Positions 1 through 64,000 of a stretch of DNA of 64,000 bases are shown here, piece after piece. Under the pieces are notes generated by a model that was not told the origin of the DNA, ran no database searches, and saw only the letters and a list, made by a program, of their open reading frames with translations. The DNA is from Desulfosudis oleivorans (GTDB lineage Bacteria; Desulfobacterota; Desulfobacteria; Desulfobacterales; SURF-7): assembly GCA_020723305.1 (NCBI GenBank), contig DYJC01000001.1:62001-126000 (forward strand), read 5' to 3'. The first letter of the stretch is position 1, and each line of letters begins with the position of its first letter. Both the position numbers and the translations under genes were made by a program.

Positions 1-374
1 ATCTTGTAAAATGGGAGATCTCGATCCGGTTATTAAACCAGATGCAAACAACCTGGCCGGTATTCACCGGTAACAACCATGTCCAGTATATGGAGCAGTT
101 GGTTCATTATATGAAAAACAATCAGATCGTCAGGCCGGCCTCCAACACACAGTTTTCATACATCTATATTATGGATAAAATCGGGTTTGGACAGGGTGAA
201 CAGAAAATATTTGTTCTCTGCCTTCCGGACAAATTAATTCTTTATGATATTTCAAAAGAATCCATAGAACGGGTTGATCGATTTGTCGACGGCGTAGCCG
301 GATCAGACATGGGACGGTTTCAATGTCAGCTCAACAAAGGGAATTCCTTATATACATGCGTCTGGAAATTATAA
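1..374 (+). CDS. C-terminal part of an unknown protein (cut by window edge)
   Basis: The frame is open from the first bases of the window (first full codon at 3) to the TAA ending at 374, so this is the 3' end of a longer gene. A methionine at 42 is not preceded by a ribosome binding site and is probably internal. The visible 120 or so residues have no transmembrane segment, signal peptide or motif I recognise. The composition is that of a soluble domain with alternating beta-like stretches. The ExeA-like ATPase starts 15 bp downstream, so the protein is probably part of the same secretion or pilus operon. I do not assign a function. Confidence 0.6.
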   Translation, partial: LVKWEISIRLLNQMQTTWPVFTGNNHVQYMEQLVHYMKNNQIVRPASNTQFSYIYIMDKIGFGQGEQKIFVLCLPDKLILYDISKESIERVDRFVDGVAGSDMGRFQCQLNKGNSLYTCVWKL

Positions 375-389
375 CCATAAGGTATAATC

Positions 390-2006
390 ATGGATAAACT
401 GATATCCAATAATGAAATGGGGTATCTGGAATACTTTGGTTTACAGCGGAATCCGTTTCCGGTTGCTCCCGATGATGACAATTTTTTTATCTCCAACCAC
501 ATTGAACAGATATTGGCGGAAATCATCCATGGAATTATCGCCAGAAAAGGGTTCATGGTTCTTTCCGGGGACACGGGTTTGGGGAAAACAAGTATCAGCC
601 GGAGGATATTACGCTTGCTTGAAGAAAAGGGAATAGAAACCTCCCTTATTTTTCATACGTCATGCAGGAATATCGAACTGCTTCGGGAGATCAACCGGGA
701 TTTTGGTTTGGAAACCGGTTCTCTCCGATTTGGAGATTTATTGAACGCACTGAGTGAATTTCTGACTGAAAAAAATAAAAACAATCAGAATTGCGCGATA
801 ATTGTGGATGATGCCCAAAACCTGGACTCGAAATCCCTTGAATTGATCAGAATGATTTCCAACTACGAGGCAGATCAAAAAAAACTGGTTCAAATTTTAC
901 TGATCGGCCAGCCGGAACTGATTGAAAAGCTGGATCAGCCGGAGCTGAGACAATTAAAAAGCAGAATCATCATCTGGCAAAAGGTTACCCCGTTGCTGCT
1001 GGTTGAGCTTGAAAGCTATCTATTTTTCAAACTGAATTTATCCGGGAATAATGGTCAGCTCCATGTATCCAGACCTGCTGTCAAAACGATTTTCAGACTT
1101 ACCCGCGGAAATCTACGGCAGATCAATATCTTACTGGATCGATGCCTCTATGCGGCTTATCTGGCGGATTCAAAAACCCTTACCCAAAAAATTGTCAAAG
1201 ACGCACACCGGGATATCCATCCGTTACGTGAATATAGAAGATCCGCGTCAAAACCAATGCTGGTATCGGCATGTCTCATTCTGTCTCTGATACTTGTCTT
1301 CTATTTCGGAAGCGCTTATTTACCATCTGCAATAGAGCGATTCTCTTCTGTTCCGTCTGTAGCGGAAAACCAAAAATTTCAAGACACCAAAAACAAACAA
1401 TCACCGTTGATTCAGAGCATTTTAGAAATCTCGCCGATTCAAAAACTACCTTACCCTAATTTGCAAAGACCGCCGGAACTCCTGACACCCATCGATCCTG
1501 CCCTACCCCCATCAAAGGTTTCTATTTTTTTAAAGGCTTATCAATTGGCATCCTATGAAAACCCGTTCCTGCAGGCAATCCATACAAACAACTTTCAAGA
1601 AATCTCCGGACAGATTTATGATCAGACCGGATATCGCCTTATTCGGTTAAATACGCTTCCGGCAAGCATAGAAGGTCAGTATGATGTCCTTATCCGGAAT
1701 GCAGCCCAAACCAATGAAAAGGAATATATCCTGTTCTGGCATCCTGACCCGAAAATAACCAATTTCTACTATGGATATCAAGGAGATGAAATACGTTCTC
1801 TCCAGCAAGCACTCAAAGAACTCTCACTGTACCAGTATGAACTGGATGGTATTGTAGGAAAGGAAGTATTAAGGGGGCTTGTCTCCTTTCAGAAACAATG
1901 GGATTTACCCATAACAGGATATCCGGATGAAAAAACCCTTTTCCTGTTATGTCATGTAAAAGGATCGGAAAATGACTCAAGAAAAGACCAAAAAATTTCT
2001 GGGTGA
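390..2006 (+). CDS. ExeA/GspA-like AAA ATPase with C-terminal peptidoglycan-binding domain
   Basis: A 538-residue protein of the ExeA/GspA (MshM-like) family, which helps assemble secretin-type secretion or pilus machinery through the cell wall. The N-terminus carries the family pattern YFGLQRNPFPVAPD, followed by Walker A GDTGLGKTS near residue 60 and Walker B IIVDDAQNL near 135. A single transmembrane helix follows at about 290-312. The last 80 residues (from about YGYQGDEIRSLQQAL) resemble a peptidoglycan-binding type 1 domain, which would sit in the periplasm. The gene overlaps the downstream GspE gene by 35 bp, indicating translational coupling. Family assignment is firm; whether the machine is a type II secretion system or an MSHA-like pilus cannot be decided here. 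Confidence 0.85.
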   Translation: MDKLISNNEMGYLEYFGLQRNPFPVAPDDDNFFISNHIEQILAEIIHGIIARKGFMVLSGDTGLGKTSISRRILRLLEEKGIETSLIFHTSCRNIELLREINRDFGLETGSLRFGDLLNALSEFLTEKNKNNQNCAIIVDDAQNLDSKSLELIRMISNYEADQKKLVQILLIGQPELIEKLDQPELRQLKSRIIIWQKVTPLLLVELESYLFFKLNLSGNNGQLHVSRPAVKTIFRLTRGNLRQINILLDRCLYAAYLADSKTLTQKIVKDAHRDIHPLREYRRSASKPMLVSACLILSLILVFYFGSAYLPSAIERFSSVPSVAENQKFQDTKNKQSPLIQSILEISPIQKLPYPNLQRPPELLTPIDPALPPSKVSIFLKAYQLASYENPFLQAIHTNNFQEISGQIYDQTGYRLIRLNTLPASIEGQYDVLIRNAAQTNEKEYILFWHPDPKITNFYYGYQGDEIRSLQQALKELSLYQYELDGIVGKEVLRGLVSFQKQWDLPITGYPDEKTLFLLCHVKGSENDSRKDQKISG

Positions 2007-3633
2007 ACTTCTCAAGGAAAAAGGAATCCTTACAGAAGCACATATCAAGTATGCCCTTCAGGAACAAAAAATCAGCAAGATGAGGGTGGGTGAAATTTTT
2101 GAGCGACTCGGTTTTGTGACGGAGTACGAAGTTGTAACCACCCTATCTGAACAAGAAGGAATACCTTATATTGATGTGGATGAAATACTTCCGAATGAAC
2201 AGTTGCTCAAAATGTTCAATAAAAATCTTTGCCTGAACAACTCGTTTCTACCTATCCGGGTCCATGAAAAAATTGTTGAGATCGCCGCTCATAATCCTTC
2301 TGACCCGAAAATTGGGCAACTGGTCTCCAGACAGACGGGTCTGATCCCTTCTTTTTTTATGGCGGAAAGAACCAAGGTGATCAATGCGATCAATAAATTC
2401 TTCTATTTTCTTGAAAATCCGGTTGAACGTCTGATTGAAAATGAGATCAACCTTCTTTCTCAGGATCGTGAAATGGCCAGGGGTATGGATACGCTGGTAA
2501 AATATATTCTTCACCTTGCAATAAAAATGAGGACCACCGATATCCATATCCAGCCCATGAAGCAGGCGATTAATATCTCCTTTCGCATTGATGGTGTTTT
2601 GAATTCGATCATGTTCCTTCCTGTTTCGCTGAACCGGATTGTTTCAACAATCAAATTAAAAGCAGATATGGATATCGCCGAACAAAGACTACCCCAGGAT
2701 GGACGTTTTTCAGCAATGATCCTGAATAACAGTTACGATTTCAGGGTATCCACAATTGTTTCTCCTCAGGGAGAAAACATGGTGCTACGCATCCTTCCCA
2801 TGGAAACAGCGATTATGGGTATGGCACAGCTAGGATTCCTTGAAGAGCATATTAAAATCGTTGAAAACATGTTCAACGAACCATTTGGCATCATTCTGTT
2901 GACCGGCCCTACGGGGTCCGGTAAATCCACAACCTTGTATGCCGGTATCCGAAGACTGGATCTTCTTCATAAAAACGTCATTACCGTAGAAGAACCGATT
3001 GAGTATGATATCCCGCTCCTCCGCCAGACCCAGGTCAATGAAAAAGCAGGTTATACTTTTGCAAATGCAATACGATATTTTCTTCGCCATGATCCGGACG
3101 TAATCCTGGTAGGGGAAATCAGAGACAAGGAAACAGCCGCAACAACCATCACTGCTTCGACAACAGGCCACCTTGTTTTATCCACCCTGCACACAAACAG
3201 TGCAGTAGGTGCCATACCACGACTGAGAGATCTTGGCGTAAGACCATTTCTTATCTCCGATTCCTTGATCGGTGTGGTCAGCCAGCGTCTTGTAAGAAAA
3301 ATATGCAAATCCTGTAAAGAGTCCTATACACCTTCGGAAAAAGAAAAAAAATATCTCCGGGATCAATCCATTTCCCAATTGTTTCGTGGAAAAGGGTGTG
3401 ACGTTTGCGGCGGATCAGGATATTTCGGAAGAACACTGGTATATGAGTTGCTGACGGTTGACCGTGTTCTTGCACTCATGATCGAACAGGAATCGGATCT
3501 GCACCGCATTATGGAAACGGCCAGAGACGGCCGGTTTGTGGATATATCGGATATTACTGCAATCAAAGTAAAACAGGGAATTACAACTACCGAAGAGGCT
3601 GTGCGTGTCCTCGGTAATATACGGCAGGTTTAA
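1972..3633 (+). CDS. gspE: GspE/PilB-family secretion ATPase
   Basis: A 553-residue hexameric ATPase that powers pseudopilus or pilus assembly from the cytoplasmic side. The N-terminal 150 residues form a T2SSE_N/MshEN-like domain. The core has Walker A GPTGSGKSTTLYA, the aspartate-box region with VEEPIEYD, Walker B ILVGEIRDKETA and a histidine-box region around LSTLHTNSAVGAIPRL. Four cysteines near residues 445-487 (CKSCKES and CDVCGGSGY) form the zinc-binding subdomain typical of GspE/PilB. The start ATG at 1972 lies inside the end of the ExeA-like gene and is preceded by AAGGA. Length and motif order are normal for the family. Confidence 0.93.
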   Translation: MTQEKTKKFLGELLKEKGILTEAHIKYALQEQKISKMRVGEIFERLGFVTEYEVVTTLSEQEGIPYIDVDEILPNEQLLKMFNKNLCLNNSFLPIRVHEKIVEIAAHNPSDPKIGQLVSRQTGLIPSFFMAERTKVINAINKFFYFLENPVERLIENEINLLSQDREMARGMDTLVKYILHLAIKMRTTDIHIQPMKQAINISFRIDGVLNSIMFLPVSLNRIVSTIKLKADMDIAEQRLPQDGRFSAMILNNSYDFRVSTIVSPQGENMVLRILPMETAIMGMAQLGFLEEHIKIVENMFNEPFGIILLTGPTGSGKSTTLYAGIRRLDLLHKNVITVEEPIEYDIPLLRQTQVNEKAGYTFANAIRYFLRHDPDVILVGEIRDKETAATTITASTTGHLVLSTLHTNSAVGAIPRLRDLGVRPFLISDSLIGVVSQRLVRKICKSCKESYTPSEKEKKYLRDQSISQLFRGKGCDVCGGSGYFGRTLVYELLTVDRVLALMIEQESDLHRIMETARDGRFVDISDITAIKVKQGITTTEEAVRVLGNIRQV

Positions 3634-3640
3634 TAGGTCT

Positions 3641-4873
3641 ATGGGGTATTTCAGATTTAAACTACTATCACCTTCCGGAAGAATTTTTTCCGGATTTATC
3701 AAGCTCCCTTACCAGGATGAAATGTCTGCGATTTCCCATCTTGAACGGGATGGAAGTACTGCAATCCATGTCGGCAAACCCGGTATGATCTACTCCTTTT
3801 TATTGCATCTTGCCTCCTTCAGCCTGCAACAAAAAATGTCTCGTTCAGACCAGACTGAATTCCTGAGCAATTTATCTCTGATGCTCCGTTCGGGTGTGCC
3901 GATATCATCCGCACTCAAAGAATCTTCTGCTTCATCCAGTCTTCCTGAAATTTCAAAAGACATCGAGGATATGATTATATCGATACAAGGAGGATTAACA
4001 TTTTCCGAAACTGCGTCCAAATATTCTCATATTTTCCCAAAAACGATCCTTCACCTGATTCGGATTGGAGAGGAAACCGGACAACTGGATGAAATGCTGA
4101 AAAAAGGTGCCGGTCATCTTAAGAGGATTGATGGAATCATCAGTGATACCAAACAGGCACTCCTATACCCATCTTTTGTCTTTTTCATGCTTGGTGCGGG
4201 GCTAATTTTCTGGTTTTACTTTGTTGTGCCTAAAATTGTTACCCTGTTTGTCGAAATGAACGTCAGCCTTCCAGGCCTGACGGTATTCCTGATCTGGCTG
4301 TCTGAAATTGTCCAGAACTATCTATTTCATATTCTCAGTGGGACTGCCATTATCATCATGATGTTGTCGTATCTGTACAAGGGAAGCGTGAGAGGACAAA
4401 AAATCATTGATTCTGTACTGCTCAATCTTCCTCTTTCCGGAACAATCATCAGGGCATCCTCTTTAGCCTTTATCACGGAATACTTATCCCTGCTGTTGAG
4501 TTCCGGAATCGACATCCTGCAATCCTTAAAAATCCTGAGGGAATCGATTTCCAACAGCATTTACAAAGAGAGCCTCAATAATATTCTGGAAAGCGTGTCC
4601 AGAGGGGATGGCATTGCCGGTTCATTTAAAAATGCGAAACTGTTTCCACCTTTTGTGATACGCATGATCGGTATAGGAGAGATGAGCGGCACCTTGACCG
4701 AACAGTTGACCTATATTGCAGAGGAATATAAAAACAAGCTTTCCATTCTGGTGTCCACGATTGGGAAAATCATTGAGCCGGCTGTATTGATTATTGCCGG
4801 CATCATGTTTGCGATCATCATCGGTGGTTTGCTGTTGCCCATATATGATCTGGTCGGGCAGATCAGCAAATAA
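3641..4873 (+). CDS. gspF: GspF/PilC-family inner-membrane assembly protein
   Basis: A 410-residue polytopic platform protein of type II secretion or type IV pilus systems and partner of the GspE ATPase. It has the two repeated T2SSF domains (around residues 60-180 and 260-380) and hydrophobic segments near 165-190, 210-230 and 375-400. I chose ATG 3641 because the family's N-terminus (GYFRFKLLSPSGRIFSG) begins there. An upstream in-frame GTG at 3605 would overlap gspE without a family match. No pseudopilin gene follows; the operon ends here in a repeat-bearing intergenic stretch. Confidence 0.9.
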   Translation: MGYFRFKLLSPSGRIFSGFIKLPYQDEMSAISHLERDGSTAIHVGKPGMIYSFLLHLASFSLQQKMSRSDQTEFLSNLSLMLRSGVPISSALKESSASSSLPEISKDIEDMIISIQGGLTFSETASKYSHIFPKTILHLIRIGEETGQLDEMLKKGAGHLKRIDGIISDTKQALLYPSFVFFMLGAGLIFWFYFVVPKIVTLFVEMNVSLPGLTVFLIWLSEIVQNYLFHILSGTAIIIMMLSYLYKGSVRGQKIIDSVLLNLPLSGTIIRASSLAFITEYLSLLLSSGIDILQSLKILRESISNSIYKESLNNILESVSRGDGIAGSFKNAKLFPPFVIRMIGIGEMSGTLTEQLTYIAEEYKNKLSILVSTIGKIIEPAVLIIAGIMFAIIIGGLLLPIYDLVGQISK

Positions 4874-4984
4874 TATATAGATATTATCTATAGAATTGAT
4901 TCCCATCATTGATTCTATCAAATTGACTTATCCGGAATATTTCTATAACAGTTTCAATCAAAGAATCGGAAAATGTTTTCATTG

Positions 4985-5106
4985 GAGCCAATTTCAAAAG
5001 TCTCTTGTTGTAGTTCCGGCGAAAACTAAAATCCAGTATTTTCGGCTCTTTTCTGAGCAATGACTTTCGCCGGTGTGACGCTTTATAATCGTTTTGAAAT
5101 TGGCTC
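4985..5106. repeat. 122-bp element with terminal inverted repeats (copy 1)
   Basis: This element fills most of the 304-bp gap between gspF and yedF. It begins GAGCCAATTTCAAAA and ends with the exact inverse complement TTTTGAAATTGGCTC (15 bp). Inside lies a second inverted repeat, CCGGCGAAA paired with TTTCGCCGG, and near the centre a small GCTC/GAGC hairpin. The whole element could therefore fold into nested stems. The bases ATTG occur immediately outside both ends, consistent with a 4-bp target duplication. A second copy in the same orientation lies at 8423-8544 with about six mismatches. It looks like a MITE or a structured dispersed repeat; the overlapping 74-residue minus-strand frame is not a believable gene. 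Confidence 0.85.
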
Positions 5107-5177
5107 ATTGTTTAACAAAAATGATCGTCTATCCGATCTTATATTACTGTTGAACCAGAGAAAAGTCAGGAGCAACC

Positions 5178-5774
5178 ATGAGACAGATTGATGCCAAAGG
5201 TATGGCATGCCCGACACCGGTAATTCAAACCAAGGCAGTCATAGAAAAAGAGAGCCCGGAATCGATGGATGTTATCGTTGACAATGAGGCTGCAAGTCAA
5301 AATGTCAGCCGGTTTTTACAATCCCGGCACTATAAGGTTACCGTAGAAAAACAAGGCAATGACTTTCATGTTCAAGGGCGGAAAGACCCGGACAATACAC
5401 TCGAACCAGCATCTCAGCCTCAACCAAAACCGGATCATCAAAAAATCCTGGTCATGATCAGTTCTGATAAAATCGGCAATGGTGATGATGAGCTTGGTGA
5501 AAAACTGATGGTCAGTTTTTTGAAAACCCTGAAGGAGATGGGCTCTGATCTATGGCGTCTGGTATTTGTGAATAATGGTGTCAAACTGACCATTGACCAA
5601 TCCCTGGTTCTGGAAGAGCTGAAATATCTTGAAAAAACCGGAACCCATATCCTTGTATGCGGCACATGCCTCACCCATTTTAATCTTCTGGAAAAAAAGA
5701 AAGTCGGACAAACCACCAACATGCTGGATATTGTCACATCAATGCAGCTTGCTGACAGGGTGATCAATCTGTAA
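5178..5774 (+). CDS. yedF: YedF-type selenium metabolism protein (TusA-like plus DsrE-like domains)
   Basis: A 198-residue fusion of an N-terminal TusA/SirA-like domain (residues 1-70, with the CPTP motif starting at Cys11) and a C-terminal DsrE-like domain (from about residue 88). Its cysteines lie in the CGTCLTHF segment. This architecture matches the YedF family, which co-occurs with selenium metabolism genes; the exact reaction is not settled. The start at 5178 is preceded by AGGAG. The presence of the gene fits an organism that makes selenoproteins, relevant to the candidate selenoprotein at 45338-45502. It appears to be monocistronic. Confidence 0.88.
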   Translation: MRQIDAKGMACPTPVIQTKAVIEKESPESMDVIVDNEAASQNVSRFLQSRHYKVTVEKQGNDFHVQGRKDPDNTLEPASQPQPKPDHQKILVMISSDKIGNGDDELGEKLMVSFLKTLKEMGSDLWRLVFVNNGVKLTIDQSLVLEELKYLEKTGTHILVCGTCLTHFNLLEKKKVGQTTNMLDIVTSMQLADRVINL

Positions 5775-5952
5775 GCCCTGATGCGATTGCTCAGCAGGAT
5801 TCTTTCCGCGTGTACCTGTAGAACCAAGAAAAGGGTAGACGTACGCACTCCATTTCTGATACTCTTACAAAAAGTTCGTGCTTTCAATCTCAGATTCTTA
5901 AGGTGATACCGGGAGCAATCCGATTCCAGTAATCCAATTCAGGAGTTCATCA

Positions 5953-6630
5953 GTGGACATTATTGAAGCCATAAAAACCAGAAAAAGTATTCGAAAGTTC
6001 AAATCCGATCCGATTCCAAAAGAAACCTTACGGGCTATACTCGAAATTGCATGCCGGGCACCTTCTGCTGAAAACACGCAGCCCTGGGAATTTGTCGTTG
6101 CGGCCGGAGATCTACTGGATACCATACGGCAGAAAAATGTGGAAAAAGTAAGAAACTTTGTATTTCCTCCGGAGGAGATGGCTCATCTCATGATTGAACG
6201 TCCCAAGGGCTCCATCTTCCGGACCCGGCAGATTGAAATCGCAAAACAGCTTTTTGAATTAATGGATATCCCCAGAAAGGATCTTCAAAAAAGAGCGGAA
6301 TGGCTGGAAAGAGGATTTCGGTATTTTGACGCGCCGGTTGCCATCTTCATTGTTGCGGACAAAACATTGCCCATTCAGGGAACAGCCCTTGATGTCGGCT
6401 CTGTAGTCCAGAATATATGCCTTGCAGCCCTTGCCTATGGACTGCATACCTGTATCGAAAACCAGGGAATTACATACGCAGATGTAGTCCGGGAAGAAGC
6501 TCGAATCCCGGATTCAAAGCGCTTAATGGCGGCAATCGCAATCGGATATCCGGATTGGGAATTTCCGGCAAATCAGGTTCAAAGTGAACGGGAACACATT
6601 GATAATATTTTAACCTGGTGTGGAATCTAA
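5953..6630 (+). CDS. Nitroreductase-family flavoprotein
   Basis: A 225-residue protein of the nitroreductase superfamily, which uses FMN and NAD(P)H to reduce nitro, quinone or related substrates. The N-terminal family pattern is visible (AIKTRKSIRKFKSDPIP, then RAPSAENTQPWEF for FMN phosphate contact). The C-terminal part has AIAIGYPD, the usual strand before the end. The start is GTG at 5953 with AGGAG ten bases upstream. The physiological substrate cannot be predicted. The CBS-pair gene follows 16 bp downstream, so the two are probably co-transcribed. Confidence 0.88.
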   Translation: MDIIEAIKTRKSIRKFKSDPIPKETLRAILEIACRAPSAENTQPWEFVVAAGDLLDTIRQKNVEKVRNFVFPPEEMAHLMIERPKGSIFRTRQIEIAKQLFELMDIPRKDLQKRAEWLERGFRYFDAPVAIFIVADKTLPIQGTALDVGSVVQNICLAALAYGLHTCIENQGITYADVVREEARIPDSKRLMAAIAIGYPDWEFPANQVQSEREHIDNILTWCGI

Positions 6631-6646
6631 AAAAAAGGAGACAATC

Positions 6647-7102
6647 ATGCTTAAAGCAAAAGACATTATGACAAAAGATGTGATCACGGTTTCTCCTGAT
6701 ATGGAAATTACAAGTGCTGCAGGCCTGCTATTTGAACATCATATCAACGGTGTTCCGGTGGTTGAAAAGAATGGAAAGATCATCGGAATCCTCTGTCAAA
6801 GCGATCTGATTGCCCAGCAGAAAACCCTTCCCATCCCCTCTTTGTTTACTTTTCTGGATGGTTTCATTCCATTCAATTCTTTAAAAAAAATGGAAAAAAA
6901 TATACAGAAAATCGCAGCACTCAGTGTTGCCGATGCCATGACGGAAAATCCGGTAACCGTTTCCCCGGAAACGGATATTGAGCAAATCGCCACATTGATG
7001 GTTGATAAAAACTACCACTCCCTGCCGGTTGTTGAAGCCGGCACTCTGGTTGGCATTATCGGGAAAGAGGATATATTGCAGACATTGATCCGTAAAAAAT
7101 GA
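6647..7102 (+). CDS. CBS-domain pair protein
   Basis: A 151-residue protein made almost entirely of two CBS domains (residues about 5-60 and 92-148), each with the typical DIMT/DAMTENPVTVSP start and a GIL/GII strand near the end. CBS pairs bind adenosyl nucleotides such as AMP, ATP or SAM and act as energy or ligand sensors; here there is no attached enzyme domain. The start ATG 6647 is preceded by AAGGAG. It overlaps nothing and follows the nitroreductase by 16 bp. A second, CBS-ACT protein lies at the far end of the window. Confidence 0.88.
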   Translation: MLKAKDIMTKDVITVSPDMEITSAAGLLFEHHINGVPVVEKNGKIIGILCQSDLIAQQKTLPIPSLFTFLDGFIPFNSLKKMEKNIQKIAALSVADAMTENPVTVSPETDIEQIATLMVDKNYHSLPVVEAGTLVGIIGKEDILQTLIRKK

Positions 7103-7116
7103 TCATACTGAGCGGA

Positions 7117-8208
7117 CTATGCATCCCAGGGAACAATCTTGTATGGTTCCAATTTATTTTCATCCAGACGGCCTATGGTAAGAATAAGAGGTTCTTTTTT
7201 TCGTCCGGCCAGTTTTACCCAGTTTAGAATTTCTGAAACCAATGATTCTTCTCCAACACCTTTCCGGATAGCAGATGCATCGATGCTGTTATCCAATCGC
7301 CCTGAATTCACGTATGTCCACTGATCTCCTTTACTTGAAATAATTCCGGTATGACCTCGTGACGGGGTGGAGAAAGAAAGGATCTGTCCCGGCTGAATCA
7401 GGGATGAAATTTCTTCCATAATCTCATTTGCTTTCTTCTTATAATCGGAAAAGATCTCAAAGGATTTTACAAAATCGGCTTTACCGGACGACTCAATCAA
7501 GCCCTCTCCGCTGAAATAAGTATTGATGGCTTCGCCTTTGGATACAGCCATATTGATCAATGTTTCTTTTAATCCCCCATGCCCGCCATACCGATAACCA
7601 AGCTGCCGGAGGCCCTGAACTATGAGTTCATAACAATTAACCTGGTCATATTTCATTCCCAGGTTCTGTTTGACGGCATCGACCAGTTTTTCAGAAAATG
7701 AATCAGCATCCTTATGAATGCCTTCCACTCTTTTACCTGATGAATTGAGTGCCGGATGAATGCCCTCAGCTCTCTGAACTGCTGACTTGAGACCGGGTTC
7801 GATCCTTGTGTTTTCAGGTTTTATTTCCGTATCTCTGTTCCAGAAAAGATTACCATCTGCTTGATCGATATAGATCTTTGTACCCTCTTTAATTTTTCTG
7901 AACGGCTTGCTGTGATTTTGTTCCGAATGAATGATCTTCCAGCAAGATTTCTGAAAATCAGGATGATCGATCAACAGGTGGGAAACCGTAGGATGGCTCT
8001 TGGAGATCTCGCCCAGTAAAATAGTACCGGCAGGTTGGCCGCTGACCGGTGTTCCATTTCCATCCGGCAACTTGCTATCCACATGGTCTATCCGGATATC
8101 TCGTTGTTTTGTGTCCAGAATATTTGAAAAATCAGAATTCCCAGCCCTGTTTTCCTTTTGCCTGGGCACCTGTTTTCCGGTCATTCCCGGGATAGAATCT
8201 ATGTTCAT
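7117..8208 (-). CDS. NlpC/P60-like putative cell-wall hydrolase or cysteine peptidase
   Basis: About 363 residues. The N-terminal half is low-complexity and polar and has no recognisable domain. The C-terminal 200 residues show the order expected of an NlpC/P60-like fold: a Cys in VNCYELIVQGL followed by a GYRYGGHGG segment, a His in SRGHTGIIS, and a polar Asn in TYVNSG. That would make it a peptidoglycan endopeptidase or amidase, but no signal peptide is visible, so its location is unclear. I prefer ATG 8208, preceded by AGGGTGG. An in-frame ATG at 8262 would add 18 residues but has no ribosome binding site. The assignment is motif-based and tentative. Confidence 0.6.
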   Translation of the reverse strand: MNIDSIPGMTGKQVPRQKENRAGNSDFSNILDTKQRDIRIDHVDSKLPDGNGTPVSGQPAGTILLGEISKSHPTVSHLLIDHPDFQKSCWKIIHSEQNHSKPFRKIKEGTKIYIDQADGNLFWNRDTEIKPENTRIEPGLKSAVQRAEGIHPALNSSGKRVEGIHKDADSFSEKLVDAVKQNLGMKYDQVNCYELIVQGLRQLGYRYGGHGGLKETLINMAVSKGEAINTYFSGEGLIESSGKADFVKSFEIFSDYKKKANEIMEEISSLIQPGQILSFSTPSRGHTGIISSKGDQWTYVNSGRLDNSIDASAIRKGVGEESLVSEILNWVKLAGRKKEPLILTIGRLDENKLEPYKIVPWDA

Positions 8209-8282
8209 GGCTTGCCACCCTTTATCGTCACGGTAACCATAACTTAGCAACATATATGCCATAGAAAAGATTGTTTACGGAC

Positions 8283-8327
8283 CTTTTATAAAACCGATAG
8301 CCGAGCTACCGGAGCCCGGCTATCGGC
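8283..8327 (-). terminator. Probable rho-independent terminator for the PilZ gene
   Basis: A perfect 10-bp inverted repeat (CCGATAGCCG at 8294-8303, CGGCTATCGG at 8317-8326) is followed on the minus strand by TTTTATAAAA. It lies downstream of the minus-strand PilZ gene at 8562-8885, beyond repeat copy 2, so it is the likely end of that transcript. The 353 bp between 8208 and 8562 hold only this hairpin and the repeat. Confidence 0.7.
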
Positions 8328-8422
8328 TTTCCTAAAACAGGGAATGGTATCTGAACGGCGGTTGATAAAAAAGATCGTAAGCAGTCAAATTATCGACTGT
8401 TTCCGTCAAATATTTGTAAAGT

Positions 8423-8544
8423 GAGCCAATTTCAAAAGTCTATTGTTGTAGTTCCGGCGAAAACGAAAATCCAGTATTTTCGGCTCTTTTCTGAGCACTG
8501 ACCTTCGCCGGTGTGACGCTTTTTAATCGTTTTGAAATTGGCTT
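8423..8544. repeat. 122-bp element with terminal inverted repeats (copy 2)
   Basis: The second copy of the element at 4985-5106, in the same orientation and about 95 percent identical by eye (six differences). The outer inverted repeat is kept except for the last base. The inner CCGGCGAA/TTCGCCGG stem and the GCTC/GAGC apical hairpin are also kept. No clean flanking duplication is seen at this copy. It sits between a PilZ gene and its probable terminator, so it would be transcribed as part of that gene's 3' untranslated region. Confidence 0.85.
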
Positions 8545-8561
8545 GAGTGATACAATATTAT

Positions 8562-8885
8562 CTATAAAACATTTTTATTCAATGTTTCATAGAATTGAAC
8601 TCCGATTCCATAACGAAACGAATCATCAATTTCACGGCACCACTTCACTCTTCCCTTCAGTATCCTGTAAGCTTCCGGATTAATCTCCATGTCCGGTTCA
8701 TTATTTACCATTTTGATACAAATATCATTCCCTGGCGGCAATGCATTCTCTGTTTCAAAACAGATTCCGTTGACACAGCAGTTAATCATCTTGGCTCTAT
8801 TATAATCGCCGTCTTTATTTCTTGAAAACATCAGATCTGCTTTACAATAGCTTCGAGCAAAATTTCGATTGGCTGATACACTCAT
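8562..8885 (-). CDS. PilZ-like domain protein with degenerate c-di-GMP motifs
   Basis: A 107-residue single-domain protein of PilZ type, the family that binds c-di-GMP through an RxxxR arginine motif and a (D/N)xSxxG motif. Here the first motif reads RSYCK and the second NCCVNG, so the second arginine and the serine are both replaced. The remaining strand pattern (GICFETENALPPGNDICIKM and the final RYGIGVQF) matches the PilZ barrel. ATG 8885 is preceded by AAGGAGGT; a longer frame starting at 8966 lacks support. Ligand binding is doubtful; it may be a non-binding PilZ adaptor. Confidence 0.75.
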   Translation of the reverse strand: MSVSANRNFARSYCKADLMFSRNKDGDYNRAKMINCCVNGICFETENALPPGNDICIKMVNNEPDMEINPEAYRILKGRVKWCREIDDSFRYGIGVQFYETLNKNVL

Positions 8886-9105
8886 GATATACCTCCTTAT
8901 GTAAATGGTCCTCCAGAAACGGCTAAAACACACACTCCTGGCAAAAAAAGGTATTTGATCCATCACTCAGAGTGAAAGCATCTGACAAGGGAAAAACAGC
9001 GGGGAAGAATGAGTACGGGGATGAATAGTAATGCAGACGAGATCGAGGGCTATTTTCGCATTCTCGTAAATGGTTATTGTATACGTATTTTACTTTGGCT
9101 CAATC

Positions 9106-9121
9106 TTGAAGTCAACTTCAA
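9106..9121. other. 16-bp palindrome between the two PilZ genes
   Basis: TTGAAGT, a two-base CA spacer, then ACTTCAA, a perfect dyad. It lies 32 bp downstream of the stop of the 9153-9560 gene and about 220 bp upstream of the 8885 start. It could be a weak terminator or an operator for the next PilZ gene. Nothing else recognisable lies in 8886-9152. Confidence 0.35.
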
Positions 9122-9152
9122 ATTCTATTAAAATCCGGCATCCTGTTTTTTA

Positions 9153-9560
9153 TTAACCAAATGACATAAAACGTTTATCTTGCAAGTAACCGCTATCTTG
9201 TTTTGGAATAAAACAGGATAGTTTTGAACGCTGCTGGGAAGTCAGTTCATCAAATTGCAGCCCACATCGTTTAAACGAACTCTGTTCAACAGATTCATTC
9301 AAGTGGACCTGGATATCCGACACAATACTGACAGGAAGATTATCAATATAAAAATCGTCATCTGCCAATAAAATATCAACCGCAATTTTTTTGGTAAATT
9401 CTTTCCCGCTGATATAGTAAAAAGAGATCCCGCCCATACTCATATCGACAATCTGCCCGAGTTTGAAACTGGGATTCTTAACAATTGCAAAGGTATCTGA
9501 TGGAACTTTAAATCGTTTGTGCTGTCTGCGGTCATGGAGTTGTTTCTTTTTTGATTTCAT
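9153..9560 (-). CDS. PilZ domain protein
   Basis: A 135-residue single-domain PilZ protein, a probable c-di-GMP effector. The N-terminal tail is very basic (KKKQLHDRRQHKRFKVPSD), and the arginine motif is RFKVP rather than RxxxR. The second motif, DMSMGG, is canonical. The barrel end is CGLQFDELTSQQR. ATG 9560 is preceded by GGGAG. It is transcribed in the same direction as the PilZ gene at 8562-8885 but separated from it by 267 bp. Confidence 0.8.
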   Translation of the reverse strand: MKSKKKQLHDRRQHKRFKVPSDTFAIVKNPSFKLGQIVDMSMGGISFYYISGKEFTKKIAVDILLADDDFYIDNLPVSIVSDIQVHLNESVEQSSFKRCGLQFDELTSQQRSKLSCFIPKQDSGYLQDKRFMSFG

Positions 9561-9799
9561 GTTGATGCTCCCTTATGGTTGATATGAAAAAACAAAAAGC
9601 ACGCGCAAGCTTTTCTGAACAGAAAGATACAAAAAATGTCTGTTTCAGGGACATTTTTAAAAAAGTATCGAATAGATTTTATAGCAATTGAGTATTTCTG
9701 ATGGAGTGCAGTAGTTTAAAGTAGTTGTCATACTATTCTATTTCAAAAAAAAATTCAAGCAAAAAATATGACCGCTATAACTAGTCCGGCTAAATTCCC

Positions 9800-10450
9800 T
9801 TAGAATGGCCATAAGCAACAACGGCCTCTATCATTCAATCTTTTTTCGCAGGAGGCCAGTTGGAAAGAATAAATTTTAGCTTTTTGTTCTACATCACGGG
9901 CAATCTTTTTTAAGTAGTTATTGTTCTGATAGGTCTTGCGCAAGAAGCCGCCCTGCCCTTCATGATAGGCAAGATACATATTATAAGTATCATTTATGGC
10001 GATTTTGCACTGATTGTGACTTTTCAGGCAATACCAGCCGATAAAATCGATAGCATCCCCGAAATCATCCCGATCCGCTCCCCAGTTCCCTGTTTCCTGC
10101 TGATATTTTTCCCATGTTCCATCAAGGGCCTGTGAATAACCGTATGCGCTCGAAGGACGAGGCCCTGGTAAAACAAATAAGCAGGTGGTTCTGGGTGGTC
10201 TTGCATCTGCTTGATATTTCGATTCCTTATGCATAATTGCCATTAAAACAGGAATCGGAATTCGCCACTTTTCAAAAGACTTTTTTGCCTCTTTATACCA
10301 GTATTCATTTTCAATAAAAACAGTGCAGATATTATCCGGATCTGTTGGGATTGTGTTCCGGCCTGCGCAACCCCACAGCCAGGTACAGCAAAAAATGAAA
10401 ACACACATTTTCAGCAAAAGGTTATTGTTGAAAACAATTACGAATTTCAT
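9800..10450 (-). CDS. Lytic-transglycosylase-like lipoprotein
   Basis: A 216-residue protein with an N-terminal hydrophobic stretch ending in a lipobox-like WLWGC (Cys about residue 28), so it is probably a lipoprotein. The body resembles SLT-type lytic transglycosylases, which cleave peptidoglycan glycan strands. MAIMHKESKYQADARPP carries the catalytic Glu position, followed by SAYGYSQALDGTW and a YNMYLAYHEGQGG segment. It lies 27 bp downstream of the histidine-kinase-like gene at 10478-11281 and is probably co-transcribed with it. Confidence 0.8.
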   Translation of the reverse strand: MKFVIVFNNNLLLKMCVFIFCCTWLWGCAGRNTIPTDPDNICTVFIENEYWYKEAKKSFEKWRIPIPVLMAIMHKESKYQADARPPRTTCLFVLPGPRPSSAYGYSQALDGTWEKYQQETGNWGADRDDFGDAIDFIGWYCLKSHNQCKIAINDTYNMYLAYHEGQGGFLRKTYQNNNYLKKIARDVEQKAKIYSFQLASCEKRLNDRGRCCLWPF

Positions 10451-10477
10451 TTTTTTGTCATCTTCAGTTAAGACAAC

Positions 10478-11281
10478 CTAATCCACGGGCAAAAATACTC
10501 GAAAAATCGTACCTTTTTGCTTGCTGCTTTCCAGTTCAATAAATCCATTCAATGCATCGACAATACTTTGTACAATGGCAAGACCCATACCATACCCTGA
10601 ACCGGTTCGATTTGTGGTGAAATAAGGATCAAAAATTCGATCCCGGATATCCTCATCAATTCCTTTTCCAGTGTCTGAAACGGTCAAACAAAAGTAGGCC
10701 CCTCTATGCAGCGAACGGTGATTGTTTTTCGCTCCGATTGTTAGGGTCTCAAGAGCAACCGATAGTATCCCTCCTTTTTCAAGCATGGCATTACAGGCAT
10801 TGGTACAGAGGTTAACCACGATCTGTTGAATCTGCTTTGGATTTGCCTTAACATTTTCTGCATCAACCATAATGTTGCTCTGCAGCGCAATCTGTTTTGG
10901 CAAGGATTTTTGAAATCGATTCAAGATATCTTTTACAAATCCTCCGATTTGAAAAGTTTTCTGCTCCATCTCCTTCTGCCTGCTGAAAACCTGTAAATCG
11001 TTAATAAGGTCCTTTGCTCTTTCAGCAGCTTCCATCGAATGTTTTAAATTTTTTTTGACGGAAGAATCCTTTGGACTGTCAAGCAGTGCCATCTCAACAT
11101 ATCCCATGATTGCAGTCAGAATTTCATTAAATTCCTGAGCAATGCCCGATGCCAGCGTGTCTAATGCAGCCACCTTCCGTTCAACAGACATTATTTTTGA
11201 TTGTTTTTTTTGCAATTTACCCCCTATTGACTTTTTTCTGATAGACTTTCCGGATACATTTTTTGACATCCCTTTGCTCAT
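10478..11281 (-). CDS. Histidine-kinase-like protein lacking the phospho-accepting histidine
   Basis: 267 residues, with a short basic N-terminus, a dimerisation helix pair (about 35-105) and a complete HATPase_c domain. The nucleotide-binding motifs are intact: N-box QQIVVNLCTNACNAM, DTGKGID and GYGMGLAIV. In the H-box, where this kinase group normally reads GIAHDFNN, the sequence is GIAQEFNE, so residue 49 is Gln (codon CAG) instead of His. No nearby His can replace it. There is no sensor or transmembrane domain. It is either a kinase that does not autophosphorylate in the usual way or a regulatory pseudokinase. The lytic-transglycosylase-like gene follows 27 bp later. Confidence 0.85.
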   Translation of the reverse strand: MSKGMSKNVSGKSIRKKSIGGKLQKKQSKIMSVERKVAALDTLASGIAQEFNEILTAIMGYVEMALLDSPKDSSVKKNLKHSMEAAERAKDLINDLQVFSRQKEMEQKTFQIGGFVKDILNRFQKSLPKQIALQSNIMVDAENVKANPKQIQQIVVNLCTNACNAMLEKGGILSVALETLTIGAKNNHRSLHRGAYFCLTVSDTGKGIDEDIRDRIFDPYFTTNRTGSGYGMGLAIVQSIVDALNGFIELESSKQKGTIFRVFLPVD

Positions 11282-11464
11282 CTGATTATCCTCCGGATAT
11301 AAATTCGTATAAATGCGACAATGGTGGTATCTCTTGAACAGCTCGCCATATTTTGAATCACATCAGTATGGGATTGGACTACCTATATCCTAATCATATT
11401 CATTATTCAAGTAGTTAGTGGCTGATAATAAAAGTGAATCACGGGTTCCTTTTTCATACACAGA

Positions 11465-12280
11465 TCATTCTCCTGTAAAAGTCGGAATTCTTTTATCCAG
11501 CATTGCGTTTACAGCTTCCATATGGTCTTTTGTGTGATGGCACAATGCCTGGAGGGATGCGGATTGTTCAAGCAGATGAGGAAGGGTCAGGTATTGCCCC
11601 ATATACAGAAGCCGTTTTGCCATCCTCAAGGCTTCAGGAGGTTTGGATGCAATTTTTTGCGCCAGACCCATCGCAGTCTCCATGAGCGATTCATGTTCAA
11701 CACAATAATTGACAAGACCCATATCCAAAGCTTCCTCTCCCTTGATCAATTCACCTGTAAAGGTCATCTCACAGGCTTTTGCCATTCCAACTGCTCTTGG
11801 CAAAAAATAGGCTCCACCGTCACCTGGAATGAGTCCGAGGTTCAGAAATGTCTCCCCAAACAGCGCCTTTTTCGATGCAACCCTCATATCACACATCAGG
11901 GCCAGATCACATCCAGCCCCAATAGCTGCCCCGTTTACAGCTGCGATTGTGGGCACTTCAATGGTATGGACTGCAAGGGGAATTCTCTGAACATTTTTTC
12001 TGTATCTTTCCATCAATTTTGCAGGAGATCCCTGAAACATACTCTCTCTTGCCGCCATATCTTTTATGTTCCCGCCGGCAGAAAATGCAGGGTCCTTCCC
12101 GGTGATGATTAACACCTTGACGTTGAGATCATGATTGATCAGGTTACAGGCTATCTCCATTTCTGCGATCATTTCTGCGCTTGTAATCACGTTTCGTGTT
12201 TCAGGACGGTTTAAAATCAATGTGGCGATTCCCTTGTCCACGGTGAAAAGAATTTCCTTGAAAGTTCTGGGTATTTCCAT
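11465..12280 (-). CDS. Crotonase-superfamily protein (isomerase-like active site)
   Basis: 271 residues of the enoyl-CoA hydratase/isomerase superfamily. The oxyanion-hole segments are present (FSAGGNIKDMA near 67-76; AAVNGAAIGAGCDLALMCD near 113-131). Both glutamates of true enoyl-CoA hydratases (rat E144 and E164) are missing: the aligned residues are Asp125 and Phe145 (GCDLAL and FGETFLNLGLIPGDGG). That pattern is more like PaaG-type isomerases or other crotonases than hydratases. The YjbQ-like gene lies 75 bp upstream on the same strand. Substrate unknown. Confidence 0.85.
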   Translation of the reverse strand: MEIPRTFKEILFTVDKGIATLILNRPETRNVITSAEMIAEMEIACNLINHDLNVKVLIITGKDPAFSAGGNIKDMAARESMFQGSPAKLMERYRKNVQRIPLAVHTIEVPTIAAVNGAAIGAGCDLALMCDMRVASKKALFGETFLNLGLIPGDGGAYFLPRAVGMAKACEMTFTGELIKGEEALDMGLVNYCVEHESLMETAMGLAQKIASKPPEALRMAKRLLYMGQYLTLPHLLEQSASLQALCHHTKDHMEAVNAMLDKRIPTFTGE

Positions 12281-12355
12281 GTTTGTTACTCCAATCTGTT
12301 TTGATTATGGATGTCAGGGGGCTTTTTGTCTCTTCAGCCAATGCCCGAATCTTTG

Positions 12356-12772
12356 TTACTCTCCAATAATTTTTACCAGGACTCTTTTCCGTCTTTTGCC
12401 ATCAAATTCACCATAGAAAATCTGCTCCCATGTTCCGAAATCAAGATGTCCATCGGTTATGGCTACGACAACCTCCCGCCCCATGATCTGTCTCTTCATG
12501 TGAGCATCTGCATTATCTTCCCCTACATTGTGGCGATATTGAGTTACAGGCGCATGGGGAGCAAGCTTTTCAAGCCAAACCTCATAATCATGGTGCAGAC
12601 CGGATTCATCATCATTTATAAAAACAGATGCAGTAATATGCATGGCATTTACCAGAACCAACCCCTCTTTGACCCCGCTTTCTTTGATACAGGTTTCCAC
12701 TTCCGGCGTGATATTGATAAAAGCCCGCCTGGTCGGAACCTGAAACCAAAGCTCTTTCCGATAGCTTCTCAT
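12356..12772 (-). CDS. yjbQ: YjbQ family protein (UPF0047, secondary thiamine-phosphate synthase type)
   Basis: 138 residues matching the whole YjbQ/UPF0047 family, whose members show weak thiamine-phosphate synthase activity but whose main role is unclear. Visible family features are [34 protein letters not shown], the [15 protein letters not shown] segment with conserved His/Asp residues, and [13 protein letters not shown] near the end. ATG 12772 is preceded by GGAGG; a longer frame from 12796 has no such site. It is co-directional with the crotonase gene downstream. Confidence 0.88.
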
Positions 12773-12996
12773 GGCACCTCCGTAACAAAACTGCAAAATG
12801 TCTCTTGAAATTGTGTAAAATGAGCCCTATGCTGAATAGTATACAATTGATTCAAAATATGGTAAGTTTTATTCATGTAATTAGTTATATCGGGATTGCG
12901 GATATTCTAAAATCTTGCTAATCAAAACTTAATTTTCTGTCTTATATGCCAAAAACAGAACAAAAAGCAACTTGCACGTCTGGAGGATTCGAAAGA

Positions 12997-14124
12997 ATGA
13001 AGACCATAATCAATGTCGCAACCATAATGATGTTGTTATCTTTATTACCTGGATTTGCGTTTTCCGAAGAAAAAAAAGTTGTCACGGAAGGAATCAGTGT
13101 AATCTCAAAGGCAGATGCAATCCGTCAGGCCCAGCGGGCAGCAGTTGAAGAAGGCGTCGGAGTGTTCATTCATTCGGAAACAGAATCCTCAAACTATGTA
13201 CTTCAAAAAGACAAAATTTTGGCCAGAACCAGCGGCTATGTGACCAGTTATAAAGTGATAGAGGAATCCAGCAAACAGAATGATTTCTTTGTAAAAATTG
13301 AAGCGACTGTCTCTCTGGACAAAATCAAAGATGACCTCATGGCCATGAAAATTCTTCTTGAAAGCATGGAGCGCCCAAAACTGATGGTGCTGATCGAAGA
13401 GGACTATATTGATATGACAAAACCCAACATGCGAATAGCGGAAACAGAACTCAATTCGCAGCTTGCAGCCAAGGGGTTTGAGCTGGTCGACAAAGCCCAG
13501 GTGGAGGAAGTGAAAGAGCAGAATAAAGCAAGACAGGCTTTGGCAGGAAACGTTGATGCAGCATCCAGCCTGGGATTGATGTTCGGCGCTCAATATGTGA
13601 TTATCGGAAAAGCAGTAGCCCAGGACGTTGGAGAAGCCATTGCCGGAACAGGTCTGAGATCGGTTCAGGCCAGTCTGCAATTGAAAGTCATTCAGTCACA
13701 GAGCGGGATTCTTCTGGGTTCTGTTGTCAAAAACGGAGTTTCAGCTCATATCAGTCCACTCACAGGCGCAACCGTTGCATTAAAAAATACAGTGGGAAAA
13801 GCTACTGATGGATATCTTGTGGATACCATCACCAATTCCTTTCAGGATTATTTGAACAACGGCGCCCCGATGAAACTGCATATATCCGGTGTCAAGTCAT
13901 TTCAGCAATATAAAACAATCACAGAAGAAATCGAGACCATCAAAACCATTGTCTCCAGTAAAAAAGAAGGATGGAACAAGGCAGGAGGTTTACTGGTACT
14001 TGATCTTCGGTTCAAGGGAACCAGTGAAGAACTGGCAGGACAGATCGATGGACGGAAATTCGGGAAAAACAAGATCGAGGTCGTTGATTTCGCTCCGGAC
14101 CGTGTGGATTGTTCCTTTCGTTGA
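12997..14124 (+). CDS. Exported FlgT/LPP20-like protein
   Basis: 375 residues with a clear signal peptide (hydrophobic core at 7-20, cleavage near FAFS-EE). The first 100 residues of the mature protein match the flagellar assembly protein T N-terminal/LPP20-like pattern: KADAIRQAQRAAVEEGVGVF, a GYVTSYKVI segment and KIEATVSL. The rest resembles the middle FlgT-like domain (LGLMFGAQYVIIGKAVAQD). FlgT in vibrios forms the H-ring of the flagellar motor; here the role is only suggested, since no flagellar structural genes are adjacent. ATG 12997 is preceded by GGAGG; the frame continues upstream to 12946 without a better start. Confidence 0.75.
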   Translation: MKTIINVATIMMLLSLLPGFAFSEEKKVVTEGISVISKADAIRQAQRAAVEEGVGVFIHSETESSNYVLQKDKILARTSGYVTSYKVIEESSKQNDFFVKIEATVSLDKIKDDLMAMKILLESMERPKLMVLIEEDYIDMTKPNMRIAETELNSQLAAKGFELVDKAQVEEVKEQNKARQALAGNVDAASSLGLMFGAQYVIIGKAVAQDVGEAIAGTGLRSVQASLQLKVIQSQSGILLGSVVKNGVSAHISPLTGATVALKNTVGKATDGYLVDTITNSFQDYLNNGAPMKLHISGVKSFQQYKTITEEIETIKTIVSSKKEGWNKAGGLLVLDLRFKGTSEELAGQIDGRKFGKNKIEVVDFAPDRVDCSFR

Positions 14125-14154
14125 AATGATTATTCAATCGTAACCGCTACTCGT

Positions 14155-14180
14155 ATACCCCCGTTTCACGACGGGGGTAT
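14155..14180 (+). terminator. GC-rich hairpin between convergent genes
   Basis: A perfect 10-bp stem (ATACCCCCGT paired with ACGGGGGTAT) with the six-base loop TTCACG, 31 bp after the stop of the FlgT-like gene and 45 bp before the 3' end of hmcF. On the plus strand a short T5 run follows ten bases later, so this is an imperfect terminator for the FlgT-like gene. It may also block read-through from the opposing hmc operon. Confidence 0.6.
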
Positions 14181-14224
14181 TATCCTAGTGTTTTTACAGT
14201 GAACGGTTTTAATCAGAAATACTA

Positions 14225-15607
14225 TTATTCTTCTCCTTTCAGATGCTCAGGAACAATAACCATACCCAACAACAAAGGTTTTATGAAAGACCATCGGATA
14301 CCGATCTTATAGGTTTCCTCAAGATCCCGAATCGCATCCCAGCAGTTATGGCAAGGAGTGATAACCAGTTTTGCTCCCGTCTCCAGAATCTGATCGCGTT
14401 TAACCTTCTGTCCGATATTTCGTTGTTCACGGTATCGCCCGATACCATTTAACCCGCCGCCACCACCGCAGCAAAAGTTGTGTTCTCCACAGGGTTTCAT
14501 TTCCCTGAAATCCTCAGCAATATAACCCATGATATCCCGGGCATCTTTTCGTAATCCTGCATTTCGAATATAATTACAAGAATCCTGATAGGTTACCGGT
14601 TCTTTAATTTTTTTGACCGGATCAATTTTCAGCTTGCCGGTTCGCAATGCATCCGCAACCCATTCAACATAATGTAAGGTTTCGACAGGAGGCTTACCGG
14701 ACTGTTGTCCTGTCCAATAAGGCCCTTCAATCACCGTTGCCCGATAAGCATGCCCGCATTCCGTGACAACCATCTTTCTGGGCTTCAGTCTTTCAATCGC
14801 ATCGTAAACCGATTTTACCTGAAGCCGACTCCCTTCCCAATCACCTGCAAACATGGCAAGGCTGGTTTCTTCCCAGCCCTCACTGGGCACTGTCCAATTT
14901 TCACCGGCAATATGAAACAGAATTGCCGCATCGCCAAGATCCTCCGGATAATGTTTGGGTTCCCGCGCATTGACTGTATAGATAATATCCGCATTTTCCT
15001 TATCAATCGGAATCTCCAGTTTCGGCCACTCATCCTGATTTTCTTCCACCATCCATTCACATGTATCCACCCAGTCTTCGGTTGTAATATCCATCTGCGC
15101 ACGATAGATTCGATGCATACCAGACCCGATTTTCATTTCCCAAGGTACAAATCCCTGCGAAAAACATACTCCTCGCAGGTAGCTGAACATGACACCCATA
15201 TCAATGCCAAATGGACAATACATCCCACACCGGTTACAACAGGTACATTTTCCCCAGGCCGTATCCATGGCATAACGCATTAATGCATTATCCACATCCC
15301 CTTTCCGCTTCACAATCTCCCCCAGGGTTGATTGTATTTTATATGAAGGGACCTGCTTGGGGTCTTTATGGTTGGAAAGGTAGAAAAAACAACTATCCGC
15401 ACACAATCCACAATGGGCGCAGATTTCAAGCCAAGTGCGCATTCGGGACTTGAGTGTTTTCCGGATAATGTCCCGCAAAACTTCCTGGTCGATATCCAGC
15501 TTTTCCATCTCCTTATAATATAAAGTTCCGCGTGTATCGGCCAGAAGCGCATGAAGCTGCTCCTTGGTATTCACAGGTTGTTTGTTGCAAAGAGTTCCTT
15601 CAGGCAT
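14225..15607 (-). CDS. hmcF: HmcF-like iron-sulfur protein (HdrD-like, CCG domain)
   Basis: 460-residue cytoplasmic iron-sulfur subunit of the Hmc transmembrane redox complex, related to the HdrD subunit of heterodisulfide reductase. Two [4Fe-4S] motifs are visible ([11 protein letters not shown] near 61 and [13 protein letters not shown] near 119). They are followed by the CCG-type cysteine motifs CNYIRNAG and [14 protein letters not shown] near the C-terminus, which in relatives hold a non-cubane cluster. It is the last gene of hmcABCDEF and starts 35 bp after hmcE, with AAGGAA upstream. By analogy with Desulfovibrio it links membrane electron flow to a cytoplasmic partner. Confidence 0.92.
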
Positions 15608-15642
15608 ATTGGTTTCCTTAATGAATATTGATTAACAGTCAA

Positions 15643-16326
15643 CTACCAAGTAATACCGCCTCCCTTCATCCCCCCACGTTTTATGCCGAAATCCATACCA
15701 AGTTGCGCACGTGACATAAAAAAAAGGATGATATGAGAAAGCTTTGTAAATGGTACGGCAATCAGCCAGATTTCACCGCTGATGATGTGCGTAATCAGCC
15801 AAAAATTGTATGGCGGAACCTGTGTATGAGCCAAAAAACCGGTTAGAAATGGAAGAATCGAGATACAAAGCAATAAAATATCATATGAAGTAGTTAAAAT
15901 CCGTACCTCAGGCAGGGAAAATCTTCTCAACAGAAGAAACAGGGCTGATACCAGTACAGCTATTGTCAACATATCTGCTGTAGTTTCCGAAATGGTGAAT
16001 AAACTGATACCCCACCGTTCCTGGAGTAATATATTATGCCCCAGGAGAAAAACAGGAGTGATCAGAAGGCCTGCATGAAACGTGAACACCAGGATTGTAA
16101 ATCCCGGATTATTCCGCCAGCTTTGTGAGCCAAAAGGAATGATCCAAAAAAAGATTGATTTGATTGCGCCCCTGATTCCATAAGAAACATTTTTCGTATA
16201 GGTAACCCTGTCCAGTCTCCAATCAAGGCCTTTGATATACATGATGGATCGAAGCAGAATGCCGATGAAGAAAATCAGGAAGGAAAGCCAGGCCATCGGG
16301 CCTGTCACAATATTATACATATCCAT
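15643..16326 (-). CDS. hmcE: HmcE-like membrane cytochrome b subunit
   Basis: 227 residues with about five transmembrane helices (near 10-30, 65-90, 95-115, 125-145 and 155-180). It resembles NarI/DsrM-type di-haem cytochrome b subunits of respiratory complexes. Histidines in hydrophobic segments (FHAGLLITPVF, HIISGEIW) are candidate haem b ligands. It lies between hmcD and hmcF in the order known from Desulfovibrio. The start ATG 16326 is preceded by GAGGAG. As part of the Hmc complex it would exchange electrons with the menaquinone pool or pass them towards HmcF. Confidence 0.88.
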   Translation of the reverse strand: MDMYNIVTGPMAWLSFLIFFIGILLRSIMYIKGLDWRLDRVTYTKNVSYGIRGAIKSIFFWIIPFGSQSWRNNPGFTILVFTFHAGLLITPVFLLGHNILLQERWGISLFTISETTADMLTIAVLVSALFLLLRRFSLPEVRILTTSYDILLLCISILPFLTGFLAHTQVPPYNFWLITHIISGEIWLIAVPFTKLSHIILFFMSRAQLGMDFGIKRGGMKGGGITW

Positions 16327-16341
16327 CTCCTCAAGAATTGA

Positions 16342-16476
16342 TTACTGATCATCATCTCTTGCTGTTAAAAAAAACCAGAATCCGAATAATCCCAACAGTG
16401 ACAAAAGCATTATCAAATAGGTTACACTCTCGGTGTGTAATAGAAAATGATGAAGGGTGTAGAAGGTCTCGTTCAT
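16342..16476 (-). CDS. hmcD: HmcD-like 44-residue membrane subunit
   Basis: A small frame between hmcC and hmcE that automatic calling easily misses. It reads MNETFYTLHHFLLHTES, then one transmembrane helix (about 19-37) and the polar end LTARDDDQ before TAA. The ATG at 16476 is five bases downstream of the hmcC stop, with GGAG inside the end of hmcC as a binding site; the hmcE ATG follows 15 bp after its stop. HmcD of Desulfovibrio is a similarly tiny single-helix protein in the same operon position. The identification therefore rests on position, size and topology. Confidence 0.82.
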   Translation of the reverse strand: MNETFYTLHHFLLHTESVTYLIMLLSLLGLFGFWFFLTARDDDQ

Positions 16477-16480
16477 TTGG

Positions 16481-17656
16481 TTACTGCTCCTCTCCTTTGT
16501 AATCCGGGTGTTCATAAAGTATGGGCATCCTGGTTACAATAAATCGGTAGAATAAAATGATGAGCATGACAATGAAAACGGAGATGCCGATCTCCATCCA
16601 ATGAGGGAAATATCTGTCACTGGCCGGCAAATGCCAGTTAAATGCGATGACAGATATATTCAACCTGTTTATTACAATACCAAGAACTGTCCAGGCTGCG
16701 GTAAACCGGATCAACATCAAATTTTTATCTCTAACACCCACTGCATATAAAAAACACGGCAGCGCAATAAAACCGATCATTTCAACCAAAAACCAGATTC
16801 CATATGGCGTCGTCAGCAGATTCCAATGATTGCCGGCAGCGACTCCAATTATTTTAATGGTAAAATAACCGGCAAGAACCAGTGATGCGGCTTTTCCAAA
16901 CCCTAGGGTTAACGAATCAGATTCAGAGAGATGCTCTTCATCCATTTTATCATGAAATGCTCGATGGGAAAGCATTCCTTCAAACATGACCATTGAAAGC
17001 CCTGCGATAATGCTTGAAACAAAGAAAAAAACCGGTAAATAGGGGGAATACCACAATGGGTGAAGTTTGGATGGTGCAATCAAAAACAACGCGCCAAGAG
17101 AGGACTGGTGCAGGGTTGAGAGCACAACTCCGAAAATTGTTAGAACCATTGTAAGTCTGACTGCGAGATACCGTGTTTTTTTGAACCCAAGCCATTCAAG
17201 AGGAGCTGGTGAGAATTCCAAAAACAGCACCGTCAGATACAAAGCCACACACAGACCGACCTCGAATAAAAGAGATGTCGTTCCCCAGCCCACGATAAAA
17301 GGATAGGCCAGTCTCCAGGGCCTCCCCAGATCATAATGAAGTGCAACAACGACAAAGAGATATCCCAAAAATCCGGTCAAGACTGCGGGTCGAACCGCAA
17401 AATGATACTTTTTCATTCCAAAGATATAAACCGCAGCAGATGTAACATATCCGCCTGCAGCAAGGGCAACGCCAACCAGAAGGTCAAAACCGATCCAGAT
17501 TCCCCATGGGTTGTAATCCGAAAGATTTGTAGCAGCCCCTAATCCTTTTGTAAATCGAATCGCTGTTATAATAAGCCCCATCAGAACCACCATTCCGGCA
17601 ATCACATTAAAGGGGGTCATAACTGTTTTTTTTCCTGTAATTATCTCTCCAGACAT
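16481..17656 (-). CDS. hmcC: HmcC-like NrfD-family membrane subunit
   Basis: 391 residues with about ten transmembrane helices, of the NrfD/PsrC family of quinone-interacting subunits. Family segments visible are GIWIGFDLLVGVALAAGGYV in the first quarter and HQSSLGALFLIAP midway, with FEVGLCVALYLT between. It probably works with the HmcB iron-sulfur protein at the periplasmic face and forms the proton/quinone module of the complex. ATG 17656 is preceded by GAGGAG. It lies 101 bp downstream of hmcB. Confidence 0.93.
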   Translation of the reverse strand: MSGEIITGKKTVMTPFNVIAGMVVLMGLIITAIRFTKGLGAATNLSDYNPWGIWIGFDLLVGVALAAGGYVTSAAVYIFGMKKYHFAVRPAVLTGFLGYLFVVVALHYDLGRPWRLAYPFIVGWGTTSLLFEVGLCVALYLTVLFLEFSPAPLEWLGFKKTRYLAVRLTMVLTIFGVVLSTLHQSSLGALFLIAPSKLHPLWYSPYLPVFFFVSSIIAGLSMVMFEGMLSHRAFHDKMDEEHLSESDSLTLGFGKAASLVLAGYFTIKIIGVAAGNHWNLLTTPYGIWFLVEMIGFIALPCFLYAVGVRDKNLMLIRFTAAWTVLGIVINRLNISVIAFNWHLPASDRYFPHWMEIGISVFIVMLIILFYRFIVTRMPILYEHPDYKGEEQ

Positions 17657-17757
17657 CAGGATTTCTCCTCAAATTGCGTCTTATCATCTATGGTTTTGAT
17701 TTATCATTTTTCACTTCGGAAAAGGCGTCCGCGCCCTTGGCTACCCCCTCCAGCACT

Positions 17758-18789
17758 TTACTTGATGCCCTTTTCTTTTTCCTTTTCTGCTGCCTCCATG
17801 GCCTTTTTCTTGCCAAGTCTTTCTTTCTCAATTGCTGCAGCAATTTTCTTTATTGATTCATGGTTAGCACGCTCCACTGCCGCAGCAACCGCCCCTTCCT
17901 GTTCAATGAATGCATTTTTTTCTTTTCTTTTTGTCATACCATAAATACCGGTTAACAGAACCGGCCAAAGACCCACAATCATCGGAACAATACTAAGCGC
18001 TCCGGATGTGAGCTCAGGCCCTGATTTAATTCCCAGATCTTCACGCATTCCGATTTCATGGAATGGAACACCGGAAAGATAAAGCCAGCTTGTTCCACCC
18101 ATCTCATACTCCCCATAGACATGATCAATATATCGATCCGGATTGTTACGAATCCTTTCCCTGGCAATCGAAAGAAGATTTTTTCGTTTTCCAAATGTTA
18201 AGGCTTCCGTCGGACATACTGAAACACAGCCTGGAATTTCTCCCGCTTCTATCCGCGGTGCACACATGGTACACTTAACCACGCGAGGTGTTAATGGTTC
18301 GTCATATTCATAGGCAGGAATATCAAATGGGCATGCAATCATACAATAACGGCAGCCAACACACACATCCGGGTCATAGGTTACCGGACCGTTTGGTGTT
18401 TTCGTGAAGGCTCGGACAAAACACGCAGATGCACATGCTGGTTCCAGGCAATGGTTACACTGAATTTTCCTGAAGACCGGTTTTTCTGAAGCGTTCTTGC
18501 TGATATACTGGTTTACAACAGTGAAGGCTTTTGTTGTTGTTCTTCTGTTTTTGGCAAGAACGGTTTGATCGGAAAATAATGTGTCCGGTTCCGGCAATTC
18601 ATTTATCTTGTTGCAGGAATCCTCGCAAGATCGGCAACCAACACATCTTGTAATATCGTGTAAAACACCTTTGCTGTCAGGAAAACCACTGAACTGACTT
18701 ATGGATGAAGCACCGGCAGGTTTACCAATTGAGGCCGAGATTCCCGCCGCCCCTATCCAGCCTAAAAACTTCCTTCTTGATATGCCCAT
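17758..18789 (-). CDS. hmcB: HmcB-like periplasmic four-cluster ferredoxin
   Basis: 343 residues. The N-terminus is a twin-arginine signal ([13 protein letters not shown], Arg5-Arg6), so the folded protein is exported by Tat. Four cysteine groups typical of DMSO-reductase-type iron-sulfur subunits follow: [37 protein letters not shown] and [15 protein letters not shown] transmembrane helix near 265-288 anchors it, and an unusually long charged, Ala/Glu/Lys-rich tail (about 295-343) looks like a coiled coil. It connects the multihaem HmcA with the HmcC membrane subunit. ATG 18789 has AGAGGT upstream. Confidence 0.92.
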
Positions 18790-18854
18790 TTCAACCTCTA
18801 ATCATTCAATGTAATCCAATCAAATCAAATGTTTCGTACGAAACCAGCAGATGA

Positions 18855-20411
18855 TTATTTTTTTGCATGGCATTCTGTACAGCCGGACAGCTTTTTCAAT
18901 CCCATATTCTGGTGGCATTCCATGCATTGAAGATGATAAGCCCCCATAAGCCCGGGTCGAAGCGGAATCTTCTCCCCAACTGTTTTTTTACCGTGACAGC
19001 TCCCACACTTTGGTGGGTGTAAGGAGGCTGGACTGTTGTGGTGACACCCCTGACAAACTGTTCCTTCGCTCTTATGGAAGTAACGTGCCAGATTATTGTC
19101 CTTCATACCGTCCATAAGATTTTGAACCATCTTTCGATGAGGCATTTCCACTGGTTTGTATTGGTTTTGGAGTTGACTTATGATTACTTTGTCCGGAGTA
19201 TCCTTATCTGCATATGTTCTGGTAATGGCAACTCTTTTATTCAGGGCCTTTGCAGCTGCCGGATTATTGAAAACCGATGGATCATTTTCATCGATACCGG
19301 CCGACGGATACATATGGCAGGATTTACAGGACATGGTATCCGTTGTTCGGATATTGCCGGCAAAAGCATGGCAGCCTACACACTCTGTGGCCTGTTTGCG
19401 GCTTTGATGACACCCAAGACAACTGGATTGTTTCGTAAACTTGTGCATGGCCTGTTCCAAATTCACCCCATTCCCTTCTTTATCACCCTTCAAGGTGTGA
19501 CAAGAACTACATGCATTTAGATCCTTATGATGACACTGGATGCAAGTGTCGTTATAACCTTCATGAGCCTGATGATCAAAAGCAACCCTGTCCATTTGTC
19601 CGGCCTTCCCCATTATGCCTTTTTTAATAAACACCTGGTCGGGTTGATTGCGATCCAATCGCGGCACCTCGTATCTTTTTTCATATTTTTTTTGATTGTC
19701 TTCGTCATGACATCCATAGCATGTAACAGGACCGTTTTTTTTCTTTTGTTCAGAATTGTTTCGATGGCAATTAATGCATGCAACATGAGAAACGGTAGAC
19801 ATGGGAAGGATTTTTTTTTCTTCATTTTTCTTATGACAATACCGGCAGGATCCTTCTTTCCCTTTGACATATATCAGCTTCTTCATATTGATATCGTACT
19901 CATGATGACATGTATCACACTTGTTGTTCTGTGACTGTGTATGTCTGTAATGAAGAGACTTATCAAAACCCATCGGCATCCTTGAGGAGGGAATTCTCAT
20001 TTTCCGATGGCATCCGCCGCATTCAACAGGTCCGGAGGATAATCTTGCAGTGGTATTTTCTTTATGACACCCGATGCATGCTGAATGGTATAAATCCATC
20101 AATTTTTTTTTCTGCATCCCCTTTGAGTTTTTAAATTCCAGCGACAATCGGCTTTTGTCTTGTAAATGACATGAAGAACAATCCTTTTCCTGTTTTAGGA
20201 GTGCTTCCGTATAAAGATCATGAAGAAATGTAACGGCCGGACGTTCAAGGGGTCCGAGTTGTTTCATGGAATCGATGATCACTATATCAGATCTTGCAGA
20301 TTCAAATATCTCTTGATTCTTTCCGCCCCCGGTTGCATATGTTCCATAACAATTCAAGATAAAAACAATTAACAGGATTACGCTCTTGGGTAACAGTTTT
20401 CGATTCTTCAT
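18855..20411 (-). CDS. hmcA: HmcA, 16-haem high-molecular-mass cytochrome c
   Basis: 518 residues with exactly 16 CxxCH motifs, the number known for HmcA of Desulfovibrio. The N-terminus MKNRKLLPK followed by a hydrophobic stretch is a Sec signal peptide, so I place the start at ATG 20411 (AGGA upstream). The longer in-frame ORF starting at 20588 adds 59 residues without a signal. Additional histidines supply distal ligands for bis-His haems. HmcA receives electrons from periplasmic cytochrome c3/hydrogenases and passes them to HmcB. It is the first gene of the operon, divergent from hrpA across 212 bp in which I could not identify a convincing promoter. Confidence 0.95.
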   Translation of the reverse strand: MKNRKLLPKSVILLIVFILNCYGTYATGGGKNQEIFESARSDIVIIDSMKQLGPLERPAVTFLHDLYTEALLKQEKDCSSCHLQDKSRLSLEFKNSKGMQKKKLMDLYHSACIGCHKENTTARLSSGPVECGGCHRKMRIPSSRMPMGFDKSLHYRHTQSQNNKCDTCHHEYDINMKKLIYVKGKEGSCRYCHKKNEEKKILPMSTVSHVACINCHRNNSEQKKKNGPVTCYGCHDEDNQKKYEKRYEVPRLDRNQPDQVFIKKGIMGKAGQMDRVAFDHQAHEGYNDTCIQCHHKDLNACSSCHTLKGDKEGNGVNLEQAMHKFTKQSSCLGCHQSRKQATECVGCHAFAGNIRTTDTMSCKSCHMYPSAGIDENDPSVFNNPAAAKALNKRVAITRTYADKDTPDKVIISQLQNQYKPVEMPHRKMVQNLMDGMKDNNLARYFHKSEGTVCQGCHHNSPASLHPPKCGSCHGKKTVGEKIPLRPGLMGAYHLQCMECHQNMGLKKLSGCTECHAKK

Positions 20412-20623
20412 TTTCTGTTCCTGTAGAAATGTATTTGGGTCAATCCGGAATGGCATTGTATTAAAATTCCAAAACAACCTACTATAAAAGCGAATGATTT
20501 GGAAGAAAAAATATGATTGTCTGATGGTGAGCGAATCTTTCCTTTCAACAATATTTGAGATATAGTTTTCTTTGGAATTGGATATCACATATTAATCGAA
20601 GCGATTGAAAAAAAATAGAAGAT

Positions 20624-23600
20624 ATGGCTGTTCATACTTTTTCGGATATAAATAATATTTTAAAGTCCCTTGAGGAAAAAATTCCAAAAATTCTCTGCGT
20701 GGACAGACCCTATGTGATTCGAAAAATAGCGATCATCCGTTCCCTGAAAAACAAAACAAATGAAAAGCAGATGATGCCTATGCTATCTGAAATTCAGGAC
20801 CGGATTGCACATTCAGAAAATATTTTGCATCATCGGAAAGTAACTGTACCGGATGTTACCCATTATCCGGACCTGCCTATTACCAATCATAAGAATGAAA
20901 TTATCCATGCCATTCAGAAAAACCAGGTATTGATCATTTCCGGCGAAACCGGTTCAGGAAAGACCACCCAGATTCCACGGTACTGCCTTGCTGCCGGAAG
21001 GGGCCTTTATGGAAAAATCGGATGCACCCAGCCAAGGCGAATCGCTGCGGTTGCTGTAGCAGAACGTATTGCGGAAGAGATTGGAGAAACCGTTGGAAAT
21101 GGAGTCGGATACAGGATACGGTTTACCGACCGATCTTCTCCAGACGGCTTTATCAAGGTCATGACAGACGGAATTCTGCTGGCGGAAGCCCAAAACGATC
21201 GATTTCTGAATGAATATGATACGCTTATTGTCGATGAAGCCCATGAAAGGAGTCTGAATATCGATTTCATTCTGGGGTTATTAAAAACGCTCCTGAAAAA
21301 ACGAAAAGATTTAAAACTGATCATCACCTCTGCAACCATTGACACGGAAAAATTCTCTAAAGCATTTGATGATGCCCCCGTTCTGGAGGTTTCCGGGAAA
21401 ATGTTCCCGATTGAAATACAATATCCGGTCAGTGGAGTTGAAAATCAGAAAGAAGAAGTTTCTTATACGGAGATGGCTGCAAAAACCATTGACCGAATTC
21501 AGCAGAAAAACCCTTTTGGGGACATATTGGTTTTTATGCCGACAGAACAGGACATCCGGGAAACATGCGAGATGATTCAAGGAAGAAACTATCATAATGT
21601 AACCGTTTTACCCCTTTTCTCAAGGCTTTCCTCAAAAGAACAGAAAAAAATATTTCAAAAAACAACCGGACGGAAAATTATTGTTTCAACCAATGTGGCA
21701 GAGACATCGTTAACCATACCGGGTATCCGATATGTTGTTGATACCGGACTCGCCCGGATATCTCACTACTCTCCTCGTTCAAGAACAAAATCACTACCCA
21801 TTGTTCCGATTTCCCGAAGCAGTGCGGATCAAAGAAAAGGGCGATGCGGGCGCGTGGAGAATGGTGTATGTATCCGGTTGTATTCCGAGGACGACTATAA
21901 CAACCGTCCGCTTTATACATTACCTGAAATCAAGCGGGACAACCTTGCAGAAGTTATCCTTCGGATGATTTCCCTTAACCTCGGTGACATCACGACATTC
22001 CCACTGATTGACCGGCCCTCTGAATCCAGCATAAAAGATGGATACAACCTGCTTCTTGAACTGGATGCCATTTTGGTCAGCGCAAAAAAAAGCAAAAAAT
22101 ACTCAAACTACACTCTGAGTAAAAAAGGGAAAATAATGGCGAGAATGCCGCTGGATCCTCGTCTTTCCTGTATGCTGATTGAAGCTCATCATCTTGGCTG
22201 TCTGAAAGAAATAACGGTCATTGTTTCCTCCCTGAGCATTCAGGATCCGAGAGAACGTCCGGCTGATAAATCCATTGAAGCAGATCAGGCCCAGGCATGC
22301 TTTACGGACCCATTATCCGATTTTATTTCCATCCTGAATATCTGGAATGAATATGAAAAAATTACCTTACAAAAATCAAACGCAAACATAAAGCAGTTCT
22401 GTAAAAAACATTTTTTATCTTTTCGACGTATGAGAGAATGGAGGGATATTTTTCAGCAAATTTTTCTCATTCTCGAAGAACTGCAAATGACCGAGAAAAA
22501 AGTTTCCCCTGCTGCTTTTCCGATGAAAAATGAGAATGCATTTTCTCCTTTATATGAGGCGATTCACAAATCCATTCTAAGCGGATTTCTTTCCAACATA
22601 GCCGCTAAAAAAGAAAAAAATACGTATAAAGCCACCAAAGACAAAGAAGTGTTTCTCTTCCCCGGCTCTTCACTTTTTAATCGTGGCAAACCATGGATCG
22701 TCGCTGCCGAACTGATCGAAACATCACGCCTGTTTGCAAGAACCGTTGCGGCAATTGACAGCAATTGGCTGGAAGAAATCGGAAAATCACATTGCAAGAG
22801 AACCTATTCCCATCCTCGATGGGAACGAACAAGGGGTGCAGTCGTTGCAAACGAACAGGTCAGTTTATTTGGTTTGATTATTGTTCCGCAAAGGACAATA
22901 TATTATGGCCGGATCAACCCGGAAGAGTCATCGGAAATATTTATTCGGGATGCGTTGATCGGAGACGATCTGAAAAAATCATTTCCATTCATGATTCATA
23001 ACAGGAGTGAGCTTGAAGAGATCAGAAAGATTGAAGCGCGCCTCAGACGAAGGGATATCCTGATTGATGAAACCGATCTTTTTTCATTCTATCAGAAAAA
23101 ACTCCCTGATATATTTGATATCAGGGCCTTGGAAGCATTGATTAAAAAAAAAGGAACCGATGATTTCCTGAGGATGAACCGGGAATATCTATATAGATAC
23201 TTGCCGGAAAAATCGGAACTGGATCTTTTCCCGGAAACAATCGACCTGGGCGACAATGCCTATGAATGCCAATACGCATTCAATCCAGGCAAAAAAAATG
23301 ATGGAATTACGGTCAAGATCCCTTCCCCCAAAACCTCTTCAATACCCATTGACTCCCTTGACTGGATGGTACCTGGACTATTACAGGATAAGATTCATGT
23401 GCTGATCCGGGGGCTCCCGAAAGAATATCGAAAACAGTTGATGCCTGTTGCGGCTACTGTTGAAATGATTCTAAAGGAGATGCCCCGGAGAAAAGGTAAT
23501 CTGGCGACGAGTCTCAGCCAATTTCTTCATCAAAAATTGAGGGTGGATATCCCTTCAACCGCATGGCCGGAAGAAGATCTTCCAACTCATCTGAAAATGA

Positions 23601-24607
23601 GAATTGCGATTACCGACGCTGATGGAAAAGTCATCTCCTGTAGCAGGGATAAAACCGTTTTAAAGGCAGAAAGGAGTACTGAGTCTATTCCGTATGAATT
23701 CAATAAGGAAAAACAAAAATGGGAAAAAACAGATCTGACTGCCTGGGATTTTGAGGATCTTCCGGTAAGTATACCACTGCCGGATAAGCACGGAAACTTG
23801 AGAGTCATATATCCGGGTCTATCAAATGAAGGAGGCCGTATCTGCCTCCGTCTGTTTCAGGATGAGAAAAAAGCGGTAACATCTCATAAATCCGGTATCA
23901 AATCACTATTCATGATCCATTTAAAAAAGGATCTTGTCTTTCTGAAAAAACATATACGGCTATCAGGTGATGTCCGGCAACAATCAACATATTTCGGCGG
24001 GCCGGAGCAACTACAGGAAAAGATATTTGATAAATTGATAACCCGCCTATGCTGGAAAGATATCAGAACCCGGCAGGAATTTTACAATGAGGCCCAATGC
24101 ATTTCACAGACCATGCTGACCAAAGGGAGTGTTCTCCTGCACTATGTTGTTTCTGTTTTATCTGCCTATCATGATACAAGGTCGGATTTATACGGAATCG
24201 AAAATAAAAAAGGTCACAAACACATGTACCCTCTCGTTCAAACACTGCGAAAAGATCTGATCAGTCTTGTTCCGGAAAATTTTGTAACCATCTATGAGGA
24301 TGAAAAACTGAATGAGCTGCCAAGATACCTGACTGCCATCAGACTTAGAGTTCAGAGAGCGCTCATCGATTTTGAAAAAGATCAAAAAAAAGCAAGGGAT
24401 ATTCAAAAATATGTCGACTATTTAAATAGCTTACTTGCTTCTCTTGGTCCGGAAGATACGGATGAAAAAAGAAAAGAAATTGAAAATTTTTTCTGGCTGC
24501 TTCAGGAATACAAGGTTTCTGTTTTTGCTCAGGAATTGAAAACCCCTTTTCCGGTTTCCGTTAAAAAATTAGATACAAAATGCTGCGAAATTGAAAGAAT
24601 GCGGTGA
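20624..24607 (+). CDS. hrpA: ATP-dependent RNA helicase HrpA (DEAH box)
   Basis: A 1327-residue DEAH-box helicase of normal HrpA length. Walker A is GETGSGKTTQIPRYC (about residue 107) and the DEAH motif is VDEAHERSLN. Motif III is SATID, and motif VI is QRKGRCGRVENG. The helicase-associated and OB-like domains and the long C-terminal DUF3418-type region follow. In E. coli HrpA resolves stalled or collided ribosomes. The gene stands alone, divergent from hmcA and convergent with the glycosyltransferase. The start ATG 20624 has only a weak ribosome binding site (GAAGAT). Confidence 0.95.
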   Translation: MAVHTFSDINNILKSLEEKIPKILCVDRPYVIRKIAIIRSLKNKTNEKQMMPMLSEIQDRIAHSENILHHRKVTVPDVTHYPDLPITNHKNEIIHAIQKNQVLIISGETGSGKTTQIPRYCLAAGRGLYGKIGCTQPRRIAAVAVAERIAEEIGETVGNGVGYRIRFTDRSSPDGFIKVMTDGILLAEAQNDRFLNEYDTLIVDEAHERSLNIDFILGLLKTLLKKRKDLKLIITSATIDTEKFSKAFDDAPVLEVSGKMFPIEIQYPVSGVENQKEEVSYTEMAAKTIDRIQQKNPFGDILVFMPTEQDIRETCEMIQGRNYHNVTVLPLFSRLSSKEQKKIFQKTTGRKIIVSTNVAETSLTIPGIRYVVDTGLARISHYSPRSRTKSLPIVPISRSSADQRKGRCGRVENGVCIRLYSEDDYNNRPLYTLPEIKRDNLAEVILRMISLNLGDITTFPLIDRPSESSIKDGYNLLLELDAILVSAKKSKKYSNYTLSKKGKIMARMPLDPRLSCMLIEAHHLGCLKEITVIVSSLSIQDPRERPADKSIEADQAQACFTDPLSDFISILNIWNEYEKITLQKSNANIKQFCKKHFLSFRRMREWRDIFQQIFLILEELQMTEKKVSPAAFPMKNENAFSPLYEAIHKSILSGFLSNIAAKKEKNTYKATKDKEVFLFPGSSLFNRGKPWIVAAELIETSRLFARTVAAIDSNWLEEIGKSHCKRTYSHPRWERTRGAVVANEQVSLFGLIIVPQRTIYYGRINPEESSEIFIRDALIGDDLKKSFPFMIHNRSELEEIRKIEARLRRRDILIDETDLFSFYQKKLPDIFDIRALEALIKKKGTDDFLRMNREYLYRYLPEKSELDLFPETIDLGDNAYECQYAFNPGKKNDGITVKIPSPKTSSIPIDSLDWMVPGLLQDKIHVLIRGLPKEYRKQLMPVAATVEMILKEMPRRKGNLATSLSQFLHQKLRVDIPSTAWPEEDLPTHLKMRIAITDADGKVISCSRDKTVLKAERSTESIPYEFNKEKQKWEKTDLTAWDFEDLPVSIPLPDKHGNLRVIYPGLSNEGGRICLRLFQDEKKAVTSHKSGIKSLFMIHLKKDLVFLKKHIRLSGDVRQQSTYFGGPEQLQEKIFDKLITRLCWKDIRTRQEFYNEAQCISQTMLTKGSVLLHYVVSVLSAYHDTRSDLYGIENKKGHKHMYPLVQTLRKDLISLVPENFVTIYEDEKLNELPRYLTAIRLRVQRALIDFEKDQKKARDIQKYVDYLNSLLASLGPEDTDEKRKEIENFFWLLQEYKVSVFAQELKTPFPVSVKKLDTKCCEIERMR

Positions 24608-24619
24608 GTCCGAGCATCT

Positions 24620-25480
24620 TCAATTTTTGAACGGGTCTTGAGATAATTTGAAATCTTTTGCCAGGCTCTTTATATATGCTGCCTCTTCCAGGTTACCTCT
24701 TTTTATACATCCGTTTGCATAAATATCAATTTTAGCATTCAGCATCTCAACCGTTTGCTGAAACTGAATCGGTGTTAAATTTTCCGTTTCCAGTATTTTA
24801 GATAAAGAACGAATCCTGTATCGATCCAGACCAGGAACTCCTGAAAGCTGATCTTCATGCCCACCGCGTTTGATGACTAAGGGATGCGGAATAAGAGAGA
24901 CATGGTATTTACATCCGATTCTGAGCCAGAAATCATAATCCTCACAGGCAGGAAGAGTTTCGTCAAACCCTCCCATCAGAGTAAAAAAATCTTTCTCCAT
25001 CATAACCGCAGAAGGACTCACCAGACATAAAGCCAGGGATGGCAAAAAAATTTCTCCGGATGGTTTTTTATGATACTTTTTCGGATTTATACGACATCCA
25101 TTGCGAATCCAGATCTCATCTGTCTGACAAATCCGGATGTCTGGATTGGATGCGAAAAATTCCGTCTGGATAGCCAGTTTCCCTGGCATCCATAAATCAT
25201 CGGAGTCCAGAAATGCGATCAACCTTCCCTTTGAAGCTGCAACACCATGATTTCGTGCAGCGCTTACTCCGGAATTTTTCTGATGGATGACCTCAATCCG
25301 GTCTTGGAATTCATCCAGTATCGCCTGTGTATGATCAGTAGAACCATCATCAACAACGATCAATTCATAATCCTGAAATGTCTGGGCAAGAACCGACAGA
25401 ATTGATTCTTTTACGATCCATGCACGGTTGTAGGTTGGTATGATAATGCTGACCATTGGATTTTGATTATAGTTTTTCAT
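24620..25480 (-). CDS. Family 2 glycosyltransferase
   Basis: 286 residues of the GT-A fold, inverting glycosyltransferase family 2. The N-terminal nucleotide-sugar site is clear (VSIIIPTYNRAWIV, then VVDDGSTDHT), with the metal-binding FLDSDDLW near residue 95. The acceptor half has GFDETLPACEDYDFWLRIG, with the ED(Y/W) motif. It probably adds a sugar to a surface polysaccharide, lipopolysaccharide or glycan. No other polysaccharide gene is near, so the substrate is unknown. It ends 12 bp from the end of hrpA (convergent). Confidence 0.9.
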   Translation of the reverse strand: MKNYNQNPMVSIIIPTYNRAWIVKESILSVLAQTFQDYELIVVDDGSTDHTQAILDEFQDRIEVIHQKNSGVSAARNHGVAASKGRLIAFLDSDDLWMPGKLAIQTEFFASNPDIRICQTDEIWIRNGCRINPKKYHKKPSGEIFLPSLALCLVSPSAVMMEKDFFTLMGGFDETLPACEDYDFWLRIGCKYHVSLIPHPLVIKRGGHEDQLSGVPGLDRYRIRSLSKILETENLTPIQFQQTVEMLNAKIDIYANGCIKRGNLEEAAYIKSLAKDFKLSQDPFKN

Positions 25481-25565
25481 AGGGATTTGAAGAGAAATAA
25501 CAGGGCCACCTGTATTTCATCAAACTGTTCAGAAGGTGTCGGAATCGGAATTCAAACAAACGTGA

Positions 25566-27782
25566 CTAAACAGAAGTAATTTTAACCTTCTGTACCTTTC
25601 CATTTCCGACTTCCACACGATTCCGTCCATTTGTTTTTGCAAGATAAAGTGCAGAATCTGCGACATTCAGCGTTTCCTCAATCGTTGATCCATGGAGCGG
25701 AAACAATGCTACACCCAGTGAAACCGTTATACTGTGTATTTTTTTCATATGATTAATGGTAAGGTTCTTCTCAATTTTTTGCCGGAGAGATTCAGCCCTC
25801 AACCGCGAATTTTCAAGGGATGTACTTGGAAGAATCAGAATAAATTCTTCTCCACCATACCTGCAGGCAATATCCTCCTGACGAATATTGTTTCGTAAAA
25901 AAGACCCCAATTCACGCAGAACAATATCACCGACCTCATGACCAAACGTATCATTAAAGGTCTTGAAATGATCCACATCCACCATGATAATTCCCAGAGT
26001 GGTGTTATGCCGCTTGGCACGTCTGGCTTCAAATTCCAATGTATCGATCATGTATCGTCTATTGTAAAGTCCGGTCAGATGATCGTGTATGGACTGCATC
26101 TTCAAGGTTTCCCGTAGTCTCAGATTGGTCAGAGGGGGTGCATAATGTTCCAGCAGGCTTGTAACCATTATCTGTTTTGAAAAATATATTTTTTTTATTT
26201 CTTCGGCTCCAGACCCTTCATTCTCCGGATGAATTTGAAGGTGAAGCATACCCAGTACTTCTCCTTGAGCAATCATCGGAGCGCAAATATAATGAGATTT
26301 CGAAGTCTCCTTAATATGAGGGCATATAGGGTCTATTTCCGGATTCTGGACAAAATGCAAATGCCCTCTTCGGATGGCCCAGCATGAATTGGGTTTGAAA
26401 TCTTCCCCGATAATGTGTAAACTCCCCCAGGAGGCCACGACCTTCATCGCCTTTCTTGTTTTTTCAAATATGCTTAAATATCCTGAATCATTTGGAAATA
26501 ATTTCTTACAATACTTAATTACAAGCGTATACGTTTCGATTTCAGAATCACAGGCCTGAATCAGATCACCAAACTGATTAAAAATCTGGGTTTGTTTTGT
26601 TCTTTCTTCGAGTTCATCGATTGTGCAGATCAGCTTTAAATTCGAAGTTTTTAACTCAGCGGTTCTTTGTTCAACCTGAGTCTCAAGCTCTGCTTTGTGC
26701 TTTTTTAGCGCGTCTACAGCGTCTCGACGCTCCGATATATGATTCATCACAGTTTCAACCATCTTGTCAAAACAATGGATCAAACTAACTATCTCGTTCC
26801 CCTTTCCTTCCTTTACATCCTCACCCGATATATCCAGTACGGTCTGTTTGGCCTTTTCCTTCAGATTTTTCAGAGGCTTCAGGGTATACAGCGCAAACCC
26901 TACCCATAAGGAGATCGAAATCAAAAGAATAAGGCAAGAGACCTTTAAAATATGATTTTTATTATTTTGAAGTAATTCATAGGTTGGTTTGGTATTGATC
27001 TCCACAATCACGCTGAAAATCTTATCTGCCAGCTCCATGGGTGAATAGTGATTCACCTTGAAACCGTCTACATCTTCAATCCTTATGGATTTTATATCTT
27101 CAATACTTTCCTGCAATGCCTTACGGCTGATATTGCCTCGATTGCCGACAGGAAGGGAACTGGCAATCACTCCATCTTTGGATCCAAAAGAAACATGGAC
27201 TTCGGTTTCATAGGCAATTTTGTTGGCATAATCGTCATCAATCCATTTCCCGACTGCCAATTTCCCGGTTTGGATTTCCTGATTCATAATCGGGACAAGA
27301 GCGAGAAGCGCCCACTTGTTTCCTGATTTTGCAGCAATAAGATTGTGATTTTTATCAAGGGCTTTGTTTAAATCAGAAACCGAAAAATCAATTTTGGTGT
27401 TACCCGCTTTCGTGACACTGTAAATGATTTTATAATCCTGATCAAAAACCTGGCAGATATCCACATCCAGCTTTGGAAAGAGGGTGTCCATTGTCTCTTT
27501 CAAGGGCCCCTTGGATCCTCCGGAAGAAGAATAATAAATCAATCCTTCGTTAAGCCCATTATGTTCAATCAATGCCTTGGACAGTGCTGTCAGATAACCG
27601 CTGTCTCTTTTTATTAAGCTTTCAACAATATAATATATATCTTCTGCCTTTGTAATTTCCTTGCCCCAGAAGATATCCTGAAGAGCCTTGCCCTGAATAT
27701 AGTAAAATAAAAAGGTTATACTTAAAATGAGTAGAACGGTCATTCCGGTGATTGGAAATGTAATACTCATTCTTCGAATCAT
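25566..27782 (-). CDS. Membrane diguanylate cyclase with periplasmic sensor, HAMP-like and GAF domains
   Basis: 738 residues. A transmembrane helix at about 10-28 and another near 278-300 enclose a periplasmic Cache-like sensor domain. A HAMP-like linker and a coiled coil (about 345-395) follow, then a GAF-like domain (about 395-555) and a C-terminal GGDEF domain (from about 570) with the signature YGGEEF. This is the active-site form, and an upstream RxxD inhibitory site is not obvious. It would make c-di-GMP, probably in response to an extracellular ligand. The three PilZ proteins elsewhere in the window are possible readers. It is a single gene. Confidence 0.9.
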   Translation of the reverse strand: MIRRMSITFPITGMTVLLILSITFLFYYIQGKALQDIFWGKEITKAEDIYYIVESLIKRDSGYLTALSKALIEHNGLNEGLIYYSSSGGSKGPLKETMDTLFPKLDVDICQVFDQDYKIIYSVTKAGNTKIDFSVSDLNKALDKNHNLIAAKSGNKWALLALVPIMNQEIQTGKLAVGKWIDDDYANKIAYETEVHVSFGSKDGVIASSLPVGNRGNISRKALQESIEDIKSIRIEDVDGFKVNHYSPMELADKIFSVIVEINTKPTYELLQNNKNHILKVSCLILLISISLWVGFALYTLKPLKNLKEKAKQTVLDISGEDVKEGKGNEIVSLIHCFDKMVETVMNHISERRDAVDALKKHKAELETQVEQRTAELKTSNLKLICTIDELEERTKQTQIFNQFGDLIQACDSEIETYTLVIKYCKKLFPNDSGYLSIFEKTRKAMKVVASWGSLHIIGEDFKPNSCWAIRRGHLHFVQNPEIDPICPHIKETSKSHYICAPMIAQGEVLGMLHLQIHPENEGSGAEEIKKIYFSKQIMVTSLLEHYAPPLTNLRLRETLKMQSIHDHLTGLYNRRYMIDTLEFEARRAKRHNTTLGIIMVDVDHFKTFNDTFGHEVGDIVLRELGSFLRNNIRQEDIACRYGGEEFILILPSTSLENSRLRAESLRQKIEKNLTINHMKKIHSITVSLGVALFPLHGSTIEETLNVADSALYLAKTNGRNRVEVGNGKVQKVKITSV

Positions 27783-27928
27783 AGTCGATTACCTGCTTGC
27801 ATAGTTGTCGGTTTCGTTTTCAAATATGGGTTGAGTATGCAATAAAGAAAAATATGTGTCAAGCGAATTATACACTACTAACCAAATGAATTAACAATAT
27901 TTTTTAACTGTTTTCCAATGTATAATCA

Positions 27929-27966
27929 GAAAAAAAGGGGCTGTCTTTTCAGACAGCCCTTTTTAA
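27929..27966 (-). terminator. Rho-independent terminator of the fad operon
   Basis: A stem of GGGCTGTC paired with GACAGCCC around a short TTTTCA loop, flanked by A and T runs on both sides. It therefore works in the minus direction after the thiolase stop at 28002 and could also act on the plus strand. It also separates the fad operon from the diguanylate cyclase gene. Confidence 0.85.
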
Positions 27967-28001
27967 GGGGGGTTAAACGTAATGAAATAAAAAAATTACG
28001 A

Positions 28002-29207
28002 TTATTCGCAGAGCTCGATCAGTGCAGCCGCTCCCATGCCACCGCCGATACACATGGACTCAACACCATATCTTACGCCCAGCCTCTGCATATTGGCTAC
28101 CAGGGTTGCCAGAAGTTTTGATCCGGTGCATCCCAGCGGATGACCAAGTGCAATCGCGCCGCCATTGATGTTGATAATTTTATCCGGGCTGTCATATGCC
28201 CAATATTTTTTATCTCCGATACCAAGTTGCTGAGCTGAGTAAATGGCCTGAGAAGCAAAGGCTTCATTCAACTCCCAGAGTCCTATATCTTCAACTTTTT
28301 TTCCGGTAAGCTTCAAAAGCTTGGGAATAGCATATGCCGGTCCAACGCCCATTTCGTCTGATTTGCATCCTGCTGTTGTATAGCAAACCAATTTTGCCAG
28401 AGGTTTCACGCCCAGCCTTTTAACTGCGTCCCCGCTCATGATAACCGATGCAGCTGCGCCATCGGTTGTCTGAGAAGAGTTACCGGCTGTTACAGAACCC
28501 AATGCAGCAAAAACCGTTTTCAGTTTTTTAAGGCCTTCAATCGTTGTATCTGCTCTTACACCATCATCAAAATTCTGTACAAAAGTTTCACAGACAATGG
28601 TGCCATCACTCTTTTCAACAAATTTATCCGCTACTGTAGGAATAATCTCAGTGAAATATCCCTTTTTCTGTGCCTCAGCAGCCTTCATATTAGAGTGATA
28701 AGCAAATTCATCCTGCAATTCACGAGAGATTTTATAACGATTGGCTACATTTTCCGCCGTAACTCCCATGGATATATAAACATCAGGACTTTCTTTTGCC
28801 CATGAAGCCAATGGTCGAGGCATATTCCCGCCCATGGGAACAATAGACATGGACTCAATACCGCCTGCCATACATACTTCAGACCAACCGGCCATAACTC
28901 TTGTTGCAGACTGAGCAACAGCCTCAAGGCCGGATGCACAGAACCGGTTAACAGTTGCACCGCTGACGCTATCCGGAAAGCCTGCCATCTGAAGGGCAAT
29001 CCTTCCGATATTCAGTCCCTGTTCTGCTTCCGGAAAAGAACAGCCCAGCATCAGATCATCCACTTCACCCTTATCTATTCCAGCTCTTCCGATGGCACCA
29101 TTCAAAGCCTGTACAATCAGCTTTTCCGGGCTTGTCTGAGCCAGGGCACCTTTATTTCTTCTGCAGCCAGGTGTTCTTACTGCACTTACAATATATGCGT
29201 CTCTCAT
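28002..29207 (-). CDS. fadA: Acetyl-CoA C-acyltransferase (thiolase)
   Basis: 401 residues. It performs the thiolytic last step of beta-oxidation, or the reverse condensation. The nucleophilic Cys is in NRFCASGLEA, the catalytic His in GGAIALGHPLGCTG, and the second catalytic Cys in CIGGGMGAAAL near the end, all at the usual places. The order multifunctional enzyme then thiolase, 29 bp apart, matches fad operons such as fadNA. It is followed by a strong terminator. The fatty-acid chain length preference cannot be read from sequence. Confidence 0.95.
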   Translation of the reverse strand: MRDAYIVSAVRTPGCRRNKGALAQTSPEKLIVQALNGAIGRAGIDKGEVDDLMLGCSFPEAEQGLNIGRIALQMAGFPDSVSGATVNRFCASGLEAVAQSATRVMAGWSEVCMAGGIESMSIVPMGGNMPRPLASWAKESPDVYISMGVTAENVANRYKISRELQDEFAYHSNMKAAEAQKKGYFTEIIPTVADKFVEKSDGTIVCETFVQNFDDGVRADTTIEGLKKLKTVFAALGSVTAGNSSQTTDGAAASVIMSGDAVKRLGVKPLAKLVCYTTAGCKSDEMGVGPAYAIPKLLKLTGKKVEDIGLWELNEAFASQAIYSAQQLGIGDKKYWAYDSPDKIININGGAIALGHPLGCTGSKLLATLVANMQRLGVRYGVESMCIGGGMGAAALIELCE

Positions 29208-29236
29208 GAGGATCTCCTCCTTTTATTTTTAGTAAA

Positions 29237-31660
29237 TTAAAGCATCAAAGGTTTTCCGGTCGTCATAATGTGGTTAGCCATTTTCTGAGTATTTTCGGTT
29301 CTCCACAATTCAACGAAAGCTTCCCTTTCCAGCTTCATCAGATATTCCTCGGAAACCAATTGCCCCTGCCTTGCTTCACCACCGGACATACAATAGATCG
29401 CTTTTTTGGCAATAAACTCCATATGTGGAGGAATGAAACCGCCGGACTTCATGTTAAACATTTCGGCCCAAACCATTCCCTGGGCAGCCTGCCCCATAAC
29501 CGGGTATTTCTTCTTGGCAGGAGGAGCATATCCGTCATCCACCATTTTGAGAACTTCCTTCTTGGCTTCACCAATCAGATAGTCTTTGTTTGCAATGATT
29601 CTATCGGTTGGACGTAAAAACCCCATATCCCGGGCCTGAGAAGCAGACATGGATGTTTTTGCCTGGGCAACCGCCATAAAAGCCGGTAAAACAAATGCAC
29701 CGTAATCCGCCAGTTTCACATTGGCCGGCACACTGTCCATGTATCGCTGCCACAGATGCATCATCCCACAACCACCCGGCACCAGACCTGCTCCGATTTC
29801 AACAAGTCCCATGATCAAATCCGTATGAGCAACGATCTTATCACAGGCCAGACAGACTTCACATCCGCCCCCGAGGGTCATTCCGTAAGGAGCTGCAACG
29901 ATCGGTATATTACTGTACTTCAGCCCCATGATACCGCGATGAACACCCTTGATGAATTCATCAATCTCTGAGAATTTTCCTTCTTTGGCCAATCCACCCA
30001 TGTAAGCCAGATCGCCACCGGCAGAGAATGCACCCGGCATACCCGGAGCTTGATTTCCAATAACAAGTCCCACACCGTTTTCAAATACATAACCGGAGGC
30101 TTCTTCCATGAAGTCGAGCATGGCCTTGTTCAGGGCGTTCATTTTTGAATGAAATTCAATGTTGAAAACACCGTCGCCGAGGTCGATCAAAGAGGCAGAA
30201 TTATTTGATTTGACAACCTTGTTATCTGCTCTCAAGGTTTTCAGGAAGATCATCTTGGAACTGAACTTGATTTCTTTATAACTGTTGGAGGCGAAATCAT
30301 AGTACATATCCTTCCCGTTCTCTACCTTATAGAAGGTCTTATTTCCGCCTTTCAACATTTTCTGAATATTTTCAGGTATTGCAAATCCATCTGCCTTCAT
30401 CTTTGTAACTGACTCTTCCAGGCCGATATTGTCCCAGATCTCAAATGGACCGACTTCCCATGCAAAGCCCCATCTCATGGCATCATCGATACCAATAATG
30501 TTATCCGATATCTCCGGAATCCTGTTGGCAGAATAAACCAGCAGATTTGCTACCAAATTCCATGCAAATTTTGAATATTTGTCATTGCCGCTAAGCAGAA
30601 TTTTCTGTTTCTCAGCAAGGTCTTTGCCCTTTTTGGCGGCATTTGCAATTTCCGGAACCACGGCTTTACGATCAAATCCTTTAAATTCAAAGCTCTTCGG
30701 ATCCAGATAAAAGTTCTTTTTGGCCCAGGTGGCTGGATCGATCTCGCTTTTATAAAAACCGCCTGTCTGTTTGGTTTTCTTTCCGAGCATCTTCTTTTCC
30801 ATCATCTGCCGGACAAATTGAGGAAGCTTATATACATCCCTTGCTTCATCATTGGGCAGATTTTCATATGATCCATCCGCTACGTGAACGATCGTATCCA
30901 AGCCTACAAGGTCCGCCAAAGCAAAAACGGCTGTTCTGGGCATTCCCATATTCGGACCAAACAGAGCATCGATCTCCGGAATGATGATATCTGATTCTTC
31001 TATCATTTTGAATGTTTTGCAGATCAGATTCATTCCGATTCTGTTTCCGATGAAATTCGGTGTATCTTTTGCCCAAACCATTCCTTTTCCGAGTATTTTT
31101 TCGCCCCAAGCTGCAATGAATTTGGTAATTTCGGGAAGAGTCTCTTCGCCTGGAACAATTTCAAGCATTTTCATGTATCGAACCGGATTGAAAAAATGCA
31201 GAATCATAAAATGTTTTTTAAATTCTTTTGATCTGCCTTCAGCCATCTTGTAAAGAGGAAGTCCGGATGTGTTGGAGGCAATTACAGCACCTTTTTTCAT
31301 CACTTTTTCAATACGTGAGAACAGGTCCTGCTTAATTTTTAAATTCTCAACAATCACTTCAAAGATCAGATCACACTCAGCCAACTTATGAAAATCATCT
31401 TCAAGATTTCCGGTTGCAATCAAATCCAGATCCGTTCTTTTGTTGTAGAATACCGGGGGTTTTGCTTTGAGAGCTGCATCCAAGCCTGCCTTAACGATCC
31501 GGTTTCTTGCTGCAGGATTACTTTTTTCTTCATCCTTTAGATCAAATGGAACAATGTCCAACAGCAATGTCGGGATACCGGCACCGGCACAAAGAGCTGC
31601 TATTCCGCTCCCCATGATACCAGAGCCAATGACAGCTACTTTTTCTATTCGTTTCGCCAT
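29237..31660 (-). CDS. fadN: 3-hydroxyacyl-CoA dehydrogenase/enoyl-CoA hydratase, FadN type
   Basis: 807 residues with the dehydrogenase first and hydratase last, the reverse of E. coli FadB. The NAD site is GSGIMGSGIAALCAGAG at residues 12-28, followed by the 3-hydroxyacyl-CoA dehydrogenase domains to about 400. A crotonase domain near 505-700 keeps both hydratase glutamates (GGGCEVCLACD and GLVEIGAGLVPGG). The protein would catalyse the hydration and oxidation steps of beta-oxidation. It is the first gene of the operon; a strong promoter with an overlapping palindrome lies 59-103 bp upstream of the start. Confidence 0.94.
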   Translation of the reverse strand: MAKRIEKVAVIGSGIMGSGIAALCAGAGIPTLLLDIVPFDLKDEEKSNPAARNRIVKAGLDAALKAKPPVFYNKRTDLDLIATGNLEDDFHKLAECDLIFEVIVENLKIKQDLFSRIEKVMKKGAVIASNTSGLPLYKMAEGRSKEFKKHFMILHFFNPVRYMKMLEIVPGEETLPEITKFIAAWGEKILGKGMVWAKDTPNFIGNRIGMNLICKTFKMIEESDIIIPEIDALFGPNMGMPRTAVFALADLVGLDTIVHVADGSYENLPNDEARDVYKLPQFVRQMMEKKMLGKKTKQTGGFYKSEIDPATWAKKNFYLDPKSFEFKGFDRKAVVPEIANAAKKGKDLAEKQKILLSGNDKYSKFAWNLVANLLVYSANRIPEISDNIIGIDDAMRWGFAWEVGPFEIWDNIGLEESVTKMKADGFAIPENIQKMLKGGNKTFYKVENGKDMYYDFASNSYKEIKFSSKMIFLKTLRADNKVVKSNNSASLIDLGDGVFNIEFHSKMNALNKAMLDFMEEASGYVFENGVGLVIGNQAPGMPGAFSAGGDLAYMGGLAKEGKFSEIDEFIKGVHRGIMGLKYSNIPIVAAPYGMTLGGGCEVCLACDKIVAHTDLIMGLVEIGAGLVPGGCGMMHLWQRYMDSVPANVKLADYGAFVLPAFMAVAQAKTSMSASQARDMGFLRPTDRIIANKDYLIGEAKKEVLKMVDDGYAPPAKKKYPVMGQAAQGMVWAEMFNMKSGGFIPPHMEFIAKKAIYCMSGGEARQGQLVSEEYLMKLEREAFVELWRTENTQKMANHIMTTGKPLML

Positions 31661-31718
31661 AATCTCCTCCTGTTATTGTGATATGATAGATAAACCATAT
31701 TCGCCGCTTATAAAATAA

Positions 31719-31732
31719 TGAATACATATTCA
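31719..31732. promoter_or_regulatory. Palindromic operator candidate for the fad operon
   Basis: A perfect 14-bp dyad, TGAATA-CA-TATTCA. It starts two bases after the -10 box of the fad promoter, so it covers the expected transcription start. Operators of TetR-type fatty-acid repressors (FadR/PsrA-like) often have TGAATGA..TCATTCA-like half-sites, and this dyad is similar. A repressor bound here would block initiation and be released by acyl-CoA. The regulator gene is not in the window, so the link is an inference. Confidence 0.6.
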
Positions 31733-31733
31733 G

Positions 31734-31763
31734 TTTATAACAAAATTAAAAATTACATGTCAA
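31734..31763 (-). promoter_or_regulatory. Sigma-70-type promoter of the fad operon
   Basis: On the minus strand TTGACA (31763-31758) is followed after 18 bases by TATAAA (31739-31734), about 75 bp before the FadN start codon. The -35 box is a perfect match and the -10 box matches five of six. No other promoter as good is seen between 31661 and 32132. Confidence 0.75.
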
Positions 31764-32132
31764 GAAAAATTCATTCGTTCATTATCGGAAAGATTAAATT
31801 TTATTCAAGCCATTTCGAGTAGTTATTAAAATAGTTAATAATAAAACCATAGGAAAGTATAAATCAACCTATTTTCCCCATCAAACATGAAATGAATTTT
31901 TATTCATATATAGCTAAACATCCTTATTCTCAAATATATATAGAAAAACCCCGGCCAAAAGGGAAAAAAATGAATGTTTATTCAAGCGCGATTCTATCCG
32001 GGATAAAAAATAAACCCCGATCAACAGAATTCTCTGCAAAGGATCAAGAAGAAAATAACCATGCTGATTACCATTACAAAGATCAACTGATCGGGTTCAA
32101 ATTTTCTCATCGCAAATTTGATTCAGGCCGGA
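31764..32132. other. AT-rich gap between fad and lysC with no convincing gene
   Basis: This stretch lies between the fad promoter and the 3' end of lysC. A plus-strand frame of 115 codons (31892-32239) runs through it and into the end of lysC. It has no clear ribosome binding site, motif or neighbours, so I do not call it. No terminator for the lysC operon could be identified in it. Confidence 0.5.
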
Positions 32133-33356
32133 TTAACTTGGGGCCTTATCCAGTCCAAAGGCAGAGTGCAGAACACGAACTGCAAGCTCTGAGTATTTTT
32201 CTTCAATCATACAGGAAATGCGAATCTCTGATGTACTGATCAACCGAATATTGATATTCTCTTTTGCAAGAGCGGTAAACATTGTTGCAGCAACACCGGA
32301 ATGGTTTTTCATCCCAACCCCTACCACAGACACTTTCGCAATATTCTCGGCAGTTAATACCTCGGTTGCACCGATCTCTTCAGCCACCTTTTTGGATATC
32401 TCCGTCGCTTCTCTGAAATCCGCTTTTGAAACCGTAAACGTAAGATCGGTTTCTCCGCCTGTTCTCGTATTCTGAATGATCATATCCACTTGAATCTTTG
32501 CATTTGCTAATGGAGTAAATATTTTTGCGGATATCCCGGGTTGATCCGGAACTTTTTTCAAGGTGATTCGCGCTTGATCCTTGTTGCAAGTAACGCCGGA
32601 AACGACCAGCCGCTCCATCGCATCGTCTTCATTGACAACCATTGTACCTTCCTCCTCATTAAATGATGATCTTACATGCACCGGAACATTATATTTTTTA
32701 GCAAACTCAACAGAACGGATTTGAAGAACCTTTGCTCCGAGACTGGACATCTCGAGCATTTCATCATAACTGATCCTGTCAAGCTTTCTGGCCTTATCAC
32801 AGACGTTTGGATCGGTTGTATAAATCCCATCCACATCCGTGAAAATCTCACAAGTGTCGGCATGAATTGCTGCTGCAATTGCCACTGCGGACGTATCTGA
32901 TCCACCTCTTCCAAGCGTTGTGATATTCCCTTTTTCATCATACCCCTGAAACCCGGCAACCACGACAATCTGTCTGTCTTTGACCAGATCATGTATCCGA
33001 TCTGCCCCGATACTTTTAATCCTGGCACTGCAGAATTGAGCATCGGTCCGGATATCTGCCTGAAATCCAAGTAATGATGTTGCAGAATAGCCCATGTCCT
33101 TTAGAATCATAGCCAAAAGCGCGACTGTCGTCTGCTCACCAGTGGAAACTAGCACATCCAGTTCCCGTTTGTTGGGATTGGGTGATGCCACACGCGCCAG
33201 TTTGATAAGACTATCCGTTACTCCGGCCATGGCGGACAAAATAACCACAACATCATTTCCCTGATCATATGTTTTGGCAACCCGTTTTGCCACATTCCGG
33301 ATGCGGTCGACATCCCCAACCGAGGTGCCTCCATACTTTTGAACAATTAGTGCCAT
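32133..33356 (-). CDS. lysC: Aspartate kinase
   Basis: 407 residues. It phosphorylates aspartate, the first step towards lysine, threonine and methionine. The kinase domain begins [10 protein letters not shown] and carries [15 protein letters not shown] and [12 protein letters not shown]. Two C-terminal ACT domains (about 265-330 and 345-400) provide feedback inhibition by amino acids. It is the last gene of the phoH-to-lysC operon and its start overlaps the end of tsaE by 10 bp. Confidence 0.96.
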
Positions 33357-33841
33357 TTTTTCTCCTTAAAATTGTCTCTGATGTCCTCTATCAAATCCGT
33401 ATTCTCAAACCCGCAGGCTGTTATCGTCACCTTACGGGTCTCTTCACTTAAGACACTTATCTTTACTGAAAGATAGGATGTCAGGGTTTTATCCGGGAGT
33501 TTATCCGCCCACTCAATCGCTGAAATTCCTTGACTGTAAATAATTTCTTCCAACCCCAGATCATCAAGCTCAAGCGGGTCAATCAAACGATATAAATCAA
33601 TATGAAACAAACGGTGCCTTCCGGAATATTCGTTAATCAGATTATATGTCGGGCTGGTGATATAATCATCGTCAGGGATTCCAAGCCCTTTTCCGATCCC
33701 CTGGACAAATGTGGTTTTACCACTTCCAAGATCCCCGTCAAGCGTAATCACCATCCCTGGTATCAGTCCTTCTCCAAGGTATTCCCCCAAAAAACGGGTT
33801 TCTTTCGGAGAATGGGTGATAATCGTTACCGTCCTGTTCAC
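33347..33841 (-). CDS. tsaE: tRNA threonylcarbamoyladenosine biosynthesis ATPase TsaE
   Basis: 164 residues, normal for TsaE, the ATPase that works with TsaB and TsaD to make the t6A37 modification of ANN-decoding tRNAs. Walker A is [17 protein letters not shown] (about 34-50), followed by [10 protein letters not shown] and the HIDLYRL strand typical of the family. It starts 8 bp after nnr and overlaps lysC by 10 bp. Confidence 0.94.
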
Positions 33842-33849
33842 AATACACC

Positions 33850-35439
33850 TTATAGCAGAAACGGCACTGGTAATCGTTTTTTCAACCGGCTTTTCTCCAG
33901 CAAAGAAATCTGCGCTGGTATTTCCTCCATCACATCAGATGCCAGAAAACCGATAACACCTTTTTTTTGGATCAGTGAATCCGCAGCCGAACCATGCAGC
34001 CACACGCCCAAGTGGGTAGCTGCTTCCGGTGAATACCCTTGCGTTAACAGCCCGGCAATCATTCCGGTAAGCACATCCCCCATGCCGCCGGATGCCATCC
34101 CGGGATTTCCAGTCGGATTAATATAAACAGTGCCATCCGGATGGGCGATCACCGTACCTGCTCCTTTTAAAACCAGATGCACGTTGTACTCCAGAGAAAA
34201 GGCCCTTGCAGCAGCAATCCGATCCTTCTGAATCTTACTGGGAGTTATATTCATCAGCTTTGCCATTTCACCAGGATGGGGTGTCAATATCACAGGCAGC
34301 TTTAAAGAACTCAGTATCTTTTTATTCTCAGCCAGCATGGTGATGCCATCCGCGTCAATTACGGCAGGCATTTTCAGATTCTGGAGAACCTTGAAAAAAA
34401 GCGACCTGATTCCCGGTGACATTCCAAGACCCGGCCCAATGGCCAGACACTTTTTATTTGTAAGAAACGCAAGAATTGTTTGTTCAGAGGATTCGTCAAG
34501 CAACCCGTCTACTGTTTCACTCAGAGGAAGGGTCATTACTTCCCGTACCTGTGATTCCAGAACGGGGTTCAATCCAGCCGGGATTCCCAACGTAACCAGA
34601 CCTGCGCCGGTTTTCATTGCAGACAAAGATGTCAAGGCCGCAGCACCGGTTTTACCCGGTGAACCGGCAATAACAAAGAGATGTCCGGTGCTACCTTTAT
34701 GCGCCTGGGAATTTCGGGGTTGATATTCATCGCTTACAATCTCTGACGTGAGCAACCGCTGTTTTGGACGAATCGCATCAACGATTGGCGTTGGAATCCC
34801 AATTTCCACAACACAAAGTTTACCGGTAAAATCTTTTCCCGGATAAAGCATGTGTCCGGTCTTGGCAAAACCAAAAGTGGCTGTGGCATCGGCCTGAATG
34901 CTTATTCCATGGGGTTGCCCTGTATCAGAATCAAGGCCTGATGGGATATCAACAGCAAAAACAAATTTTTGTGAGTTGTTTATAAATTGGATAACATGAT
35001 GGAAAAATCCATTGATCTCTGATCGCAAACCCGTTCCCAGAATTGCATCCACCCATATTTCCTGTTGCGCAAGCAATGTCTGCTGTTTCTCAAATATCTC
35101 TTTGTCCGGAATTTCATACACCGGTATATCCAGCAGAGAAAGCAAATTCATATTCGTCTTTGCATCCCCACGAATCTTTTTTATTTCAGACAGAACAAAG
35201 ACCGTTACATTGGCACCATACTCTTTTACACAGCGGGCGATTACAAAACCATCTCCCCCATTATTACCACTTCCGGCAGCAATACCGACTTTTTTCCCTT
35301 TCACATCCGGAAACATTTCGATCAATATACGTGTTGCGCCACGTCCTGCATTTTCCATGAGGATTCGTCCGGGAAGACCAAAATTTTCAATCGTATCCTG
35401 ATCCATTTTCCGCATATCGTCTGCAGTCACAAGATACAT
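33850..35439 (-). CDS. nnr: Bifunctional NAD(P)H-hydrate epimerase / ADP-dependent dehydratase
   Basis: 529 residues, a fusion that repairs hydrated NADH and NADPH. The N-terminal epimerase (YjeF_N, about 1-215) has AAGSGNNGGDGFVIAR and DAILGTGL. The C-terminal dehydratase (ribokinase-like, about 225-515) has GSPGKTGAAALTSLSA, LTPHPGEMA and NPTGNPGMASGGMGDVLTG, with the catalytic Asp in the last motif. Its place between pdxJ and tsaE is a common arrangement in Desulfobacterota. Confidence 0.95.
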   Translation of the reverse strand: MYLVTADDMRKMDQDTIENFGLPGRILMENAGRGATRILIEMFPDVKGKKVGIAAGSGNNGGDGFVIARCVKEYGANVTVFVLSEIKKIRGDAKTNMNLLSLLDIPVYEIPDKEIFEKQQTLLAQQEIWVDAILGTGLRSEINGFFHHVIQFINNSQKFVFAVDIPSGLDSDTGQPHGISIQADATATFGFAKTGHMLYPGKDFTGKLCVVEIGIPTPIVDAIRPKQRLLTSEIVSDEYQPRNSQAHKGSTGHLFVIAGSPGKTGAAALTSLSAMKTGAGLVTLGIPAGLNPVLESQVREVMTLPLSETVDGLLDESSEQTILAFLTNKKCLAIGPGLGMSPGIRSLFFKVLQNLKMPAVIDADGITMLAENKKILSSLKLPVILTPHPGEMAKLMNITPSKIQKDRIAAARAFSLEYNVHLVLKGAGTVIAHPDGTVYINPTGNPGMASGGMGDVLTGMIAGLLTQGYSPEAATHLGVWLHGSAADSLIQKKGVIGFLASDVMEEIPAQISLLEKSRLKKRLPVPFLL

Positions 35440-35483
35440 TTTACGCTCCTTTTATGCACCCATTGACGTTTTCAATGGTCTCT

Positions 35484-36203
35484 TTACAACTGTCTGATCA
35501 GATCCCGCATTTCCTTTACTGCCGCTTCCATTCCAGTTAGAACCGCCCGGGACACTATGCTATGGCCGATACTGAATTCATCGATTTCATGAAGCCCATG
35601 AAAATCTTTAATGGTATTATAACAGATTCCATGTCCGACATTGATTCCCAATTTTAATTTATGAGCAAACTTGATGGCATTCACAATCTTGTCAAACGCC
35701 GCATCTTTTTTTGCAGGTGTCGCAGCCTCGCAAAAAGTACCGGTATGTATTTCAATCATGGATGCATTCGCCCGGTGTGCCAGTTTAATCTGTTCCGGCT
35801 CCGGATCAATGAATATACTGACTGGAATGCCGCTGTTCTGCAACGTATCAACCGTTTCAGTAATATTGTTTTTATGGATAATCATGTCAAGACCGCCTTC
35901 TGTTGTCAGCTCTCCCCGTTTTTCCGGCACAAGCGTCACCAGATCCGGCTGAATATCAAGGGCAATGCCAACCATCTCGACCGTAGCCGCCATTTCCAAT
36001 ATCAGTTTGGTTTGAACCACATTCCTCAATATCCGAACATCCCGATCCTGGATATGTCTTCTGTCTTCTCTCAGATGTACGACGATACCGTCAGCACCCG
36101 CGATCTCCGCTATCAAAGCAGCAGCAACAGGATCCGGATAGCTTGATTTTCTGACTTCTCTAATGGTTGCCACATGATCAACATTGACAGCTAATCCGGC
36201 CAT
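35484..36203 (-). CDS. pdxJ: Pyridoxine 5'-phosphate synthase
   Basis: 239 residues, the standard length. It condenses 3-amino-2-oxopropyl phosphate with 1-deoxyxylulose 5-phosphate to form pyridoxine phosphate. Family motifs: LAVNVDHVATIREVR at the start, GADGIVVHLREDRRHIQDRDV, TLVPEKRGELTTEGG and GHGICYNTIK. The first codons overlap the end of ybeY by 13 bp, showing coupling. No anomaly. Confidence 0.96.
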   Translation of the reverse strand: MAGLAVNVDHVATIREVRKSSYPDPVAAALIAEIAGADGIVVHLREDRRHIQDRDVRILRNVVQTKLILEMAATVEMVGIALDIQPDLVTLVPEKRGELTTEGGLDMIIHKNNITETVDTLQNSGIPVSIFIDPEPEQIKLAHRANASMIEIHTGTFCEAATPAKKDAAFDKIVNAIKFAHKLKLGINVGHGICYNTIKDFHGLHEIDEFSIGHSIVSRAVLTGMEAAVKEMRDLIRQL

Positions 36204-36652
36204 TCATCTCCTCCATCTTTCCATAATAGAATCAAAAGTTCACGGCTCTTTTCTTCCATTATCTGTGCTTCTCCTTCATCGGATACATGATCATATCCGA
36301 ATAGATGCAGTATCCCATGAACAAGAAGCTCATCAATCCGTTTCTCGATATCCATGCCCGCGACCTTGCTCTCTTTCTCCGCAGTATCGATAGAGATAAC
36401 GACATCTCCCAACAAACCTGGGTTAACGCCTGAAAATTCACCCTCCTGCATGGGAAAGGCAATTACATTGGTAGGTCCCTCATGGTGTAAATACTCTGAA
36501 TTCAGTGAAGCGATCTCAGAATCACCAACGATGACGATTGAAAGCTCACTCTCAGGACTGTCCAAGGCGTTTAAGATGACTTGTGCTTTCTTGCGGATCT
36601 TCTCCAGCATAATCGGCAGACGTTCCTGGCGGTTGCTTATCAGAATTCCCAT
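36191..36652 (-). CDS. ybeY: Endoribonuclease YbeY (rRNA maturation factor)
   Basis: 153 residues from the ATG at 36652. YbeY is a zinc-dependent RNase for 16S rRNA 3'-end processing and ribosome quality control. The start ILISNRQERLPI fits the family; a longer frame from 36745 lies entirely inside pgpH and is unlikely. The three-histidine zinc motif is in ELLVHGILHLFGYDH. The gene overlaps the end of pgpH by 101 bp, a long overlap that suggests the PgpH tail was extended. Confidence 0.92.
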   Translation of the reverse strand: MGILISNRQERLPIMLEKIRKKAQVILNALDSPESELSIVIVGDSEIASLNSEYLHHEGPTNVIAFPMQEGEFSGVNPGLLGDVVISIDTAEKESKVAGMDIEKRIDELLVHGILHLFGYDHVSDEGEAQIMEEKSRELLILLWKDGGDEWPD

Positions 36653-38972
36653 TTCTTTCCTTTCCACTCGCCGGAACGATAACTTCCGGATATTCAATCC
36701 GATGATGATAAATACCATCCAGTATTTTGATAAAACTTTTCGCAATATTATTCAAATCTTTTAAGGTCAGCTCACAGTTATCCAGCTGGCCGTCTGAAAA
36801 AATCTTATTAATCAAGTTCTGTACCAACCCTTGAATCCTTGACGGGGTTGGATTTTCCAGAGTTCTTGAAGCCGCCTCAATAACATCTGCAAGCATTACA
36901 AGGCCTGCCTCCCGGGTCTGAGGTTTGGGACCGGGATAACGATAATCATCGATATTGACGGCATCCTCACCTTTTAACTGCTTTGCCTTGTCATAAAAAA
37001 AGCTGATCAAACTTGTTCCATGGTGCTGCCGGATCGTATCAATGATTGCTTTGCCCAACTTGTGTTTTTTTGCGATTTCAACTCCATCCTTGACATGAGA
37101 TGTTAATATCAAAGATGACATAGACGGAGCTAGCTTATCATGTCTGTTTTTCCCATTTACCTGGTTCTCAATAAAATAGACTGGCTTGTTAATCTTGCCG
37201 ATATCATGATAATAACCGCATACTCTTGCAAGAAGAGGATTTGCACCTATGGCGGAAGCAGCAGCTTCAACCATAGATCCTACAATAATTGAATGATGAT
37301 ATGTCCCGGATGCTTCAATCATCAGCCTTCTTAAAATAGGACGCTCCAGATTTACAAGCTCCAGCAACTTGATATCGGTCGTATATCCGAATAACACTTC
37401 AACGATGGGTGCAATGCCGGCTGTAATGATACCCGCTATCACACCCCCAAAAAAAGCAAAAGTCCAATCCCACAGGAGCTGAACAATAGAAAAATCCGCC
37501 ATATAGATATCAACAGCTGTGACAAAAACAACATTCAGTAATCCGAGCTTGACTCCTGCTTTTATGAAAACGATTCGTTCTCTGCAATGTTTCATCCAAT
37601 AAGCTGCTGTTGTGCTGCTTAATAGGAAAAAAAGAAAAAAATCAAATCGATTATTAAAAACAATAGCCGTCCCTACCGCCATCAGAACAGCAAATGGAAT
37701 CGCAATTTCCATCCCCATGAACAAGCAGACAATCATTGGTCCGGAAGCGAGTGGAATGCCATAGTACATCGAACTGGCCGGTATCATAAATGGAGTAGAC
37801 GGTGCAAGAGAGTCTGCTAATGAAACAGAGATCCGGGTGATTAAAAAAAACAAAACCAGAACACTGGCAAAAAATACAAGTGTCTTATTGGGGTCACGTT
37901 CCATGATAGGATGTTTTTTGATATGCAGGAAATACGAAACCAGGATCAGACACATCACAATCATCGTCGTTCCGATTCTACTGGTAATAACTTGTTCGTT
38001 CTTAATCTGCTTTTGCATGGCTTCCAGTTTCCGTAACTGGAATTTATTGACTCTTTCTCCTTCCCTCAGTAGCATTTCACCAACCTTGATCTCATAAAAA
38101 AACGGCTTGATCTCCTCTGCTGCCTTTTTTTTCCGCTCTTCTGTTTCATTTCGATTCAAGGTGATGTTGGGCTGCAAAAGTCTTTGTGAGAAATCGACAA
38201 TCAATTCCTTGAGGGCGGAACTGGATTCTTCAAGAAGAGGCTGACCAATGACCCGAACCATGGTTTTTGCCTGGTCGAGGCTGTATAGTCGTTTCAATGT
38301 TGTTACGGTTGTTTCTGTTTTTGTTTCCAGGCTTCGGAGGATTATTCCCTTTTCACCTTCCCATAACAGCACTTCCTTATTAGCGACAACACCATTTGAT
38401 AAAATTTTAGTAACAATTTCACGAATGGCTTTTTCAATATACTCAGAAAATTCTTCTTTTTCCAAGATTTTGAATGCCCCATTGCTGACTGGAATACCGA
38501 TTATATTTTCAAAACCAGCCTTCATTTCCGCCAGATGGTCAGAAAGTGACTTCTTCCCACCCGGTATTTCATTTGTAACAGCATCCTGAAGTTGTATATT
38601 CTGCTCTTGAATGGTTTGCTGCTGGTAGACCTTGATTTCTTTCCTCATCTCTGAGAATGCTTTTTTAAGTCGTTTATCTACTTCTGCCGACATGGTGGTA
38701 TCATGGTCATAAATCGTCAAAACCGACTCAACAGCCTGTTTCCGATTTACGGAAGTAGCATCAAGATCCTCGATTAAAAAATCAAAGGGAGCCTTGATAT
38801 CTCTCTTTGCAACATCTCCGATCCGATAAGAATATCGATTGATAGCCAGATTTGGATACAGAATGAGTGTAAAAATAATGGTAGCCAATAAAAACAGAAA
38901 CCATGAAAAACTCTTATCATTACCTAAAAAACGATTGATTGATTTTTTTTGGAGTTCAATATTCATAATCAA
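36552..38972 (-). CDS. pgpH: PgpH-type 7TM-HD cyclic-di-AMP phosphodiesterase
   Basis: 806 residues with an N-terminal transmembrane helix, a large extracellular 7TMR-HDED domain (about 55-325), seven transmembrane helices (about 335-545) and a cytoplasmic HD domain. The metal motif appears as GTYHHSIIV, then YYHDIGK and ILTSHVKDG, ending about residue 745. The family degrades c-di-AMP in Gram-positive bacteria. The last 50 residues are polar and disordered and lie in the overlap with ybeY. The gene sits between phoH and ybeY, the usual order. Confidence 0.93.
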   Translation of the reverse strand: MIMNIELQKKSINRFLGNDKSFSWFLFLLATIIFTLILYPNLAINRYSYRIGDVAKRDIKAPFDFLIEDLDATSVNRKQAVESVLTIYDHDTTMSAEVDKRLKKAFSEMRKEIKVYQQQTIQEQNIQLQDAVTNEIPGGKKSLSDHLAEMKAGFENIIGIPVSNGAFKILEKEEFSEYIEKAIREIVTKILSNGVVANKEVLLWEGEKGIILRSLETKTETTVTTLKRLYSLDQAKTMVRVIGQPLLEESSSALKELIVDFSQRLLQPNITLNRNETEERKKKAAEEIKPFFYEIKVGEMLLREGERVNKFQLRKLEAMQKQIKNEQVITSRIGTTMIVMCLILVSYFLHIKKHPIMERDPNKTLVFFASVLVLFFLITRISVSLADSLAPSTPFMIPASSMYYGIPLASGPMIVCLFMGMEIAIPFAVLMAVGTAIVFNNRFDFFLFFLLSSTTAAYWMKHCRERIVFIKAGVKLGLLNVVFVTAVDIYMADFSIVQLLWDWTFAFFGGVIAGIITAGIAPIVEVLFGYTTDIKLLELVNLERPILRRLMIEASGTYHHSIIVGSMVEAAASAIGANPLLARVCGYYHDIGKINKPVYFIENQVNGKNRHDKLAPSMSSLILTSHVKDGVEIAKKHKLGKAIIDTIRQHHGTSLISFFYDKAKQLKGEDAVNIDDYRYPGPKPQTREAGLVMLADVIEAASRTLENPTPSRIQGLVQNLINKIFSDGQLDNCELTLKDLNNIAKSFIKILDGIYHHRIEYPEVIVPASGKERNGNSDKQPPGTSADYAGEDPQESTSHLKRLGQS

Positions 38973-39047
38973 ACACGGTTATCCTGATTATACAGATCCT
39001 CCTGTCTACGGATAGAAAGTCCGATAACAGAACACAGGGAATCATTG

Positions 39048-40073
39048 TCAATGTTCCCTGTTCCCTCCTTTTTCATCATAAGCTTTTATGATCTGCTGCA
39101 CCAACTTATGGCGCACAACATCTTTGTCTGAAAAAAACACAAACCGGATTCCTTCAATATGCTGAAGTATATCCCTGGCTTCAATTAATCCCGAAGAGCG
39201 ATCAACAGGCAAATCGATTTGTGTAACATCGCCTGTGATAACAGCCTTGGAACTGAACCCGATCCGGGTAAGGAACATCTTCATCTGTTCAGTTGTAGTA
39301 TTCTGGGCTTCATCAAGGATGATAAATGAGTCGTTGAGGGTTCTGCCGCGCATAAAGGCAAGTGGAGCAACTTCTATTATTCCCTGATCCATCAGATTGG
39401 ATACTTTTTCAAAACGCATCATGTCATGGAGTGCATCATAGAGAGGTCTTAAATACGGATCAATCTTATCTGCAAGGTCTCCTGGTAAAAAACCAAGGGC
39501 TTCACCAGCTTCAACAGCAGGCCTGGTTAAAATAATACGGTTGACAATTCCTTTGGAAAGAGCGGAAACCGCCATCGCCATAGCAAGATAGGTTTTCCCG
39601 GTTCCTGCAGGACCAATACCAAATACAATATCAAAACTGCGCATCGCCTCAATATACTGTTTTTGTGAATATGTTTTGGGCGCAATCGAACTTTTTTTTG
39701 AGGTTACAAAAACCGTATCCAGAAAAATATCTTTCAGGTCGGCACGATTGTTTTCACAGAGTATGCGAATGGCATGATCAATATCTTTTGGATAAATCGG
39801 ATATTTATCTTCAAGAAGCCCATATAGTTGATTAAGTATATTTTTTACCAGATCAACTTCGACAGGATCAGCGTTGATAAATACCTTATTCCCCCTCGCA
39901 TTGATATCCACTTCCAATGCGTCTGCAATTCTTTTAAGGTTGCAATTGTGCTCACCAAAAAGCTGAATTGTCAAAGCCATATCCGCAAACGATATGGTGG
40001 AATGTGAATTATCCTGGGCTGTATTCAATACCAATCCTTGTAACCCTTCTCCTGATTGTTTCCTATGCTTCAT
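39048..40073 (-). CDS. phoH: PhoH-like ATPase
   Basis: 341 residues. The N-terminal 100 residues form the KH-like domain of the PhoH/YbeZ group. The ATPase domain has Walker A GPAGTGKTYLAMAMAV and Walker B FIILDEAQNTT. YbeZ-type PhoH proteins interact with YbeY and are linked to RNA metabolism. The gene is first in the operon phoH-pgpH-ybeY-pdxJ-nnr-tsaE-lysC. It is divergent from cvpA across a 189-bp gap in which I could not identify a confident promoter. Confidence 0.95.
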   Translation of the reverse strand: MKHRKQSGEGLQGLVLNTAQDNSHSTISFADMALTIQLFGEHNCNLKRIADALEVDINARGNKVFINADPVEVDLVKNILNQLYGLLEDKYPIYPKDIDHAIRILCENNRADLKDIFLDTVFVTSKKSSIAPKTYSQKQYIEAMRSFDIVFGIGPAGTGKTYLAMAMAVSALSKGIVNRIILTRPAVEAGEALGFLPGDLADKIDPYLRPLYDALHDMMRFEKVSNLMDQGIIEVAPLAFMRGRTLNDSFIILDEAQNTTTEQMKMFLTRIGFSSKAVITGDVTQIDLPVDRSSGLIEARDILQHIEGIRFVFFSDKDVVRHKLVQQIIKAYDEKGGNREH

Positions 40074-40262
40074 GAAGATATAATTTTCCTGAATTATTTT
40101 ATCGATGTCATATCACAATAAATTGAGGGATTGCAAATACCAAATATTCTACCGAATGCCAAGCATTTCTATAAAAAAATTAACCTTGACTCCCCATCCG
40201 TGTGGTGTTAACTCTTGACCCCGCTGATAAAATATATGGTTCAAATTAAGGCTACAAATTAT

Positions 40263-40790
40263 ATGAACTTTCTTGATATTCTCTTCATCGCCATCCTTGT
40301 TTTTTGTCTGATACGGGGCCTTTTCAGAGGGTTGGTGCTGGAACTTTCGTCAATCATCGGTGTAGTGGCCGGCATTTATTTAGCAAGCCTATACTATCCG
40401 GCTGTATCCCAGTATCTCTCACAATGGGTATCGGAAACCGCATACCGAGACATCATCAGTCTTATCCTGATTTTCATTGGCATTTTCATTCTCGTCAACC
40501 TTCTGGGAAGATTGATCAAGATAATTCTGAAAATTGCTTTCATGGGTTGGTTTGACCGCATTTTTGGAGCTGGTTTCGGAGCATTAAAAGGCTGTTTAAT
40601 CGGATCGGTATTATTGTTAATCTTCACCGCTTTTCTTCCAAAAGACGCTTCCATTATTCAGAATTCAAAACTATCGCCTTATATTTCAATATGTTCAGAT
40701 AAAATATCTCATTTTGTTCCAAATGACATGCAGAACTCATTTACAACCAACATTGACAGGGTAAAAAAAGTTTGGAAAAGCCGAAAGTAA
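40263..40790 (+). CDS. cvpA: CvpA family membrane protein
   Basis: 175 residues with four transmembrane helices in the CvpA/colicin V production protein pattern (MNFLDILFIAILVFCLIRG at the start, GFGALKGCLIGSVLLLIFTA later). The family's molecular role is unclear; in E. coli it is tied to purF expression, colicin V export and envelope homeostasis. I chose ATG 40263 because the family begins there; an earlier in-frame ATG at 40215 adds 16 polar residues. It overlaps mazG. Confidence 0.9.
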   Translation: MNFLDILFIAILVFCLIRGLFRGLVLELSSIIGVVAGIYLASLYYPAVSQYLSQWVSETAYRDIISLILIFIGIFILVNLLGRLIKIILKIAFMGWFDRIFGAGFGALKGCLIGSVLLLIFTAFLPKDASIIQNSKLSPYISICSDKISHFVPNDMQNSFTTNIDRVKKVWKSRK

Positions 40791-41626
40791 CCTTTCACGA
40801 CAGCGAACAGAGTAAATCAAATGATTTCAAAGGTCTAATCCCAATTGGGCGCTTAATGAAACTGGTTGAAACACTGAGGGGAAAAGACGGCTGCCCGTGG
40901 GATCGAAAACAAACCTCAAAATCAATGACGATCCACCTGCTGGAAGAAGTTCATGAGTTGATTGACTCAATAGAATCCGGGCTACCTGATGAAATCTGTG
41001 AGGAACTGGGGGATGTGCTTTTTCATATCGTTTTTATTGCAAGTCTATATAAAGACAAAGGATATTTTGATTTATCCACTGCCGCAGGAAGAATCACGGA
41101 AAAAATGACCCGCCGTCATCCCCACATTTTCGGAGATGCAACCGTTGATACTGTTGAAGATGTGAAAAAACAATGGAAAAAGATTAAGGAAAAAGAAAAT
41201 AGCCATGTCGTATCCCATTCTGTCCTTGATTCCATACCCATCGGACTTCCGGCCTTGATGAAAGCCTATACGGTTTCAGAAAGAGCTGCCGGCACGGGAT
41301 TTGATTGGGATACGATGAATGATGTGATGAAACAGACAGAAAATGAGTGGGCCGAATTCCATACCGCCCTTTCCCATGAAAGCCATGAAGAGGCATCCCT
41401 GGAATTCGGTGATATTCTTTTTACCCTTGTGAATGTAGCCCGATTTGCAGGAATACACCCAGAGACAGCCTTGAATGATTCTGTGAAAAAATTTGAAAAA
41501 CGGTTTCGACTCATGGAAAAAAAACTACAGGACAATGGGAAAAAAATAGAGGAGACTTCCCGGCAGGAATTGCATAAACTCTGGGAGGAAGCTAAAAAAA
41601 TAGCCTCGAATTCAAATTACAAATAA
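40772..41626 (+). CDS. mazG: Nucleoside triphosphate pyrophosphohydrolase MazG
   Basis: 284 residues with two MazG all-alpha NTP pyrophosphohydrolase domains. The first is complete: LRGKDGCPWDRKQT, then EEVHE and EELGDVLFHIVF supply the metal-binding acidic residues. The second copy, with FGDILFTLVNVARFAG, is also present. The enzyme removes aberrant NTPs and can lower ppGpp levels. The annotated start is TTG at 40772, overlapping cvpA. A later ATG (residue 29, just before the catalytic motif) is possible but would trim the usual N-terminus. Confidence 0.93.
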   Translation: MEKPKVTFHDSEQSKSNDFKGLIPIGRLMKLVETLRGKDGCPWDRKQTSKSMTIHLLEEVHELIDSIESGLPDEICEELGDVLFHIVFIASLYKDKGYFDLSTAAGRITEKMTRRHPHIFGDATVDTVEDVKKQWKKIKEKENSHVVSHSVLDSIPIGLPALMKAYTVSERAAGTGFDWDTMNDVMKQTENEWAEFHTALSHESHEEASLEFGDILFTLVNVARFAGIHPETALNDSVKKFEKRFRLMEKKLQDNGKKIEETSRQELHKLWEEAKKIASNSNYK

Positions 41627-42075
41627 TCGCCCCGATTAAACTTTATATATTCGATATTAGCCATCATTGCAGAACGTTCAACAATATCTTTCAATTTATT
41701 ATCCTGAATGCCATCCTTCACTGAAATATTTTCCATCAGCGAATCCGCAAAACTTTTCATAGCCCTTACAGATGGTTCAATTTCTTTAAGGGTTTTATTT
41801 GGATCTCCAAGATGTTGTATATACTGATCCAGTTGATCCAATAATTTCTTTGTTTTTTTAGCCATAACAATAGATGGGTTTTCAATGATTGACGGTGCAA
41901 TGGAATGGATTTCACCAAGAATATTTCCTGAAGAAATGGATTCGCTTTGTTTACAATTTTTGACTCCCATCGCATCTTCCAATGTTTTTTGAAACAAAGC
42001 CGGGTCATCAACCTTTAGACTATTCTTTTTACCAACAATCTGAACGCTCTCGGTAATTCCATTGATTTTATTCAT
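41617..42075 (-). CDS. Unknown protein beside the flagellar regulators
   Basis: 152 residues, polar and largely alpha-helical, with no transmembrane segment or signal peptide and no motif I recognise. The ATG at 42075 has a GGAGAT binding site upstream. The gene lies 259 bp downstream of flgM on the same strand, but a terminator-like hairpin separates them, so it has its own transcript or depends on read-through. A flagellar role is plausible from position only. Its last 10 bp overlap the end of mazG (convergent). Confidence 0.65.
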   Translation of the reverse strand: MNKINGITESVQIVGKKNSLKVDDPALFQKTLEDAMGVKNCKQSESISSGNILGEIHSIAPSIIENPSIVMAKKTKKLLDQLDQYIQHLGDPNKTLKEIEPSVRAMKSFADSLMENISVKDGIQDNKLKDIVERSAMMANIEYIKFNRGDYL

Positions 42076-42199
42076 ATTCGATCTCCATGATTTTTTTATT
42101 CATGTCTCTCTAAAGTTTGATACTTTATACCATTTTATCAATAGAAATTCAGGATCGACACAAAACGACTTCGATAAGAAGCAGATTGCTGTATAAAAA

Positions 42200-42236
42200 A
42201 GCAAAAAACAGGCCAGAATGCAGCCTGTTTTGTTAA
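42200..42236 (-). terminator. Rho-independent terminator after flgM
   Basis: Stem of AAACAGGC and GCCTGTTTT (42205-42213 with 42223-42231) around the loop CAGAATGCA, followed on the minus strand by TTTTTTGCTTTTTT. It lies about 100 bp after the flgM stop and ends the DVU0524-like/flgM transcript. Confidence 0.8.
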
Positions 42237-42334
42237 AAAATTTATCATGTTTTTTAAATAGTTATAAACAATAAATCCAATTCTATCTTGCCTAAGAAAT
42301 AACCCCGGCAAAATTTTCCTCAAAGCGTCATGTT

Positions 42335-42667
42335 TCAGACATATTCATCCACGATCAATCCGACAATTTTCTCAGCCACATTCTCAGGGTTCACTTTATA
42401 ACGCCCCTCTTCGACGTCCTGTTTGATTCTTTCAACCTTTTCCGATCGATCTGCATTTTGATCAGGCAATGATGACATCGCTGCATTTTTCGCCATCTGA
42501 AGTTCTTTCGAACCAGATGAAAGGCTAACCTTTACTTCAGAACTGTCGTTTCGTAACTCAGCAGGCGGATTCTCCCGTATATCACGCTTCTTCTCCGCAG
42601 TTTCCTGGACATATGCCTGTCGCTCATAATTTCCAGTTGATAATCCTCTAATATTTTCCATCGCCAC
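42335..42667 (-). CDS. flgM: Anti-sigma-28 factor FlgM
   Basis: 110 residues. The C-terminal half has the FlgM signature that binds and holds the flagellar sigma factor FliA: RSEKVERIKQDVEEGRY, then VNPENVAEKIVGLIVDE. The N-terminal half is polar and unstructured, as usual for a protein secreted through the hook. It starts 14 bp after the DVU0524-like gene, matching the pair seen in other Desulfobacterota. Confidence 0.88.
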   Translation of the reverse strand: MAMENIRGLSTGNYERQAYVQETAEKKRDIRENPPAELRNDSSEVKVSLSSGSKELQMAKNAAMSSLPDQNADRSEKVERIKQDVEEGRYKVNPENVAEKIVGLIVDEYV

Positions 42668-42681
42668 TCCTTTACTTTACA

Positions 42682-43101
42682 TCAGGACTCCATGTTCCTG
42701 TCTACAGCTTCCTTTGCAAGATCTTCAAGACGGTTGATCAAGAATCGGGAATCATCCACAGGAATCGTACTGGTTTTTTTCCCATTTTCCTTATCAATGG
42801 TATTAAAAACAAACTCCGATTTCTTTGCCTTATTGAAATCTACTTTTCGGCCAATCTCACTCTCTAATTTATCAACGATCTCCTGATCAAATTCATCTCT
42901 TGGGCCAAAGCTCGTAATCCGATCTACTATATCGGCAGCTACTTGATCAATAATTGCCTGACGCTTCCCCTCTGTGGATATGCTTATCTGATCCATAGAT
43001 GTACTTCCGGACGTGTTGCTTCGTTCAAGCAATTTACTTTGTGTCAATTGCTTGGTATAAACCCTCATTACCTTGTGAATTTGATAAGTCGGAATCTCCA
43101 T
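42682..43101 (-). CDS. DVU0524-like FlgM-associated protein
   Basis: 139 residues. The N-terminus MEIPTYQIHKVMRVYTKQL and the repeated placement directly upstream of flgM match the group called DVU0524 family FlgM-associated proteins. Its function is not known, but position suggests a role in flagellar gene timing or in FlgM stability or export. ATG 43101 is preceded by GAGGAG, and a sigma-28-like promoter lies 22-49 bp upstream. Confidence 0.8.
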   Translation of the reverse strand: MEIPTYQIHKVMRVYTKQLTQSKLLERSNTSGSTSMDQISISTEGKRQAIIDQVAADIVDRITSFGPRDEFDQEIVDKLESEIGRKVDFNKAKKSEFVFNTIDKENGKKTSTIPVDDSRFLINRLEDLAKEAVDRNMES

Positions 43102-43122
43102 ATAAAATTCTCCTCAATAATG

Positions 43123-43150
43123 CCATCGGATATCTTGAGAATAAACTTTA
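43123..43150 (-). promoter_or_regulatory. Sigma-28 (FliA)-like promoter of the flgM operon
   Basis: On the minus strand TAAAGTTT (43150-43143) is an exact match to the FliA -35 consensus. After 12 bases comes TCCGATGG (43130-43123), which keeps the CCGAT core of the -10 consensus GCCGATAA. The spacing is one base longer than typical. It lies just upstream of the DVU0524-like start, so FlgM may control its own operon by sequestering FliA. Confidence 0.6.
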
Positions 43151-43256
43151 GAAAAAAAGATTGTTTCTTTCAAAAAAAATTCTCCCCAATAGACAATACA
43201 TAAAGCTTCAAATTCACATTTATATTATAACTTATTAGTATTTAATAAAAAAGTTT

Positions 43257-43760
43257 TTAATGCGCATATGATCCAAGAAATATGCGAATAAATTGTTCAT
43301 GACTCTTAAAAGCGATTTCTGGAAGTTCATCAGGATGAAAGCAGGCGATATCCGATGCATCATCACCAGCCAAAGGTTCTCCGGAATAATCCAGCACAAG
43401 GTATCCGGCCATTAGAACCGTTCCATATCCGTCACTTGGATTTGCATTAATACCCAATAATATCTCTATCTTGCCTGTAATATTGGTTTCTTCTTTTAAT
43501 TCCCGCAACGCAGCTTCTTCCGGAGCTTCATCCAGTTCCATGAATCCTCCGGGAAGACACCAGTAACCTATCTTGGGTTCTACACTCCGTTTTACAAGCC
43601 AGATTTTATTAAGATGATCCGCCACAACAACACATGTTGCCGGAATCGGATTTTCATATAGCGGTTCATTGCAAGTCGCACAATACCGTCTATCTCTCCC
43701 CTCGATATGCTTATCTACCAATCTGCTGCCGCAATAATGACAGAATTTTTTTATTCTCAT
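43257..43760 (-). CDS. Nudix hydrolase with zinc ribbon (NudC-like)
   Basis: 167 residues. The N-terminus has a C4 zinc ribbon (CHYCG, then CATC, as in NADH pyrophosphatases), followed by a Nudix domain with the box GGFMELDEAPEEAALRELKE plus ETN. It lacks the long N-terminal domain of NudC, so it is a short zinc-ribbon Nudix enzyme whose substrate (NADH, ADP-ribose or another nucleotide diphosphate) is open. Single gene, 55 bp downstream of the aldolase in the same direction. Confidence 0.88.
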   Translation of the reverse strand: MRIKKFCHYCGSRLVDKHIEGRDRRYCATCNEPLYENPIPATCVVVADHLNKIWLVKRSVEPKIGYWCLPGGFMELDEAPEEAALRELKEETNITGKIEILLGINANPSDGYGTVLMAGYLVLDYSGEPLAGDDASDIACFHPDELPEIAFKSHEQFIRIFLGSYAH

Positions 43761-43815
43761 CCGAATCTGATCTTACCTTTCACTATTTCATTAAACAGTC
43801 TGCCTATCAAAACCA

Positions 43816-45108
43816 TTAATCGTCAAAGTTCCCTTTCGATCCTTTGTCACTATCAATGGCAGCTGCTTTTTCCTTGATTTTATCCGGTGTCCAGTCATCC
43901 GGATTTTCAATCCTTCTAATTTTCGGTCCAGGATCACACGATCCAGCGTCATTGATTGCTTCGATTGTTAATGGTGCCGTGTTCTCCGCATTCAATACAC
44001 TCACAAGCATGTTATATGCAAAATCTTCAACTCGCTTCGACATCCGGTCTCTTACTGACTTTTCCTGGCCCAATAGTCTATTTTCAAACGGCAGATTCAG
44101 TTTCTTGAAGTCCCCCCCCTTGATACCACGTTCCTTTGCATAGGAAAGCATGGCATTCCACATATCCTCAGACACACCCTGGTCCTTAACTTTAATAAAA
44201 TTTTTCTCACCATCAAGAATGGCATTGCCATAATCATTGACCTCAAGACCCCAGGAAATCATTTGAAGGGCTGTTGCCACATTTGCTTTTGTGGTTCTTG
44301 TCATGGCCGCAATCTCGCGGAGCCGGTCAGAACTGTTGCCGGATGTACCATGTTGTGCTCCGGAAACATGATATTTTGAAATCGCCTCGTGTATCTCTGA
44401 TGTTAACCCGACCTGGATACCCTGAGCGCTTTCCTCGATCCCATGTGTCGTCCCGTTATTCAAAGCGATCCAATCCGGGAAGATATTATGTGCGTTCAAT
44501 CCGGCAATGAGAAACACTGCCTCCTCCTTGGTGGACAATCCCTCTTTCCCTTTAATCTCGCCTATTTCCGTCTCCAGTCCTGCCCAATCCGGAATATAAG
44601 GTCTTAATTCAATATTTGCATTCAAATTTTTATCATCCGGCATATGGGATGCATCAATAGCAATGGATGTGATTCCAGCCTCAAACATGGAAGGAATTTC
44701 CACTTTTGCAAGAGCGAGTTCACTTTCTTTCTTGATTCCATAATGATCTGCATGAATCGCTACAGGGACAGTGATCCCCAATTCATTACATACGGCATCA
44801 ACCTGCCTTGCTATATTCCAGAAATTCACAGCACAATATGCATTCGCTCCTCCCTCGGATCTGGCAATTTCAATAATAATCGAAGCATTTGCGCGCTGAG
44901 CTGCTTTCAATGCACCACGGATCACAAATAAACTTCGACCGTTTGCAGCAATGGTAACCGCTTTTCCTTTTGCAATCATTCCCCGGTCAATAAACCGTCC
45001 GCTTACAATCAAGGCTTTTGAATTTGGAAACAGCTTTGTTATGTTGGGGGGTCTTCCGACCTGCAGGGCTTTTTGAAAATCTTTAGAATTTATTGAATTA
45101 CCTGACAT
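43816..45108 (-). CDS. fba: Class II fructose-bisphosphate aldolase family protein
   Basis: 430 residues, a zinc-dependent class II aldolase for fructose 1,6-bisphosphate or a similar substrate. IHADHYGIK carries the catalytic Asp and zinc-ligand His, NNGTTHG provides another zinc His, and VSGAQHGTSGNSSD resembles the phosphate/substrate loop. It is longer than E. coli FbaA (359 residues), with an extended C-terminus of about 80 residues. ATG 45108 has AAGGAGGT upstream. It could act in glycolysis or gluconeogenesis. Confidence 0.88.
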   Translation of the reverse strand: MSGNSINSKDFQKALQVGRPPNITKLFPNSKALIVSGRFIDRGMIAKGKAVTIAANGRSLFVIRGALKAAQRANASIIIEIARSEGGANAYCAVNFWNIARQVDAVCNELGITVPVAIHADHYGIKKESELALAKVEIPSMFEAGITSIAIDASHMPDDKNLNANIELRPYIPDWAGLETEIGEIKGKEGLSTKEEAVFLIAGLNAHNIFPDWIALNNGTTHGIEESAQGIQVGLTSEIHEAISKYHVSGAQHGTSGNSSDRLREIAAMTRTTKANVATALQMISWGLEVNDYGNAILDGEKNFIKVKDQGVSEDMWNAMLSYAKERGIKGGDFKKLNLPFENRLLGQEKSVRDRMSKRVEDFAYNMLVSVLNAENTAPLTIEAINDAGSCDPGPKIRRIENPDDWTPDKIKEKAAAIDSDKGSKGNFDD

Positions 45109-45337
45109 ATGCGAACCTCCTTTTTGAAGACGTATGCGAATACCCTTTTTTTGAAGTCGATCTGATTTCTTTATGTCATTAAATTGCGAAGACTATACCA
45201 CAGTGAAAGCAGCTCTAAAAGCAAAGTTTTTTAAAAAATTATATTATCCATATGGCCCTTGCTTTCCTCCTGTTACTGCATATCTTATTTTCCAAAATAG
45301 AAAAAAGATATGGACAAACCTTTTAAAATTTTGAATA

Positions 45338-45502
45338 ATGATAAAAATTATGCTTGAAATCATTCTGTTTTTTGCAATCATTGGCCTGTGGATTGTTTTA
45401 CAGACCTATATCCTACCTAAAATGGGCATCTCAACGTGAGTCCGGGATGCTTGTCAGGTGACAGGGAAGAAAAAAAAAGATGACGAACAAACCCTTATGT
45501 GA
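45338..45502 (+). CDS. Candidate small membrane selenoprotein (in-frame UGA as Sec)
   Basis: A 33-codon frame starting at 45338 encodes one transmembrane helix (about residues 5-22) and ends ILPKMGIST before TGA at 45437-45439. If the TGA is read as selenocysteine, the frame continues U-VRDAC-QVTG and a lysine-rich tail to a real stop at 45500-45502, giving 54 residues with a UxxxxC pair next to the membrane. Sixteen bases after the TGA lies the loop AGGT on a 6-bp stem, which matches the spacing and apical G/U of bacterial SECIS elements. The start lacks a good ribosome binding site. The end overlaps the CoA-transferase gene by 23 bp. Without read-through it would be a bare 33-residue membrane peptide. 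Confidence 0.5.
45450..45465 (+). promoter_or_regulatory. SECIS-like hairpin downstream of the in-frame UGA
   Basis: CTTGTC pairs with GACAGG (one G-U pair) around the loop AGGT. The loop begins 16 bases after the UGA of the candidate selenoprotein. The E. coli fdhF SECIS has an AGGUCU loop about 17 bases after its UGA. The 3' side also contains the AGGGAAG that probably serves as ribosome binding site for the gene starting at 45480, so the two uses may compete. Confidence 0.5.
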
Positions 45503-47381
45503 CGCACCGTCGAATAAACCAAACAGTGGCAACTGGGAAGATAAAATCGTTAAGCCGGAAGACGTATTGGCTAAAATTCAACCAGGTATGAGTATCTTTA
45601 TCGGAACAGGAGTGTCTGAACCCAGAACACTGGTCAAGGAACTCATGTCTTCAAACAAGGGGAACTTACAGGACCTTGAGTTGATTCAGGTGGTCAGCCT
45701 TGGTGATGCGATCTCCATCAAGGAGTTACGGAACCAGAAATTCCGTTTAAAAACTTTTTTTTCCGGATGGGTTGCCAGTGAAGCGATCACGACCGGAAGA
45801 GTGGACTTGATTCCAAGCCGGTTTTCTCTGATTCCGAAACTCATCTCATCCAGACAAATTCCCATTGACGTGGCTTTTATCCAGATCAGCCCTCCGAATA
45901 ATGCGGGTTATTGCAGCCTCGGCGTTTCCGTGGATGTTGCCCATGAAGCAATTGCGCAGGCCTCGATCGTCGTTGGTGAAGTAAATATGGATATCCCGAT
46001 AACCTATGGAGATACCTTTTTCCCCGTTTCTCAATTTGATATGCTTGTAAAATCGACAGAACCTCCGATCTATTTTCCAAGGTGGCCGATTGATGATATC
46101 TACGATACGGTTGCAGCTAATGTTGCCTCTGTGATCATGGATGGCAGTTGCATTTTTTTCTCCATCGGTCCTTTATATGAAGCCCTGAGTTGCCATCTCA
46201 GGCACAAGCATAACCTTGGTGTTCATACGCCTTTCTTTACGGATGCGCTAATGGACCTCGTGAAAAGCGGGGCCGTAACCAACCGGAACAAAGCAACATT
46301 CCGTGGTAAGTCCGTCGCCTCTTATGCGTTTGGCACTAAAGAGCTTTTTTCCTGGCTGCATCGAAATCCGATTGTTGAATTTCAGAGCGTTGACAAAGTG
46401 TTTAATTCCGAAGAGATTGGTAAAAATCCCAGATTTGTCTGTATCCTTCCAGCCAGAAAGGCAGATCTTTCCGGACGGATCGCCCTCCATTATGGGAAAG
46501 GAAATGTAACCGCCGGTCCGGGTGAGGCCATGGATTTTTTTAATGGTGCTGAGCTATCAAAAGGCGGATACTCTGTCTTTGCCCTTCCCAGCCGAAACCT
46601 AAAAAAAGAACCCAACATCAAGATCAGTGTCGAGAACTACAACAACCTGTTCAATGTCAGAGAGTCTGTGAACATGGTTGTGACAGAGTATGGCGTTGCA
46701 AACCTGGCAGGCCGGACTCTGCGGGAGCGAGCACAGGCACTTATCGAAATTGCACACCCGGATGACCGGGAGGAACTCATCAATCAAGCCAAAGAACAAA
46801 AAATCATTTATCAGGACCAGATATTTATTGCTGAAGCAGCAAGCTTTTATCCATCTGAAGTAGCCACAAAACACACCTTCAAAGGAGGAGTCGAAGTCCG
46901 ATTCAGAGCCATCCGTCCATCTGATGAAGAAGAAATGAGGAAACTGTTTTACCGTTTCTCAGACGAAGCTGTCTATTATCGTTATTTTGCTAAAATCAAG
47001 GCCATGCCCCACTCCAAAATGCAGTCATACGTCAACGTGGATTATAGAACTACCATGTCCATTGTTGGAGTAGTTGGAGATCAAGGGCAAGGAAAAATTA
47101 TCTGTGAAGCAAGATTCATCAAAGACAAAAATACTCCGCCAAATGCCGATGTTGCCTTTATCGTTGACGAGGAATATCATGGTATCGGAATCGCGACCTA
47201 CCTTTATAAAAACCTGATACGAATCGCGAAAGATCGTGGGATTCATGGTTTTACAGCCGATGTTCTGGCTTCAAACACTGCAATGATGAAAGTTTTTGAA
47301 AAAGGTGGGACCGTAAAAGCAGAGCTGGATTATGGAACGTACTCACTTAAAATTCCTTTTGATTCATCTCCGGTCGCATAA
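45480..47381 (+). CDS. Acetyl-CoA hydrolase/transferase fused to a GNAT acetyltransferase
   Basis: 633 residues. The first 440 match the acetyl-CoA hydrolase/CoA-transferase family, with the N-terminal IFIGTGVSEPRTLVKEL and the C-terminal VVTEYGVANLAGRTLRERA, where the catalytic Glu lies. The last 165 residues form a GNAT domain (VRFRAIRPSDEEEMRKLF, then FIVDEEYHGIGIATYLYKNL for acetyl-CoA binding). The enzyme would move CoA between acids and the attached domain could acetylate a protein or small substrate. ATG 45480 has AGGGAAG upstream and overlaps the candidate selenoprotein. Confidence 0.92.
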   Translation: MTNKPLCDAPSNKPNSGNWEDKIVKPEDVLAKIQPGMSIFIGTGVSEPRTLVKELMSSNKGNLQDLELIQVVSLGDAISIKELRNQKFRLKTFFSGWVASEAITTGRVDLIPSRFSLIPKLISSRQIPIDVAFIQISPPNNAGYCSLGVSVDVAHEAIAQASIVVGEVNMDIPITYGDTFFPVSQFDMLVKSTEPPIYFPRWPIDDIYDTVAANVASVIMDGSCIFFSIGPLYEALSCHLRHKHNLGVHTPFFTDALMDLVKSGAVTNRNKATFRGKSVASYAFGTKELFSWLHRNPIVEFQSVDKVFNSEEIGKNPRFVCILPARKADLSGRIALHYGKGNVTAGPGEAMDFFNGAELSKGGYSVFALPSRNLKKEPNIKISVENYNNLFNVRESVNMVVTEYGVANLAGRTLRERAQALIEIAHPDDREELINQAKEQKIIYQDQIFIAEAASFYPSEVATKHTFKGGVEVRFRAIRPSDEEEMRKLFYRFSDEAVYYRYFAKIKAMPHSKMQSYVNVDYRTTMSIVGVVGDQGQGKIICEARFIKDKNTPPNADVAFIVDEEYHGIGIATYLYKNLIRIAKDRGIHGFTADVLASNTAMMKVFEKGGTVKAELDYGTYSLKIPFDSSPVA

Positions 47382-47384
47382 CAA

Positions 47385-47702
47385 TTACAGTAAAACGGGC
47401 TCAAAATAGTGTACACCAACCCTGAAAGTTGGCTGCTCTAAATCTTTCCTTTCCTGGCACCATCGAACCTCGGCGTGATATCCCTTGCGGCATTCAGGTG
47501 CAGACGCCTCTGGAGAGAAGTTTGTTATTTTGATAAATACCTCCACTCCTTTCGGAACTGCGTAGTGGGTTTCAAAACACATTCCTCCCATACTGTGATT
47601 ATGAATAACTGCGCCAAAATAATCATTTGTCCTGAAATACTCATAAGTAACCGGTGCCCGAAAGATATATCGCTTATAAGTTCTTTGTTCCACAGCAACC
47701 AT
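47385..47702 (-). CDS. PilZ domain protein with intact c-di-GMP motifs
   Basis: 105 residues, a single PilZ barrel. Both binding motifs are present: RYIFR (RxxxR) near the N-terminus and NHSMGG. The end is RVGVHYFEPVL. It is therefore the PilZ protein of this window most likely to bind c-di-GMP. The start at 47702 is preceded by AAGGGG; a longer frame from 47747 has no site. Its 3' end faces the CoA-transferase gene with 3 bp between them. No operon partners. Confidence 0.82.
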   Translation of the reverse strand: MVAVEQRTYKRYIFRAPVTYEYFRTNDYFGAVIHNHSMGGMCFETHYAVPKGVEVFIKITNFSPEASAPECRKGYHAEVRWCQERKDLEQPTFRVGVHYFEPVLL

Positions 47703-47871
47703 TTTGATCCCCTTTAATGCGTTTTCGATTACTAAAGAAATGTTCAATACAATACCGAATTAAAATTATTATCGATATTGAAAAAACATTTTCATCAGTC
47801 GGTTTAAACCATAATCACATTAAAAGATTGTTTCTTGTGTGTCAAGCAAAGAAATCATACTATATATAGTA

Positions 47872-47884
47872 GAGCCAATTTCAA
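47872..47884. repeat. Solo end of the 122-bp repeat family
   Basis: GAGCCAATTTCAA, a 13-base exact match to the start of the elements at 4985 and 8423, followed by unrelated sequence. It may be a remnant of a deleted copy or a chance match. It lies just downstream of the Hpt gene, a placement similar to copy 2 downstream of a PilZ gene. Confidence 0.4.
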
Positions 47885-47903
47885 CCCGCAGCTTTCTCAA
47901 ACA

Positions 47904-48251
47904 TCAGCCTCTATAACCACTCATAAATGCTTTTAATTCTTCGCAGGATTCAGACAATGCTTTTAATAAGCTTTCAGCCCCTTCCAATTCTCCTGCCTTG
48001 CCTTTATGTTCAAGCTTTGAAGCGATATCCGCGGTCTTGGATGCAGCTAGATATCGCAACGAGCCTTTCAGTTTATGTGCATGGGAATCAAGCCCTTTCA
48101 AATCTTTGGATGAAATTGCACTCTGAATGTTCGCTATCATATGGGGATATTCATTTATAAAATCCTGGAAACACTCCTGTATCAATTCCGTATCATTATC
48201 CATTATTTCCAAAATCTCCTCCATGTCAATCAATTCATTACTTCCACTCAT
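47904..48251 (-). CDS. Hpt-domain phosphotransfer protein
   Basis: 115 residues made of one Hpt four-helix bundle. The phospho-accepting His is in DSHAHKLKGSLRYLAA, with the conserved Lys-Gly that follows. It would pass phosphate between a receiver and another receiver in a phosphorelay. No cognate hybrid kinase is adjacent. ATG 48251 is preceded by GGAGG; the longer frame from 48326 lacks support. Confidence 0.87.
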   Translation of the reverse strand: MSGSNELIDMEEILEIMDNDTELIQECFQDFINEYPHMIANIQSAISSKDLKGLDSHAHKLKGSLRYLAASKTADIASKLEHKGKAGELEGAESLLKALSESCEELKAFMSGYRG

Positions 48252-48528
48252 AAATACCCTCCTCAAATTATTATTTTTAAAATGATAGTAAAGACGAAGG
48301 TCTGACTGACAGCAGAAAAACCGCATTTCCTGCCGAGAAAAAAAAATAGATATAAAATTTTTATAGCATTACTTACAATATCATAAATATGCACTTTCGT
48401 ATAGCATTGCTTTTCCTGTTCTGTGATTCCCGATTTCATATTTCTTGTTTACTTTTTTTTGATCTTGTATGAATATTTTATTTTCCAAATAGAAGCGAAC
48501 AAAGGTCTATAGGTAAATTACGCGTAAC

Positions 48529-49962
48529 ATGTTTAAAATGCTTATGATTAAAATACTAAAATTCCATATAACCTTTGTTGTAGTTCTGGTTACAATCCTG
48601 CTCTTTACTTTATCCACATCCTCGGCTGAGGAAAAACCAACCGAAAAAATCGAAAAGACTATAAAAACTGAAGATACAGATCATTATCAAAAAAACATAA
48701 ACGATACTCGTAAAGATGGGAGCGTTGATGTCAACAAAATAATTGAAAACGATTTGTTGATAAAAAAAATCAGTAATACGATTGAACTGAATCCAGGTGA
48801 CTTTTCAGCGTACAATAGCCGTGGTAAGGCGTGGTATGAAAAAGAGGAGTACGATGAGGCCATCAAAGACTTTTCCAAAGCTTTAGAACTAAATCCCGGA
48901 TATGCTGAAGCATACAATAACAGAGGTATTGCCTGGAACAAAAAGGGAGATAACGAGCAAGCGGTATCGGATTTTAACAAGGCAATCTCGCTGAATCCAA
49001 ACCTTGCTGAAGCTTATTATGGGAGAGGAATGATTTTGAATGGCAAGGGCTTTTATTACCAGGCGATTGCAGATTATAACAAAGCGATAAACAGCGATCC
49101 GAATTATTCACAGGCCTATAATCAGCGAGGCATCTCATGGGATAATAAAAAAAAGTATGATCTGTCGATTGCCGATTATAACAAAGCCCTGGAAATCGAC
49201 TCTCAATTTGCAGCAGCATATTTCAACCGGGCAATATCATGGGGGAAAAAAGAAAATTTTGACAAGGCAATAGAAGATTTTTCAGCATCCATACAGATAT
49301 TTCCAGATCATAGCATGACCTATATTCAAAGAGGGATCAACCTTGTAAAAAAGAAAGAATATGACAAAGCAATCAAAGATTTTGACAAAGCCATGGAGAT
49401 CGATCATCTCTCTGCCGATGCTTACGTGCAAAGGGGAATCGCTTATGGATTAAAGAAGGACTTTGAACAAGCCGTCAAAGATTATACCAAAGCAATTGAA
49501 ATCAATCCAAATCTGGCAGAGGCTTACTTCAACAGGAGTCTTGCCTGGGATAATCTGGGAGATAATGAAAAATCAGTTGCGGATAACAAAAAAGCAGGGG
49601 CTCTGGATTCTCAATATTTGATAACTCCGAATGAAGGCATCCCTGATGATACAAAAACAGATCATGAAAACCATAAAACCCAGAAAATAGATCTTAAGAC
49701 ACAAAACAGCCTGAAAAAAGGGATCCAATTTAACAAAGAAAGCAAATATTCACAGGCGATTGAGGAATATGACAAGGTGATTAAAAGTAATCCGAACTTT
49801 GCTTCCGCTTATTTTTATAAGGGGCTTGCTTTATATAACAATCATGAACAATCAAAAGCGCTGGATAATTTTAAAAAGGCGTTGGAGCTTGATCCAAAAA
49901 ATAATGCATACATGAAAATCGTAGCCAATATCAGCGGCAAACTAAAAGCGCCTGTAAACTGA
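48529..49962 (+). CDS. Exported TPR-repeat protein
   Basis: 477 residues. The N-terminus has a basic-hydrophobic signal (about 8-33, ending TLSTSSA). Nine or so tetratricopeptide repeats follow (for example AIKDFSKALELNPGYAEAYN), interrupted near 365-400 by a polar linker. TPRs make protein-protein contacts; in the periplasm such proteins often help assemble complexes. It has no clear ribosome binding site and several possible ATGs (48529, 48538, 48544), so the start is approximate. No operon partner. Confidence 0.82.
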   Translation: MFKMLMIKILKFHITFVVVLVTILLFTLSTSSAEEKPTEKIEKTIKTEDTDHYQKNINDTRKDGSVDVNKIIENDLLIKKISNTIELNPGDFSAYNSRGKAWYEKEEYDEAIKDFSKALELNPGYAEAYNNRGIAWNKKGDNEQAVSDFNKAISLNPNLAEAYYGRGMILNGKGFYYQAIADYNKAINSDPNYSQAYNQRGISWDNKKKYDLSIADYNKALEIDSQFAAAYFNRAISWGKKENFDKAIEDFSASIQIFPDHSMTYIQRGINLVKKKEYDKAIKDFDKAMEIDHLSADAYVQRGIAYGLKKDFEQAVKDYTKAIEINPNLAEAYFNRSLAWDNLGDNEKSVADNKKAGALDSQYLITPNEGIPDDTKTDHENHKTQKIDLKTQNSLKKGIQFNKESKYSQAIEEYDKVIKSNPNFASAYFYKGLALYNNHEQSKALDNFKKALELDPKNNAYMKIVANISGKLKAPVN

Positions 49963-50099
49963 CACTCATCCGACATAGATATCATTCTATCGATTGTGCA
50001 GAACTACCCCCGAAAATGATACCTATTTCAATTATGGGTTCATATAGTACATAAAACTGGCAAGACTGAAATTCAAACAAAAAAAAAGAATGAACCCAT

Positions 50100-50957
50100 A
50101 TGACATCCCCCAATTATCTGGCCAGAAAGTTTGATATCCGATTGAAAAAACAGCTTGGACAAAACTTCCTGTCTGATCCGTCCACGGCAAACATGATTGT
50201 GGAACGTTCCGGGATCACCGGAACGGATACGATCCTGGAAATCGGTTCCGGATTCGGTGCGCTGACGATCCCTGCTGCAAAAACAGCCGGAAAGGTGTTT
50301 GCCATTGAAAAAGACCGAGAGGTCATTCCGGTTCTGGAAAGCGAACTTTCTGCAAACCATCTTGAAAATGTTACGATCCTTCATCAGAGCATCCTGTCCA
50401 CAGACATTCCATCTTTGGCTCAAAAAGAAAACTGCAACTTTATTGTCCTTGGAAATCTTCCGTACAATATCTCATCACAGGTCCTGATACAGTTGATGTC
50501 ATCACGCTCCGTTATCAGCCGGGCTATTTTAATGTTTCAAAAAGAGCTCGCAGAGAGAATTGTCGCTCCTCCGTCATGCAAGGATTACGGACGGCTGTCT
50601 GTCATGATTCAATATCTTGCGGATATCAAAACTCTCGCGCGCATCAAGGCGCACCTTTTTACACCAAAACCAAAAGTCGATTCAGTGGTCATTGAAATCA
50701 ACTTTAAACAAGAGATCCTGAATCCGGCAAAAAGTGAACTGTTTCTGTTTCAGGTCATCAAGGCCGGCTTTGGAAAAAGACGTAAAAATTTAAAAAATGC
50801 CTTATCCGATAGTGATCTGAAAGTAGATACGGAAACCATTCTGATCGCCCTAGAACAATCCGGTATTGTCCCGGTCAGACGAGCGGAAACCCTTACGATT
50901 CAAGAGTTTGTTCTGCTTAGCAATTGCCTTTACAACCTGGTTCAAAATGCCGTATAG
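50100..50957 (+). CDS. rsmA: 16S rRNA dimethyladenosine transferase RsmA (KsgA)
   Basis: 285 residues. It dimethylates A1518 and A1519 of 16S rRNA. The SAM motif is ILEIGSGFGALTIPA, the acidic motif KDREVIPVLES, and the catalytic motif NLPYNIS. The N-terminus KKQLGQNFLSDPSTANMIV is typical. Normal length. It is upstream of the IHF-like gene, but a separate promoter lies between them. Confidence 0.96.
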   Translation: MTSPNYLARKFDIRLKKQLGQNFLSDPSTANMIVERSGITGTDTILEIGSGFGALTIPAAKTAGKVFAIEKDREVIPVLESELSANHLENVTILHQSILSTDIPSLAQKENCNFIVLGNLPYNISSQVLIQLMSSRSVISRAILMFQKELAERIVAPPSCKDYGRLSVMIQYLADIKTLARIKAHLFTPKPKVDSVVIEINFKQEILNPAKSELFLFQVIKAGFGKRRKNLKNALSDSDLKVDTETILIALEQSGIVPVRRAETLTIQEFVLLSNCLYNLVQNAV

Positions 50958-51008
50958 GATGGATTTTTCACAAAATCATGATGTACCCCCGATAACCCCT
51001 ATAATTTC

Positions 51009-51037
51009 TTGACAAAAAAAAAATTTCATCATAGGAT
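51009..51037 (+). promoter_or_regulatory. Sigma-70-type promoter of the IHF-like gene
   Basis: TTGACA (51009-51014), 17 bases of A/T-rich spacer including a nine-A run, then TAGGAT (51032-51037). The -35 box is perfect and the -10 box matches four of six. It lies 64 bp before the start of the gene at 51101. Confidence 0.65.
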
Positions 51038-51100
51038 TAAATCATACATATCCAGATTATTGATTCAATCCTGAAAAAAAATAATAGGAGTATTCACGTA

Positions 51101-51382
51101 ATGACTCTCACAAAAGCTAAGATTGCTGAAACCATTCAAGATCAAATCGGACTTCCCATGGAAAAAAGCGTGGAACTGCTTGAAACGCTGTTGGAAATAA
51201 TGAAAAAAAGCCTTGAGGAAGGGGATGATGTTCTGATCAGCGGGTTTGGAAAATTCTGTGTAAAACAAAAATCAGAACGAAAAGGCAGAAATCCGGCAAC
51301 CGGAGATGATCTGATTTTGCCACCTCGGAAAATTGTTTCTTTCAAATGTTCTTCTGTTTTGAGAAACCGAATAGACAAATAA
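51101..51382 (+). CDS. ihfA: HU/IHF-family DNA-bending protein (IHF-alpha-like)
   Basis: 93 residues of the HU/IHF family, closer to IHF-alpha: TLTKAKIAETIQDQIGL at the start, GFGKFCVKQKSERKGRNPAT with the DNA-intercalating loop proline in NPATG. It would bend DNA at promoters, including sigma-54 promoters such as those served by the activator at 59479. ATG 51101 has AGGAG upstream. The 282 bp after it hold no convincing gene. Confidence 0.88.
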   Translation: MTLTKAKIAETIQDQIGLPMEKSVELLETLLEIMKKSLEEGDDVLISGFGKFCVKQKSERKGRNPATGDDLILPPRKIVSFKCSSVLRNRIDK

Positions 51383-51664
51383 TGGATGCAGGTATGCGAC
51401 TCCCTGCAATATAATACGAATCAAGCCCTCCTGTTGCCTGATCGTGATCGATGGTTCTTCTGATGGGCCTATTTGTCTGCACCATTCAGAGGTGTTCTAT
51501 TGATAACGAATCTCAATCTGTAAGGGTTCGTGTATATGAGCATGAACCCTTCCATAAACCGATCCGTACATGGTTATATTTCAGCAACCAAGACAACAGA
51601 GTCCGCCTGGATTGTTTTACTATAAATCAAAAATCGTCTTCTTAAAAAACAGAAAAAGAAAAAA

Positions 51665-53689
51665 ATGGCCGACCTGCCGGACATCCGATCGATTGCCGAA
51701 ACCATTAAAAAAAACAGGGATTCTTTTGTCACCTATAATATTGCGCATCTTCGTGAAGTGATCCGATATCTTTCCACTGAAAAATTTGAGCTTTTCCACA
51801 CACTGCCCTTTCTCCTTCACGTGAATTCACCGGAATTCCCCGGTTATGTGGCAGATCCGGATTGTAAATATGGAATCCATGGGTTTCAAGACTCCGGTTT
51901 CTGGAAACTGGCGCTCAGGCATTTTAAATACAGTGAAAAAGATCTGTCTCGATGCCTAGCAAAAAAATATTATATTCAAGGGCTTTATCTGATGGGAAGT
52001 TCCGGAACGCTCGCCCAGGGCGACCACTCTGATCTGGACTACTGGGTGATCGTAGATGAAGAAATGAATAACAGCCCCCATATGGAAACCCTTAGGCAAA
52101 AACTTGATCTGCTGAAGGAATGGGCGGAAACGACATATACACAACAGATCAGCTTTTTCATTCTCACCAGCAAACAGGTAAAAACCAATTCTTTCAGGCA
52201 GGTGGATGATGAAAGCTCCGGTAACATTCAACAAACAATCCTGAAAGAAGAATTTTACAGAACCTTTCTGATGATCGCCGGGTTGATACCCTATTGGGCC
52301 GTACTTCCGGTAGATCTGGATGAAAAACAGTATCAATTATGGATTCATGAAATTGAAACCCATGGCGGCAGGATACTGGATCAGGATTACATGGATCTGG
52401 GTTATCCAGCTATTATCGATAAAGGAGAGTGCCCGGGAGCTTTACTGTGGCAGATTTTTAAAGCCCGCCATGATCCGGTGAAATCCTATATAAAAGCAAC
52501 TCTCATCGTCTACTACTATTTTACATCCTGGGATGCTCCGCTCCCCTGTGACGAAATCAAAAAAAAATTCTCAGATAAAAAACTGGACAGTTATATGGTT
52601 GATCCCTATTCGACCATTTTCAATAAAACATTATTGTTTTATAAAAACAGGAATGAGATCACCAGATTGAAACTGCTTCGGGAATGCCTGTTTCTGCGCA
52701 TACATGGCTATCCGATCGTAAAGCCGATTAAAAAAGACTCGCCCAAAAATGAATTGTTGCAGATCTATCTGAAACAGTGGTCATGGGATGAGGATACCAT
52801 TGAACATTTCCGGAATTATTCTGCTTGGCCGGAAGCGGATAAACTGGATTTTGAAATTCGGATTATCAGCCGGATATCCGCCTTGTATCAAAATATTCAA
52901 CTTGCGGAATCAAAAATTCAGAAAACGGAAAATCCGGAACTCCGGTCCCTTCAAAACCGGATTTCAACCTTTTTTACGACCCGGCCGAATAAAATTCCCC
53001 GGTGTTCCGCTTACATCAAGGCAAAAGCAGAATCCGGAAAGCTTTGCCTGATTTTCCGGTGTGTAAAGGCAGAAGACAGCATCTGGAATATTTACGAACA
53101 GCAGACAACGCTGACCCAAAAAAATCATCAAAAACTGTTTACCGGTTCCGGACTTTCCCATCTGACAGGCTGGTTGAATGTAAACAGACTTTCCATAGAC
53201 CCATCAAAATCGATAATCTTGGAGATAGGAAACCACTATCTGTCTGAACGTCAGACAATGGATTTTCTTCAAAAGGCCCTGCATTTTTTAAACAACCCGA
53301 TATCAAACCAGGAACATATTACTGCATGTCCATCCTGGAATCGAATTCTGGTCGCAGTGGAGGCGAATCCTTCCGGAGGAAACAATCGTTATGAACGGTT
53401 TGATATCCTGATCAAAAATACCAGGGGCGAAATTTTTCACCACAATCTTGTTGTAAAAGATATTGAAAACAACCTGCTGAAATGTTATAAATTGAGTAAT
53501 CTTTTAAATATTTTAACAAAAGATACACCTTCCAATGATTTGCAGTATCTCATATTGGAACTGGGTGCGGAAGATGAGACATATGCTCATAAGACAACCC
53601 TGGAATTTATCCGTCAAGTCAGGCCAAAGGAATCTGAAAAAAAAACGAATATCATGAAAACGGAAAATCCGTTTCTTGATCTTCTGTAA
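51665..53689 (+). CDS. cyaA: Class I adenylate-cyclase-like protein
   Basis: 674 residues. The nucleotidyltransferase core of class I (CyaA-type) adenylate cyclases is visible at about 95-300: GSSGTLAQGDHSDLDYWVI, with Gly-Ser at 111-112 and metal-binding Asp123 and Asp125. The E. coli counterpart reads GSTGSISQ..SDLDIWV. The C-terminal half matches no domain I recognise; in E. coli it is regulatory. The protein is shorter than E. coli CyaA (848). It would make cAMP from ATP, but no cAMP receptor gene is in the window. The receiver/TPR gene follows 18 bp later. Confidence 0.78.
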   Translation: MADLPDIRSIAETIKKNRDSFVTYNIAHLREVIRYLSTEKFELFHTLPFLLHVNSPEFPGYVADPDCKYGIHGFQDSGFWKLALRHFKYSEKDLSRCLAKKYYIQGLYLMGSSGTLAQGDHSDLDYWVIVDEEMNNSPHMETLRQKLDLLKEWAETTYTQQISFFILTSKQVKTNSFRQVDDESSGNIQQTILKEEFYRTFLMIAGLIPYWAVLPVDLDEKQYQLWIHEIETHGGRILDQDYMDLGYPAIIDKGECPGALLWQIFKARHDPVKSYIKATLIVYYYFTSWDAPLPCDEIKKKFSDKKLDSYMVDPYSTIFNKTLLFYKNRNEITRLKLLRECLFLRIHGYPIVKPIKKDSPKNELLQIYLKQWSWDEDTIEHFRNYSAWPEADKLDFEIRIISRISALYQNIQLAESKIQKTENPELRSLQNRISTFFTTRPNKIPRCSAYIKAKAESGKLCLIFRCVKAEDSIWNIYEQQTTLTQKNHQKLFTGSGLSHLTGWLNVNRLSIDPSKSIILEIGNHYLSERQTMDFLQKALHFLNNPISNQEHITACPSWNRILVAVEANPSGGNNRYERFDILIKNTRGEIFHHNLVVKDIENNLLKCYKLSNLLNILTKDTPSNDLQYLILELGAEDETYAHKTTLEFIRQVRPKESEKKTNIMKTENPFLDLL

Positions 53690-53707
53690 CCCCATGAAGG
53701 TCAACCT

Positions 53708-54718
53708 ATGAAAAAACCCTCTTTTCTGATCGTTAACAACAATTCCATCGCATTGCGGGAACTTTCCGACATCATGAAATACCTGACATATGATGATATC
53801 CATCAGACGGAAGATGCGAACAGCGCCTGGACCATGATGCGGATAAAACCCTTTGACTGCGTAATCGCAGCATGGGACATGCCCGACATGACCGGACTGG
53901 CGCTGCTCAGGGTTGTCCGGAATGACGACCGTTTTTTTAACATTCCGTTTTTTCTGACCGATTCCGCCTTTACAAAAGTAAAGGTGATTCAGGCGGGTCA
54001 GTCCGGTGTTACCGGATTGCTGGTCAGCCCGTTTGATGTAAAAAATATCAAACAGAAAATAGATATCATAATGAATGCTTCCAAAAAGGAAGAACCTTCT
54101 GAAGCGGTCATCGCCCTTGAAAAAGGCATGAAGCTTGTTGAAAGCGAAAACTATCAGGAGGCGATCAAGGTTCTGGACAATATTACAGCCAAAGGAGAAA
54201 CCGCAGAGTATTATTACAACCTCGGTTATTTGAAGACGTCGGAGGAAAAGTACGGCGAAGCGATTGAAGCCTTCCAGAAAGCGACCCAACTGGATCGGCT
54301 TTTTGCAAAGGCCTATGAGGCCATGGGGCATGCATATCATCGATTGGGCAAGCAGGATGAAGCGCAGAAATATCTTCAAAAAGCAGCTGACATCTATATG
54401 AGCAAAGACAATATGCAGGTTGCGGAAGAGATACTGAATGAAATATTAAAGATCGGTAAGAATACGGTCAATGTCTATAACAGCCTGGGCGTCCTTTACC
54501 GGAAAAAAGGAGACCCGGAAACCGCACTCAAACATTATAAAAAGGCAATCAAGGTACATCCCCAGGAACCGTATATCCTCTACAACATCGGAAGACTGTA
54601 TCTGGACATAAAAGATCCGGTCCAGGCCAAAAAATATTTCGGTATGGCAATAGACATCAAACCGGATTTTGAAGATGCAAAGGAAGTACTGAACGCAATT
54701 GAACTGGGTACGATTTAA
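53708..54718 (+). CDS. Degenerate receiver domain fused to TPR repeats
   Basis: 336 residues. The first 120 have a CheY-like fold, but the phosphorylation residues are lost: FLIVNNNS replaces the two acidic residues with Asn10-Asn11, and VIAAWDMPDMTG places Ala55 where CheY has Asp57. From about 135 to the end run five or six TPR repeats (YYNLGYLKTSEEKYGEAIEA is one). It is therefore probably a phosphorylation-independent scaffold. It follows the adenylate-cyclase-like gene by 18 bp and probably shares its transcript. Confidence 0.85.
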   Translation: MKKPSFLIVNNNSIALRELSDIMKYLTYDDIHQTEDANSAWTMMRIKPFDCVIAAWDMPDMTGLALLRVVRNDDRFFNIPFFLTDSAFTKVKVIQAGQSGVTGLLVSPFDVKNIKQKIDIIMNASKKEEPSEAVIALEKGMKLVESENYQEAIKVLDNITAKGETAEYYYNLGYLKTSEEKYGEAIEAFQKATQLDRLFAKAYEAMGHAYHRLGKQDEAQKYLQKAADIYMSKDNMQVAEEILNEILKIGKNTVNVYNSLGVLYRKKGDPETALKHYKKAIKVHPQEPYILYNIGRLYLDIKDPVQAKKYFGMAIDIKPDFEDAKEVLNAIELGTI

Positions 54719-54751
54719 AAAGTTACAGCCCTCCCGGAACTCCTTTTTTTA

Positions 54752-55555
54752 TTAGGCGAACAACGATTCCATTGCCCTACCCTGTCTGAATTTTAAAACA
54801 AACAGCCGCAGCAGGAAATCGGCAATCTGATCCGGATTGTGAAAATAATCAAAATTAATCACAACATCGAATTCACTCGGCGGGGCTTCCGATTTTTGAT
54901 ACACCATGCTGAAAAATCTTCTTTGATCCAGATCCGCCTGTTCCAGGATCTCTTCCGCCTCTTTTTGACTGACAGACAGGGAATCGGATAGCCTTTGCAC
55001 ACGGTATTGCTTTGAACTGATGCATCGAACAGCAAACACCTTTTCACGCGGTAAAACCAGGTGGGCTCCCCTGCCTACAAAAATAGTCGGTTCCGATGTG
55101 GCAAGGAAAAAAAAAGCCGCAAACAGATTCTTTGAGTAACTGGAAAACGGGAATGACCTTTCCCCGGAGAATCGATTTAAAAATGCCTTCACATAGCCGG
55201 GATGGCTTTCATCAAAAATCTCAACACTTTTTGAATTGATCCGGGCTTTGTTGGCAATATACTCGATAATCTCCCTGTCGATCACACGATACCCGATTTT
55301 CGGGGCCATCATGCAGGCAAGATCCAGTGACCCGACGCCTATTTTTCTGGAAAAACAAATGGTCGGATGCATGTTGGCCATTGCCTCCCGGACTTCTTCC
55401 CAGAATAATTTCTGACATGCTCTTGAAAGATAATCGGCTGCCAGACTTTCCATTTTCTCCTGCCGAAGCTTATGATCCGGGTCATCATCTGTTTTATGAC
55501 CACCGAATTGTTGTAATGCTTTACACTCAAAATCGTGATTGGCTTCGTTTGCCAC
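54752..55555 (-). CDS. Cytidylate-kinase-like family protein
   Basis: 267 residues of the cytidylate kinase-like (AAK_26-type) family. TICFSRKIGVGSLDLACMM is the degenerate P-loop region, and IGYRVIDREIIEYIA the typical following strand and helix. FVGRGAHLVL and FAVRCISSKQYRVQRL follow. Whether it phosphorylates nucleotides is unknown; relatives often sit beside signalling genes, as here. I set the start at GTG 55555, preceded by AAGGAG. The longer frame from TTG 55573 overlaps that site. It is the last gene of the receiver/GGDEF cluster. Confidence 0.78.
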   Translation of the reverse strand: MANEANHDFECKALQQFGGHKTDDDPDHKLRQEKMESLAADYLSRACQKLFWEEVREAMANMHPTICFSRKIGVGSLDLACMMAPKIGYRVIDREIIEYIANKARINSKSVEIFDESHPGYVKAFLNRFSGERSFPFSSYSKNLFAAFFFLATSEPTIFVGRGAHLVLPREKVFAVRCISSKQYRVQRLSDSLSVSQKEAEEILEQADLDQRRFFSMVYQKSEAPPSEFDVVINFDYFHNPDQIADFLLRLFVLKFRQGRAMESLFA

Positions 55556-55590
55556 GGGAAATCTCCTTTCCAAATATATGTCTATATAGT

Positions 55591-56487
55591 TTACAAATGA
55601 TAAAATGGATTTTTCGTAACTTTTTCCTTCACAATCTGATGAACAATAATATTGGTTCCTCTTTTCTTTGCAGAATACATGAGGCTGTCAGCTCGACGGA
55701 TCATCTCCTCGATGTGATTTGGTATCTTTTCATAGGTTACCAGACCTGTACTGATTCCAACATCCCATTTGTTCTGTTTCATGATCTGATTCAGTTTCCG
55801 CATTAATTTCACTCCAACCGCATAAGCTGCAGAAGATTCGGCCCCCGGAAGAAGCAGTCCGAATTCATCCCCGCCGAACCTTGCCACGATATCGATCACC
55901 CGGATATTTTCCTGAACAGTCTTTGCCACACACTTGAGGAGCTTATCTCCTTCACTATGCCCGTGAATATCATTTATCGATTTAAAATTATCAAGATCAA
56001 AATAGATGATCGACACGGGATGTCCGAAACGACGGGCTTTATTCAGCTCATGTTCAGCAAATTTAGTAAAAGCGAAACGGTTGGCGATTCTGGTCAGGGG
56101 ATCTGTCGTGGCCAGTTCGGTTTGAATCAGAATAATCTGTTTTAATCGGGCAATGAGAAAGGATATAAACAAAAAAACAATCACGCGTAACAGTTCATTT
56201 ACATAAGGTACAAACCAATGGCTGAAATGTCTTATCATGGCGATATCGGCAATCAACCAGGATAATGCACTGGAAAGTGATATAAACACCCCTGCTTTTA
56301 ATCCAACAACCCATGAGATAAAAACGATGGGAAAAAGAAACAGCGCAGATAAGGCGTATTCCGGTCCGGTAAGATAACGGATATAACCAATAATCATGGT
56401 TGCCATGAACGAGATGGTCAGGATGAACAGGGTGAACGCAGGAGTCAGCTTCGGAGCCCACAATATTTCTTTGAATCTTGAAAGCAT
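55591..56487 (-). CDS. Membrane diguanylate cyclase (GGDEF)
   Basis: 298 residues. The N-terminal 120 contain about four transmembrane helices (MASE-like sensor region), followed by a GGDEF domain with the intact signature ARFGGDEFGLLLP. Catalytic metal-binding Asp residues (YFDLDNFKSIND) are also present. It would make c-di-GMP. It is the third gene of a run of receiver, degenerate receiver, GGDEF and cytidylate-kinase-like genes on the minus strand, so the receivers may feed into it. Confidence 0.9.
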   Translation of the reverse strand: MLSRFKEILWAPKLTPAFTLFILTISFMATMIIGYIRYLTGPEYALSALFLFPIVFISWVVGLKAGVFISLSSALSWLIADIAMIRHFSHWFVPYVNELLRVIVFLFISFLIARLKQIILIQTELATTDPLTRIANRFAFTKFAEHELNKARRFGHPVSIIYFDLDNFKSINDIHGHSEGDKLLKCVAKTVQENIRVIDIVARFGGDEFGLLLPGAESSAAYAVGVKLMRKLNQIMKQNKWDVGISTGLVTYEKIPNHIEEMIRRADSLMYSAKKRGTNIIVHQIVKEKVTKNPFYHL

Positions 56488-56520
56488 GTTTCATACACTA
56501 TTTCAATTCAGATATTCCGA

Positions 56521-56964
56521 TCATAACTGAAGTCCGGTAGACAAAATGCTATCATTACAAACCAGATGATACACGTGAGAACACTGCTGATGCATATGGC
56601 TTGATAGTTGATCCTTGACCCCATGGACCTCTTTTTGTTTTAACGGAATCTGTTTTTGGGTTTCAAGCCTGAAAGCTTCATTTACAGCTTCGATCAAACT
56701 GCCGTATGAATCCATGTCCGCCGTTGAATAGTTGATAATGGGAAGCGCCGGCCACTGCTCATGCAGTTTATTAAAAAATTCCCATGTTTTTATTTTTTCC
56801 TGTAAAAGATTCAATAATACAAGCTGAGGTTGAAATTCGGCAATCAATTGTTCAGCGCTTGTTTCGGAATCACTTCTGACAACCTCATACCCCGATTTGA
56901 TAAGCTTCAGCCGCAACTTCGGCCATGTATAGAGTTGATCATCAACAATAAGAATCCGTCTCAT
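56521..56964 (-). CDS. Receiver-like protein lacking the phospho-accepting Asp
   Basis: 147 residues. The N-terminus ILIVDDQ keeps the acidic pair, but the third strand reads PQLVLLNLL, so residue 52 is Asn where receivers have Asp. The conserved Lys of the fifth strand is also missing, and the last 50 residues are not part of a receiver fold. It cannot be phosphorylated in the usual way. It starts 10 bp after the intact receiver gene. Confidence 0.8.
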   Translation of the reverse strand: MRRILIVDDQLYTWPKLRLKLIKSGYEVVRSDSETSAEQLIAEFQPQLVLLNLLQEKIKTWEFFNKLHEQWPALPIINYSTADMDSYGSLIEAVNEAFRLETQKQIPLKQKEVHGVKDQLSSHMHQQCSHVYHLVCNDSILSTGLQL

Positions 56965-56974
56965 TTTTCCTCCC

Positions 56975-57367
56975 TTATAATGCGTTTAACCTTCCTGCAT
57001 CCTTTCTGGAAATCTGATCAACAAGAATCTTGATTTTTTCAATACTCGTCGTACCTTTTTCAATTTCATAAATTTTATTGGATAACGAAATGCTGAATGG
57101 CCGTTCGCAGCCGCAGGAATGTATAATGATTGGAATTGCATCAAATCCGTCTTTCAATTTTAAGGTGATATCTGCCAGATCGCCATTCGGAAGATCAGGA
57201 TCCAGAATCAACAGATCGATTAATTCCTTTGTAGAAAAAATCATAACAACCTCTGCAGCGGTTTTCGCCAGAATCACTTGATGCCCGTGGGCTGACAACT
57301 CACGCTTTAACAGCTCCCGGACATGCTTATTTCGATCAGCTATCAATATCGTAAACATCGGCTTCAA
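56975..57367 (-). CDS. Single-domain response regulator
   Basis: 130 residues, one receiver domain: ILIADRN at the first strand, the phospho-accepting Asp56 in LLILDPDLPNGD, the Ser/Thr switch in IIIHSCG, and a Lys in IEKGTTSIEK. It is the first gene of the four-gene signalling cluster on the minus strand. No output domain, so it acts through protein contacts, perhaps with the next proteins. Confidence 0.87.
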   Translation of the reverse strand: MKPMFTILIADRNKHVRELLKRELSAHGHQVILAKTAAEVVMIFSTKELIDLLILDPDLPNGDLADITLKLKDGFDAIPIIIHSCGCERPFSISLSNKIYEIEKGTTSIEKIKILVDQISRKDAGRLNAL

Positions 57368-58010
57368 TGGAAATCCTTACTCTGATAATTGTATTTAATT
57401 CGCTTGCCCGACATTGGCATACACCTCTGATGTCAGCTTTTTTTATACTTTGTAAAACATATTTCATTATAAAACATGGAAACAGGAATGGACGCCCCCA
57501 ACTTGCGCCGGCACTGAATTCAATTCAAACCTATCTGTAAGATCAGCTTCATCCCTCTCTTTTCATTCTGATCATCTTCCGGGTTGTATTGGTCTCCACC
57601 GCTTATTCACCTGTATTTATAATATGGCCCTCTTTTTGCTTTCTATTCTGCAAACCATCAGCAAACATCTCGACACAGGATTCCGCAATGAGCATGCCAG
57701 GAAATACGAGAACAAATATTTTTTATAAGTTGTTTATTTTATGGTTAAACAAAACTTTAAAACTTGTAAGCTGCTTTTGGATGAATACGATAGCTGTTCA
57801 TATTTTTTACACTGTGAAAAATCAACAGGCAGGCAACAGGGACAAACCAAATACTGTATTCCATATTGACCAGTTGAGAATAAAAACGCTATAAGGATTT
57901 CCGATGGCCCGACAGGTAACTTTATGATTTCAAAATCCATTCCAGCCTGTATATGGAGCAGACCATCAGCACGCGATAGACGGTTTCATATTTTTCAGGG
58001 AGCTTACAAA
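57368..58010. other. 643-bp divergent intergenic region without a convincing gene
   Basis: This is the space between the minus-strand receiver cluster and the plus-strand kinase gene, and must hold the divergent control regions. A plus-strand 101-codon frame (57589-57894) reads through it but has no ribosome binding site or motif. The kinase frame itself stays open upstream to 57924. I saw no clear promoter, hairpin or repeat. Confidence 0.5.
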
Positions 58011-59501
58011 ATGTTTTTACAGTTGAGTCTCAGGAGACGGATCCTCCTTCTGATTGCATCACTGGCAATTATCAATATCGCCGGATCAACGATCACCCTC
58101 TGGTATTCATACAAAGCGCAGGATCTGAACTACTCCATGGTTGATCAGGATCTGACTGCATTAATCGCAGCACAGAATCTGGAAACCGCTCTGGTGATGC
58201 AGAAGGGTTTTCTAACTTATTTTTTTATGACCGATTCCCCAGAATGGCTCGAAAAATTAAAAAAACATCATGAAGATTTTCAGATCTGGCTGATTCAGGC
58301 ACGGGAAATCAATCAATCTACACAGGGGGTTAAAATTCTCAATGAGATCGAGTCCCGTTATATCCGTTTTGTTTTCGACAGGGAAAAAGTTATTGAGCTT
58401 TACAAAAACGGGGAAAAAAAAGAAGGGGCCTCCAAACACTGGAATGTCCGGAATCAATTTTTCAAGATTATTGAATTGACAGGTCAATTCAAAAAGGTCC
58501 AGGAAGAGAAGATCAACAGTTCAAGTTATTCACTTCGCAACGTATCCTGGAAAATAAAATATATGGCCGGTGCGGCCATCCCTTGCGTGATCTTTCTCAG
58601 CATTCTCCTGACTTTTTTCCTGCTTTCTCAAGTTCTGAACCCAATCCAAAAATTAGCGATAGAAGCAGACCTCAAGGAGATTCCCGGAGGTCTTGAAAAT
58701 GAGATTGAAGCATTAAAAAGCCGTGTTCAACATCTGATTATGGATATCGGTCAGACACATGCCAAACTCGCGGAAAGCCAGGAGCACCTTGTTCAGTCCG
58801 AAAGACTGGCGATGGTTGGAAAACTTGCGGCAGGTGTAGCCCACAGTGTCCGTAATCCATTGACGTCCGTAAAAATGCGCCTTTTTACTCTGGAAAGAAG
58901 TCTTTCGTTAACGCTTGAACAAAAGGAGGATCTGGATGTCATTTCGGAAGAAATCCGCCACATCGACACCATTCTCCGCAATTTTCTGGAATATGCAAGG
59001 CCCCCCAAACTGAATTGCCAGCTCCACAGCCCCTCGGATGTTGTCGATCTTACGATTCAGTTACTGAAACACCGGATCGAATCTTACCGCGTTGATATCA
59101 ATGTAGAACGTAAGGAAAAACTGCCCAAGGTCATGCTGGATTCCGACCAACTCAAAGAGGTTCTGGTCAATCTGATTATCAATTCATGCGAAGCCATGGG
59201 TGAAAACGGAAGAATCACGATTATTGAAGACAAAATTCAGAATGATCCCTACCATCAAACGGCCGTTATCCGGGTCAAGGATAATGGCCCTGGAATTTCT
59301 CCGGAATTAAAAGAAAAAATATTTGAACCGTTTTTCAGTTCAAAAGAAGAAGGGTCAGGACTCGGCCTCAGTATTGCCAAAAGGATCATGAAAGAACATG
59401 GCGGCGAACTGCATGCGGAGTTTGATGAGGAACCCGGTGCCACTTTTACAATTATAATGCCCATAAAGGAGTATGAAAATGGCGACAATCCTGATCGTTG
59501 A
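58011..59501 (+). CDS. Membrane sensor histidine kinase
   Basis: 496 residues from ATG 58011 (GGGAG upstream; the frame is open from 57924). Two transmembrane helices (about 11-31 and 185-207) enclose a periplasmic four-helix-like sensor domain. A coiled coil follows, then the dimerisation domain with phospho-accepting His278 in GVAHSVRNPLTSVK. The HATPase domain has N-box LVNLIINSCEAMG, DNGPGI and GSGLGLSIAKRI. It overlaps the sigma-54 activator by 23 bp, so the two form a classic NtrB/NtrC-type pair. The stimulus is unknown. Confidence 0.93.
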   Translation: MFLQLSLRRRILLLIASLAIINIAGSTITLWYSYKAQDLNYSMVDQDLTALIAAQNLETALVMQKGFLTYFFMTDSPEWLEKLKKHHEDFQIWLIQAREINQSTQGVKILNEIESRYIRFVFDREKVIELYKNGEKKEGASKHWNVRNQFFKIIELTGQFKKVQEEKINSSSYSLRNVSWKIKYMAGAAIPCVIFLSILLTFFLLSQVLNPIQKLAIEADLKEIPGGLENEIEALKSRVQHLIMDIGQTHAKLAESQEHLVQSERLAMVGKLAAGVAHSVRNPLTSVKMRLFTLERSLSLTLEQKEDLDVISEEIRHIDTILRNFLEYARPPKLNCQLHSPSDVVDLTIQLLKHRIESYRVDINVERKEKLPKVMLDSDQLKEVLVNLIINSCEAMGENGRITIIEDKIQNDPYHQTAVIRVKDNGPGISPELKEKIFEPFFSSKEEGSGLGLSIAKRIMKEHGGELHAEFDEEPGATFTIIMPIKEYENGDNPDR

Positions 59502-60918
59502 TGATGACCCTCAGTTACGTCAGAGCTTTACAAAAATATTGTCCGCAGAAGGGCACAAAATCCAGACCGCTTCATCCGGTGAAGCCGGAATTGCGGCTGT
59601 GGAAAAAGAACCGCCGGACCTTGTGATCATGGATGTCCGGATGCCCGGCATAACCGGGCTTGAGGCTTTTCAAAAAATACATTTGCTGGATTCAAAACTT
59701 CCGGTGATTATCATGACCGCCTTTGGGACAACCGAAACAGCAATTGAAGCCACCAAAATGGGGGCATTTGACTATGTTCTAAAACCGTTTGAAATACCGG
59801 GCATCCTTGAATTGATCAACAAGGCGATAAAGGCTAGTCGCTTCATGCATGCACAAATTCAGATGGATGCCCCGCCAAAAGAGGCGAATCAGGATGCAAT
59901 TATCGGAAGCAGTTATGCAATGCAGGAGGTTTACAAGGCGATCGGCCGGGTTGCCCCAACCGATGCAACCGTATTGATCCGAGGTGAATCCGGAACCGGA
60001 AAAGAACTGGTTGCAAGAGCCCTGTATCAGCATAGCCTGCGCGGAACAATGCCGTTCCTGGTGATCAATTGTGTTGCCATACCGGATACACTTCTGGAAA
60101 GTGAGCTTTTCGGATATGAAAAAGGCGCATTTACCGGAGCAGTCAATCGCCGGATCGGCAAGATCGAACAGGCACATAAAGGAACGGTTTTTCTGGATGA
60201 AATCGGCGATATGCCGTTTTCGATTCAAGCCAAAATTTTGCGCTTGCTTCAGGAAAAAAGCATTGAAAGACTAGGTGGAAAGCAGCCGATACCTGTTGAT
60301 GTAAGAATCATAGCCGCTACCAACCGGGATCTGGAAACCGCGGTCAAGGAGGGACATTTCCGCGAAGATCTGTATTACCGGCTCAAGGTCGTCAGCCTTA
60401 CCCTTCCTACCCTTCGGGAAAGAAAAGAGGATATCCCGGTGCTGACCGAATATTTTATAAAACAGCATTGCAAGGATATGAACATCCCGAACCCCGGGAT
60501 CTCCGAAAAAGCCAAAAATGAGCTGAATTCGCACTCCTGGCCGGGAAATGTGCGTGAGTTGTCCAACACCATACAGAAAGCGCTCATTTTCTGTAAGGGA
60601 GGTCCTCTGGATGTCAGGGATGTGACCCAGGCCATCGACCAGGCGGATCTGAATGGAGGAGAACCCAATGAGAATCCGACAAGACCGGATATGATCATCC
60701 GGGAATGGCTACGGAAACAGATGACCAATGACCCCCCAAAAAACCTTTTTGATGATCTGATAGATTACTTTGGAAGCATGATCATCCGGGAAGCCCTGGA
60801 TAAAACGGGCGGCAACCGTTCTCATGCCTCCAAGCTGCTTGGGCTTTCGCGTCCGACCCTGTTATCAAAAATTGAAAAATACAGTATTAAAATCAAAGCG
60901 GATATTGATTTTTATTGA
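59479..60918 (+). CDS. Sigma-54-dependent response regulator (NtrC family)
   Basis: 479 residues. Receiver domain (acidic pair in ILIVDDD, phospho-accepting Asp52 in VIMDVRMPG), AAA+ domain with Walker [15 protein letters not shown], the sigma-54 loop GAFTGA and Walker [13 protein letters not shown]-terminal Fis-type helix-turn-helix follows ([18 protein letters not shown]). When phosphorylated by the upstream kinase it would activate sigma-54 promoters. ATG 59479 lies 7 bases after AAGGAG; the in-frame ATG at 59473 is too close to it. The 3' end overlaps the opposing CoA-synthetase gene by 7 bp. Confidence 0.95.
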
Positions 60919-63431
60919 GGCAGATGAGATTCTGAAAGATTCAGGTTCAGCTCATATTCACCAACCAGTGTCGAAGGACGAATCGTAAAATTCAGCTTCC
61001 GGCCAAGGGCCAGCATTCCCTTATTTTTTGCCAGAGCAATCCCCCATATATTCCGGAAATGCCTCTCTTTGGCGATATTGAGGCAAATCCGAAGCAACTG
61101 GGCTCCGATACCTTTCCCCTGCCAGGGATCACCGACCAGAACAGCAAATTCCGCATCTTTCAAATTTTGCTGAAGAATAACACGAGCTGCCCCCAGCATT
61201 TTTTCTTCAGACACGGATTCTGAAATGGCTACAAGAGCAATCTCACGATCGTAATCAACCTGTGTAAATCTAGCGAGCATTTCCTGTGGAAATTTTTTCA
61301 TCGGAAAAAAGAACCTGTAATAGATACTCTGGGGAGACAGGGCATCAAACAGCTCCAACAGAAGCGGAGCATCCTCAGGCCGGATAGGACGAATCAGGAG
61401 TTCTCCGATTTCCGGCAAATTTACCCTGGATTCATATTGGGCCGGATACGGACTGATCGAAAGATGAAGCGGAGCCGGACATGTTGTGGGAGTCAGAACA
61501 ATTCGGGCATCCACAACCAGGGGAAAACCGTTTTTGATCACCAGCGGGTTCATGTCCAGTTCCGCAATCTGCGGAAAGTCAATCACCAGTTGGGATAAAC
61601 GAATCAGAATCTCCTCAAGCTTTTCCAAGTTTACCTGAGGACAGTTCCGGTACCCTTTCAGCAGCCGGTGATGAACACGCGTACCTTCCATGAGACGGGA
61701 TGCCAGCAAACGATTCAAGGGTGGCAAGGCAATGGCCCGATCTTCATGCAGCTCCGCAAAGGTTCCTCCCATGCCGAAGAAAATTACCGGGCCGAAATCC
61801 GGATCCTTTTTCGCTCCGATGTTCAGTTCGAACTCCGGATCGACCGGATAACCCAAACGTTCGGCAATCGCAATGTCCTGATTGGATGAAGTTGCCGGAC
61901 TCGTCGGATTCATGGGAATACCATATGCCTCAAGCAATAACTTGGATTCCGTTTCCGTCAGCAGACCGCCGGCGTTCTTCAGACCACATTGAATGATCTC
62001 TTCCGCTTTTTCTCGATTCACCTGTATCCGGGTGGAAAGACGCGGTGGTATCTGCTGAAGCATTTCAATTCCGCGGGCATGACGATAGAGATTCATGAAA
62101 GCCCGAACAGCGCGTTCCGGGGTATCGAAAGTAGCAATCCCTGCCTGATTGAAAATTTCTCTACCCTTCTCCACATCCGATCCACCCAGCCAGGAGGTGA
62201 CAACCGGAATGGATGTATTCTTCAGTTCTTCGGAAAGCTTCTTTGCAGTTTCGGTTACATCCGCCTTGGTCTGAGGAGGGGCAAGCATGACAAGCAGCCC
62301 CTGCACTTCTTTGGCCTTCAGAAGAATCGAAACCGCGGCAGCATACCGTGCCGGTGTCGCATCTCCCAGGATATCCACAGGATTTCCATGACTCCAGTAC
62401 GGTGGAAGGAAGGCGTTGAGTGCGTCCAGGGTATCCAAAGACAACTGTACCGGGGATATTCCATAGTCAGCCAGCGCATCCACAGCCATGACACCGGGTC
62501 CGCCTCCATTGGTAAGAATGGCAAGGCCTGGCCCCATGGATCTGCCTTTTCGAGAAAGAATCTCCGCTGTATCAAATAATTCCTCAAAGGTTTTGACCCG
62601 GACAATTCCTGCCCGCAGAAACGCAGCATCATAAACCTCATCCATGCCGACCATTGCACCAATATGAGAAGCGAATGCCCGGGCTCCCTGCTTTGTCCTT
62701 CCGGCTTTCAAAACAATGATGGGTTTAATCCGGCTTACCGCCCTTGCAGCACTCATGAAATTGCGTTGACGTACCAGATTCTCCATATACATGAGAATTC
62801 CGCTGACCTTGGGATCACTCCCCAGATAATCGATGATATCTCCGAAATCAACATCCAGCATGGACCCCATATTGATAAAATGGGAAAACCCAATATTCTC
62901 TTGAATCGAAAAATCAAGAATCGCCGAACAGATGGTACCACTCTGAGAGATGAACGACAGATTCCCTTCCAGCGGTATGCGGGTGGCAAGGCCGGCATTG
63001 AGGCATGAAGCGCTGCACATGATCCCCTGGCAATTCGGACCGATGATTCGCAAAGCACTATCTTTGGCTGCTTCACGAATCTTTGCTTCCACTTTCCGGC
63101 CTTGCTCACCAATTTCTTTTCCGCCGCCGGAAATGATTACCGCACCCGCAGCATGGATACTGCAGCACTCAGCAATCACTTCCGGTACCACCTCCATGGG
63201 TGTAACCACTACGACAAGATCAATGGGTTCACCGATCGTAAGGAGTGACGGGAACGACTTTTTTCCAATAAACACATGATGTTTTATATGTACAGGATAT
63301 ACCGGACCGGCAAAACCTCCCTGGACTAAATTATTCATCACCGTATAGCCCACGGAATCCGGACAGGTTGATGCACCGACAACGGCAATGGATCGGGGAT
63401 GAAAAACTTTTTCAAGCTGCTCCGTGCTCAT
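60912..63431 (-). CDS. ADP-forming acyl-CoA synthetase fused to GNAT acetyltransferase (Pat-like)
   Basis: 839 residues. N-terminal CoA-binding domain (HPRSIAVVGASTCPDSVGYTV), succinyl-CoA-ligase-like domain with the catalytic His region (FISQSGTICSAI), an ATP-grasp-type domain (about 480-660) and a C-terminal GNAT domain (LIRPIRPEDAPLLLELFD). This layout is shared by Pat-type protein lysine acetyltransferases and by ADP-forming acetate-CoA ligases. It could make acetyl-CoA or modify acetyl-CoA synthetase. It follows the CBS-ACT gene on the same strand, 45 bp downstream. Confidence 0.92.
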   Translation of the reverse strand: MSTEQLEKVFHPRSIAVVGASTCPDSVGYTVMNNLVQGGFAGPVYPVHIKHHVFIGKKSFPSLLTIGEPIDLVVVVTPMEVVPEVIAECCSIHAAGAVIISGGGKEIGEQGRKVEAKIREAAKDSALRIIGPNCQGIMCSASCLNAGLATRIPLEGNLSFISQSGTICSAILDFSIQENIGFSHFINMGSMLDVDFGDIIDYLGSDPKVSGILMYMENLVRQRNFMSAARAVSRIKPIIVLKAGRTKQGARAFASHIGAMVGMDEVYDAAFLRAGIVRVKTFEELFDTAEILSRKGRSMGPGLAILTNGGGPGVMAVDALADYGISPVQLSLDTLDALNAFLPPYWSHGNPVDILGDATPARYAAAVSILLKAKEVQGLLVMLAPPQTKADVTETAKKLSEELKNTSIPVVTSWLGGSDVEKGREIFNQAGIATFDTPERAVRAFMNLYRHARGIEMLQQIPPRLSTRIQVNREKAEEIIQCGLKNAGGLLTETESKLLLEAYGIPMNPTSPATSSNQDIAIAERLGYPVDPEFELNIGAKKDPDFGPVIFFGMGGTFAELHEDRAIALPPLNRLLASRLMEGTRVHHRLLKGYRNCPQVNLEKLEEILIRLSQLVIDFPQIAELDMNPLVIKNGFPLVVDARIVLTPTTCPAPLHLSISPYPAQYESRVNLPEIGELLIRPIRPEDAPLLLELFDALSPQSIYYRFFFPMKKFPQEMLARFTQVDYDREIALVAISESVSEEKMLGAARVILQQNLKDAEFAVLVGDPWQGKGIGAQLLRICLNIAKERHFRNIWGIALAKNKGMLALGRKLNFTIRPSTLVGEYELNLNLSESHLPQ

Positions 63432-63451
63432 GGAAAAATAGTTACCTAATG

Positions 63452-63558
63452 GTTGCGAAAAATAATCCGCTGATTCTCACGGTGATCCTTTCGCGTCATG
63501 CGAAAGCGGGCAAAAAAAAGAGTTGCGAAAAATGATCCGCTGATTCTCACGGTGATCC
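63452..63558. repeat. 37-bp direct repeats 70 bp apart with a hairpin between
   Basis: 63452-63488 and 63522-63558 differ at one base. They flank a 33-bp segment containing the perfect inverted repeat CTTTCGC-GTCAT-GCGAAAG (63488-63506) and a run of eight A. The right copy is inside the CBS-ACT coding region and the left copy just after its stop. Because 70 is not a multiple of three, the second copy is read in another frame. Confidence 0.9.
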
Positions 63559-64000
63559 ACCATATACAGCAAGGTTGCTTTGCTTTTTAAAATCTCCATC
63601 ATATCATGCAGCCTGTCACGGGAGACATTGGTGAACCTAAGATATACATTTCGAAAACCTTCCGGTGCCCGTTCATAGGTCGAAAGAATGCTGACCATGC
63701 GGCCGTCAAACTTGCGGACGACATTAACAATATCCATGATCGAACCCGGGACATCCGGAAGGAGAAAAGCAATATGAATCCCCTTCTTTTTCAATCCGGT
63801 CAGATAAATGGTTGCCCTGAATATGTCGGTCTGTGTGATGACTCCGCACAATTTTCCGGTGTCATCCACCACCGGAGCACCTGAAATTTTATGCTCCAGC
63901 AATATATTCGCGGCCTCTTCCATGGTCAGATCCTGATGGACTGTGACCACGTCGCGGGTCATGATATCTTCCACTTTAATCTTTGAAATCAGATACAACA
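63477..64000 (-). CDS. acuB: CBS-ACT regulatory protein (AcuB-like), 3' end altered by duplication
   Basis: At least 173 residues: two CBS domains (DIMTRDVVTV, then a GAPVVDDTGKLCGVITQTDI segment) and a C-terminal ACT-like domain (about 80-150), the AcuB architecture linked with acetyl-CoA synthetase control. The first codon I can read as a start is TTG at 63998, at the window edge, so the true start may lie outside. The last 12 residues (SFFCPLSHDAKGSP, roughly) come from the inserted repeat. Without it the frame would end RIIFRNH. It lies just upstream of the acyl-CoA synthetase gene, which fits a role in acetyl-CoA metabolism. Confidence 0.85.
   Translation of the reverse strand, partial: LYLISKIKVEDIMTRDVVTVHQDLTMEEAANILLEHKISGAPVVDDTGKLCGVITQTDIFRATIYLTGLKKKGIHIAFLLPDVPGSIMDIVNVVRKFDGRMVSILSTYERAPEGFRNVYLRFTNVSRDRLHDMMEILKSKATLLYMVDHRENQRIIFRNSFFCPLSHDAKGSP

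Follow-up and report, generated by a model that had tools for sequence, protein, structure and literature searches.

The window, by which we mean the whole 64,000-nucleotide stretch analysed, contains at 45338-45502 on the forward strand a small frame that translates, with TGA read as selenocysteine (Sec, U), as MIKIMLEIILFFAIIGLWIVLQTYILPKMGISTUVRDACQVTGKKKKDDEQTLM. A sequence-only reading of this DNA had proposed a small membrane selenoprotein read through an in-frame UGA, and the layout was as it described: a first TGA at 45437-45439, a second stop, also TGA, at 45500-45502, and a Cys five residues after the Sec (U34 and C39, numbering from the first ATG). The extent of the frame stood while its start was revised, and translation probably begins at the second ATG, at 45350, to give a product of 50 residues. 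This start is favoured over 45338 because 105 of the 133 homologous genes have an ATG 29 codons 5' of the TGA and just 1 of 133 has an ATG 33 codons 5' of it, in a recount made free of an earlier rule that had chosen the start closest to 29 codons. The ribosome binding site is weak, as had been remarked, with no GGAG-like motif ahead of either ATG in the window. Across the homologous genes, a loosely defined ribosome-site-like motif falls within 16 nt of the chosen start in 121/133, compared with 25/133 in a 16-nt stretch farther upstream.

The gene upstream is divergent and belongs to the fructose-bisphosphate aldolase class II family (43816-45108, reverse strand). The overlap with the downstream gene, listed earlier as a doubt, was found (ATG at 45480), and some homologous loci overlap too. 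Elsewhere in the window, the YedF-type ORF that had been reported was seen at 5178-5774, a candidate that we take to be YedF-like from its N-terminal D..G..CP.P motif. A gene run at 14225-18789 on the reverse strand looks, to judge from the starts of its sequences, like one for a sulfate-reducer membrane redox complex.

Features of the predicted selenoprotein locus, in window coordinates
Feature	Position	Strand	Basis or remark
ATG of the sequence-only reading plus three more codons	45338..45349	+	likely untranslated; ATG at such distance in 1/133
N-terminal 29 codons: predicted membrane helix (residues 2-21) and LPKMGIST hinge	45350..45436	+	homologue ATGs, hydropathy, single-sequence model
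UGA predicted to be read as selenocysteine	45437..45439	+	TGA in 133/133 distinct family genes
20 sense codons 3' of the UGA: VRDACQVTGKKKKDDEQTLM	45440..45499	+	frame-specific conservation
Cys codon of the UxxxxC motif, probably the partner in a selenylsulfide	45452..45454	+	same spacing in 114/133
SECIS-type hairpin, stem CTTGTC/GACAGG, loop AGGT, 16 nt past UGA	45450..45465	+	bSECIS rules, covariation
Stop codon (TGA) of the predicted full-length protein	45500..45502	+	family final stops TAA 58, TGA 49, TAG 26
Next gene, acetyl-CoA hydrolase/transferase and GNAT domain	45480..47381	+	23 nt overlap; not a general family neighbour

Homologues were sought with a six-frame search in which the 54-residue protein served as query with Cys substituted for Sec. 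Of 59 genomes, a number that includes the genome of the window, 52 matched at E <= 1.4e-7, always with a TGA within the match. A profile of 28 sequences (A1) found matches in 303 of the 389 class genomes and in 167 of the 201 of good quality; every match among those listed contained a TGA, and the genomes listed from outside the taxonomic family all belonged to the same order. Across the phylum, A1 matched 83 of 198 genomes and a broader profile of 39 sequences (A6) matched 169 of 395, the latter with a TGA in each of the matches listed. Three listed rows of the A1 phylum search had no TGA (G513, G391 and G460): the G513 match stops short of the Sec position in a gene that does carry TGA (L132), and the other two (L133 and L134, 15 bits) were weak, judged unrelated and dropped. 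From another set of 15 matches, 14 were inspected (L177 was omitted), and TGA stood at the site in 13 rows from 12 genomes; the motif was not found in L189. Some genomes hold two or three copies, as in a tandem pair (G048:C244, 4654-4782 and 4879-5016) and in G058 (on C26, C44 and C134).

Extraction with a motif filter (P, then K or R, any one residue, then G) gave 131 distinct nucleotide sequences that carry TGA, plus 4 rows in which none was registered, a Cys relative (L091) and three sequences outside the family (L001, L003 and L130) having been excluded beforehand. Two genes that failed the filter, L109 and L118, proved on inspection to carry the TGA and brought the total to 133 distinct family genes, counts of which are not probabilities because related genomes are not independent. 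No further family gene was seen among the listed rows that failed the filter. A search of a plasmid collection gave no match to the family. Five pattern matches in viral contigs were rejected, none having a membrane helix 5' of the motif, and a weak TGA match in a Myxococcales genome (L176) was unrelated. At the syntenic site of a congener (L135, G001:C45:19800-20900, from about 484) there is a remnant in which the helix is absent, TGC replaces TGA and the Cys codon is now GGC; the gene appears dispensable in that organism, since only this decayed remnant is left.

The genome encodes the machinery that Sec insertion would call for, with selA (G000:C6:204148-205521, 623 bits), selB (C37:14756-16648, 382 bits), selC, the tRNA-Sec gene (C45:322359-322452, 73.3 bits), and selD (C41:10371-11294, 376 bits, in the contig that also holds the window) all above curated cut-offs. 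The selD gene itself carries an in-frame TGA, within SGUAAK, an independent sign of UGA recoding in this genome. In the wider sample, tRNA-Sec was above its cut-off in 182 of 198 phylum genomes and selB in 323 of 389 class genomes; machinery this common makes its co-occurrence with the family uninformative. At least six family-bearing genomes (G411, G434, G499, G521, G550 and G576) had only weak tRNA-Sec matches (best E 1.2e-7 or worse), which may reflect gaps in draft assemblies.

Several observations indicate that the UGA lies within coding sequence. Homologues with either Cys or TGA at the Sec position had been proposed as what to look for, and all 133 family genes have TGA there. Homologues that end at this TGA, named in advance as an outcome against a selenoprotein, were not found: an in-frame stop occurs within the next 13 codons in 0/133 genes, compared with 92/133 and 74/133 in the two shifted frames, and termination comes 13 to 36 codons past the TGA (131 genes). 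Nor was the VRDAC segment unconserved, since as a pattern it persists as UxxxxC in 114/133, with the Cys one residue later in 13/133 and farther away or absent in 6/133. Among the 114 genes with UxxxxC, with pairs more than 80% identical excluded, differing codons had a mean BLOSUM62 score of 1.28 in frame and of -1.02 and -0.78 in the shifted frames.

Were the UGA a true stop, the product would be a 29-residue membrane peptide and the conserved stretch beyond it only an RNA hairpin. The peptide alone would be a complete membrane helix, and UGA does serve as the ordinary final stop in 49/133 family genes. Final stops in these genes are however distributed over TAA (58), TGA (49) and TAG (26), and TAA and TAG would be expected at the first site too if it were an ordinary stop. 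Amino-acid conservation is moreover confined to one frame, which stays free of in-frame stops for at least 13 codons. In one gene (L005) a single extra base sits in the hairpin loop (CAGGTCGACAGG), and farther on the gene regains the frame that it shares with its relatives, as would be expected of translated sequence. Termination at this UGA is on these grounds barely credible. Recoding of the UGA as Sec is, by contrast, a prediction that we hold with near certainty, and the support for it is about the maximum that sequence alone permits. The selenoprotein interpretation of the sequence-only reading is thereby supported, and none of the outcomes that it had set against itself occurred.

A 6-bp stem with loop AGGT had been noted sixteen bases past the TGA. 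Stem and loop are both present, with 45450-45455 pairing with 45460-45465 (6 pairs, one G-U) around the loop at 45456-45459; the distance of 16 bases from the TGA applies to the loop and not to the stem. Taken alone the hairpin is unremarkable, with an energy of -7.0 kcal/mol over 44 nt (z -0.80) that 46 of 200 shuffles equalled or bettered, and it becomes convincing only through its homologues. That frame and hairpin arose by chance in AT-rich intergenic DNA draws on this lack of significance, but the family matches and the frame-specific conservation run so strongly against it that we count it as already refuted and next to impossible.

Published bSECIS rules, as given in the legend to Fig. 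2 of PMC13188914, describe an apical loop of 3-9 nt and an upper stem of 4-16 bp; the same source calls for a G within the first two positions of the loop and a distance of 16-37 nt from the UGA, and gives a minimum free energy of <= -7.5 kcal/mol. The window hairpin has this geometry (AGGT loop at 16 nt, 6 pairs), and its -7.0 kcal/mol slightly misses that energy. Across the family, a hairpin that follows these loop, stem and spacing rules occurs at a stem of >= 5 in 119/133 genes, compared with 21.6% of controls encoding the same protein with synonymous codons resampled, and at a stem of >= 4 in 129/133, compared with 46.3%. An energy of <= -7.5 over 48 nt was reached by 86% of homologues and 49% of synonymous controls (both folding lengths, 44 and 48 nt, were chosen in this analysis). 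Two main geometries occur among the 119, the loop lying 16 nt past the UGA in 58 and 23 nt past it in 38, and the commonest loops are AGGU (41) and GGA (32).

Covariation was examined in two subsets: A2 (56/133) comprises high-scoring UxxxxC members in which Q or R follows the motif (57 genes, less one with a loop insertion), and A3 (32/133) comprises UxxxxC members that have ED or GD as codons 8-9 past the UGA; the criterion for A3 was set after viewing the hairpins and favours the second geometry. Five measures were used, and relatedness may inflate three of them. Among these three, the number of cells that keep a pair although both of its bases have changed (26 in A2, 41 in A3) and the covariation score (0.249 and 0.453) were each reached in 0/500 shuffles. 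Sliding the pairing partner abolishes the covariation signal. Two other measures were not distinctive in A2, where 3 pairs had two-sided change (462/500 shuffles as high) and 8 further pair types were seen (339/500), and were weak in A3 (67/500 and 43/500 as high, respectively). The second geometry, as seen in A3, commonly has a GGA triloop 23 nt past the UGA, and the codons ATC GAG GAT CGA are frequent there, so that the IEDR motif of the protein may be dictated by the RNA. We conclude from the homologous sequences that the hairpin is selected as RNA across the family.

The hairpin also bears on whether the UGA might be read not as Sec but by some near-cognate tRNA (that for Trp, for example). 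Leaky readthrough of UGA is known in bacteria. It would leave unexplained a hairpin that covaries and follows the bSECIS rules in so many genes (the 119 above) beside a full set of Sec machinery, and neither TAG nor TAA occurs at the site in any of the 133 genes; we judge such decoding highly improbable.

Among 91 loci with enough flanking sequence, the neighbour lies on the same strand upstream in 64/90 and downstream in 50/88. No neighbour common to the whole family was found among the loci examined, and flanking genes vary. When neighbours at 40 loci were clustered, the largest cluster (19 loci) was a mixture whose members are linked through common domains, while those after it reached 5 loci. 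ECF sigma factor genes make up 8 of 27 scanned same-strand downstream neighbours, and 7 of these 8 overlap the end of the frame by 35-38 nt (starts taken from the longest ORF). An ECF sigma gene starts near or inside the frame end at L041, L055, L057, L058, L059, L019, L068 and L119 and, in 12-kb loci, at L100, L101, L114 and L116; at L101, L114, L116 and L119 it is followed by a small ORF that looks anti-sigma-like by eye. Upstream, among the neighbour families listed, MobB and a sigma-54 activator are minority neighbours (3/48 each), and at L108 a thioredoxin gene lies directly upstream.

These overlaps lend something to the idea that the frame is mainly a selenium-sensing leader, in which reading to the second stop, past the next start, switches downstream translation: the window has the 23-nt overlap listed in the table, and the ECF sigma loci have longer ones. 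Yet the downstream genes vary and lie on the opposite strand at 38/88 loci, and what is conserved is the helix, the LPKxG motif and usually UxxxxC, so that a leader as the main function seems very improbable.

Family members begin with about 20 apolar residues, close to the end of which stands a conserved Q or N. Next comes [ILVF][LF]P[KR]xGxxT-U; in most members a Cys stands five or six residues past the Sec, and the tail beyond is rich in lysine and varies in sequence. Pro, Gly and Sec do not vary across the 39 divergent members of A6, and helix hydropathy is >= 1.6 in 129/133. A single-sequence AlphaFold2 model (mean pLDDT 68) has a helix at residues 2-21, a break, and a low-confidence helix at 31-47. 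Net charge averages about +2.5 on the C-terminal side and -0.2 over the first four residues. By the positive-inside rule, which is well established, this charge on the C-terminal side suggests that the Sec faces the cytoplasm.

Taken as a whole, the locus very probably encodes a single-pass membrane selenoprotein of about 50 residues whose decoding is hairpin-directed. SelB with Sec-tRNA would decode the UGA at 45437-45439, guided by the hairpin that has its loop 16 nt farther on. Anchored in the membrane by its N-terminal helix, the protein would hold the Sec at the membrane surface, directly past the conserved LPKxGxxT turn, with a Cys usually five residues on and a lysine-rich tail that we infer to be cytoplasmic. 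So arranged, the protein could act as a membrane-tethered selenol/selenylsulfide redox element serving a membrane partner, with a metal ligand as the less likely use of the Sec; a redox role is plausible on these sequence features, and we would put it at an even chance.

A selenoprotein whose Sec is a ligand for metal or metalloid, in delivery or efflux, and not a redox centre seems unlikely, though it deserves weight. An ORF that we take to be P-type-ATPase-like from its sequence lies upstream at 3/40 loci (cluster 9). Some members (L160, L165, L170 and L179) retain the Sec where the Cys is lost; the Sec, rather than a Sec/Cys pair, therefore looks essential, which leaves room for metal binding. 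In PMC13188914, binding is predicted for about 20% of selenoprotein families, of which about 70% concerns metals or metal-derived groups. Against a ligand, a Cys stands five or six residues on in 127/133 genes, and no metal-transport family appears among the best 25 of the 64 upstream and 47 downstream neighbour families.

A full-length Cys form of the protein was seen neither in the matches inspected nor in one narrow-pattern scan of 84,980 species; the scan pattern, LPK[LM]G[IV][SA]TC, matched 6 stretches, of which 1 was confirmed, and other Cys forms would escape it. From its sequences the family appears to be a selenoprotein, a microprotein of the membrane in which Sec is apparently the only residue used at this site. 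A broader reading, which we offer tentatively, is that it is a Sec-only microprotein core to one bacterial phylum, in which the Cys is optional and no full-length Cys version exists. The membrane-surface selenol would then be irreplaceable by Cys, and the protein perhaps a small cofactor-like subunit in anaerobic membrane redox chemistry. Gene finders drop peptides of about 30 residues, and methods that rely on Cys/Sec pairs are blind to such a family, which would explain why it escaped notice.

Held just as tentatively is the suggestion that some members contain two Sec residues. Three genes of one genus (L180-L182, from G588, G650 and G669, with LLP[KR]LGLPSU) have a first TGA with no Cys after it. 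Some 20-30 codons on comes a second in-frame TGA, after which the frame reads DGPSCSIG or DGQSCSIG and, within a few more codons, ends at TAG. A perfect CGATTGG/CCAATCG hairpin with loop GGG or GGGG was seen by eye 3' of the second TGA, which is probably a second Sec with its own UxxxxC.

If these readings are correct, current catalogues lack a selenoprotein that is common in these bacteria, together with the share of their selenium demand that it represents, and discovery by Sec/Cys pairs has a blind spot for families in which Cys is not used. A protein of 50 residues with a seemingly irreplaceable Sec would be a compact system in which to ask why selenium is used and not sulfur, and two SECIS geometries within one protein family would allow SECIS evolution to be studied directly.

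We compared the family with catalogued domains and selenoproteins. The window protein had no match in Pfam or NCBIfam, and the best E-values for the 39 divergent members were 0.022 (NCBIfam) and 0.023 (Pfam), none plausible. Table 1 of PMC13188914 gives 119 bacterial selenoprotein families and subfamilies; compared by motif and description, with at least 12 rows carrying no motif, it has no family with the same motif and domain. The family was thus not found in the literature searched, that table, Pfam or NCBIfam, which is not proof of its absence elsewhere. With known bacterial selenoproteins (SelD, FdhA and the families of that table) it shares an in-frame UGA, a SECIS-type hairpin and genomic Sec machinery, whereas no entry in Table 1 of PMC13188914 is a one-helix microprotein with UxxxxC. 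The nearest spacing there is the UxxxxU of TsoB, a rhodanese/DsbD fusion.

The deep-Sep method, which according to PMC12013277 scanned Desulfosarcina and Desulfosediminicola genomes among others, yielded three hypothetical families. The motifs of DG (GUxG) and DW (GxU), as given by PMC13188914, differ from that of the family, and DF is described in PMC12013277 as being without TGA homologues elsewhere, unlike the family here. Fujita et al. 2007 (PMC1914089) presented a cytochrome candidate, GSU2937+GSU2936, as a rare selenoprotein without non-selenocysteine homologues. That candidate resembles our family in this respect and in likewise coming from deltaproteobacteria, and it is set apart, by its description in PMC1914089, as a multiheme cytochrome.

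The sole Cys relative found, a protein of an uncultured Myxococcales (L091:3986-4507), shares with the family an N-terminal helix and LPKLGVAT-C, with Cys (TGC) where the family has Sec. It differs in having a fused DUF302 domain and no Cys at the UxxxxC spacing, and its gene adjoins one with DsbA/thioredoxin domains (2513-3916). A parallel in manner of working may lie in the eukaryotic selenoproteins K and S, which have one membrane helix and a C-terminal Sec. This likeness is put forward as one of working, and the bacterial family is much smaller and carries its SECIS within the coding region.
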